Assembly (NCBI RefSeq): GCF_020165855.1
Contig: NZ_JAIUFY010000004.1
Span: 1 to 34,723, forward strand
Source: Celeribacter litoreus
Lineage (GTDB): Bacteria > Pseudomonadota > Alphaproteobacteria > Rhodobacterales > Rhodobacteraceae
Direction: 5' to 3'
Length of the DNA: 34,723 nucleotides
Both the position numbers and the translations under genes were made by a program. Positions 1-34,723 of this stretch are shown in pieces; the first letter of the stretch is position 1, and every line of letters begins with the position of its first letter. The notes under the pieces are model-generated. The model did not search any database. It saw nothing but the letters and a program-made list of their open reading frames with translations, and was not told where the DNA came from.

Positions 1-165
1 TGGGCCCCGGGCCTGCCGAAAACACGCTCCGGCAAAATCATGCGCCGCATCCTCCGCAAAATCGCGGAAAACGACACAGGCTCCCTCGGCGACACATCAA
101 CCCTCGCAGAACCAGCCGTCGTCGACGAACTCATCGCAAATTCGCTGTACCAGAAATCGGCCTAA
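1..165 (+). CDS. acs: Acetyl-CoA synthetase, C-terminal end (partial)
   Basis: Only the last 54 codons are inside the window; the gene enters from the left edge in frame 1 and stops at TAA 163-165. The visible peptide contains [16 protein letters not shown], the C-terminal signature of AMP-forming acetyl-CoA synthetases. Its lysine is the catalytic lysine that is acetylated to switch the enzyme off in known members. A GD-x-STLA-x-P-x-VV-x-x-LI tail follows, also typical of Acs. The enzyme converts acetate, ATP and CoA to acetyl-CoA in the cytoplasm. The acetate-type symporter pair directly downstream supports this identity. Propionyl-CoA synthetase shares the motif, but the tail fits Acs better. 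Confidence 0.9.
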
Positions 166-347
166 ACGCCGCATCAGGATAGCAAACGTCGTCCCGTACG
201 CGGGGCGGCGAAGACCCAAAAGGCCCATCAAGGGCTGTGGGAAGGGAAGCGGCCCCGGCGAGGAGGCGGGGGACGCAATTTCAAGGATCTTCGGGACCAT
301 CCGGATTAGCCGGACTGAAGATCGGGGACAAAATGGGAGGACCCGCA

Positions 348-605
348 ATGGCGGAAAATTCTGAGAACAATGCATACTGGTCCGCAAACAAGCGGATTAT
401 CGGTATTTCGCTGGTGATTTGGTTCATCTGCTCTTTCGGCTTTGGCATTCTGCTTCGCCCGATGCTCGCCGGCATCAAAATCGGTGGAACGGATCTTGGC
501 TTCTGGTTTGCCCAGCAAGGCTCGATCCTCGTATTCCTCGTCCTCATTTTCACCTACGCGGCGAAAATGAACAAACTCGACAAACAGCACGGCGTCGACG
601 AGTAA
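348..605 (+). CDS. DUF4212 small subunit of sodium:solute symporter
   Basis: An 85-residue protein with two hydrophobic helices (about residues 15-37 and 52-74) joined by a short polar loop. This matches the DUF4212 family (putative sodium:solute symporter small subunit), which is nearly always encoded just before an SSS transporter of the VC_2705 type. The start at 348 follows a good GGGAGG ribosome-binding site at 335-340. An in-frame ATG at 237 would add 37 residues that do not look like the family. The stop is 12 bp before the symporter start, so the two are almost certainly cotranscribed. The biochemical role is not established for the family; assembly or regulation of the transporter is inferred. 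Confidence 0.9.
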   Translation: MAENSENNAYWSANKRIIGISLVIWFICSFGFGILLRPMLAGIKIGGTDLGFWFAQQGSILVFLVLIFTYAAKMNKLDKQHGVDE

Positions 606-617
606 GGAGCGCACAGA

Positions 618-2345
618 ATGGATCAGTTTACCCTCAACCTTATCGTTGTGGGCGCGACTTTTGCGCTCTACATCGGTATCGCGATCTGGGCCCGTGCGGG
701 TTCCACATCTGAATTCTACGCTGCAGGTCGCGGCGTTCACCCTGTCGTCAACGGCATGGCCACCGGCGCGGACTGGATGTCTGCTGCATCGTTCATCTCG
801 ATGGCCGGTATCATCTCGTTCGGCGGCTACAACACCTCTGCCTACCTGATGGGCTGGACCGGTGGTTACGTGCTTCTCGCCATGCTTATCGCACCTTACC
901 TGCGTAAGTTCGGCAAGTTCACTGTGCCGGAATTCATCGGCGACCGCTTCTACAGCCAGACTGCCCGTACCGTGGCCGTTATCTGTCTGATCACCGCATC
1001 GCTCACCTACGTGATTGGGCAGATGACCGGTGTTGGCGTGGCGTTCTCCCGCTTCCTCGAAGTGGACAACACAACCGGCCTTCTTATCGGTGCGGCCATC
1101 GTGTTCTTCTACGCTGTTATCGGCGGCATGAAGGGCATCACCTACACGCAGGTTGCCCAGTACGTCGTTCTGATCACCGCCTACACCATTCCGGCGATCT
1201 TCATCTCCTTCAACCTGACCGGCAACCCGATCCCGCCGCTCGGTCTGTTTGCAGATGCGAAATCCACCGGTCTGCCGATCCTCGAGACCCTCAACGGAAT
1301 GCTCGAAGATCTGGGCTTTGCAGAATACACCCGTCAGACGGACACCACGCTGAACATGTTCCTGTTCACCGTCTCCCTGATGATCGGTACTGCAGGTCTG
1401 CCGCACGTGATCGTGCGCTTCTTCACCGTGCCGACCGTGGCTGACGCCCGTTCGTCCGCAGGTTGGGCGCTCGTGTTCATCGCGCTTCTCTACCTCACCG
1501 CTCCGGCTGTGGGTGCGATGGCCCGCGTGAACCTGATCGACACGGTTTACCCGAATGGCACCACCGAAGCACCGCTCGCCTATGAGCAGCGCCCGGATTG
1601 GGTCAGCAACTGGGAGCAAACCGGTCTTCTCAGCTTTGACGACAAAAACGGCGACGGCCTCATCCAGTACGTCGGCGACGGCGAAGCCAACGAACTGACC
1701 GTGAACCGCGACATCATCACGCTCGCAAACCCGGAAATCGCCAACCTGCCGGGTTGGGTGATCGCTCTGGTCGCTGCTGGTGGTCTTGCTGCTGCACTCT
1801 CCACCGCGGCTGGTCTCTTGATGGCGATCTCGTCCGCTGTGTCTCACGACCTCATCAAGTCGCAGATCAACCCGTCCATCTCGGAAAAAGGCGAACTGAT
1901 GTCCGCTCGTGTTTCCATGGCCGTGGCGATCGTGATTGCGACCTACCTTGGTCTGAACCCTCCGGGCTTTGCTGCTCAAACCGTGGCGCTCGCCTTCGGT
2001 CTGGCTGCATCTTCCATCTTCCCGGCTCTGCTGATGGGCATCTTCTCGAAGCGCATCAACAACAAAGGCGCTGTGGCAGGTATGATTGCAGGTCTCTCCG
2101 TGACCCTGATCTACATCTTCCTGCACAAGGGTTGGTTCTTCATCCCGGGCACGAACAGCTTCTCCGACTCCGATCCGCTGCTGCTGTCGATCAAATCGAC
2201 CTCCTTCGGTTCCCTCGGTGCTCTGGTGAACTTCGTTGTGGCCTACGTCGTCTCCAACGCGACCGAAGAGCCGCCGGTCGAAATCCAGGAACTGGTCGAA
2301 AGCGTCCGCATCCCGCGCGGTGCTGGCGAGGCCGTGGACCACTAA
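618..2345 (+). CDS. Sodium:solute symporter (acetate-type, VC_2705 subfamily)
   Basis: A 575-residue polytopic membrane protein of the SSS family. The N-terminus carries EFYAAGRGVHPVVNGMATG and ADWMSAASF, typical of ActP-like cation/carboxylate symporters. About a dozen or more hydrophobic segments follow. A long soluble insertion lies around residues 310-370, and the protein ends in a short polar tail. It should import a small monocarboxylate with sodium at the inner membrane. Acetate is inferred from the upstream acs and from the DUF4212 partner. The start at 618 has AGGAG at 606-610. A strong terminator follows the stop, so it ends its transcription unit. The substrate could also be propionate, pyruvate or lactate. 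Confidence 0.9.
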   Translation: MDQFTLNLIVVGATFALYIGIAIWARAGSTSEFYAAGRGVHPVVNGMATGADWMSAASFISMAGIISFGGYNTSAYLMGWTGGYVLLAMLIAPYLRKFGKFTVPEFIGDRFYSQTARTVAVICLITASLTYVIGQMTGVGVAFSRFLEVDNTTGLLIGAAIVFFYAVIGGMKGITYTQVAQYVVLITAYTIPAIFISFNLTGNPIPPLGLFADAKSTGLPILETLNGMLEDLGFAEYTRQTDTTLNMFLFTVSLMIGTAGLPHVIVRFFTVPTVADARSSAGWALVFIALLYLTAPAVGAMARVNLIDTVYPNGTTEAPLAYEQRPDWVSNWEQTGLLSFDDKNGDGLIQYVGDGEANELTVNRDIITLANPEIANLPGWVIALVAAGGLAAALSTAAGLLMAISSAVSHDLIKSQINPSISEKGELMSARVSMAVAIVIATYLGLNPPGFAAQTVALAFGLAASSIFPALLMGIFSKRINNKGAVAGMIAGLSVTLIYIFLHKGWFFIPGTNSFSDSDPLLLSIKSTSFGSLGALVNFVVAYVVSNATEEPPVEIQELVESVRIPRGAGEAVDH

Positions 2346-2355
2346 ATCAGGTTTC

Positions 2356-2424
2356 GGGCTGGCTTCACGGCCAGCCCCTCACCATAATACGCGCGGGAGC
2401 TTTCAGTGAGCTTCCGCGTTTTTT
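2356..2424 (+). terminator. Tandem hairpins ending in an intrinsic terminator
   Basis: The first hairpin is 2356-2363 pairing with 2370-2377 (8 bp, 6-nt loop). The second is 2392-2401 pairing with 2409-2418 (10 bp with one G-U pair, 7-nt loop), followed by TTTTTT at 2419-2424. The second has the form of a Rho-independent terminator for the symporter operon. The next gene's first possible ATG lies only six bases beyond the T tract. Confidence 0.85.
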
Positions 2425-2429
2425 AATTC

Positions 2430-4262
2430 ATGTTCGGACCTGACATGCGCAAGACCCAAAAGATTATCGACTTTTTGCAAACCACGCATCCGTATGATGT
2501 TTTGCCAAAAGACGAGCTTGAAGCCCTCGCGAACTCATTCTCGCGCAAGGAATTCAAGGAGGGCGACGTGGTCTATGCCCACGGTGAGTTGCTCGAAGGT
2601 CTCTACCTGATCAAGGCCGGCGCCGTGGAAATCACCGACGCCAACGGGGCGCAGGTCTCTCTGCTCCAGAAATCGAACCACTTCGGCGAACGCGGCCTCC
2701 TGCGCGACGGGATTGCGGCCACGACGGCAACGGCAGCCTCCGCCTGCACGCTCCTGATGCTCCCGCCCGCGGACTTCAAACACGAAGTCGAGGCCAACCC
2801 CGCCTTCGCCCGTTACTTCAACCGTGGTCAAGCCCGTCCAAAAGCTGCCTCCGGTCTCATGACGCAACACGTCTCCGACCTCATGGCCAACGCCCCAGTG
2901 ACCTGCACCGCGAACACAACCATCGCGGATTGCGCCAAACTCATGCGCGCGGAAAAAATCTCCTCGGTGGCCGTGCTTGAAGGCGACCAAATCAAGGGCC
3001 TCGTGACCGTGCGCGACATGACGAACAAGGTGCTCGCCGAAGGCCGCGACAGCGCCCTGCCCGTCTCCGAGATCATGGTGAACAATCCCATTAGCGTTTC
3101 CCCCGGCGCGCTCGGCACGGACGTCATCCACATCATGCTCGAAAACCGGATCGGCCACTTGCCCGTGGTTGAGGGTGGCAAACTCGTCGGCATGATCACC
3201 CAGACCGACATCACGCGGTTCTTCGGCTCGTCCCAGACGCAGATGGTCTTCGATCTCACAAAAGCCCAAACCATTCGGGAAATGGCGGCCGTCACCGAAC
3301 GCTTGCCGCAGTTCCTGATGCAGCTCGTGGGCTCCCACCTCGCGCATGATGTCGTGACACGCAAAATCACCGACGTGGCCGACCTCGTCACCCGTCGCCT
3401 GCTCAAAATGGGTGAAGAAGAATTCGGTCCCGCGCCCGTCCCCTACCTCTGGGCCGCCTGTGGCTCTCAGGGCCGCCGCGAACAAACGGGCGTGTCGGAT
3501 CAGGATAACTGCCTGATCATCGACAATGCCGCGACCAACGCAGATATGTCCTACTTCCGCAAACTCGCGCGCTTTGTCTGCGACGGCCTCGACTCCTGTG
3601 GCTACGTCTATTGCCCCGGTGAGATGATGGCCATGACTGACCGCTGGTGCCAACCGCTCAAGGTCTGGGAAGGCTACTTTGACGGCTGGATCAACAAACC
3701 GGACGGAGAGGCGCAAATGCTCGCCTCCGTCATGTTCGACCTGCGCCCCATCGCGGGCGATGAGCGCCTCTTCACCCCGCTTCAGGAAAAGGCCCTGAAC
3801 GCGGCACAGAAGAACTCCATCTTCCTCGCGTTCATGATCTCCAACTCGCTTGGACACACGCCGCCGCTCGGCCTCCTGCGCGGGTTCGCGACGATCAAAT
3901 CCGGCGAACATCGCAACCAACTCGACATGAAGCACAACGGCGTTGTGCCCATCGTCGATCTGGGTCGCGTCTATGCACTCAAAGGCGGGCTCGCCGCCGT
4001 GAACACGCGCGCGCGGATCGATGCCGCGATTGAGACCGGCGTTGTGTCGGAGAACGGCGGCAAAGACCTCTTGGCGGCCTATGACACGATTGCCTCCGCC
4101 CGTCTCGAACATCAGGCGGCCCAAGTCCGCGACGGCCAAAAACCCGATAACTTCCTGAGCCCCTCGGCCATCCCCGCATTTGAACGCTCTCACCTGCGCG
4201 ATGCCTTCGTCATCGTCCGCACCATGCAATCCTCGCTCGGCTCATCCGCCGCGCGCACATAA
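2430..4262 (+). CDS. cNMP-binding / CBS-pair / DUF294 nucleotidyltransferase-like protein
   Basis: A 610-residue signalling protein. Residues about 15-130 form a cyclic-nucleotide-binding fold (EGDVVYAHGELLEGLYLIKAGAVEI as two strands). Residues about 145-270 are two CBS domains that usually bind adenylates. Residues about 290-450 are a DUF294 nucleotidyltransferase-like domain with GSQGRREQTG and a downstream DQD acidic pair near residues 344-358, followed by DUF294_C. The family resembles GlnD-type nucleotidyltransferases and is often found beside acetate-type symporters, so a role in adjusting transport or acetate metabolism to energy state is inferred. Two starts are possible, 2430 and 2445; neither has a strong ribosome-binding site, and 2430 lies against the terminator T tract. 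Confidence 0.85.
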   Translation: MFGPDMRKTQKIIDFLQTTHPYDVLPKDELEALANSFSRKEFKEGDVVYAHGELLEGLYLIKAGAVEITDANGAQVSLLQKSNHFGERGLLRDGIAATTATAASACTLLMLPPADFKHEVEANPAFARYFNRGQARPKAASGLMTQHVSDLMANAPVTCTANTTIADCAKLMRAEKISSVAVLEGDQIKGLVTVRDMTNKVLAEGRDSALPVSEIMVNNPISVSPGALGTDVIHIMLENRIGHLPVVEGGKLVGMITQTDITRFFGSSQTQMVFDLTKAQTIREMAAVTERLPQFLMQLVGSHLAHDVVTRKITDVADLVTRRLLKMGEEEFGPAPVPYLWAACGSQGRREQTGVSDQDNCLIIDNAATNADMSYFRKLARFVCDGLDSCGYVYCPGEMMAMTDRWCQPLKVWEGYFDGWINKPDGEAQMLASVMFDLRPIAGDERLFTPLQEKALNAAQKNSIFLAFMISNSLGHTPPLGLLRGFATIKSGEHRNQLDMKHNGVVPIVDLGRVYALKGGLAAVNTRARIDAAIETGVVSENGGKDLLAAYDTIASARLEHQAAQVRDGQKPDNFLSPSAIPAFERSHLRDAFVIVRTMQSSLGSSAART

Positions 4263-4280
4263 CAGAAGGGTTCAATCCCC

Positions 4281-4799
4281 ATGCTTCTCGAATTCATCGC
4301 CACAATCTCCGCAGGTGTCGGTGCCGCCGGTATCATTCTCGGCCTGCAGAAAGTGACGAAAAGCAATTTCCCGAAATGGCTCATGCCGTCTTGTGCGGGC
4401 GTTGCGATGCTCGCCTTTTCTGTCTGGTCCGACTACTCGTGGGCCTCGCGCGCCGAGCAGAACCTTGGCACCGATCCGGTCGTAGCCGTGACCATCGACA
4501 AACGTCAGGTCTGGCGCCCTTGGACCTTTATCGTGCCGGTCACGACCCGCTTTATCGCGCTCGAACGCGACGGGGCAGAGATCAAGGGCGAGACAGTCGT
4601 CACCGAGATGTACCTCGCCTCGCGCCGCGAACAGAGCGCCATCGTGCCCGTCGCGTTTGACTGCCATGAACTCCAACGCGCGGAGGCAACCGGCCTCCCC
4701 GAAGGTGCTTGGACAGAGGACGATCTGGCCACGCTCGCATGGATCGACGTAGAAGAGGACGACCCGACCCTGCGCACGGCCTGCGGGATGCTACGCTAA
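4281..4799 (+). CDS. Small membrane-anchored protein of unknown function
   Basis: A 172-residue protein with two predicted membrane helices (about residues 4-22 and 33-50) and a soluble domain of some 120 residues, predicted mostly beta. The soluble part contains DKRQVWRPWTFIVPVTTRFI, an acidic stretch and a late cysteine. I do not recognise a characterised family. It sits 18 bp after the DUF294 gene and 18 bp before the receiver-domain gene, so it is probably in the same operon. The start at 4281 has AGAAGGG at 4264-4270. It may be a partner of the transporter or of the sensor-like exonuclease, but nothing in the sequence settles this. Confidence 0.75.
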   Translation: MLLEFIATISAGVGAAGIILGLQKVTKSNFPKWLMPSCAGVAMLAFSVWSDYSWASRAEQNLGTDPVVAVTIDKRQVWRPWTFIVPVTTRFIALERDGAEIKGETVVTEMYLASRREQSAIVPVAFDCHELQRAEATGLPEGAWTEDDLATLAWIDVEEDDPTLRTACGMLR

Positions 4800-4817
4800 A
4801 CGGAATGGAGGAGGCTC

Positions 4818-5207
4818 ATGGAGGAGCGGCCAACGATCATTCTTGTCGAAGACGAGGACAACATCGCGATTGCCATCGAAATTCTGATGGAACGCGCGGG
4901 CTATGACGTCGTGCATGTGAGAGACGGGGCGCAGGCCCTTCCGAACATCCGCGCGCAGTCCCCCGCGCTCGTCATTCTCGACGTCACGCTGCCGGGGCTC
5001 TCGGGATACGAAATTTGCCAACAGATGCGGCTCGACCCTGCGCTCGTGGATATTCCGGTGCTCATCATGTCCGCCCGCGCGTCAGAGCCGGAGCGGCGCA
5101 AAGGCCTCGCCATGGGCGCTGATCTGTTCCTGACCAAGCCGTTCTCGATGGACGAGATGCGCGCCTCCGTCACCCGCCTGATCGAAGGAGGCCGTCATGA
5201 AAATTGA
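4818..5207 (+). CDS. Stand-alone response regulator receiver domain (CheY-like)
   Basis: A 129-residue receiver domain with no output domain. The acidic pocket is E11/D12, the predicted phospho-acceptor is D55 (VILDVTLPG), S85 is the conserved hydroxyl residue, and K107 lies in LTKPF, so all switch residues are present. GGAGGAGG at 4807-4814 precedes the start at 4818. The last 11 bases overlap the next gene, which indicates translational coupling. A single-domain regulator normally acts by binding a partner protein; the coupled membrane exonuclease, which carries a sensor-kinase-like module, is the obvious candidate. The kinase that phosphorylates it is not visible. Confidence 0.92.
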   Translation: MEERPTIILVEDEDNIAIAIEILMERAGYDVVHVRDGAQALPNIRAQSPALVILDVTLPGLSGYEICQQMRLDPALVDIPVLIMSARASEPERRKGLAMGADLFLTKPFSMDEMRASVTRLIEGGRHEN

Positions 5208-7323
5208 GAACTGGTCACTTCGCCTTCGGGTCTTCTTGTTTTTCGCCTTTCTGGCCTCCGCCGCGATTGCAGCGGTCGTGGCTGGCCTCACACTCGGGTT
5301 CAGCCGTTTGGATGTGCCGGAGGCACGGGACGGGTTCATTTTCGCCGGCACCATCGCGAGCTTTGTCATCCTCGGCGTCGTCGCGTGGATTTGGCTCCTC
5401 TTTGACGACAATGTCGCCAAACCGATCCAGCGTCTCGCCGGTGGCATGTTGGCCCGCGCCCATGCAGACGTCGATGAGGCCATTGACGCGAAAACCGCGC
5501 GCTATCTCGGTGATCTGGCCCCCGCCGCCCGCGCCGTGACCGCGAACCTCGCGGCAACGCGCAACAAACTCGCCGAAACCATCGCGCAGGAAACCACGCG
5601 ATTGGTTGAGGAGAAGGAAAAGCTCGCCGCTCTCTCCGCAGAGATGCCGCTGGGCGTCGTGATGCTCTCCGGCCTGCACAAAATGGCCTTCTACAATGGC
5701 GCAGCGGCGGAACTTCTCTCGACCGATCACGCGCCTGGCCTCGATCATTCCATCTTCGACTTCCTCCGCGCGCGCCCCATCATTTCCGCCTACGAACGCC
5801 TCTGTAATGGCGAAGGCGGGGACGGCCATGTCCTCTCTCTCATGGTCGCGACGGTCCACGGCGGGCAAATTCTCTCCGCCCGAATGCGCCTCATGCACGC
5901 GCCGAGCGAAGGCGATCTGAGCCCGTCCTATGTCCTCACCCTCGACGACGTGACCGCTGATCTCGCCGTCCAAGGCGACCGTGAGAAATTGCTCGCAACG
6001 CTCTTCACCCGCCTGCGCCCCTCGATTGCGTCCCTGCAAACCACTCTCGCCGCCCGTGCAGTGCATCCGAGCCTGCAACAAGACGCACGCCTCGACGCCG
6101 CCCTCGCCGACGAGATGGGCAAGCTCACCGACACCGTCGAAGAACTCCACGGCGCGTTTGAGGCCGCCAAAGCCGACTGGTGGCCCATGGCCCCCGTCCG
6201 CAGCACCGAACTCAGCGACGCCCTCGCCGCGCAACTGGCAGAAGACAACATCACCATCGCCGCCGATTCCGCAGAACTCATGGAATTGACCGTCGACGCG
6301 GTGCAGATCATCACCCTCCTGCGCCACGTCGCCCGCGAACTCACGCGAATTGGCGCGCGCGCTCTCTCGTTCCTCGTCTCCCGCGACGAAACCGGCGGTG
6401 CGATGCTCGCGCTCGGTTGGACCGGCGATCCGTTGTCTGTCGATCTGCTCGAAACGTGGTTCCAAGACCCGCTCGACGTCGGCCTCGCGGACATGACCGG
6501 ACGCGATATCCTCACCATCCATGGCACAGACGCGTGGCCCGAATTCGGGCGCGCCTCGCGCAGTGTCCTGAAGCTCCCGATCCGAAAAGCCCGCCGCCTC
6601 CGCCGCACCTATGGCGACGGACGCCGCGCTGTGACCTATGACTTCGACCTCCTGTCCCGTCAGCCGTCGAAAGAACTCATGGAAACGCCGCTCTCGGAAC
6701 TGTCCTACGTGGTCTTCGACACGGAAACGACCGGCCTCCTGCCATCTCACGGCGACGAGATTTGCCAAGTCGCCGCCCTCCGCGTCGTCAACGGTCGGAT
6801 CGTGGACACCGAAACGCTCGACGAACTCGTCGATCCCTGCCGCCCCATTCCCGCCTCTTCGACCGCCGTGCACCACATCACCAACGAGATGGTCAAAGGC
6901 AAACCGAAGATCGACGTGATCGGGCGCAAGCTTCATAGTTTTGCCCGTGGATCTGTGCTCGTTGCACATAATGCGCCATTTGACCTCGAATTCCTGCGCA
7001 GACATGAGGTCGACATCGGAGAGAAATTCACCCATCCAGTGCTCGACACGGTGCTTCTGTCCGCCATCGTCTTTGGTCAGTCAGAGGAACATACGCTCGA
7101 TGCGATCTCCGCACGGCTTGGCGTCAAAATCCCGCCAGAGGCCCGTCACACGGCGATGGGAGACACGATTGCGACGGCGCAGGTCTTCATCAAAATGATG
7201 CGCATGGCGGAAGAACGCGGGATCGTCACTTTCGGCGAGGCTTTGACAGAAATGCGCAAGCACAAACGCCTGCTCCAAGATGCCAACGAGCAGCAGATGC
7301 AAAAAGCCACTGCATCAAAATAG
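5197..7323 (+). CDS. Membrane sensor-like protein fused to a DnaQ-family 3'-5' exonuclease
   Basis: A 708-residue fusion. Two membrane helices (about residues 12-35 and 47-70) flank a very short outer loop. A HAMP-like stretch, a coiled coil near 115-150 and a PAS-like segment near 150-250 follow. Residues about 260-480 resemble the dimerisation and ATPase parts of a histidine kinase but show no phospho-accepting His and no clear N or G boxes. Residues about 500-695 are a DEDDh exonuclease of the DNA polymerase III epsilon type: D508 and E510 in FDTETTG, D596 in HNAPFD, H651 and D656 in RHTAMGD, so the catalytic set is complete. The start at 5197 has AAGGAG and overlaps the receiver gene by 11 bp. 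Such exonucleases are known near acetate symporters; the function is unproven. Confidence 0.87.
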   Translation: MKIENWSLRLRVFLFFAFLASAAIAAVVAGLTLGFSRLDVPEARDGFIFAGTIASFVILGVVAWIWLLFDDNVAKPIQRLAGGMLARAHADVDEAIDAKTARYLGDLAPAARAVTANLAATRNKLAETIAQETTRLVEEKEKLAALSAEMPLGVVMLSGLHKMAFYNGAAAELLSTDHAPGLDHSIFDFLRARPIISAYERLCNGEGGDGHVLSLMVATVHGGQILSARMRLMHAPSEGDLSPSYVLTLDDVTADLAVQGDREKLLATLFTRLRPSIASLQTTLAARAVHPSLQQDARLDAALADEMGKLTDTVEELHGAFEAAKADWWPMAPVRSTELSDALAAQLAEDNITIAADSAELMELTVDAVQIITLLRHVARELTRIGARALSFLVSRDETGGAMLALGWTGDPLSVDLLETWFQDPLDVGLADMTGRDILTIHGTDAWPEFGRASRSVLKLPIRKARRLRRTYGDGRRAVTYDFDLLSRQPSKELMETPLSELSYVVFDTETTGLLPSHGDEICQVAALRVVNGRIVDTETLDELVDPCRPIPASSTAVHHITNEMVKGKPKIDVIGRKLHSFARGSVLVAHNAPFDLEFLRRHEVDIGEKFTHPVLDTVLLSAIVFGQSEEHTLDAISARLGVKIPPEARHTAMGDTIATAQVFIKMMRMAEERGIVTFGEALTEMRKHKRLLQDANEQQMQKATASK

Positions 7324-7920
7324 AGCGCGCATTTTGCCCGTTTCACCCTTGTGATCAAAAAAGGGAACATGCTCCAGAGGACCGCCGCGCGTCAGCGCGG
7401 CCTCCACTTCCGCGAGGACAACACGCGTCACGAAAGGTAAATCAAAGCTCCGCGCGCCTTCGAGGGTGACCCACTGCAAATGGGACAACTCATCCTCTGC
7501 TCGCGAGAAATCATTCAGATCGCCTGCAATCTCGTCCGCACCGACGAGGAAGAACCGCGCATCAAACCGGCGCGGGCGTCCCGGCGGAGTGATCGCGCGG
7601 AATATGAACTGCATCGCACCAACGGATGGCAGGACCAGTCCCGTCTCTTCGCGCAACTCACGCAGCGCCGCATGTGGCAGCGCCCGCACCAAATCCGCAT
7701 CGCATTCTTTGGACAAACGCCGCGCACAATCGGGAGAGAGCGCCCCCGGAAGGTCCGCGCCAAAATCCTCTTGGTCCACCGCCCCGCCCGGAAAGACAAA
7801 CTTACCCGGCATAAACACCGCTTTGCGTCCGCGCTGCCCCATCAGGACACGTGGTTCAGCGTCGTCATTGCGCAATAGGATCACTGTCGCCGCATCGCGG
7901 ATCGGAACGTCTTTTTCCAT
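7315..7920 (-). CDS. NUDIX hydrolase
   Basis: A 201-residue protein. It opens with RDAATVILLRND and has PGKFVFPGGAVD, the strand and loop before the Nudix helix. The core helix reads AALRELREETGLVLP, matching REUXEEXGU. Between the GG loop and the helix lies an insertion of roughly 40 residues, as in the RNU/NUDT19-like group that often hydrolyses CoA derivatives or nucleoside diphosphate compounds. It acts in the cytoplasm; the substrate is unknown. Its 3' end overlaps the convergent exonuclease gene by 9 bp. It is preceded by copA on the same strand with 47 bp between, so it may be cotranscribed, but no functional link is evident. Confidence 0.87.
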   Translation of the reverse strand: MEKDVPIRDAATVILLRNDDAEPRVLMGQRGRKAVFMPGKFVFPGGAVDQEDFGADLPGALSPDCARRLSKECDADLVRALPHAALRELREETGLVLPSVGAMQFIFRAITPPGRPRRFDARFFLVGADEIAGDLNDFSRAEDELSHLQWVTLEGARSFDLPFVTRVVLAEVEAALTRGGPLEHVPFFDHKGETGKMRALF

Positions 7921-7967
7921 GGCGTCACTCTAGCGCGGGGAAATAGGTCGGGAAAGCCCTGCCGCCC

Positions 7968-10406
7968 TCACAGCGCACGCTTTACCCGACGCAGGCGAAG
8001 CGCATTCGACACCACGAACACGGACGACATCGCCATCGCGCCAGCACCGAGCATCGGAGACAGCGTAATCCCGAACGCCGGATAAAGCACACCCGCCGCC
8101 ACAGGGATCAGGGCCGCATTATAGGCAAAGGCCCAGAACAGGTTCTGACGGATATTTCCCATTGTTTTCCGACTGATATCACAGGCGGTCACGACCCCTG
8201 CCGGATCACCTTTGGTGAGCACAACATCCGCCGCCTCAATGGCGACATCAGTCCCCGTGCCCATCGCGATCCCGACATCAGCCGCCGCCAGCGCAGGCGC
8301 GTCGTTGATTCCGTCGCCAACAAAGCCGACGTTTCCGAACTGCTCCCGCAGCGTCTCGACGATCTTCGCTTTGCCCTTTGGCAGCACCTCTGCCTCGACA
8401 TGATCGACGCCCAACTGTGCAGCCACACTGCGCGCCGCGCGCTCTGTGTCGCCGGAGACCATCGCGATCTTGATCCCGCGCGCATGAAGCGCCTCAACCG
8501 CCGCCCGTGCCGTCGGGCGTAGCGGATCAGAGACGCCAATGACCATCACAGGCGCACCGTCACGGGCCACGAGGACAGGGGTTTTCCCCTGATCAGCGAG
8601 GGCCGCGAGAGGAGCTTCAAACGCCGCTGTATCAATCTTTTCCCGCGTCATGAGGCGCATATTGCCAATGTGGAGCGCAGCGCCCTCCACGTCAGCCTTG
8701 AGCCCATGCCCCGCAATCGCGCGCGCTTTGCCAACCTCGGGAAGCATAAGTCCGCGATCCTTCGCAGCACGTTCGAGCGCGCGGGCAATCGGGTGTTCAG
8801 ATTTCGCCTCGGCCGCTGCCACCATCGCAATCAGCTCGTTTTCATCACCAGAGATCGTCACAATGTCCGTCACCTCGGGGCGGCCTTCGGTGAGCGTACC
8901 GGTCTTGTCAAAGGCCAGAACCTTGACGCCTTGCAGGCCTTGGAGCGCATCTCCCTTGCGGAACAGCACGCCAAGCTCCGCCGCGCGCCCCGTCCCGACC
9001 ATGATCGACGTCGGCGTGGCGAGGCCCATCGCACAGGGGCAGGCGATGATCAGAACAGCCACACCGGCCACAAGAGCATGGGCCACCTTCGGCTCCGGCC
9101 CGATGGCGAGCCAGACGCCAATCGTGAGCAGCGCGAGGCCCATCACAACCGGCACGAAATACATCGTCACCTTATCGACAAGCGACTGGATCGGCAGTTT
9201 CGCCCCTTGTGCATCCTCGACCATACGCATGATCTGGGCGAGCATCGTGTCCGCCCCGACCTTTTCCGCCACATAGGTCATCGCGCCTTCGCCGTTGACC
9301 GTACCCGCGATCAGGGGGCTGTTCGGGGCCTTGGACACAGGGATCGGCTCACCGGAAATCATCGCCTCATCGACGTGGCTCTCCCCAGAGAGCACCTTGC
9401 CATCCACCGCGATCTTTTCACCGGGGCGCAGATGCAGCACGTCGCCGACAGCAATCTCTTCGACGGGGATCTCTACAACCACACCGTCCCGCTCGACCCG
9501 CGCCGTCTTGGCCCGCAGCCCTGCAAGTTTACGAATTGCATCGCCCGTGCGGCCTTTGGCCCGCGCCTCAAGCCACCGGCCCAAAAGGATCAGTGTGACA
9601 ATCACACTGGCCGCTTCGAAATAGACGTTCTGCGCGCCTTCCGGCACCGCGAGAGGCCAGAGCGTCACAAACGCCGAATAGAGAAATGCCGCCCCCGCAC
9701 CCAAGGCCACAAGCGCATTCATATCCGGCCCACCACGCAAGAGCGACGGGATGCCCTTCGCAAAAAACACATGGCCCGGTCCCGCGAGCACAACAATCGA
9801 CAGCGCCATTTGCGTATAGCGCCACGCCCATTCCGGCACCGTCATCATCCACCAATGGTGCAGCGGCGGGAACAGATGCCCGCCCATCTCCACGAGAAAA
9901 ATCGGCAGCGTCAGCACAGCGGCGAGGAGCAATTTCCCCTTCAGCGCGCGCGCTTCGTCCTCTTTGCGATTCACAGGCGCCGCGTCGCGATCAATGCGCG
10001 GCGCGGCCTGATACCCCGCCTTCGCGACCACATCGACCAGTTGATCGACCGTGACCACACCGCTGAGAAACTTGACCGAAGCCGTTTCCGCCGCGAGGTT
10101 CACCGACGCCTCTGTCACGCCCTCCACATCCGCCAAAGCACGCTCCACCCGCCCGACACAGGACGCGCAGGTCATGCCCTGAATATCAAAGGTGATCTCT
10201 TCGGTCCGCGCGGGATAACCCGCCTTATCGAGAACCTCGACAAGCTCCTTCACATCGACCTGCTCGTCAAAACTCACATCCGCGGTTTCCGTCGCGAGGT
10301 TCACGTTGGCCTTCGTCACACCCTCCGTGCCGGACAGAGCGCGTTCAACGCGTCCGACACAAGACGCACAGGTCATGCCTTCGATGGAAAATCGTGTCGC
10401 GTTCAT
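7968..10406 (-). CDS. copA: Copper-exporting P1B-type ATPase
   Basis: An 812-residue P1B-1 ATPase. Two heavy-metal-binding domains at the N-terminus each carry MTCASC (C13/C16 and C80/C83). Eight membrane helices are expected. The ion-binding motif is CPC (C456-P-C458) in ACPCAMGLATP. The phosphorylated aspartate is D500 in DKTGT, followed by SEHPIA and GDGINDAPAL. The final helices have YN and MSS, the signature of Cu(I)-exporting members rather than Zn/Cd pumps. It uses ATP to move Cu(I) out of the cytoplasm. It starts 111 bp from the divergent copper chaperone gene, so the two probably share regulatory DNA; I could not pick out a convincing CueR box. Confidence 0.95.
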   Translation of the reverse strand: MNATRFSIEGMTCASCVGRVERALSGTEGVTKANVNLATETADVSFDEQVDVKELVEVLDKAGYPARTEEITFDIQGMTCASCVGRVERALADVEGVTEASVNLAAETASVKFLSGVVTVDQLVDVVAKAGYQAAPRIDRDAAPVNRKEDEARALKGKLLLAAVLTLPIFLVEMGGHLFPPLHHWWMMTVPEWAWRYTQMALSIVVLAGPGHVFFAKGIPSLLRGGPDMNALVALGAGAAFLYSAFVTLWPLAVPEGAQNVYFEAASVIVTLILLGRWLEARAKGRTGDAIRKLAGLRAKTARVERDGVVVEIPVEEIAVGDVLHLRPGEKIAVDGKVLSGESHVDEAMISGEPIPVSKAPNSPLIAGTVNGEGAMTYVAEKVGADTMLAQIMRMVEDAQGAKLPIQSLVDKVTMYFVPVVMGLALLTIGVWLAIGPEPKVAHALVAGVAVLIIACPCAMGLATPTSIMVGTGRAAELGVLFRKGDALQGLQGVKVLAFDKTGTLTEGRPEVTDIVTISGDENELIAMVAAAEAKSEHPIARALERAAKDRGLMLPEVGKARAIAGHGLKADVEGAALHIGNMRLMTREKIDTAAFEAPLAALADQGKTPVLVARDGAPVMVIGVSDPLRPTARAAVEALHARGIKIAMVSGDTERAARSVAAQLGVDHVEAEVLPKGKAKIVETLREQFGNVGFVGDGINDAPALAAADVGIAMGTGTDVAIEAADVVLTKGDPAGVVTACDISRKTMGNIRQNLFWAFAYNAALIPVAAGVLYPAFGITLSPMLGAGAMAMSSVFVVSNALRLRRVKRAL

Positions 10407-10517
10407 GGCAACGCCTCTGGAAATTCTGAGTATTCTCGTTACTTATGCCTCAGGGCCGCATCGATCAACTGCACCCGATGCACAGCCCCGTCCCAAATTT
10501 TTAGAGAAAGGTCACAT

Positions 10518-10718
10518 ATGTCCGTCTTCTCCGTTCCCGATATGAGCTGCGGCCATTGCAAAGCCACCATCACCGAAGCGCTCGAAGCCATTGATGACAC
10601 AGTCGAAATCAACGCCGACATGGACGCGCGCGAGATTGACGTGTTCTCTGACGCGGGTGACGAAGCCATCCTCGCAGCCCTTTCCAAAGCTGGCTACCCC
10701 GCGACCGTGAAAAGCTAA
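10518..10718 (+). CDS. copZ: Copper chaperone, single HMA domain (CopZ-like)
   Basis: A 66-residue protein made of one heavy-metal-associated domain: MSCGHC near the N-terminus gives the CxxC metal site, and AALSKAGYPATV is the usual last helix and strand. It carries Cu(I) in the cytoplasm and hands it to CopA. The start at 10518 follows GAGAAAGG at 10504-10511. It is divergent from copA, and the 111-bp gap must hold both promoters. The protein is acidic, which would help it dock to the basic N-terminal domains of CopA (inference). Confidence 0.9.
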   Translation: MSVFSVPDMSCGHCKATITEALEAIDDTVEINADMDAREIDVFSDAGDEAILAALSKAGYPATVKS

Positions 10719-10795
10719 CCTTTCACGCCCCACGCCATTGCATCGCTGCGCGCGCCGCGTTTTATATGGTGCAACTGCAGCGAAAGGGGGCACTC

Positions 10796-11449
10796 GTGAG
10801 CGATCCAAACAAAGACAAAACGCCGCAGCCGCGCGCGCTTCCGTGCACACCTCTGCCCGATCAGGTTCGGGTAGACGGCGGGCAACTCATCCTCCCATCT
10901 CTTTCGCAAAAGCACCCGCCCACGCAGACAACCGGCGAAGAGTTCCAACTCGCCGGTCTCGTGGCCACCCAACCCAAATTCGACGGTATCCTTGTTCTCC
11001 CGAGCGATGAGAGCACGCTCTGGGCGCATGTGAGCGCAGAGGAAATCGTCTCCATGCGCCGCTTTGCGACGGGGCGCATTCTGTCCGCCTTCTTCACGAC
11101 CGGCCTGCACCACGGCGACGCCGACGCGTTCAAAGACGCGCTCTCTGATGCCATGTCAAAACCGGAAACTATCGCCCTCACACTGAGCGCCCTCGACACG
11201 CAGCAATCCAACGGCAACCTCACACCCGAAGAAGCCGCCTCCCGCGCAACCGCCGCCCTCATTGGCGCGGAACTCGCGGCGAGCCGCGCCTACTGGCTCG
11301 GCCAACCTGTCATGTTGATCGGCACACCCGCCCTCTGCGCGCCCTACATTGCGGCGCTTGAGGCCCAATTCGTCCCTGTCCTCTCTGCCGACAAAGACAA
11401 ACTGTTCCAAGCCGGCGTCGACGCCGCCCTCGCAAAGGCAACTGCATGA
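10796..11449 (+). CDS. Degenerate 2-keto-3-deoxygalactonokinase (DgoK) homologue
   Basis: A 217-residue protein from a GTG start at 10796, with AAAGGGGG at 10783-10790; an ATG at 10766 would add only 10 residues. The segments ALPCTPLPD, TTGEEFQLAG and FDGILVLP..LWAHVSAEEIVSM align by eye with the middle of DgoK, and ALIGAELAASRAYW..PVMLIGTPALCAPY with its C-terminal half. About 75 N-terminal residues, including the nucleotide-binding DWGTSN motif, are absent. The usual LPGTHxKW substrate motif is altered to LPSDESTLW. Catalytic loss is therefore likely, although the frame is open and well translated. It overlaps galM by 4 bp (ATGA). It could be a regulator, a decaying gene or an enzyme with new chemistry. 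Confidence 0.65.
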   Translation: MSDPNKDKTPQPRALPCTPLPDQVRVDGGQLILPSLSQKHPPTQTTGEEFQLAGLVATQPKFDGILVLPSDESTLWAHVSAEEIVSMRRFATGRILSAFFTTGLHHGDADAFKDALSDAMSKPETIALTLSALDTQQSNGNLTPEEAASRATAALIGAELAASRAYWLGQPVMLIGTPALCAPYIAALEAQFVPVLSADKDKLFQAGVDAALAKATA

Positions 11450-12441
11450 CAGACATTTTCGGCAAACTCTCCGACGGACGCGCCATTCACGCGGTGACGA
11501 TCACCGACGGCACCCTGAGCGCCACGATCCTCACCCTCGGCGCGATCCTGAATGACGTCCGCCTGACCGGCGTGGACCACAGCCTCACCATCGGCAGCCC
11601 CACTCTCGCCGCCTACGACAACGGACCGTTGAAACAATTCGGCGCCCTTGTCGGCCCCGTTGCGAACCGGATCGCGGGGGCAACCGCCCCGCTCGACGGC
11701 GAAACCCTGCACTTTCCCGCAAACGAAGGCACGACCTGCCTTCATAGCGGCGTCGCAGGCCTTCATTCCGAGGTTTGGGAAATTGGCGCACAGACGCCGC
11801 AGTCCGTCACCCTGACCTGCGATCTACCGGACGGCAAAGACGGCTTCCCCGGCAACCGCAGCATCACTGCCACCTTCTCGATCCGCGCGCCTGCGACGCT
11901 GCATATGGAGATCACCGCGACCACTGATCGCACGACGCTCATGAACATCGCGAACCATTCCTATTGGCGGCTCGACCCCGCCAAAACGACAGATGGCCAC
12001 AAACTCCAGCTCAGCGCAAACCGCTACCTACCCGTTGATACCCGCCTGATCCCGCTTGAAATCACGCCGGTTGACGGCACCGCTTTCGACTTCCGCGACG
12101 CGCGCATCATATCCCCGAGCGACGCCCAGCGCCTCGATCACTGTTTCTGCCTCTCGGACGGCTCCGAACCGCTTCGCCCTGTTGCAACGCTTACGGGTCA
12201 GTCGGGTCTCACTCTCGAAATGTCCACGACCGAACCCGGATTGCAGGTCTTCGACGCCGCGCCGATGGGCAGCGGCGCGTTCGAAGGGCATGAAGGATGG
12301 GTGGAAACGGGCTTTTGCGGTGTGGCGCTTGAGGCCCAGCACTGGCCTGATGCACCGAACCGGCCGGAGTTCCCGTCGGTCCGTCTCGGTGCTGGCGACA
12401 CCTATCACCAGCACACGAGTTGGCGGTTCTTCCGCGACTAG
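11446..12441 (+). CDS. galM: Aldose 1-epimerase (galactose mutarotase)
   Basis: A 331-residue protein of the GalM beta-sandwich family, close to the usual length. The substrate-binding arginine lies in GPVANRIAGA. HSGVAGLHSEVWE follows, the catalytic acid His171 is in NHSYWRL, and the catalytic base Glu296 is in LEAQHWPDAPN. It interconverts the alpha and beta anomers of aldoses such as glucose or galactose. The start overlaps the stop of the DgoK-like gene as ATGA, so the two are translationally coupled, hinting at galactose or galactonate metabolism. Its stop is only 3 bp from the stop of convergent puuD, leaving no room for a terminator between them. Confidence 0.93.
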   Translation: MTDIFGKLSDGRAIHAVTITDGTLSATILTLGAILNDVRLTGVDHSLTIGSPTLAAYDNGPLKQFGALVGPVANRIAGATAPLDGETLHFPANEGTTCLHSGVAGLHSEVWEIGAQTPQSVTLTCDLPDGKDGFPGNRSITATFSIRAPATLHMEITATTDRTTLMNIANHSYWRLDPAKTTDGHKLQLSANRYLPVDTRLIPLEITPVDGTAFDFRDARIISPSDAQRLDHCFCLSDGSEPLRPVATLTGQSGLTLEMSTTEPGLQVFDAAPMGSGAFEGHEGWVETGFCGVALEAQHWPDAPNRPEFPSVRLGAGDTYHQHTSWRFFRD

Positions 12442-12444
12442 GCC

Positions 12445-13680
12445 TTAGCCTTCTTGCGCGGCGGCAAACCACGCGCGGATCGCGGCGCGGTCTTCGTCCG
12501 CGAGCGCCATATAGGTCCCCGCAGGCGGCATGGCATGGGTCACACCGGCCTGAAGCCAGATATCACGCGCATGATTGGCAACCTCATGCGGGCTTTCAAG
12601 CATCACACCTTTCGGCGGAGAGGCGAGCCCCTCCCAATACGGTTCCGCCGTATGGCACATGGAGCAGTTCGCGCTCACGATGTCATAGACCTCGTCAAAC
12701 CCTTCGGCGGACGCGAATTTCTGGGCGACGGGGCCGAGTGCGGCCTCACCGTCCATATCGCGCTGGCCGTAGATGCCCAGAGTAGACAGCCACATGACCA
12801 CGAGGAACAGACCCACGGTCAGACCCCAGGTCCACCACAGCATCCCGCCGCGTTTGTGCATGGTGTTGAAGAAGTGGCGGATCGTCACCCCCATCAGGAA
12901 CACGAGCGCCGCGATGAGCCAGTTGTATTCCGCCGCAAACGCGAGCGGGTAGTGGTTTGACAGCATCATGAAGATGACGGGCAGCGTGAGGTAGTTGTTA
13001 TGGGTGGAACGCTGCTTGGCGGTCTTGCCATACATCGGGTCCGGCGTGCGCCCTTCGCGGAGGTCTTTCACCACCACCTTCTGGTTCGGGATGATGATGA
13101 AGAACACGTTCGCGCTCATGACCGTCGCCGTGAAGGCCCCGAGGTGCAGGAACGCCGCGCGGCCCGTGAACACCTGCGTATAGCCCCACGCCATGATGAC
13201 GAGGATCGCATAGAGGATAATCATGAGGGCGGTGTCGCCCTTGCCCAGCATCAGTTTGCAGATCGTGTTGTAGGCGATCCAGCCAAAGGCGAGCGAGACG
13301 ATGGAGATGATGATCGCCACCGGCGTCGTGATGTCGAGCACGTTCGGATCAATCAGGTAAAGCTCCGCGCCCATGTAATAGACGACCGCCATGAGGGCCG
13401 CCCCAGAGAGCCATGTCGAATAGCTCTCCCATTTGAACCAGATGAGATCTTCCGGCATCCGCGCGGGCGCGACGAGGTATTTCTGGATGAAATAGAACCC
13501 GCCCCCATGGACCTGCCACTCCTCACCGCCGACGCCTTCGCGACGGTCGGAGGAGGGACGCAGCCCGAGATCGAGCGCGATAAAGTAGAACGACGACCCG
13601 ATCCACGCGATCGCGGTCACAACATGGAGCCAGCGGAGCGCAAATTCGGCCCACTCCCAAACGATTGGCAACAAAGACAT
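12445..13680 (-). CDS. puuD: Urate hydroxylase PuuD (membrane, cytochrome c-fused)
   Basis: A 411-residue protein. The N-terminal ~300 residues form the membrane domain of the urate oxidase PuuD family, beginning IVWEWAEFALRWLHVVTAIAWIGSSF, with about eight hydrophobic helices and conserved membrane histidines. The C-terminal ~85 residues are a class I cytochrome c domain with CSMCH (C339, C342, H343) and a late methionine in THAMPPAGTYM as likely axial ligand. It oxidises urate to 5-hydroxyisourate and passes electrons to the respiratory chain rather than to oxygen. The start at 13680 follows GGGGGAG. It starts 1 bp after the uraH stop, so the pair is an operon. Confidence 0.95.
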   Translation of the reverse strand: MSLLPIVWEWAEFALRWLHVVTAIAWIGSSFYFIALDLGLRPSSDRREGVGGEEWQVHGGGFYFIQKYLVAPARMPEDLIWFKWESYSTWLSGAALMAVVYYMGAELYLIDPNVLDITTPVAIIISIVSLAFGWIAYNTICKLMLGKGDTALMIILYAILVIMAWGYTQVFTGRAAFLHLGAFTATVMSANVFFIIIPNQKVVVKDLREGRTPDPMYGKTAKQRSTHNNYLTLPVIFMMLSNHYPLAFAAEYNWLIAALVFLMGVTIRHFFNTMHKRGGMLWWTWGLTVGLFLVVMWLSTLGIYGQRDMDGEAALGPVAQKFASAEGFDEVYDIVSANCSMCHTAEPYWEGLASPPKGVMLESPHEVANHARDIWLQAGVTHAMPPAGTYMALADEDRAAIRAWFAAAQEG

Positions 13681-13681
13681 T

Positions 13682-14056
13682 TTAGCTCCCCCGATAGGTC
13701 GAATAGCTGAAAGGCGACAACAAAAGCGGCACGTGGTAATGGCTCTCCGGATCACTGATCCCGAACCGCAGCGGAATTTCGTCGAGGAACAGCGGCTCCG
13801 CCCCGGCCTGTCCGGTGCTGCGGAGATAATCGCCAGCGTAGAACACCAGCTCGTAAGTTCCTGTCACAAAATCACCCGCAGGCAAGATCGGCGCATCCGT
13901 GCGGCCGTCGGAATTCGTCACCGCAGTGGCAATCTTTTCCCGATCTTCACCCGTCAGGCGAAAGAGCGCGATCTGAATCCCTTCGGCGGGCAATCCTTTG
14001 GCGGTGTCGAGAACATGGGTGGTCAAAAAACCGGACGTCATAGGCGTTTTGCTCAT
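13682..14056 (-). CDS. uraH: 5-hydroxyisourate hydrolase
   Basis: A 124-residue transthyretin-related protein. The first strand carries LTTHVLDTAKG with a catalytic histidine, the middle has NSDGRTDAP with the conserved arginine, HYHVPLLLSP gives the second histidine, and it ends in the signature YRGS. It hydrolyses 5-hydroxyisourate, the product of PuuD, to OHCU. The start at 14056 has only a weak upstream GGAG; ATG 14041 (MTSGFLTTHV) is also possible and would match many homologues. It lies 1 bp upstream of puuD and is divergent from puuE, with a shared promoter region. Confidence 0.93.
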   Translation of the reverse strand: MSKTPMTSGFLTTHVLDTAKGLPAEGIQIALFRLTGEDREKIATAVTNSDGRTDAPILPAGDFVTGTYELVFYAGDYLRSTGQAGAEPLFLDEIPLRFGISDPESHYHVPLLLSPFSYSTYRGS

Positions 14057-14122
14057 TTTGAATGCATTTTCTCCGTCACACTGTCGGAAAGCAAAGAGGT
14101 GGACAATAAAACATTTCACCAG

Positions 14123-14146
14123 ATTGGATACAAAATAGTATTCAAT
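14123..14146. promoter_or_regulatory. Dyad in the divergent uraH/puuE promoter region
   Basis: ATTGGATAC at 14123-14131 pairs with GTATTCAAT at 14138-14146 (one G-T mismatch) around a 6-base AT spacer. The site is in the AT-rich gap between uraH and puuE, about 50-70 bp from each start. The half-sites look like GTAT-ATAC-centred operators of FadR-type GntR regulators, which control purine catabolism in related bacteria. That assignment is an inference; no GntR gene is in the window. Confidence 0.5.
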
Positions 14147-14193
14147 ACGCTACAAGCCTACCAAATAGTCAAAAAACCAAAAGGCCCTCTAAA

Positions 14194-15621
14194 ATGCCAA
14201 AAAATCCACCGCGTTATGTTCGAAACATGCAGGGCTACGGAGCGCACGCGCCCGATCCGCAATGGCCGGGTGGGGCAAAAGTCGCGGTTCAGTTCGTCCT
14301 CAACTACGAAGAAGGCGGCGAAAACTGCGTTCTCCACGGGGATGCGGCGTCAGAAGCCTTCCTCTCCGACATCGCGGGCGCCGCGATGTGGCAGGGCAAG
14401 CGCCACTGGAACATGGAATCAATCTACGAATACGGCGCGCGCGCAGGTTTCTGGCGTCTGCACCGCCTCTTCACCGGCGCGAATATCCCCGTGACGATCT
14501 ACGGCGTGGCCACCGCACTGGCGCGTTCGCCGGAACAGGTCGCGGCGATGCAGGACGCCGGATGGGAAATCGCCTCCCACGGTCTCAAATGGGTCGAACA
14601 CAAAGACATGCCCGAGGACGAAGAACGCGCCGCGATTGCGGAAGCGATCCGTCTGCACGAAGAAGTCACCGGCGAACGGCCCTACGGCTGGTATACGGGC
14701 CGCTGCTCGGAAAACACCGTCCGCCTCGTCTCCGAAGAAGGCGGCTTTGATTACGTCTCCGACACCTACGATGACGACCTGCCCTATTGGCTTGAAGTCG
14801 GAGATCGCGACCAACTGATCATCCCCTACACGCTCGAAGCCAACGACATGCGCTTCGCCACGGCACCGGGTTACATCACGGGCGAGCAGTTCTTCACCTA
14901 CCTCAAAGACGCCTTTGATGTGCTCTACGCGGAAGGCTCCGAGAGCACGCCGAAGATGATGAATATCGGCCTCCATTGCCGCCTTATCGGTCGTCCCGGT
15001 AAACTCGCAGGCCTCAAAAAATTCATCGAATACATCCAAGGATTCGAAGACGTTTGGACCCCGCGCCGCATCGATATCGCCCGCCACTGGGCCGCAACCC
15101 ATCCGCACAGCCGCGTCGAAAAGCCATCCGAACTCTCGCAGGACGACTACGTCGCCAAGTTCGGCAGCATCTTCGAACACAGCCCGTGGGTCGCAGAGCG
15201 CGCATGGGGTCTCGAACTTGGTCCGGCGCATGATACATGGATCGGCACCCACTCCGCCCTGTGCCGCGCCTTCCGCCGCGCGACGCCCGAGGAGAAGATG
15301 GGCGTGCTCACAGCGCACCCCGATCTCGCCGGAAAACTCGCACAGGCCAAACGCCTGACCGCAGAGAGCACCTCGGAACAGGCCTCCGCCGGTCTCGACG
15401 CCCTGACCGACGAAGAGCGCGCGACATTCGAGGCGCTGAACACCGAATATACCGAAAAATTCGGCTTCCCCTTTATCATCGCCGTAAAAGACAATACGAA
15501 AGACACCATCCTCAAGGCCTTCCACGCCCGTCTGACCAACACAGCAGACGAAGAATTCGCCACCGCATGTCGTCAGGTGGAGCGGATCGCATGGCATCGC
15601 CTCAAAGAGATGAACTTCTAA
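14194..15621 (+). CDS. puuE: Allantoinase (PuuE) fused to OHCU decarboxylase (UraD)
   Basis: A 475-residue bifunctional protein. Residues 1 to about 305 are a PuuE allantoinase of the polysaccharide-deacetylase fold: RDMQ-like start (RNMQGYG), VLNYEEGGE, EIASHGLKW, GWYTGRCSENT and MNIGLHCRLIGRPGK. Residues about 318-475 are an OHCU decarboxylase, with FEHSPWVAERAW (H329), AHPDLAGKL, TSEQASAGLD and LNTEYTEKFGFPFIIAV. One chain thus converts OHCU to S-allantoin and then allantoin to allantoate. The start at 14194 has a weak ribosome-binding site. allE follows after 13 bp. Family fusions of this order are known in several proteobacteria. Confidence 0.95.
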   Translation: MPKNPPRYVRNMQGYGAHAPDPQWPGGAKVAVQFVLNYEEGGENCVLHGDAASEAFLSDIAGAAMWQGKRHWNMESIYEYGARAGFWRLHRLFTGANIPVTIYGVATALARSPEQVAAMQDAGWEIASHGLKWVEHKDMPEDEERAAIAEAIRLHEEVTGERPYGWYTGRCSENTVRLVSEEGGFDYVSDTYDDDLPYWLEVGDRDQLIIPYTLEANDMRFATAPGYITGEQFFTYLKDAFDVLYAEGSESTPKMMNIGLHCRLIGRPGKLAGLKKFIEYIQGFEDVWTPRRIDIARHWAATHPHSRVEKPSELSQDDYVAKFGSIFEHSPWVAERAWGLELGPAHDTWIGTHSALCRAFRRATPEEKMGVLTAHPDLAGKLAQAKRLTAESTSEQASAGLDALTDEERATFEALNTEYTEKFGFPFIIAVKDNTKDTILKAFHARLTNTADEEFATACRQVERIAWHRLKEMNF

Positions 15622-15634
15622 GACCGAGAGCCCA

Positions 15635-16465
15635 ATGAGCTACGAATACACCTATTGCGCGCCGACAGGCGGATTGCCCGATCAGAACAATCACGCCCGC
15701 GAACGCGCTGTTTTCACCAATTCCTACGCCGTGATCCCTCACGGCGTGATGTCCGACATCGTCGTCAGCTACCTGCCTGGCTGGGAACGCACCCGCGCGT
15801 GGGTTCTCGCCCGACCGCTGACCGGCTTTGCCGAAACCTTCGCGCAGCTGATCGTTGAGGTCTCCCCCGGCGGCGGTGCCTCCAATCCCGAACCCGACCC
15901 GATGGCGCAATGCGTGATGTTCATCCTCGCGGGCCATGTCCGCGTGACCATCGGCGCACGCGCCTATGAGTTGGACCCGGGTGGATACGTCTACGTCGCG
16001 CCCGGTGACGACTACACCGTTCAGAACGACACCGATACGCCGGCCACCTTTGTCTGGATTCGCAAACGCTACGAACCGGCGCAGGGCATCGACATGCCAG
16101 AGAGCTTTGTCACCGCCGACCACGAAAAGCCGCCGATCGAAATGCCGAACACCTCCGGCTACTGGTCCACGTCCCGTTTCGTGGACCCGCACGACCTGCG
16201 CTACGATTTCCACGTGAACATCGTGACCTTCCTGCCCGGCGGCACCATTCCCTTTGCAGAAACGCACGTCATGGAGCACGGGCTTTATGTGCTTCAGGGC
16301 CGCGGCGTCTATCTGCTCAATCAGGACTGGGTCGAGGTCTCCGAGGGCGATTTCCTCTGGCTCCGCGCCTTCTGCCCGCAGGCCTGTTACGCCGCCGGAC
16401 GCCGCCCGTTCCGCTACCTGCTCTACAAGGATGTGAACCGTCATCCGAAGCTGGAACTGGGTTAA
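15635..16465 (+). CDS. allE: (S)-ureidoglycine aminohydrolase, bicupin
   Basis: A 276-residue bicupin of the YlbA/UGlyAH family (ura-cupin). The first cupin has CVMFILAGHVRV and GGYVYVAPGD. The second has the manganese site E209-x-H211-x3-H215 in ETHVMEHGLYVLQG and a conserved tail RYLLYKDVNRHP. It removes ammonia from (S)-ureidoglycine to give (S)-ureidoglycolate. It is 13 bp downstream of puuE-uraD and 6 bp upstream of allA, consistent with one operon. Its substrate would be produced by an allantoate amidohydrolase, which is not encoded here. Confidence 0.93.
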   Translation: MSYEYTYCAPTGGLPDQNNHARERAVFTNSYAVIPHGVMSDIVVSYLPGWERTRAWVLARPLTGFAETFAQLIVEVSPGGGASNPEPDPMAQCVMFILAGHVRVTIGARAYELDPGGYVYVAPGDDYTVQNDTDTPATFVWIRKRYEPAQGIDMPESFVTADHEKPPIEMPNTSGYWSTSRFVDPHDLRYDFHVNIVTFLPGGTIPFAETHVMEHGLYVLQGRGVYLLNQDWVEVSEGDFLWLRAFCPQACYAAGRRPFRYLLYKDVNRHPKLELG

Positions 16466-16471
16466 GCCGCC

Positions 16472-16960
16472 ATGTCGTGCGAGATCAAAACCGAGCCGCT
16501 GACCGCAGAGGCCTTTGCCCCCTACGGCGACGTGCTCGACGCCTCTGGTGCACCGGACAAGATCATCAATCAGGGCAAATGCGGTCGCTACCACGACCGC
16601 GCCGCTGTTGATGTGACACCGGACACCGGCGGACGCGTCGGCATGTCGATCTTTCACGCCGAGTTGCGGGAATTTCCCTACACGCTCGACCTGATCGAAC
16701 GGCATCCCGAAGGCTCACAGGCCTTTGTGCCCATGTCCGCCGATCCGTTCCTCGTGATCGTCTCCGACGGCCCCGACGCGACGCCCCGCGCCTTCGTCAC
16801 CAACGGCGCGCAGGCGATCAACTTTCACCGTGGCACATGGCACGGCGTTCTGACGCCTCTGGCGGGGAACGGCTTGTTCGCTGTCATGGACCGGATCGGG
16901 GACACCCCGAACCTCGAAGAGCACTGGTTCGAGACGCCTTGGACCGTGATCAACGGTTAA
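16472..16960 (+). CDS. allA: Ureidoglycolate lyase
   Basis: A 162-residue protein of the AllA family, normal in length. Recognisable parts are AFAPYGDVL near the N-terminus, SIFHAELREFPY, ERHPEGSQAFVPM with the conserved His and Gln, and INFHRGTWHGVLTPL, the cupin-like active-site strand. It splits ureidoglycolate into glyoxylate and urea in the cytoplasm. No clear ribosome-binding site precedes the ATG, but the allE stop is only 6 bp upstream, so translational coupling is likely. It is the last gene of the puuE-allE-allA operon and is followed by a long inverted repeat. Confidence 0.95.
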   Translation: MSCEIKTEPLTAEAFAPYGDVLDASGAPDKIINQGKCGRYHDRAAVDVTPDTGGRVGMSIFHAELREFPYTLDLIERHPEGSQAFVPMSADPFLVIVSDGPDATPRAFVTNGAQAINFHRGTWHGVLTPLAGNGLFAVMDRIGDTPNLEEHWFETPWTVING

Positions 16961-16975
16961 CGCAACGCGCGAGGG

Positions 16976-17019
16976 GTCCGACAAAAGTCCGACAGGGTGC
17001 CGACACTTTGCCGACCGCC
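16976..17019. repeat. Four CCGAC direct repeats with exact 11-bp period
   Basis: CCGAC occurs at 16978, 16989, 17000 and 17011, each 11 bp from the last. Three units read CCGACA and the fourth CCGACC; the preceding two bases are GT, GT, TG, TG. The array lies between the allA stop and the hairpin at 17035, about 100 bp upstream of the tRNA promoter. An 11-bp period places all copies on nearly the same face of the helix, as with arrays of a DNA-binding protein. The function is unknown. Confidence 0.8.
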
Positions 17020-17034
17020 GGATTCAACTGATTT

Positions 17035-17061
17035 CAGGCCGCACCAGACGCGTGCGGCCTG
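17035..17061 (+). terminator. Perfect 10-bp inverted repeat after allA
   Basis: 17035-17044 pairs perfectly with 17052-17061 around a 7-base loop. It is GC-rich and lies 74 bp after the allA stop, so it probably ends the purine operon. The following bases contain only three consecutive T, so it is a weak or Rho-assisted terminator, or an RNA 3'-end stabiliser. Confidence 0.6.
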
Positions 17062-17120
17062 ATGCTTTGATCCCCGCCATGCGGGAAAAAGATTTCCGCA
17101 AAAAACTGCACATTTCCCCC

Positions 17121-17149
17121 TTGACCCTGCCCCCTATGCCCTCTATCTA
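17121..17149 (+). promoter_or_regulatory. Probable sigma-70-type promoter of the tRNA gene
   Basis: TTGACC at 17121-17126 (5 of 6 to the consensus -35) is followed after 17 bp by TATCTA at 17144-17149, a partial -10 box. The tRNA begins 12 bp later, after a GC-rich discriminator typical of stable-RNA promoters. Confidence 0.55.
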
Positions 17150-17160
17150 CGCGGCACTTC

Positions 17161-17237
17161 GGCGGAGTAGCTCAGTTGGTTAGAGCAGCGGAATCATAAT
17201 CCGCGTGTCGGGGGTTCAAGTCCCTCCTCCGCTACCA
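17161..17237 (+). tRNA. tRNA with CAT anticodon (tRNA-Met, elongator)
   Basis: A 77-nt cloverleaf. Acceptor stem GGCGGAG pairs with CTCCGCT, the D arm is GCTC..GAGC, the anticodon stem is GCGGA/TCCGC with loop ATCATAA (anticodon CAT), the T loop is TTCAAGT, and CCA is encoded at 17235-17237. The first acceptor pair is G-U, not the mismatch expected for an initiator, and the anticodon stem lacks three G-C pairs, so it is not fMet. Elongator Met is most likely; a tRNA-Ile whose C34 is modified to lysidine has the same anticodon in DNA and is less likely. Confidence 0.95.
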
Positions 17238-17404
17238 TATCCCCTCAGCAAGACACTGAATTTATGGCGCTTTTCGAAGCGGTGTATTTTCTTGCCATCA
17301 TTTTTCCCACACTTTGGGAGATGGTTTGTCGGCTGACCAATCTCCGATTTCTCGAAAGAATCCGCGCCCTCTCATGGCGCTCAAACCGAGAAATGGAGAC
17401 CCGA

Positions 17405-17641
17405 ATGCCCAACACCCGCCCGCAAGTGACCTCTGATCAGGATCTTTATCAACTGGCACTCCAATGCCGCGATCTTTCTGCATTGCTGGAAGACACGTTG
17501 ATCGAACTCGACACCGAGACCTGCGAAAAGAAACTCGACGGGATTACAGCCCTCTCCAACATCCTGCAGGAGCGCATGGAAAAGCTGGCGCATACGTGTG
17601 ATCCGGTCACGCTCCGCAACATATTGGCAGGCAGCCTGTAA
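17405..17641 (+). CDS. Small protein of unknown function
   Basis: A 78-residue, largely helical, acidic protein. It contains DLYQLALQCRDLSALLEDTL and a Leu-rich stretch that could form a helical pair. The start at 17405 is preceded by GGAG at 17395-17398 with good spacing. An upstream ATG at 17264 would add 47 hydrophobic and basic residues that lack a ribosome-binding site, so I prefer the short form. I do not recognise a family. It is 14 bp upstream of the XRE-type regulator gene and probably cotranscribed with it. Confidence 0.6.
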   Translation: MPNTRPQVTSDQDLYQLALQCRDLSALLEDTLIELDTETCEKKLDGITALSNILQERMEKLAHTCDPVTLRNILAGSL

Positions 17642-17655
17642 CGCGCGGCTTTATC

Positions 17656-18171
17656 ATGACACTCTCAGAATGGCTTAGATCCGCGCAGGGACGCGGCTGG
17701 AGCGCTGGGCAAGTGACGCCGGAGGCAATCTCACTGCATTGCTCCTCACCGACATGCAGCACGCATATTTCGCGCTCCCTTCGCTCACTCGGCCGCCCTC
17801 CCAAACCGTGCCGCAAGAAACACCCTACAGTATTGGAAGACGGCCGCCATGATCCTTACGCCAAGCTCGTCGCCAAACTCCGGCGGCGCCGCGTCGAACT
17901 CGGGCTCGGACAAGAGGACGTAAACGCTGCTGTAGGATTTGCAGACGGATACATTAGCAAGCTTGAGGCGATGCACCGCTTTCCGCACGCAAGCACACTC
18001 GTTCTCTGGTGCCAAACCTTAGGCATAGAGCTGATAGAGGCTCCTGCCCCCCTCCCACAAGCAACGATTAGCGCAATAGAGGGGCGGCGCTCCCGCCCCT
18101 ACGCGCGCCATCAGGCCCGTTTCAAAGCCAACTCTGAGTGCAAAGAGGACGGGGTAGAACGCCCTGCATGA
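17656..18171 (+). CDS. XRE-family regulator with Cys/His N-terminal region
   Basis: A 171-residue protein. Residues about 70-125 form a helix-turn-helix of the XRE type (KLRRRRVELGLGQEDVNAAVG followed by DGYISKLEAMHRFP). The N-terminal ~57 residues contain C29, C34, H37, C52 and H56, spaced as might bind a metal ion, and the segment RPPKPCRKKHP. The C-terminal 40 residues are basic and probably disordered. It resembles prophage or plasmid regulators, and it lies in a low-gene-density stretch after a tRNA, a typical place for mobile-element remains. The DNA target and any ligand are unknown. Confidence 0.7.
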   Translation: MTLSEWLRSAQGRGWSAGQVTPEAISLHCSSPTCSTHISRSLRSLGRPPKPCRKKHPTVLEDGRHDPYAKLVAKLRRRRVELGLGQEDVNAAVGFADGYISKLEAMHRFPHASTLVLWCQTLGIELIEAPAPLPQATISAIEGRRSRPYARHQARFKANSECKEDGVERPA

Positions 18172-19310
18172 GAGTGAATCGCCTCACCGCGCAACTGGAC
18201 GTTTAGAGGCTCTTTCGTCAGAACATCCGCCAGAGAACTTGGAACTGCTTTTCGCTTTAAAAACAGCGCCCTGAACACATCAGCCCCACACCGTTCTCAT
18301 TCACACAACAGCGAATACTCGGCCAACCGACCTCATCACTTCGCCCTCATATGAGGAATCGTTTGATAGGTGTAAGGTGGGACTTTGAGCGCGCGCGAGC
18401 TCCGAAAGGTTTGATGGCGCGCACCGGCGCAAAGGTATCGAATGAACCCAGCTCGCTGCCAAGCAGTGCGGTCCGCTCACGATTGCCCGATTAGTGGTCT
18501 GACGGTGCAAGCAACCAACCCACTCTCACAGCCCCTCAAAAACCAATGTTGGATCATACATCTCAATCCAGCCTGCACAACTGTAGCTGCATGCGGGATA
18601 GGCGCGACGGATAGAGAGCCGACACCCCCACCCCCTTTTCATATCGGCAAAGTGACCCCCGGCCCCAAAAATCGCCGCACGTGGGGGTCCATCCATGCCT
18701 CCCCTCTCGCGTCAGGCCATAAAGGGCCGCTCTAGATTTTTAGAATGAAGCAAGCAGGCGCTCGGCAGTCCCCAAGTGTAAGTCCAAAGCGAGAACAAGT
18801 ATTTTCAGCTTTCGGCCCATGCCGGCCATTCGTACCCGGTGCAGCGGATGACCGATCACAACCCATTCAAGCCATTCGTGGCAAGCGCAGAGCGAGATGG
18901 GGTGTTAAACACGAAAAGCAGGAAGTAGACATTCTCTGCGGAAAAACGAATTCCTAAGTGGCCTGCACATTCCTGTCGATCCACGAAGAAACTCCCTGAT
19001 CACGGATCGAGCCAACAGTGGGTCATGTTTGCCACAGCCTTACAGGTCTGTGAAGGCCACCGTGTATAGCATTTTTGCGGACAAAACTTGCTCGAAAAAC
19101 AATGGCTGCTGCATTCTGGGCAGGTTCTTTGTGACCGTCACATCCAACCCGTAAGTCGTCTACGTTTACGCCGCCCTGTGATAGGTTTTTTGCTCAACCG
19201 TTGACACCTAAGTTGAATGGTCCGGTTTAAGTGTAGGGGCTTACGGTAAATAATTCACTGGCACCAAAGCCTATGAAACTTGGAAAGCTTTAAAAAATGA
19301 TGAGGCTGGG
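18172..19310. other. About 1.1 kb without a convincing gene
   Basis: Short open frames exist at 18442-18735 and 18745-18957, but they lack good ribosome-binding sites, and their predicted peptides are low in hydrophobic core residues and rich in Pro, Ser and Arg. The base composition is less GC-rich than in the flanking genes. A hairpin at 19037-19057 (GCCTT/AAGGC plus ACA/TGT) and a TTGACA at 19201-19206 without a good -10 box are the only signals I see. It is probably intergenic debris. Confidence 0.6.
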
Positions 19311-19347
19311 AAAAGGCGCGTATCGGTTTCAAACGACCGATACGCGC
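19311..19347 (-). terminator. Intrinsic terminator of the gabD transcript
   Basis: 19316-19327 and 19336-19347 form a perfect 12-bp stem with an 8-base loop. Read on the minus strand, the stem is followed by TTTT (19314-19311). It starts 15 bp past the gabD stop and should end the minus-strand operon. Confidence 0.88.
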
Positions 19348-19361
19348 TTCCGTCCTGCGGT

Positions 19362-20798
19362 TTACAACCCCCCGAAGTGGAAAGCCTTGGTTTCGAGATA
19401 CTCCTCGATGCCCTCTTGTGCGCCTTCTCGGCCAAGTCCCGATGATTTGACGCCGCCGAAGGGAGCTTCGGCATGGGAAACGGCGCCGGTGTTGAGGCCG
19501 ACGAGTCCGAATTCCAAGGCTTCGCCGAAGCGGAACGCACGTGCCATGTCTTTCGTGTAGAAATAGGCGGCCAAGCCGAACGGCGTGCCGTTCGCGATCT
19601 CCAGCGCTTCTTCCTCCGTCTCGAACTTGAACACTGGCGCGACGGGGCCAAAGGTTTCCTCAGACGCGAAACGCATGTCCGTGGTTGCTCCGGTCAGCAC
19701 AACTGGATCGGCGAATTGTGCGGTTAGGTTGCGCGCGGTCGTGGCGCGTACGGCCCCTTTTGCGATGGCGTCATCGACATGGGCCGTGATCTTTTCAATG
19801 GCCGCGGCGTTGATCATCGGACCGATGTTTGTGCCGTCCTCCGTACCCGCGCCGACCTTCAGCGCGTTCACCTTCTCCGCCAGTTTCGCGACGAATGCGT
19901 CGTGAATGCCGGACTGCACCAGCATCCGGTTGGCACAGACACAGGTCTGGCCGCCGTTGCGGAACTTCGACACCATCGCGCCTTCGACGGCTGCATCCAG
20001 ATCGGCATCATCAAAGACGATGAACGGTGCGTTGCCCCCGAGTTCGAGCGACATTTTCTTGAGCGTCGGCGCGCATTGTTCTGCAAGAAGCGCACCCACG
20101 CGGGTCGATCCGGTGAAGGAGAGCTTGCGGACAACAGGGCTTGCAGTCAGGGCGCCGCCGATCTCTTCGGGACGTCCCGTCAGGATGTTGAGCACGCCTT
20201 TCGGAATGCCTGCACGTTCGGCCAGAACGCCAAGCGCCAGCGCAGAATAGGGCGTGAAGTCGGACGGTTTGATCACCATGGTGCAACCTGCGGCCAGTCC
20301 CGGCGCGACCTTGCGGGTGATCATTGCATTGGGGAAGTTCCACGGTGTGATGATCGCGCAGACGCCGACGGGTTCTTTCAAGGCCATGATCTTTTTGCCC
20401 GGCAACGGCGAGGGAATGATATGGCCGTTGATGCGGCGGGCTTCTTCCGCGAACCAGCGCACAAAGGACGCCCCGTAGATGATCTCACCCTTGGCTTCCG
20501 CGAGGGGCTTGCCCTGTTCGGACGTCAAGATCATCGCGAGATCGTCTGCGTGCTCCAGCATCAGGTCGTACCAAGCCATCAACAGGTCGGCGCGTTCAAG
20601 ATGGGTCTTTGCCTTCCACGATTTCATTGCTTCGGCGGCGGCAGCAATCGCGGCCTCTGTCTCCGCCGCAGTACAATCGGGCATGGTGCCCATGGCTGTA
20701 CCGGTGGCGGGGTTGATGACATCCATATCGGCACGTGCAATCCATGCCCCGTCGATGAGAGCGGCCTGACGGAAGAGATCGGGGTCTTTGAGTTGCAT
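19362..20798 (-). CDS. gabD: NAD(P)-dependent succinate-semialdehyde-type dehydrogenase
   Basis: A 478-residue aldehyde dehydrogenase with the normal family length. The nucleotide-binding region has ITPWNFPNAMITRK and FTGSTRVG. The general base is E252 in LELGGNAPFIV and the nucleophile is C286 in GGQTCVCANR; the extra C288 is usual in the SSADH branch and forms a redox switch in some members. EEAPFGGVK-like AEAPFGGVKSSG ends the fold. It oxidises a semialdehyde, most likely succinic, to the acid. Its ATG is directly next to the stop of the upstream dehydrogenase gene. In this cluster it could act on the semialdehyde made by the class III aminotransferase or the amine oxidase. Glutarate semialdehyde is an alternative substrate. 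Confidence 0.88.
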   Translation of the reverse strand: MQLKDPDLFRQAALIDGAWIARADMDVINPATGTAMGTMPDCTAAETEAAIAAAAEAMKSWKAKTHLERADLLMAWYDLMLEHADDLAMILTSEQGKPLAEAKGEIIYGASFVRWFAEEARRINGHIIPSPLPGKKIMALKEPVGVCAIITPWNFPNAMITRKVAPGLAAGCTMVIKPSDFTPYSALALGVLAERAGIPKGVLNILTGRPEEIGGALTASPVVRKLSFTGSTRVGALLAEQCAPTLKKMSLELGGNAPFIVFDDADLDAAVEGAMVSKFRNGGQTCVCANRMLVQSGIHDAFVAKLAEKVNALKVGAGTEDGTNIGPMINAAAIEKITAHVDDAIAKGAVRATTARNLTAQFADPVVLTGATTDMRFASEETFGPVAPVFKFETEEEALEIANGTPFGLAAYFYTKDMARAFRFGEALEFGLVGLNTGAVSHAEAPFGGVKSSGLGREGAQEGIEEYLETKAFHFGGL

Positions 20799-21845
20799 TT
20801 ACGCCTCCAATGCGGCCAGAACGGCCGAGGTGATGTCGTCTGTTGAATTCTGTCCCGGACGGGTTCCAATGCCTTTGGCTGTGGCGGCCTCAATCGCCGT
20901 CAAGATCGCGGTAGCGGCGTCTTTTTCGCCCAGATGATCGAGCATCATAGCCCCCGACCAGATGGCCGCAATCGGGTTCGCGATGTTTTGGCCTGCAATA
21001 TCGGGAGCCGAGCCATGCACCGGTTCGAACATTGAGGGCACAGAAGGGTCGGGGCAGATGTTGGCAGAGGCGGCAAATCCGAGACCGCCCTGAATAGCCG
21101 CGCCTAGATCGGTCAGGATGTCGCCAAAGAGGTTCGAGGCGACGATCACGTCGAGTTGTTCGGGCGCCATCACCATCTTTGCGCACATGGCGTCGATATG
21201 CATGTGGCTAACGGAGACGTCGGGGTACTCTTTTGCCACCTCGCGGGTCACTTCGTCCCAGAACACCATGGAGTATTTCTGGGCGTTCGATTTGGTAACA
21301 GAGGTCAGATGTTTGCGCCGTGCGCGGGCCTGTTCAAAGCCGAACCGGATGATCCGTTCGACGCCCGCACGGGTGAAGATCGCGACCTCGGTTGCGACCT
21401 CATTGTCCTTGCCCTGATGCACTCGGCCACCGGCGCCAGAATATTCGCCCTCGGTGTTCTCGCGGATGCAGAGGATGTCGAACCCTTCCGCCTTGAGCGG
21501 GCCTTCGACGCCGCTCAACAGGCGGTGCGGACGAATGTTGGCGTATTGGGTGAAGGCCTTGCGGATTGGAAGCAAAAGCCCATGCAGGGAGACGCTGTCC
21601 GGTACAGTGTCCGGCCAGCCGACCGCGCCGAGATAAATCGCATCGAATTTCGAGAGTGTTTCGATCCCGTCCGCGGGCATCATCTCACCGTGTTCGAGGT
21701 AGTATTCGCAGGACCAGGGAAAGGTCTCAGAATGCAGGGAAAATCCAAATTCCCGGCCCGCAGCCGACAGCACCTCCATCGTAGCATCGGTCACATCGAC
21801 ACCGATGCCGTCGCCGGGGATGAGCGCGAGTTTGTAGGCGGTCAT
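20799..21845 (-). CDS. D-malate / tartrate dehydrogenase family enzyme (beta-decarboxylating)
   Basis: A 348-residue member of the isocitrate/isopropylmalate dehydrogenase family, closest in motifs to TtuC/DmlA. It begins YKLALIPGDGIGVDV and has DSVSLHGLLLPIRKAF, the substrate arginine loop NIRPHRLL, ENTEGEYS, the lysine in TKSNAQKYS, metal aspartates in IDAMCAKM and SNLFGDILTD, and FEPVHGSAPDIAG. It oxidises a 2-hydroxy diacid (D-malate, tartrate or 3-alkylmalate) with NAD, with or without loss of CO2. The start at 21845 has AGGAG. It is the first gene of a pair with gabD. The Lrp gene diverges 267 bp away. Confidence 0.87.
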   Translation of the reverse strand: MTAYKLALIPGDGIGVDVTDATMEVLSAAGREFGFSLHSETFPWSCEYYLEHGEMMPADGIETLSKFDAIYLGAVGWPDTVPDSVSLHGLLLPIRKAFTQYANIRPHRLLSGVEGPLKAEGFDILCIRENTEGEYSGAGGRVHQGKDNEVATEVAIFTRAGVERIIRFGFEQARARRKHLTSVTKSNAQKYSMVFWDEVTREVAKEYPDVSVSHMHIDAMCAKMVMAPEQLDVIVASNLFGDILTDLGAAIQGGLGFAASANICPDPSVPSMFEPVHGSAPDIAGQNIANPIAAIWSGAMMLDHLGEKDAATAILTAIEAATAKGIGTRPGQNSTDDITSAVLAALEA

Positions 21846-22053
21846 CTGATCTCTCCTTACAGCCTGTTTCTCTTTAAGGTATCGCTTGGAGACAGCGCAA
21901 AAAGCTGCTGAAAGCCAGAGCATCGCAGAAGATTCAGCTTTTACCCGACCTCTCCTACGCAGAAGATTTTGTGGCAATCGTAGAGAAAGTTTCCGGAACA
22001 CGTCTGGGGCAGGCAAAATCTGGACAAAGCGTTAAGATTTGTGTCGAATGCTG

Positions 22054-22084
22054 TTGACGTTAAGGCGCTAACAGAAAAGATAAA
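22054..22084 (+). promoter_or_regulatory. Possible promoter of the Lrp-type regulator gene
   Basis: TTGACG at 22054-22059 and GATAAA at 22079-22084 are 19 bp apart, a little long but plausible. It lies 29 bp before the chosen start and would exclude an in-frame ATG at 22041. Signal strength is modest. Confidence 0.35.
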
Positions 22085-22112
22085 TGCCTGCAGAGTGGCT
22101 GAGGGACCCCGC

Positions 22113-22607
22113 ATGAGCACCAGCTACAAACTAGATCGGATTGATCTAAAAATTCTGTCCGAATTGCAGCGCAATGGTCGGATAACGAATGTTGAGCTTG
22201 CGGAGCTTGTCGCGCTGTCGCCATCGCCCTGTCTGATGCGTGTCAAGAAACTTCAGAAAGCCGGGTATATCACGGGATATGCTGCGAAAATCGACGTTGC
22301 GAAGCTGGGTGAAACTCTCACGGTTTTTACGGAATTCACCCTTAAGAACCACCGCCAGATCGATTTTGCCAGATTTCAGGAAGCTTTGGAAAAAGTCGAT
22401 AGCTGCGTCGAATGCCATTTGGTTTCAGGCGGCTATGACTATCTCGCGAAATTCGTGACCGGGTCTATTTCGGATTACCAGATGGTGATCGAGGACCTGA
22501 TCGACCGAAATGTGGGGATCGACAAGTATTTCAGCTTTGTCGTGATGAAAACGCCGTTCATCAAGACGCAAATCCCGCTGACCCGTCTCTTCGCAGATAA
22601 ACTCTAA
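22113..22607 (+). CDS. Lrp/AsnC-family transcriptional regulator
   Basis: A 164-residue regulator. The N-terminal helix-turn-helix reads LDRIDLKILSELQRNGRITNVELAELVALS followed by CLMRVKKLQKAGYI, the standard Lrp arrangement. The C-terminal ~85 residues form the RAM ligand-binding domain (VECHLVSGGYDYLAKFV, then SFVVMKTPFIKTQIPL). Such proteins form octamers and sense amino acids or related acids. The start at 22113 has GAGGGA at 22101-22106. It is divergent from the dehydrogenase pair and convergent with the ABC transporter operon, so it is a good candidate controller of both, with the cluster's own substrate or product as ligand (inference). Confidence 0.93.
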   Translation: MSTSYKLDRIDLKILSELQRNGRITNVELAELVALSPSPCLMRVKKLQKAGYITGYAAKIDVAKLGETLTVFTEFTLKNHRQIDFARFQEALEKVDSCVECHLVSGGYDYLAKFVTGSISDYQMVIEDLIDRNVGIDKYFSFVVMKTPFIKTQIPLTRLFADKL

Positions 22608-22646
22608 CGGGACGCACCGCACAGGACGGCGCGTCCGGTTTTAGGA

Positions 22647-24314
22647 TCAACGAAGCGCGAACTCAGCGACCAGATCGGGGTCCTGTTCGAGGGAAGAAAG
22701 CCAGCCTGTGTCGAGTTGCGGGATCGAGGAGATCAGCAATTTCGAATAGGGATGTTCGGCCTTGCTCGACATGTCCCGGGCGGGAAGCGCCTCGACCACT
22801 TCGCCTTTGTACATGACCAGCACATCGTCACAGATCGCCTCCACGGTCGAGAGGTCGTGGCTGATGAACATGTAGCTCAGGTCCAACTCGCGCTGAAGTT
22901 CCTTGAGCAGATCAATGATCGCGGCGGCCACCACTGTGTCGAGAGCCGAGGTGATTTCGTCGCAGAGGATCAGATCGGGGTCGGCCGCCAGAGCGCGGGC
23001 AAGGTTAATCCGTTGTTTCTGTCCACCCGAAAGCTCGCCCGGCAGGCGATGGCGCAGATTTGCGGGCAGACGAACCATATCGAGCAGTTCAACCACACGT
23101 GCGTCACGTTCAGCGCCCTTCATCCCGTGATAGAAAGTCAGCGGACGCCCGAGGATCGCGCCAATCGAGTGCGCCGGGTTGAGCGCGGTATCGGCCAGCT
23201 GGAAAACAATCTGGCTCCGGCGCAGTTCTTCTTTCGACCGTGACTTAAGCGCGTGGGGCATTTCATAACCATCAATGAGCACCTCGCCTCTGTAGGGAGG
23301 AAGAATGCCGGAAATTGCACGCGCCAGCGTGGATTTGCCCGAGCCGCTCTCCCCAATGACACCGAGGTTGCGCCCACGCGGGAGCACCAGATTGACGTCC
23401 TTGAGGATTTTGGCGGAAGGCTCCCCATTGTGGACCGGCCCATATCCGGCAAAGAGATTGCGGACTTCGAGAATAGGGGCGGTGTGCTTGGCGGCTGTCG
23501 GACTGACTATCGCCTCATGCAAAACGGGTTCGAACGCCGAGAGCAATTCTTTGGTGTAAGAATGCGTCGGATTATGGAGGATTTGCTCGGCCGTTCCCTC
23601 TTCTTGAATAACGCCGCCTTTGAGAACGATAATCCGGTCCGCAACCTGTGCCACGACTGCGAGGTCGTGGCTCACGTAAACGCCTGAGATGCCGCCGTTC
23701 GCCATGACGGATTTGAACGCGCGCAGCACTTCGATCTGCGTGGTCACGTCGAGCGCAGTTGTCGGTTCGTCAAAAATTACGAGATCCGGATCTCCGATGA
23801 GTGCCATCGCGGCGGAAAGCCGCTGCAACTGGCCGCCGGACACTTGGTGTGGGTAACGTGACCCGATGGTGTCGTAATGCGGAAGCGCGAGGGCCTTGAA
23901 CAATTCGACCGCTTTTTCTTCGGCCTTGTCGCGTGGCATCAGCTTGTGGATTTTGGTGATCTCGATCACCTGATCCATGATGCGTTTGGACGGGTTGAAG
24001 GCCGCAGCCGCAGACTGCGGCACGTAAGAAACCTTGGTGCCGCGCAGGCTCGCCCGAGCGCGCTCGCTCATGGACGTGATTTCAGCGTCACCGAGGTGGA
24101 TGTTTCCCTCTTCAATGAAACAGCCGCTGCGCGTGTGGCCCATAAGAGAAAGCGCGATGGTGGTCTTGCCGGAGCCACTTTCGCCGATGAGGGCAACGAT
24201 TTCACCCGGGGCGATGTCGAACGAGACGCCTTTGATAATCTCCACTCTACGACCGGAGTCCGTGGTTGCGCCGATTTTGAGGTTGCGGACGGTGATACGG
24301 GAATGGCTCATCAT
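22647..24314 (-). CDS. Peptide/opine-type ABC transporter, fused dual ATPase
   Basis: A 555-residue protein with two ATPase domains that are separate DppD and DppF subunits in other systems. The first (about 1-265) has Walker A GESGSGKT, signature VSGGQLQR and Walker [14 protein letters not shown]. The second (about 290-555) has [16 protein letters not shown] and [13 protein letters not shown]; Ile in place of the usual Pro after DE is slightly atypical. It powers the two permeases encoded upstream. ATG 24314 overlaps the permease stop as ATGA; the next codon is also ATG, which has better spacing to AGGAG. It is the last gene of the ABC operon. Confidence 0.93.
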
Positions 24315-25171
24315 TCGCTCCTGTCGCGGATTTTCGTGGGCAGGTTGTCGATGAACAGGTTCACCGAGATGGTCAGAGTAGCAATCGCGATCGAGGGGAA
24401 AACGACGGCCGGGGCCCCAAAGCTAAGGCCTTCGATATTTTCACGCACCAACGCGCCCCAATCCGCATTTGGCGGTTGCACGCCGAGGCCAAGGAAGGAG
24501 AGGCCGGACAGCACGAGGACGATGAATACAAAGCGCACGCCGAGATCGGCCAGCACAGGGCCAAGAATGTTCGGGAAAATCTCGCGCACGATCAGGTAGA
24601 CGGTGGTCTCTCCGCGGGCACGGGCGACTGTGATGAAATCCATCGTGTTCACGTTCACGGAGAGCGCCCTCGCAAAGCGGTAGGCCCCGGGCAGGTAGAT
24701 CGCGGCGAGCGTCAGGACGAGCACAGGGATCGACGATCCGACGGCGGCCACAGTCACAAGTCCAAACAACAGGGAAGGGATTCCGTTAAAGGCGTCCAGA
24801 AGGCGCGAGAGCACCATATCGAACCATCCGCCTGTGACGGCCGCGATCATGCCGAGGATCACACCGCCCGCGACAGAGATAAACACGGCAGCAAGGGAAA
24901 TGCCGACGGTGTAGCGGGTTCCCATCAGAATGCGGGACAGGATGTCACGTCCCAGATAGTCGGTCCCGAGCCAGAACTTGTCACTCATCGGACCGAAATA
25001 GTCCCAGTCCACGATTTCACCTGCAGGATATGGGGCGAGTAAGGGACCGAAGATCGCGATGAACGCCCAGAACAGGATCACGGCAAGACCGATCCGTCCC
25101 GTCAGGTTGAAGGAGTAGCCGAGGCGCTTGGGGGTCGGCAGCGCAGAAAGAAAAGTGGTGCGTGTCGTCAT
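24311..25171 (-). CDS. ABC transporter permease, DppC type
   Basis: A 286-residue inner-membrane protein with six predicted helices. The N-terminal helix has LAVILFWAFIAIFGPLLAPYPAGEI, and the lumenal WDYFGPMSDKFWLGTDYLGRDILSR segment is the DppC/OppC signature. The EAA loop reads VARARGETTVYLIVREIFPNILGPV. It pairs with the DppB-type permease to form the channel. Stop and start overlap with both neighbours (ATGA type), so translation is coupled along the operon. Confidence 0.95.
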   Translation of the reverse strand: MTTRTTFLSALPTPKRLGYSFNLTGRIGLAVILFWAFIAIFGPLLAPYPAGEIVDWDYFGPMSDKFWLGTDYLGRDILSRILMGTRYTVGISLAAVFISVAGGVILGMIAAVTGGWFDMVLSRLLDAFNGIPSLLFGLVTVAAVGSSIPVLVLTLAAIYLPGAYRFARALSVNVNTMDFITVARARGETTVYLIVREIFPNILGPVLADLGVRFVFIVLVLSGLSFLGLGVQPPNADWGALVRENIEGLSFGAPAVVFPSIAIATLTISVNLFIDNLPTKIRDRSE

Positions 25172-26127
25172 CAGCGGAGCCTCGGGTTGGAGAGAATGGC
25201 GATCATATCCGCAAGCGTGATCAGCGAGAGGTAGCTCACGCAGAAGATCATCGCACAGGACTGGATCAGCGGCAGGTCGCGGGTGGCGACGGCATCGACC
25301 ATGAGTTTGGCCACGCCGGGGTAGTTGAAGATCGTTTCGACGATGATCACTCCGCCAACAAGGTAGGACAGCGACAGGGCAACAGCATTGGCAATCGGCC
25401 CGAGCGCATTTGGCAGAGCGTGAGAAATCACCATGCGGGAACGCAACGCACCTTTTAGGAGCGCCATTTCCACATAGGGGGTGTTGATCGTTTCGATCAC
25501 CGCGGCGCGGGTCATGCGGATCATCTGTGCGGAGACGACAAAGGACAAGGTGATCACCGGCATCGCATAGGCGCGCAACATCTCCAGAAATGAGGAGGTA
25601 TCCGCCCCAAAACTGAGGGCAGGGAGCCAGCCGAGCCAGACGGCGAAGATCAGAACCGAAAGTGTTGCCACCATGAACTCGGGGACCGAAATGACGGAAA
25701 TCGTCAAAATGGAGATCCCGCGGTCAAATAGAGAACCTTGCCACATCGCGGCGCCGATCCCGAGTGTCAGGGCGATAGGGACAGAGACGAGTGTGACGAT
25801 GCCAGCAAGTTTGAGCGAGTTGGACAAACGCCCGGAAATCAATTCGGCCACGGTCATGTTGTTCACATAGGAAGTGCCAAGATCGCCCTGCGCAAGGCCG
25901 AGCAACCACCCGATGAAGCGCCCAAGGGCCGGGGTGTCGAGCCCCATAGATTCTCGAAGTGCAGCGACGGCTTCAGGTGTTGCCGCCTGACCGAGGAGAA
26001 CTTCGGCGACATCGCCGGGGAGCAATTCGGTGGCAAAGAACACGGCAAATGACACGATGATGAGCGTCAGGAAGGCAATGCCGAGCCTTTGGGAAACCAG
26101 GAACCAGGGCTTGTGCTTATGTCGCAA
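25171..26127 (-). CDS. ABC transporter permease, DppB type (TTG start)
   Basis: A 318-residue inner-membrane protein. The N-terminus has QRLGIAFLTLIIVSFAVFFATELLPGDVAEVLLG, the hallmark of DppB/OppB, and the EAA loop is close to VEMALLKGALRSRMVISHALPNALGPI. The start is read as TTG at 26127-26125 because no ATG occurs before residue 55 and a strong GGAGGAG lies 6-9 bases upstream. The weaker codon may keep permease levels below those of the binding protein. The gene is 107 bp downstream of the binding-protein gene, with a hairpin between. Confidence 0.92.
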   Translation of the reverse strand: MRHKHKPWFLVSQRLGIAFLTLIIVSFAVFFATELLPGDVAEVLLGQAATPEAVAALRESMGLDTPALGRFIGWLLGLAQGDLGTSYVNNMTVAELISGRLSNSLKLAGIVTLVSVPIALTLGIGAAMWQGSLFDRGISILTISVISVPEFMVATLSVLIFAVWLGWLPALSFGADTSSFLEMLRAYAMPVITLSFVVSAQMIRMTRAAVIETINTPYVEMALLKGALRSRMVISHALPNALGPIANAVALSLSYLVGGVIIVETIFNYPGVAKLMVDAVATRDLPLIQSCAMIFCVSYLSLITLADMIAILSNPRLR

Positions 26128-26181
26128 AGGTGCTCCTCCAGAGAGAATTGTGGCGGGGGTGGTTCCGCCATAAGCAGAGGT

Positions 26182-26212
26182 TGGCCCGCACGTCTAAGAC
26201 ACGCGCGGGCCA
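26182..26212 (-). promoter_or_regulatory. Hairpin between the binding-protein and permease genes
   Basis: TGGCCCGC at 26182-26189 pairs perfectly with GCGGGCCA at 26205-26212 around a 15-base loop that can itself fold (GTCT/AGAC). No T tract follows in the minus direction, so it is more likely an RNA stabiliser or attenuator that keeps binding-protein mRNA in excess than a full terminator. Confidence 0.55.
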
Positions 26213-26234
26213 TCGTCAAAGGTAGGGTCGACGA

Positions 26235-27845
26235 TTAACTGTCGAGCCAGACATGCTCGGCGAAGTTGAAGCCCATCAAACCACCCAGCGGGTTCGATTT
26301 GATGCCTTGAACGTTGGATGCCAGACCGTCGATGTTCGAGAAGTAGGCCGGGATGATCGTACCAGCTTCGTTGGAGATCATCTCCTGCATGGTCCAATAC
26401 ATCTCTTTGCGCTTGGCTTCATCCAGCTCGCCGCGTGCTTCGATCATCATGCTGTCGAATTTGTCGGAGGCGTAGTGGCTTTCGTTCCACTTGGCGTCAG
26501 ACCCGTAGAGCAGCGAGAAGAGGATGTCCGGCGTCGGGCGCGGGTTGATGTGACCGAAATGGATCGGCGCTTTGAGCCAGTAGTTCGACCAGTAGCCGTC
26601 GGCAGGCACGCGGTCGACTTTGAGGTTCATGCCGATTTCGGAGCCGGACTGCTGCATCACGGTCGCGATGTCGACCGAAGACGCGGCGGCGTCGGAGCAC
26701 ACCATCGGAATTTCAGCGCCCAAGACGCCGGCTTTCTCGAAGTGGTGCTTGGCCTTTTCCGGATCGAATGCACGGGCTTTCAACTCGGTGTTGTAGTAGC
26801 GGTTCGCCGGAGACACCGGTTGGTCGTTGCCGATCTCGGCCATGCCGCGGAGCACGGATTTCTGGATCAGCTCGCGGTTGACGAGCGATTTCATGCCCTC
26901 GATGAACTCGGCTTTGGAGCCCGGCTCCATGTCGAGGCGAATATTGAGGTCGGTGTAGTTACCAGCGGTTGTAACCGAGGTCTTGATGGCAGACTGACCT
27001 TCCAGCATCCGCATGGAGCGCGGGTTCACGTTCGCAGCGATCTGGATGTCGCCGGACAAGAGCGCGTTCACACGGGCGGAGTTATCGGAGATTGCAAAGA
27101 ACTCGACGCTATCGAGATAGGGACCTTCGGCCTTGAAGTAGTTCGGGTTTTTCGTGGCGATGGAGCGCACGCCCGGTTCGAAAACTTCGCAGATGAAGGG
27201 GCCGGTGCCGTTGGCGGTGGAGAAATCCGTGGTGCCCGCCGCAATGATCATGAAGTGATGCAGCGCAAGGATCGTCGGCAAATCGGCGTTCGGTGCCGAA
27301 AGCACGATCTTGACCGTCAGATCGTCCACTTTCGAGATTTCGGACATTTGCTGGGCGATGGCGTTGACCTTGGAGCCGGTCGCCTCGTCAAGGTGACGCG
27401 ACAGGGAGAACACAACGTCTTCGGCAGACAGGGTCTTGCCATCGTGGAAGGTTACGCCAGACTTGAGTTTGATTTCCCAAGTTTGGGCGTCGTCGGTGGA
27501 CACGCTCTCAGCCAGTTCCATCTGGATGCCGCCGGTTTCGTCGAGGACGGTCAGGCGGTTGTAGAAGGAACAGATACGCACATAGTCGGTGGAAAGCGAC
27601 GCCTTGGCAGGGTCAAGCGTATCAGCGGTCGAGGACGACCAGCCTGCAGCTTTGATGGAGCCGCCGGAAACCGGAGTGGCGGCAACAGCTGCGCCAGCCT
27701 TGAGCAAAAGCGAGCCGCCTGCTGCAGCACCGATACCGGACGCCATCAGCATTTTGAGAAGATCACGGCGCGACGCCCCGCGACGGATCATGTGTTCGAC
27801 CTTCGCGTCATCGCGGCCGGTCCAGTTTGTCGGTGTTTTGGTCAT
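26235..27845 (-). CDS. Periplasmic substrate-binding protein, SBP family 5 (Tat signal)
   Basis: A 536-residue solute-binding protein of the DppA/OppA class. The N-terminus has a twin-arginine signal, SRRDLLKML (R26-R27), then a hydrophobic stretch and a likely cleavage after AVAA near residue 56. LDPAKASLSTDYVRICSFYNRL and WEIKLKSGVTFHDGKTLSAEDVVFSL are family signatures. It captures the substrate in the periplasm for the downstream permeases. Family 5 proteins bind peptides, opines, nickel or other polar amine compounds, and the pocket cannot be read from sequence. The Tat route suggests folding before export. It follows the HAD hydrolase gene by 66 bp. Confidence 0.94.
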   Translation of the reverse strand: MTKTPTNWTGRDDAKVEHMIRRGASRRDLLKMLMASGIGAAAGGSLLLKAGAAVAATPVSGGSIKAAGWSSSTADTLDPAKASLSTDYVRICSFYNRLTVLDETGGIQMELAESVSTDDAQTWEIKLKSGVTFHDGKTLSAEDVVFSLSRHLDEATGSKVNAIAQQMSEISKVDDLTVKIVLSAPNADLPTILALHHFMIIAAGTTDFSTANGTGPFICEVFEPGVRSIATKNPNYFKAEGPYLDSVEFFAISDNSARVNALLSGDIQIAANVNPRSMRMLEGQSAIKTSVTTAGNYTDLNIRLDMEPGSKAEFIEGMKSLVNRELIQKSVLRGMAEIGNDQPVSPANRYYNTELKARAFDPEKAKHHFEKAGVLGAEIPMVCSDAAASSVDIATVMQQSGSEIGMNLKVDRVPADGYWSNYWLKAPIHFGHINPRPTPDILFSLLYGSDAKWNESHYASDKFDSMMIEARGELDEAKRKEMYWTMQEMISNEAGTIIPAYFSNIDGLASNVQGIKSNPLGGLMGFNFAEHVWLDS

Positions 27846-27911
27846 ATCAGTGGTCCCTGTTGATGGTGAAAGAGGGCCATGCGGTCTTTATGCCGTTTTG
27901 GCCCTCAAAAA

Positions 27912-28643
27912 TCACGCCTTGAATGCGTCGTCAGCGGCGTTGGCCAACTCGATCAGTGCGTGGAAGTGGTAGTCGGGTTCAGTAAATTCTTTCGGCTCGA
28001 TGGTGCCGCCGTAGCCTTTTTGCGCATGGCGGCGCTGGATCCAGGCGTTGGTCATACCCAATTCGCGGGAGATGCCGATGTCGTGGTATTGGCTCTGAGC
28101 GGTGTGCAGGATGTCTGCCTTGCTGCCACCGTCTTTTTCGACGTGAGCGAAGACTTGGTGGAAATACTCCGGGTTAGGTTTTTCACATCCGGTGTCATCG
28201 GTGGTGAAGCCCGCCCAGAAGGGCTCGCCCAGTTTGGCGGCGTATTTCTCGAAGGCCCAGCGACGGGCGTTGGTCATCGCGATCAGTTTATAATGGGTTT
28301 TGAGCTTGGCCATCGCTTCGACGCTGTCGGCAAACGGCTCGGCCTCGCCAACGGTGTCGATCATGTGCTGGCGGTATTCTTCGGTGTCCGGAAGGCCAAA
28401 CGCCTCTGCGATGCGGCTGTAGCAGCGTCCCAAGTCGTCGGGGAAAAGGCCTGCGCCCGGCTCATAGCGCGCATCGCGGTAGACGGACAGAGCGGCCTCT
28501 CCGTCGAGATCGACGCCTTCTTTTTCTGCGATTTCGGCCAGACCCTTTTTAATGGCGCCTTCGAAATCAATCAGTGTGCCGACCACATCGAAGGTGACAT
28601 AGCTAAAGGCGGTCAGGGGTTTCACATCAGTTTCGGTCGCCAT
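27912..28643 (-). CDS. HAD-superfamily hydrolase, haloacid-dehalogenase-like
   Basis: A 243-residue protein. Motif I reads FDVVGTLID with nucleophile D19; the second Asp found in phosphatases (DxD) is Val21. That pattern is seen in 2-haloacid dehalogenases (DxYGT) and phosphonatases (DxAGT), not in typical phosphatases. MTNARRW gives motif II, CEKPNPEYF the motif III lysine, and HTAQSQYHDIGISRELGM motif IV. The start at 28643 has AAAGGA upstream; TTG at 28652 is too close to it. It sits at the head of the ABC operon, so it probably acts on the imported compound or a derivative. Which bond it cleaves is unknown. Confidence 0.85.
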   Translation of the reverse strand: MATETDVKPLTAFSYVTFDVVGTLIDFEGAIKKGLAEIAEKEGVDLDGEAALSVYRDARYEPGAGLFPDDLGRCYSRIAEAFGLPDTEEYRQHMIDTVGEAEPFADSVEAMAKLKTHYKLIAMTNARRWAFEKYAAKLGEPFWAGFTTDDTGCEKPNPEYFHQVFAHVEKDGGSKADILHTAQSQYHDIGISRELGMTNAWIQRRHAQKGYGGTIEPKEFTEPDYHFHALIELANAADDAFKA

Positions 28644-28708
28644 CTGGCGCAATCCTTTCTTTTATGTGCGCATGTGGCACAGGGCGTGTCGCTCCGCTGG
28701 TCCTGCGC

Positions 28709-28727
28709 GACGGCATTTTCTGCCGTC
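28709..28727 (-). promoter_or_regulatory. Hairpin in the leader of the HAD/ABC operon
   Basis: GACGGCA at 28709-28715 pairs perfectly with TGCCGTC at 28721-28727 around a 5-base loop. It would sit in the 5' untranslated RNA between the proposed promoter and the HAD start; a weaker 5-bp hairpin (CCCTT/AAGGG) lies just upstream of it. It could protect or control the transcript. No riboswitch class is recognised. Confidence 0.4.
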
Positions 28728-28784
28728 TACTCGTTCGCCCCTTGTTTCAAAGGGTTTCTCGAGGCGCAGCCTATGTGGCGTAGG

Positions 28785-28814
28785 TTTAGAGTGACCTCTT
28801 TTGATGGGGGTCAA
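28785..28814 (-). promoter_or_regulatory. Possible promoter of the HAD/ABC operon
   Basis: Read on the minus strand, TTGACC (28814-28809) is followed after 18 bp by TCTAAA (28790-28785). This gives a leader of about 135 nt to the HAD start. It is one of the few -35/-10-like pairs in the 255-bp gap between the two genes. Confidence 0.4.
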
Positions 28815-28898
28815 ACGCCAAATGCATGGGCTGATGCGGCAGAATATTCCGAAATGAACCGTCACGCGGCATTTCTCGCCATCGGGGCGTTTTCGTCC

Positions 28899-29810
28899 TT
28901 AATAGCCTCTCTCGGGATGCACCAAGCCGGGAATCGGTTTCCCGTCTGCACGCGCGCGCATGACGGAGAGTGCATGTTCCGCCCCTTCTCGATCATCTGT
29001 GACAGAGCCGATATGAGGTGTCAGGATCACACGCGGATCGCCCCATACCCAGTGGTCGGACGGGAGCGGTTCAGGATCGGTGACATCCAGCATCGCGCTG
29101 TCGATATGCCCGTGATCAAGTGCAGAACGAAGCGCCTCAAGGTCGAGCTGTGGACCACGCCCAGCCTGAACAATTCGGGCGCCTTTCGGAAGCTGCGACA
29201 GGTATGCCGCATTAAGTTTTCCATGCGTCTCCGGCGTGAGCGGCAAAAGGCAGATCAGAATATCCGTCCGGCTGAGAAAGGCCGCCTCATCCTGAGGTGT
29301 GTAGAGCGCAATGTTCGGATAATCACTGACAGACCGGCTTGCCGCGGCAACGTCGAACCCAAGCGCAGATAGTTGGTCAGAGACGGCCTGACCGATGCGA
29401 CCAAAGCCCAGAATACCAACGCGTCGAGTATATGCTGGGCGGCTGATATGTGCAGACCAATCCCGATGCGTTGCCTGTTCGAGGTAGAGCGGCATATCGC
29501 GGTGCAGCATCAGCGTGGCCATGACAACCCAATCCCGCACCATGTTGGTGATGCTCTGTGCGGTGGTTCTAACCAGCGCAACGCCATCTGGCAACGGCGG
29601 CATTTGGTCCGTGCCCGCACCGAGACTCAGGACGACCTGAAGATTGGGATAACGTGAGAGATCGTCTGGCGGAATCCAGCAAGCCAAATGTGTGACGGCG
29701 GCCGGATCCCCGACCGCCGCCTCACCAATCACAAGCTCTTCTTCTGCATCTACGAACACCTCCGCCCAGACTTGGGCCCGCCGGCCTTCGGCAAGAAGAA
29801 GCAGGCTCAT
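28899..29810 (-). CDS. D-2-hydroxyacid dehydrogenase, glyoxylate/hydroxypyruvate reductase A type
   Basis: A 303-residue protein of the GhrA branch. The nucleotide-binding site is GILGFGRIGQAV near residue 135. The catalytic Arg is in QAGRGPQLDLEAL, the Glu in VTDPEPLP and the His in LTPHIGS, so the triad is complete. It reduces glyoxylate, hydroxypyruvate or another 2-keto acid with NAD(P)H, or runs in reverse. Its start overlaps the aminotransferase stop (TGATG), so translation is coupled. In this cluster it may dispose of the 2-keto acid released by transamination (inference). Confidence 0.92.
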   Translation of the reverse strand: MSLLLLAEGRRAQVWAEVFVDAEEELVIGEAAVGDPAAVTHLACWIPPDDLSRYPNLQVVLSLGAGTDQMPPLPDGVALVRTTAQSITNMVRDWVVMATLMLHRDMPLYLEQATHRDWSAHISRPAYTRRVGILGFGRIGQAVSDQLSALGFDVAAASRSVSDYPNIALYTPQDEAAFLSRTDILICLLPLTPETHGKLNAAYLSQLPKGARIVQAGRGPQLDLEALRSALDHGHIDSAMLDVTDPEPLPSDHWVWGDPRVILTPHIGSVTDDREGAEHALSVMRARADGKPIPGLVHPERGY

Positions 29811-31183
29811 CAGCCCATCACCGCACGCACTTCAGAATCTTCAAGCGTCAGATCAAGCACGGCTTTCGTGCGCTCGATAATTCCGTCGATATCTTCGTCC
29901 GTACAACACAGGGGCGGTGCATAGCCAAAAACACCTTGGGCGAAGGAGCGGATCACCAGCCCTTGTTCCCATGCTCGATCAAACAGACGCGTGGCGGGCT
30001 GGACTTCTGCAGGCAAGGGGGTCTTTTTCTCTTTGTCGGTGACAAGCTCGATGGCGGCAAGCATGCCGCGACCACGGACATCCCCGACCAGCGGGTGATC
30101 TTTCAGGCCCTCAAGACCGGCCATCAGACGTGCGCCTGCTTTGACGCCGTTTTCGAGCAAACCGCCTTCGTAGAGTTTGAGCACTTCGAGTGCGACTGCT
30201 GCCGAAACCGGATGAGCGGAATACGTGAAGCCATGGCCCACTGCCTTGGCGCCAGCGCCCTCTGCGATCGTCTCATAGACATGGTCGCGCATGAACACGG
30301 CGCCCATCGGGACATATCCGGATGTCAGGCCCTTCGCGGTGGTCATGAGATCTGGAACAATGTCCTCCTCGGAACAGGCGAACAACGGACCGGTGCGGCC
30401 GAAGCCGGTGATAACTTCGTCGGCGACGAATAGGACATCGTATTCGGCGCAAAGATCGCGCATCGCTTTGATCCAACCTTTGGGCGGGACCAGAACGCCG
30501 CCGGAGCCTTGGATCGGTTCGGCATAGAATGCGCCGACGCGATCCGGTCCGATTTCCTCGATCTTGGCGCGCAGTTCCGCGACGGAGGCTTCAATGACAG
30601 CGGCATGGTCGTGGCCAAGCGGGTTGCGATACAGGTCATGGGACGAAATCTTATGCTGCCATTCGAGGGGCAATCCGAAACCTTCATGGAAGGCAGGAAG
30701 CGCAGTCAGGCCTGCGCCCATCGTGGTGGAGCCGTGGTAACCGTTTGCGATTGAGATGAACTGGTCGCGTTGTGGCTGGCCTTTGGAGTGCCAGTAGTAG
30801 CGGATGAAACGGATCGTACTGTCGACGGCATCGGAACCGCCAAGAGAGAAATAGATATGGTTGAGATCGCCGGGGGCGCGATCCGCGAGCTCTGCAGCGA
30901 GGCGGATCGGGGCCTCTGCACCGAGATCAAAATAGCCGGTCGCATACGGCAGCTCACGCATTTGCTGTGCTGCAGCCTCGACAACGCTTTCATGACCGTA
31001 GCCCGCGTTGACACACCAAAGTCCGGCAAACCCGTCGATCAATTCGCGGCCTTCTGCATCAATGACACGGGCACCTGAGGCGGATTTCAAAACCCGAACG
31101 CCGCGGGCTTCATGGCCTTGGAAAGAGGATACGGGATGGACGAGGTGGCGGCGGTCAAGCTCGATGAGGGAATTGGTTCGCAT
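29810..31183 (-). CDS. Class III (omega) aminotransferase
   Basis: A 457-residue PLP enzyme. It has GLWCVNAGYGHESVVEAA, the phosphate-binding YHGSTTMG, FYAEPIQGSGGVLVPP, ADEVITGFGRTG with the PLP-binding Asp, and the catalytic lysine K284 in TTAKGLTSGYVPMGAV. The pattern fits beta-alanine/putrescine/omega-amino acid:pyruvate transaminases. It moves an amino group from an amine or omega-amino acid to pyruvate or 2-oxoglutarate and leaves a semialdehyde, which the SSADH-type enzyme could oxidise. A 134-bp gap with a 7-bp inverted repeat (31276-31282/31296-31302) separates it from the upstream cupin gene. Confidence 0.93.
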   Translation of the reverse strand: MRTNSLIELDRRHLVHPVSSFQGHEARGVRVLKSASGARVIDAEGRELIDGFAGLWCVNAGYGHESVVEAAAQQMRELPYATGYFDLGAEAPIRLAAELADRAPGDLNHIYFSLGGSDAVDSTIRFIRYYWHSKGQPQRDQFISIANGYHGSTTMGAGLTALPAFHEGFGLPLEWQHKISSHDLYRNPLGHDHAAVIEASVAELRAKIEEIGPDRVGAFYAEPIQGSGGVLVPPKGWIKAMRDLCAEYDVLFVADEVITGFGRTGPLFACSEEDIVPDLMTTAKGLTSGYVPMGAVFMRDHVYETIAEGAGAKAVGHGFTYSAHPVSAAVALEVLKLYEGGLLENGVKAGARLMAGLEGLKDHPLVGDVRGRGMLAAIELVTDKEKKTPLPAEVQPATRLFDRAWEQGLVIRSFAQGVFGYAPPLCCTDEDIDGIIERTKAVLDLTLEDSEVRAVMG

Positions 31184-31317
31184 GGGGATCTCCGAAGAAA
31201 AGCGCAGGAACAGCGCAGTCTGTTCAGGACGAGGATATTAAATTTATGAAGGGAGGGACGCTCTCTTTGCACCAAGCTGCAGCAGGAATGACCGTCTGCA
31301 GCGTGATACGAAGAGAA

Positions 31318-31686
31318 TTATGCCGCGATGACGAAAATTTTGCGTACGGTTTCAAGTGTCGTCCAGGTGCCGATGAAACCCGGCTTCATCACGAAACTAT
31401 CCCCGGCAGAGAATTCATGGGCCTCGCCGCCATCCTCCGAGATGATCACGCGCCCGGACAGAATATGGCAAAATTCAAAAGTCTCACCTTTCTTGGACAC
31501 GGTTTTTCCCGGGGTGGCTTCCCAGATACCAGTCCGAATCTTGCCCCAGTTCTGCGCTTCTGAGATCGCGGCATCGAGATCCCAGGTTTTATACTGCGGT
31601 TTGCCTTCGATGAGATTTTCAGCCGCGGCCTCTCCCTCGCGAGGATCAAACATCGGAGCGGTGTTGACGGGAATGAGTTTTGCCAT
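31318..31686 (-). CDS. Small cupin protein (cupin_3/DUF861 type)
   Basis: A 122-residue single cupin. The barrel contains GIWEATPGKTVSKKGETFEFCHILSGRVII and HEFSAGDSFVMKPGFIGTWTT, typical of the cupin_3 group related to half of ureidoglycine aminohydrolase. Its usual metal-ligand positions are only partly filled (E, C/H), so catalysis is uncertain. The start at 31686 has AAAGGA upstream. It is divergent from the FAD oxidoreductase; the same pairing of a small cupin with a PuuB-type oxidase occurs in other proteobacteria. It may bind an intermediate or act as an accessory enzyme. Confidence 0.82.
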   Translation of the reverse strand: MAKLIPVNTAPMFDPREGEAAAENLIEGKPQYKTWDLDAAISEAQNWGKIRTGIWEATPGKTVSKKGETFEFCHILSGRVIISEDGGEAHEFSAGDSFVMKPGFIGTWTTLETVRKIFVIAA

Positions 31687-31865
31687 GATCGAGGTCCTTT
31701 TGAATGAGGTTGCTTGATTGTTGCGAAGTTTGCTCCGAATGCCGTGCCGCATCGGGCCGCCGTCTCGGCATTTCCTGCTTTAAGTTTTGCAACTGCGGCA
31801 GGCTCTGTTGTGCGGTCTGGTTCAAACTCGCACTCAAAAGACCCGTCGCCCAAAGGATTGAGGAC

Positions 31866-33155
31866 ATGAAATATCTTTCGTACTGGCATGATACCGCACC
31901 GCGCTTTGAGTCCGGTGAAACTGGCCCTGTCGAGGGAGACTTTGATGTCGTTGTGATTGGCGGCGGATTTACGGGGCTCAATGCTGCCCGCAAGCTGGCG
32001 CGAGAGGGTGTATCTGTTGCGCTTCTGGAGGCCAGCCATGTCGGGGCCGGTGGGTCGGGACGCAATGGTGGACATCTCAACAACGGGATCGCGCATGGCT
32101 ATGCCAGTGCGAAAGACCATCTCGGTGCGGAACGAGCACATACTCTTTACAAAGCATATGACCGTTCGATCGAGATGATTGAAGACGTGATTGCTGAGGA
32201 AGGGATTGACTGCAATTTCCGACGTTGCGGTAAGCTTAAGCTCGCCTCGAAGCCCTCACATGTCGCTGGGTTGAAAGCGAATTTCGAGCTGATTCACAAA
32301 GAAGTAGATTCAGAGACGCGTTGGCTCGACAAGAGCGACCTGGATGGAGAAATCGGCTCCGAGGCGTTCCACGGTGGAATGCTCTATGAAAAAACCGCCA
32401 TGATGCATATGGGGAAATATGTAACGGGCCTAGCAGAGGCGGCCGTCCATCACGGTGCGAAAATATGGGAACAAGCGCCGATGACCGGGCGCGAGCGTGT
32501 GGGGACAGGGTGGCGCATTTCCACGCCGAAAGGGGATCTAAAAGCCGATCGTGTCGTTCTGGCGACGGGGGCCTATAGCGGGTTCGAGAAACGGGCCAAG
32601 CTCAGATACTTCCGCCGTCGTATCATCTCGGTAGGCTCGTTCATCATTGCGACACGTCCTCTCACGGATGCGGAAATGGCGCGGGCCCTGCCGGGGAACC
32701 GGACCTATGTCACATCGCTCAATATCGGCAATTACATCCGCCGCTCTCCGGATAACCGGATCATCTTCGGCGGTCGGGCCCGTTTTTCTTCTGTGTCCAA
32801 CCAAAGCTCGGATGCGAAATCCGGCGCCATTCTCAAGCGCAGCTTTGCGACGATTTTCCCCCAGTTTGCCGATATCGAGATCGATTATTGCTGGGGTGGG
32901 CTCGTGGGCATGACACAGGATCGTTATCCCCGAGCTGGCGAAGTCGACGGGATGATCTACGGCATGGGATATTCTGGACATGGTGCGCAAATGTCGACCC
33001 TCATCGGGCAGTCCCTCGCAGACATGGCGATGGGACGCATGGATACGAACCCTCTTGCGGGGCTCGACTGGCCGCCGATCCCGATGCATGTCGGTGAACC
33101 GTGGTTCCTCCCATTGGTCGGGATGTATTTCGGCCTGAAGGATAGGTTGTCCTGA
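31866..33155 (+). CDS. FAD-dependent amine/amino acid oxidoreductase (DAO family, PuuB-like)
   Basis: A 429-residue protein. The FAD-binding GxGxxG is at residues 32-37 (VVVIGGGFTGLNAARKLA), followed by EASHVGAGGSGRNGGHLNNG, where the flavin-contacting loop is close to PuuB and OrdL. LATGAYSG and GGRARFSS support the DAO fold, and WGGLVGMTQDRYPRAG plus GYSGHGAQMSTLIGQ form the C-terminal FAD contact. It oxidises a secondary amine or amino acid, most likely to an aldehyde or imine. The start at 31866 has AAGGA at 31853-31857. It is divergent from the cupin gene, and a shared 179-bp region should hold both promoters. Confidence 0.92.
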   Translation: MKYLSYWHDTAPRFESGETGPVEGDFDVVVIGGGFTGLNAARKLAREGVSVALLEASHVGAGGSGRNGGHLNNGIAHGYASAKDHLGAERAHTLYKAYDRSIEMIEDVIAEEGIDCNFRRCGKLKLASKPSHVAGLKANFELIHKEVDSETRWLDKSDLDGEIGSEAFHGGMLYEKTAMMHMGKYVTGLAEAAVHHGAKIWEQAPMTGRERVGTGWRISTPKGDLKADRVVLATGAYSGFEKRAKLRYFRRRIISVGSFIIATRPLTDAEMARALPGNRTYVTSLNIGNYIRRSPDNRIIFGGRARFSSVSNQSSDAKSGAILKRSFATIFPQFADIEIDYCWGGLVGMTQDRYPRAGEVDGMIYGMGYSGHGAQMSTLIGQSLADMAMGRMDTNPLAGLDWPPIPMHVGEPWFLPLVGMYFGLKDRLS

Positions 33156-33160
33156 GACAG

Positions 33161-33205
33161 GCAGTGGTGCCGCACTGACAAGTCGGGGGCGGCACTGCGA
33201 TTTTG
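33161..33205. terminator. Possible terminator between convergent genes
   Basis: GTGCCGC at 33167-33173 pairs perfectly with GCGGCAC at 33189-33195 around a 15-base loop, and the arms extend to GCAGTG..CACTGC with a small bulge. ATTTTG follows on the plus strand. It sits between the stops of the FAD oxidoreductase (+) and acetyltransferase (-) genes. Confidence 0.45.
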
Positions 33206-33217
33206 ATGGTTCAGGGC

Positions 33218-34141
33218 TTAACCGAGCGAGTGTGACGCCATACCGAAAAGTCGTGCGCCGGATGTGCTCCGGCGGGACGGGCCGATGCACATTTCGGTCA
33301 CCGTGTCGAACACGCCCAAGCCCGCGGCTGACAAAAAGGAACGGAATTCTTCGTTCTGTACCCATGTGTCACAGCGCAGGAATTTCCCCTCATGCGGCTG
33401 GATGAGCATAGCGGTAAGCTGCATGGCCATCAGATCGTCTTCGGCAACCACCGGACCGATGACGACGCCTTTGCCGAAGTTCCGAGACAAGGCGAAGCCT
33501 TTGATTTCGCCATTCTCTTCCAGAACGACCCCTTTTGACTTCTCAAGCAGAGCTGAATAAACCGCGTTGCGATCAGCGCCGTAGGCATGGGCGTCCAATG
33601 CGAGAATGGCTTTTGTGTCGGATGGTGCCAACTTGCGGAGCGCTCCGCGGGAGGGGAGTTCAGGCAAAGTGATGTGGCGCGCGATCCCCTGATGCTGCGA
33701 AATTTCCGCAACAGGAGTGAAACCGGCGCTATCATACAGGCGAAATCCGGAACGAGTTGCAGTGAGCCTGAGATCGCGCCCTTCGCAATCGCGCATGATC
33801 CGCCGCAACAAACGACCTCCTACGCCTTGAGCCTGAAGGCGAGGCGTAACGACCATCATCCCGAACATGGCAAAGTCTCCTCCCATCGGGAAATACATCG
33901 CGGAGCCAAGTGGGCGCCCGATTTCATCACATGCGATATACCCATGACCTAGCGACAGAAAAAGTTCGATGTCGCGGGCGCGATGAGGCCAAAATACACT
34001 CACCGCCAATTCATGCAAAAGCGGTAGACTGCTTTCATCTATAGGTGAGATTGAGGCCGTATAACTTTCAAGGCGAAGCTGGTCTTCGTCACTCACGCTC
34101 TGCGTGGCTATGAAAGATTTGTATCGCTCGTCGCTCCGCAT
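33218..34141 (-). CDS. Tandem-domain GNAT N-acetyltransferase
   Basis: A 307-residue protein (319 if the ATG at 34177 is used; neither start has a strong ribosome-binding site). The first GNAT domain (about 35-170) has MFGMMVVTPRLQAQGVGGRLL, the acetyl-CoA loop Q-x-x-G-x-G. The C-terminal ~130 residues (ALDAHAYGADRNAVYSALLE then GFALSRNFGKGVVIGPVVAEDD) match the YitH/acetyltransf_18 module that often follows such a domain. It should transfer acetyl from acetyl-CoA to a primary amine. It is convergent with the FAD oxidoreductase and may modify the cluster's amine substrate or a toxic product; the target is unknown. Confidence 0.85.
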   Translation of the reverse strand: MRSDERYKSFIATQSVSDEDQLRLESYTASISPIDESSLPLLHELAVSVFWPHRARDIELFLSLGHGYIACDEIGRPLGSAMYFPMGGDFAMFGMMVVTPRLQAQGVGGRLLRRIMRDCEGRDLRLTATRSGFRLYDSAGFTPVAEISQHQGIARHITLPELPSRGALRKLAPSDTKAILALDAHAYGADRNAVYSALLEKSKGVVLEENGEIKGFALSRNFGKGVVIGPVVAEDDLMAMQLTAMLIQPHEGKFLRCDTWVQNEEFRSFLSAAGLGVFDTVTEMCIGPSRRSTSGARLFGMASHSLG

Positions 34142-34177
34142 TTTCTGGGTCCATCGTGTTGTTTGACCAAACAGCAT

Positions 34178-34515
34178 CTTCTACAAATGCATCGCATCGC
34201 TTATCGCCCGAAAACAATAGTCGATTCCACCGAATCTCCACAATGAGAAGAACTTTATGCCTGTGGCGCGGCATATGCGCGGATAAGTTCCACTCAAACC
34301 GCCTCACTTTGGAGTTGGGAACTTTCAACGTCGAAAATTTCCAGCACTTATTCTCTTCGGGCCGCTGTAAGCGTAACTCGTTCGAGCCGCTCGAGGGAGT
34401 AGTCAATTCGGAGTGTGCGTCCACGTAAATTGGCTTTTCCCCACGGTTTGTCCAGTATCTCAGATAATCCAAAAGGCGACGTTTCAGTCAGGAGCTAATG
34501 GCCCTGTCGACCTCC
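34178..34515. other. Right-hand stretch without a convincing gene
   Basis: This is lower in GC than the genes to the left. A minus-strand open frame (34089-34472) overlaps the acetyltransferase gene and has no ribosome-binding site or recognisable domain. No RNA gene, repeat or clear promoter was seen. Confidence 0.5.
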
Positions 34516-34722
34516 CTACCCGAACATACGCATGCCCCCACCCTTCAGCGTTCCTGATGTATGATATTCTGGGGCTTCATCTCTGGTGTCGCAACGCCCA
34601 ACATCTGAGAGTTCCGGTGACTGCGCATTGCTGCCGTTAGTGTTTGGCGCAGAAATCGGCGTTCCAAACTCGGCCCAATCGCCTTTCCTATCAGGCTTTT
34701 TGCGGCCGCTGCGGTGCAGGAA
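34516..34722 (-). CDS. Open frame entering from the right edge (possible partial gene)
   Basis: On the minus strand a frame is open from the window edge to a TAG at 34518-34516, 68 codons with no ATG near the edge. It has a mixed, protein-like composition, for example KPDRKGDWAEFGTPISAPN, ending GGGMRMFG. I do not recognise a family. It may be the C-terminus of a gene continuing past the edge, or chance. Confidence 0.25.
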   Translation of the reverse strand, partial: FLHRSGRKKPDRKGDWAEFGTPISAPNTNGSNAQSPELSDVGRCDTRDEAPEYHTSGTLKGGGMRMFG

Positions 34723-34723
34723 A

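Follow-up and report, generated by a model that had tools for sequence, protein, structure and literature searches.

A predicted membrane exonuclease with a histidine-kinase-like module, encoded beside a single-domain receiver in Celeribacter litoreus

Organization of the locus

The window analysed here, 34,723 nucleotides in length, is one whole contig of the 3.66 Mb genome of Celeribacter litoreus, and the closest named match to the locus, among the best 80 of 547 named loci, comes from Celeribacter naphthalenivorans (77%). Its features of interest lead from a sodium:solute symporter, through a DUF294 protein and a small protein, to a receiver gene and the gene for a 708-aa fusion protein (Table 1). 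As the earlier note on this DNA had reported, these last two genes overlap, sharing 11 bp at positions 5197-5207. A NUDIX gene (7315-7920) lies beyond them in opposing orientation, facing the operon.

Table 1. Coordinates of the features described in the text, with the evidence for each.
Feature	Positions	Strand	Basis
DUF4212 / TIGR03647 small subunit of a sodium:solute symporter	318..605	+	Pfam PF13937, E 3.5e-33; TIGR03647
VC_2705-family SSF symporter	618..2345	+	TIGR03648, 830 bits, cut-off 320.75
Terminator-like hairpin of 12 pairs followed by TTTTTAATTC, symporter-DUF294 intergenic region	2391..2419	+	Consensus scan only
cNMP-binding / CBS / DUF294 nucleotidyltransferase / DUF294_C protein, motif GSQGRREQTGVSDQD	2430..4262	+	Pfam
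172-aa protein	4281..4799	+	No family match
Single-domain (CheY-like) receiver, 129 aa	4818..5207	+	Pfam Response_reg
TM-TM-HAMP-like-PAS-pseudo(DHp+CA)-DEDDh exonuclease, 708 aa	5197..7323	+	Whole gene
Two predicted transmembrane helices, residues 8-37 and about 43-68, very short loop	5218..5400	+	AlphaFold helices; hydrophobicity by eye
PAS domain, residues 150-251	5644..5949	+	AlphaFold model; PAS_4 in relatives
DHp-like helical hairpin, residues 253-289 and 297-328	5953..6180	+	AlphaFold, profile and fold searches
Degenerate H-box, T271 at the His position and R274 at His+3	6007..6018	+	128-row alignment; alignment to DivL
CA-like domain, residues 333-467; W408 in place of the G1 Asp of the ATP site	6193..6597	+	Alignment, model, fold search
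DEDDh 3'-5' exonuclease domain, residues 500-675, with D508, E510, D596, H651 and D656	6694..7221	+	Pfam, alignment, fold search

The 5' end given for the DUF4212 gene is a chosen ATG, the reading frame being open from position 237. The neighbouring genes had been described as acetate transport genes, a label that the symporter does not bear out: it is a VC_2705-family protein, and its identification as an ActP equivalog was rejected on its score against TIGR02711 (135 bits, cut-off 1099). As a VC_2705-family SSF protein with a DUF4212 small subunit, and not an ActP equivalog, it probably takes up a small monocarboxylate, judging from the family match, and acetate is a guess at its substrate. 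The consensus scan that gave the hairpin downstream of the symporter gene returned 10 terminator-like sites in 8 kb, compared with 7.0 expected. The GSQGRREQTGVSDQD pattern of the DUF294 protein was present in 120 of the 144 DUF294-like ORFs examined. The 172-aa protein, for which no family was found with Pfam, NCBIfam or PADLOC models, is encoded in 70 of the 73 loci L063 to L135.

Domains of the receiver and the fusion protein

The receiver is intact, as had been claimed from its D55 and K107. Pfam places Response_reg at residues 7-118 (E 5.6e-25), and among the 111 receivers aligned, out of 114 counted next to the exonuclease gene across the loci described below, D55, K107, P108 and F109 are identical in every sequence, with T or S at position 85 in 109 and D12 conserved in 107. 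With a receiver fold, a phospho-accepting Asp, the conserved Lys, a T/S switch residue and no output domain, it is a single-domain response regulator; none of the 189 anchor ORFs is a receiver-exonuclease fusion.

A single-sequence Pfam search of the 708-aa protein returned RNase_T alone above the cut-off and missed both the PAS domain and the kinase-like part, and relatives and profiles were needed for the rest. The AlphaFold model, built from a 52-row alignment (mean pLDDT 91.0), sets out in order helices 8-37 and 43-90, a helical linker, a PAS domain (150-251), a helical hairpin (253-289/297-328), an alpha/beta domain (333-467) and the exonuclease (500-675), with a weak linker at residues 471-474. 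The first two helices, together with hydrophobicity judged by eye, agree with the original description of a two-helix membrane protein. That description had also included a HAMP/PAS-like part, of which the PAS half stands, with PAS_4 matched by Pfam in 11 of 21 relatives, while for the HAMP half (PF00672), expected between the second transmembrane helix and the PAS domain, Pfam gave no match at E 0.01 in the 21 relatives. The linker there may be HAMP-like, judging from its helical model and from sensor kinases, which we take to be of the NtrY type, that match residues 46-259. Those kinases match residues from about 46 to 259 at 21-32% identity, and to about 399 in a few genomes; they differ in being without a nuclease, and the copy L003 scores with active-kinase models.

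Several lines of evidence from profiles and models confirm the predicted character of residues 252-470 as a histidine-kinase fold (DHp and CA) in a pseudokinase without a phospho-His, as the earlier note had proposed. A 74-row profile of residues 252-476 matched histidine kinases in the PDB at E 1.9e-11 and 4.8e-10, so a kinase-like fold was found in this region, and member-by-member Pfam searches with E up to 0.1 detected HisKA in 14 and HATPase_c in 2 of the 74 members. Because the VIA list for the full model was filled by exonuclease matches, the kinase-like part was also modelled alone with AlphaFold and searched with Foldseek and VIA, which recovered the DHp+CA fold of histidine kinases. 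The residues needed for catalysis have been lost. A phosphoacceptor His stands at position 271 in 0 of 128 rows, its place being taken mostly by E or D across the relatives and by T in the window, and the G1 Asp is lost in all 134 rows with a residue there (W in 128, A in 3, S in 2 and G in 1), the ATP-site G1 box DxGxG reading WxGxP in the window protein. The 708-aa protein thus lacks both the H-box His and the G1 box that mark an active histidine kinase.

Retention of the DHp+CA fold, together with the phospho-switch residues of the receiver, would also fit a protein that acts on the receiver, as a phosphatase or as a degenerate phosphate-transferring kinase, with the exonuclease as a separate output. 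Loss of the acceptor His and of the G1 Asp in every informative row speaks against this, as does the sequence at the positions of the HisKA phosphatase motif. That motif is E/D-x-x-T/N. Of the 140 rows, 74 carry R or G at position 272, against 20 with E or D, and 85 carry R or A at position 275. We therefore consider action on the receiver very improbable.

A different precedent is provided by DivL of Caulobacter crescentus, which likewise combines a PAS domain with a DHp+CA fold that has no phospho-His, and which is paired with a single-domain receiver, DivK. DivL also keeps an Arg at His+3, its R553 aligning with R274 of the window protein, and in the accessible text of PMC4211667 DivL has neither kinase nor phosphatase activity and the R553A substitution disrupts DivK binding. 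The two proteins differ in that the His is replaced by Tyr in DivL and mostly by E or D in the relatives of the window protein (T in the window itself), and in that DivL acts on the kinase CckA, whereas the window protein carries its own DEDDh exonuclease as output. Its receiver is moreover the product of the adjacent gene, and binding between the two is a prediction.

The exonuclease had been described as complete, and the evidence agrees. RNase_T (PF00929) matches residues 505-664 with E 2.4e-33 (116.4 bits, cut-off 24), and all 52 alignment rows share D508, E510, D596, H651 and D656, which at the level of sequence confirms an intact active site and membership in the DEDDh 3'-5' exonuclease superfamily. 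The nearest solved folds are the PolC exonuclease, DinG, epsilon and ExoX, followed by RNase T and TREX; these are mostly DNA enzymes, which does not favour RNA as a substrate. The broad epsilon-family domain model TIGR00573 is reached (90.7 bits, cut-off 71.5), the specific DNA polymerase III epsilon model TIGR01406 is not (104.2 bits, cut-off 222.7), and the exonuclease reaches no equivalog cut-off among the 25 of 32 NCBIfam matches listed. While the domain shares its complete site and its fold with DnaQ-, PolC- and DinG-type exonucleases, it differs from them in being fused to a membrane signalling rod. Since the genome encodes a separate DnaQ epsilon on contig C11 (TIGR01406, 251.7 bits against the same cut-off), DNA proofreading is unlikely to be the sole role of the window exonuclease. 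An anti-phage role was also considered and dropped, PADLOC assigning the exonuclease to generic DEDDh and candidate-nuclease models only.

Distribution of the receiver gene, the kinase-like module and intact kinases

Loci were collected from 149 family, 289 class and 398 phylum genomes, together with 80 named loci (the best 80 of 547), and L144 and L145 were excluded as copies of loci in the set. The 189 anchor ORFs gave 185 counted loci after removal of a duplicate (L177), a locus whose frame is split into two ORFs (L086) and two incomplete loci (L214 and L222). A receiver is present at the broken locus L086. The earlier note had called the arrangement unusual, a view that the survey leads us to revise: of the 148 other genomes in the family sample, 71 have loci in which the fusion gene was scored, intact or broken, and it occurs in other classes as well. 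In the titles and abstracts listed we found no description of a histidine-kinase-like protein fused to a DnaQ exonuclease, a search that leaves most of the subscription literature uncovered and the absence unproven.

Two architectures recur, a long form of about 690 aa and a short form of about 470 aa in which the PAS domain runs straight into the exonuclease; three loci (L087, L146 and L148) were classed as DHp truncated rather than long, and L232 of the truncated group is a short form by eye. A receiver gene is adjacent in 114 of the 125 loci with DHp helices and in 0 of the 60 loci without them (51 short forms and 9 with the helices truncated or gone). L130, a broken frame among the 60, has only 140 nt of upstream sequence, leaving 59 informative loci, and seven loci (L105, L151, L179, L184, L187, L218 and L248) were counted as receiver-present with the receiver ORF exceeding a 900-nt filter or lying 275 nt away. 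Scanning the 60 loci again with the filter lifted still gave no adjacent receiver. A first tally had given a receiver in 31 of 36 long forms and 0 of 44 short forms, with L086 and L125 among the short. Seven of the 11 DHp-containing loci that have no adjacent receiver keep R274, which is lost in L132, L194, L217 and L221; L221, L227 and L249 have less than 900 nt of upstream sequence. The coupling of receiver and sensor-like protein, first noticed in the one genome, therefore extends well beyond it as gene linkage, and the retention of the receiver gene beside the exonuclease almost only where the DHp part is present suggests that the nuclease is under two-component control.

The same co-loss could arise from shared deletions or ancestry if the pseudokinase were mainly a dimerisation or signal rod and the receiver acted elsewhere, for example on the DUF294 protein or on another regulator. 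Short forms keep the membrane part, PAS domain and exonuclease in the same kind of operon, so the nuclease manages there without the module. Two of the short forms, L141 and L142, have a linked kinase and, on the far side of the DUF294 gene at a distance of 1.5-1.6 kb, a strong receiver (183 and 163 bits, respectively). The receiver can therefore occur near this exonuclease in the absence of DHp helices, and in these two loci it must have another target. Mean-field DCA likewise gave no docking signal, the canonical interface holding 1 of the top 100 inter-protein pairs compared with 7.9 expected (a small set of 111 pairs, effective number 90, no positive control). Set against this are eight loci (L087, L088, L125, L129, L146, L148, L188 and L235) in which the module is partly kept, the DHp helices are truncated or gone, and an adjacent receiver is absent in every case, as well as the conservation of R274, which is R in 109 of the 114 loci with an adjacent receiver. 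On balance we regard a rod without receiver reading as unlikely, while giving it more weight than the other rivals. A tree built solely from the HAMP-PAS and exonuclease parts shows 8 changes in DHp presence, 5 or more of them on starred branches, and 15 in receiver presence; an independent-pairs test found 5 pairs, on average 4.3 in the same direction and 0 opposite (p 0.06-0.5), so that the tree-aware significance of the link between receiver and DHp helices is weak and its direction uniform.

An intact sensor kinase of about 900-1040 aa is linked to the exonuclease in 40 of the 185 loci (38 DHp-containing, 2 short), none of which is among the 70 counted loci from the window's family, and in 35 of the 40 it lies at most 456 nt from the exonuclease ORF. 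The H-box, N-box and G1 motifs are kept in all 28 linked kinases that are readable through the HisKA region, the other 12 being cut off at the end of the locus. Pfam searches of five kinases of this type, linked or unlinked, found HisKA and HATPase_c in each; an N-terminal SSF domain was found in L141 (E 1.5e-7) and was absent at E 0.001 in L136, L229, L241 and L253. The linked kinase presumably resembles CrbS. With the SLC5/STAC kinases (CrbS, CbrA and RpuS) it shares a length of about 900 aa, the HisKA and HATPase regions at its end and, in the one member, the SSF domain; it differs in the lack of detectable SSF in four of the five scanned, and it is a candidate partner, not the exonuclease itself.

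The genome of the window encodes such a kinase (L253) on another contig (C10:10095-12788; 898 aa, with HELRTP, NLITNA and DNGTG). A 129-aa receiver is encoded upstream of it (C10:9405-9794) and may be its own partner; this protein heads the 23 other receiver matches to the window receiver at 75.3 bits, a tie with a PhoB-sized protein at 74.7. Within the window's family the kinase is not specific to the long form, and the idea that the two track each other was rejected, because 133 of the 149 genomes encode the kinase and far fewer have the long form. Our reading is of a pathway leading from kinase to receiver to pseudokinase-exonuclease, from which the kinase has moved away in the window's family, and the lineages in which kinase, receiver and exonuclease stand together name the candidate.

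Operon context and proposed mechanism

Wide flanking sequence was available for 101 loci, of which 91 have a DUF294-like gene, at BLAST E up to 1e-8, and 84 an SSF symporter. The DUF294-like gene accompanies 53 of 62 loci with DHp helices and 38 of 39 without, and it lies upstream of the exonuclease or downstream in either orientation, so the association survives rearrangement. Together these observations point to the exonuclease-DUF294 pair as the core, and the pseudokinase and receiver look like a control layer added to it or lost from it. DUF294_C has been grouped with GlnD/GlnE-type nucleotidyltransferases (PMC3710099, as far as accessible).

A comparable operon has been studied in Pseudomonas. 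According to the accessible text of PMC9927547, pp_0353 (RNase_T) of P. putida shares an operon with pp_0354 (CBS), ErdR binds the pp_0354 promoter, and in P. aeruginosa the homologues adjoin actP/yjcH. Growth on pyruvate is delayed in a pp_0353 mutant but not in a pp_0354 mutant. On 20 mM acetate both mutants are without a phenotype, although the paper cites fitness data for pp_0353 at 5 mM. These targets of MxtR/ErdR (CrbS/CrbR) resemble the window operon in joining an RNase_T exonuclease and a CBS protein to acetate and pyruvate genes; they differ in that the same text reports neither a kinase-like part nor a receiver, the comparison being by description only. The accessible part of PMC5715377 lists Pflu5625 (cAMP-binding/CBS/nucleotidyltransferase) as a member of the CrbS/R regulon with negligible effect on growth.

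These data bear on the possibility that the protein is a membrane-tethered DNA repair or proofreading exonuclease whose metabolic neighbourhood is incidental. The shortfall against the specific epsilon model, the true DnaQ epsilon on contig C11 and the recurrence of DUF294-like and symporter genes all argue against it, and for the PP_0353 deletion the accessible text of PMC9927547 gives a carbon-source phenotype and no DNA-use phenotype; we consider this reading distinctly unlikely. Because of the carbon-source phenotype, RNA is our first guess at the substrate, and because of the nearest folds DNA is the second.

The best account, which we hold to be moderately probable, is that a membrane exonuclease uses its kinase module to read a phosphorylated receiver, following the principle of DivL, as this explains the dead kinase, the live receiver, the live nuclease and their coupled presence. 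It is made firmer by the intact kinase linked in 40 loci, and tempered by L141 and L142 and by the presence of the kinase in 133 of 149 genomes. A membrane-anchored 3'-5' exonuclease in a carboxylate-uptake operon would here have turned a histidine-kinase module into a reader. A separate intact sensor kinase of about 900 aa, whose large N-terminal part resembles a symporter in at least one member, would phosphorylate the single-domain receiver. The receiver would then dock on the DHp-like hairpin in the way that DivK~P docks on the pseudokinase DivL in Caulobacter. The resulting conformational change may run along the rod to the C-terminal DEDDh domain and control the nuclease, whether as activation or as inhibition, and the PAS domain and the two transmembrane helices could provide a second input. 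The likeliest output would be trimming of RNA 3' ends at the membrane, tuning the expression of carboxylate-uptake and central-carbon genes.

A bolder extension, which we consider quite improbable, is that the operon forms a split, signal-controlled switch resembling GlnD, in which the DUF294 nucleotidyltransferase, regulated through its cNMP and CBS domains, attaches nucleotides to its target, either a protein or the 3' end of an RNA, and its constant partner, the exonuclease gated by the receiver, removes them. If so, the kinase-receiver pair would set the state of carboxylate uptake, and the pseudokinase-exonuclease would serve as a regulated eraser, a new kind of output for two-component signalling. 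Most known two-component systems act by binding DNA, turning over cyclic-di-GMP, methylating or binding a partner. If a dead kinase that reads a receiver does have a nuclease as its output, the DivL principle would no longer be confined to one cell-cycle protein but would reach a widespread family with an enzyme of its own, and the pseudokinase-exonuclease reading might also account for the pyruvate phenotype of the PP_0353 mutant of Pseudomonas putida. The natural occurrence within one family of long forms with a receiver and short forms without makes the role of the module testable by swaps. Plasmid copies of the gene carry the annotations '3'-5' exonuclease', 'exonuclease domain-containing protein', 'DNA polymerase III subunit epsilon' and 'hypothetical protein' among the 15 of 39 records listed.

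Receiver partners and variant loci of the exonuclease gene

Cysteine 67 of the receiver encoded beside the exonuclease gene is conserved in 107 of the 111 adjacent receivers compared. At two loci carrying relatives of the exonuclease gene, L064 and L084, the adjacent receivers share only 34-36% identity with that of the window, lower than the 43-54% identity of the exonuclease proteins from these same loci, and receivers at two further loci (L174 and L209) are likewise low-scoring. Such loci may have exchanged their original receiver partner for another.

A betaproteobacterial copy from Pusillimonas minor (L188) was placed among Rhodobacteraceae in the tree; its locus retains the symporter and DUF294 genes, and it has lost the DHp helices and is without a receiver. 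This copy was likely acquired by horizontal transfer. At four other loci (L216, L218, L237, and L246), DUF294 matches fall in two separate ORFs downstream of the exonuclease gene, a pattern that could reflect either duplication or frame breaks.

Neighbouring genes

Because a terminator-like hairpin lies between the symporter and DUF294 genes, the symporter and the signalling genes may differ in expression level. The 172-aa protein encoded upstream of the receiver had no family match in Pfam (above the cut-off), NCBIfam, or PADLOC; its relatives (28-38% identity) occur in 70 of 73 loci (L063-L135), where they accompany both long exonuclease forms, with DHp helices, and short forms, without them. 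Elsewhere in the window, the purine breakdown region includes a PuuD-like membrane protein, assigned by eye, and allantoinase PuuE and OHCU decarboxylase as one fused protein.

Coordinates of features in the window and at related loci
Feature	Position	Remark
Terminator-like hairpin	window 2391-2419	12 pairs and T run; between symporter and DUF294 gene
172-aa protein	window 4281-4799	hydrophobic N-terminal segments
Receiver C67 codon	window 5016-5018	
Copper-type P-ATPase	window 7968-10406	two N-terminal heavy-metal motifs; by eye
Purine breakdown genes	window 12445-15621	
L064 (upstream genes)	7001-9082	low-identity adjacent receiver
L084 (upstream genes)	5252-7354	low-identity adjacent receiver
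Intact kinase and neighbours	L261 4406-8875 = C10:9405-13874	

The intact kinase locus

The intact sensor kinase encoded on another contig of the same genome (C10; locus L261) has a single-domain receiver upstream, and the downstream gene encodes a 332-aa protein with a C-terminal FliM/FliN domain; this is an odd set of neighbours for a sensor kinase of this type.
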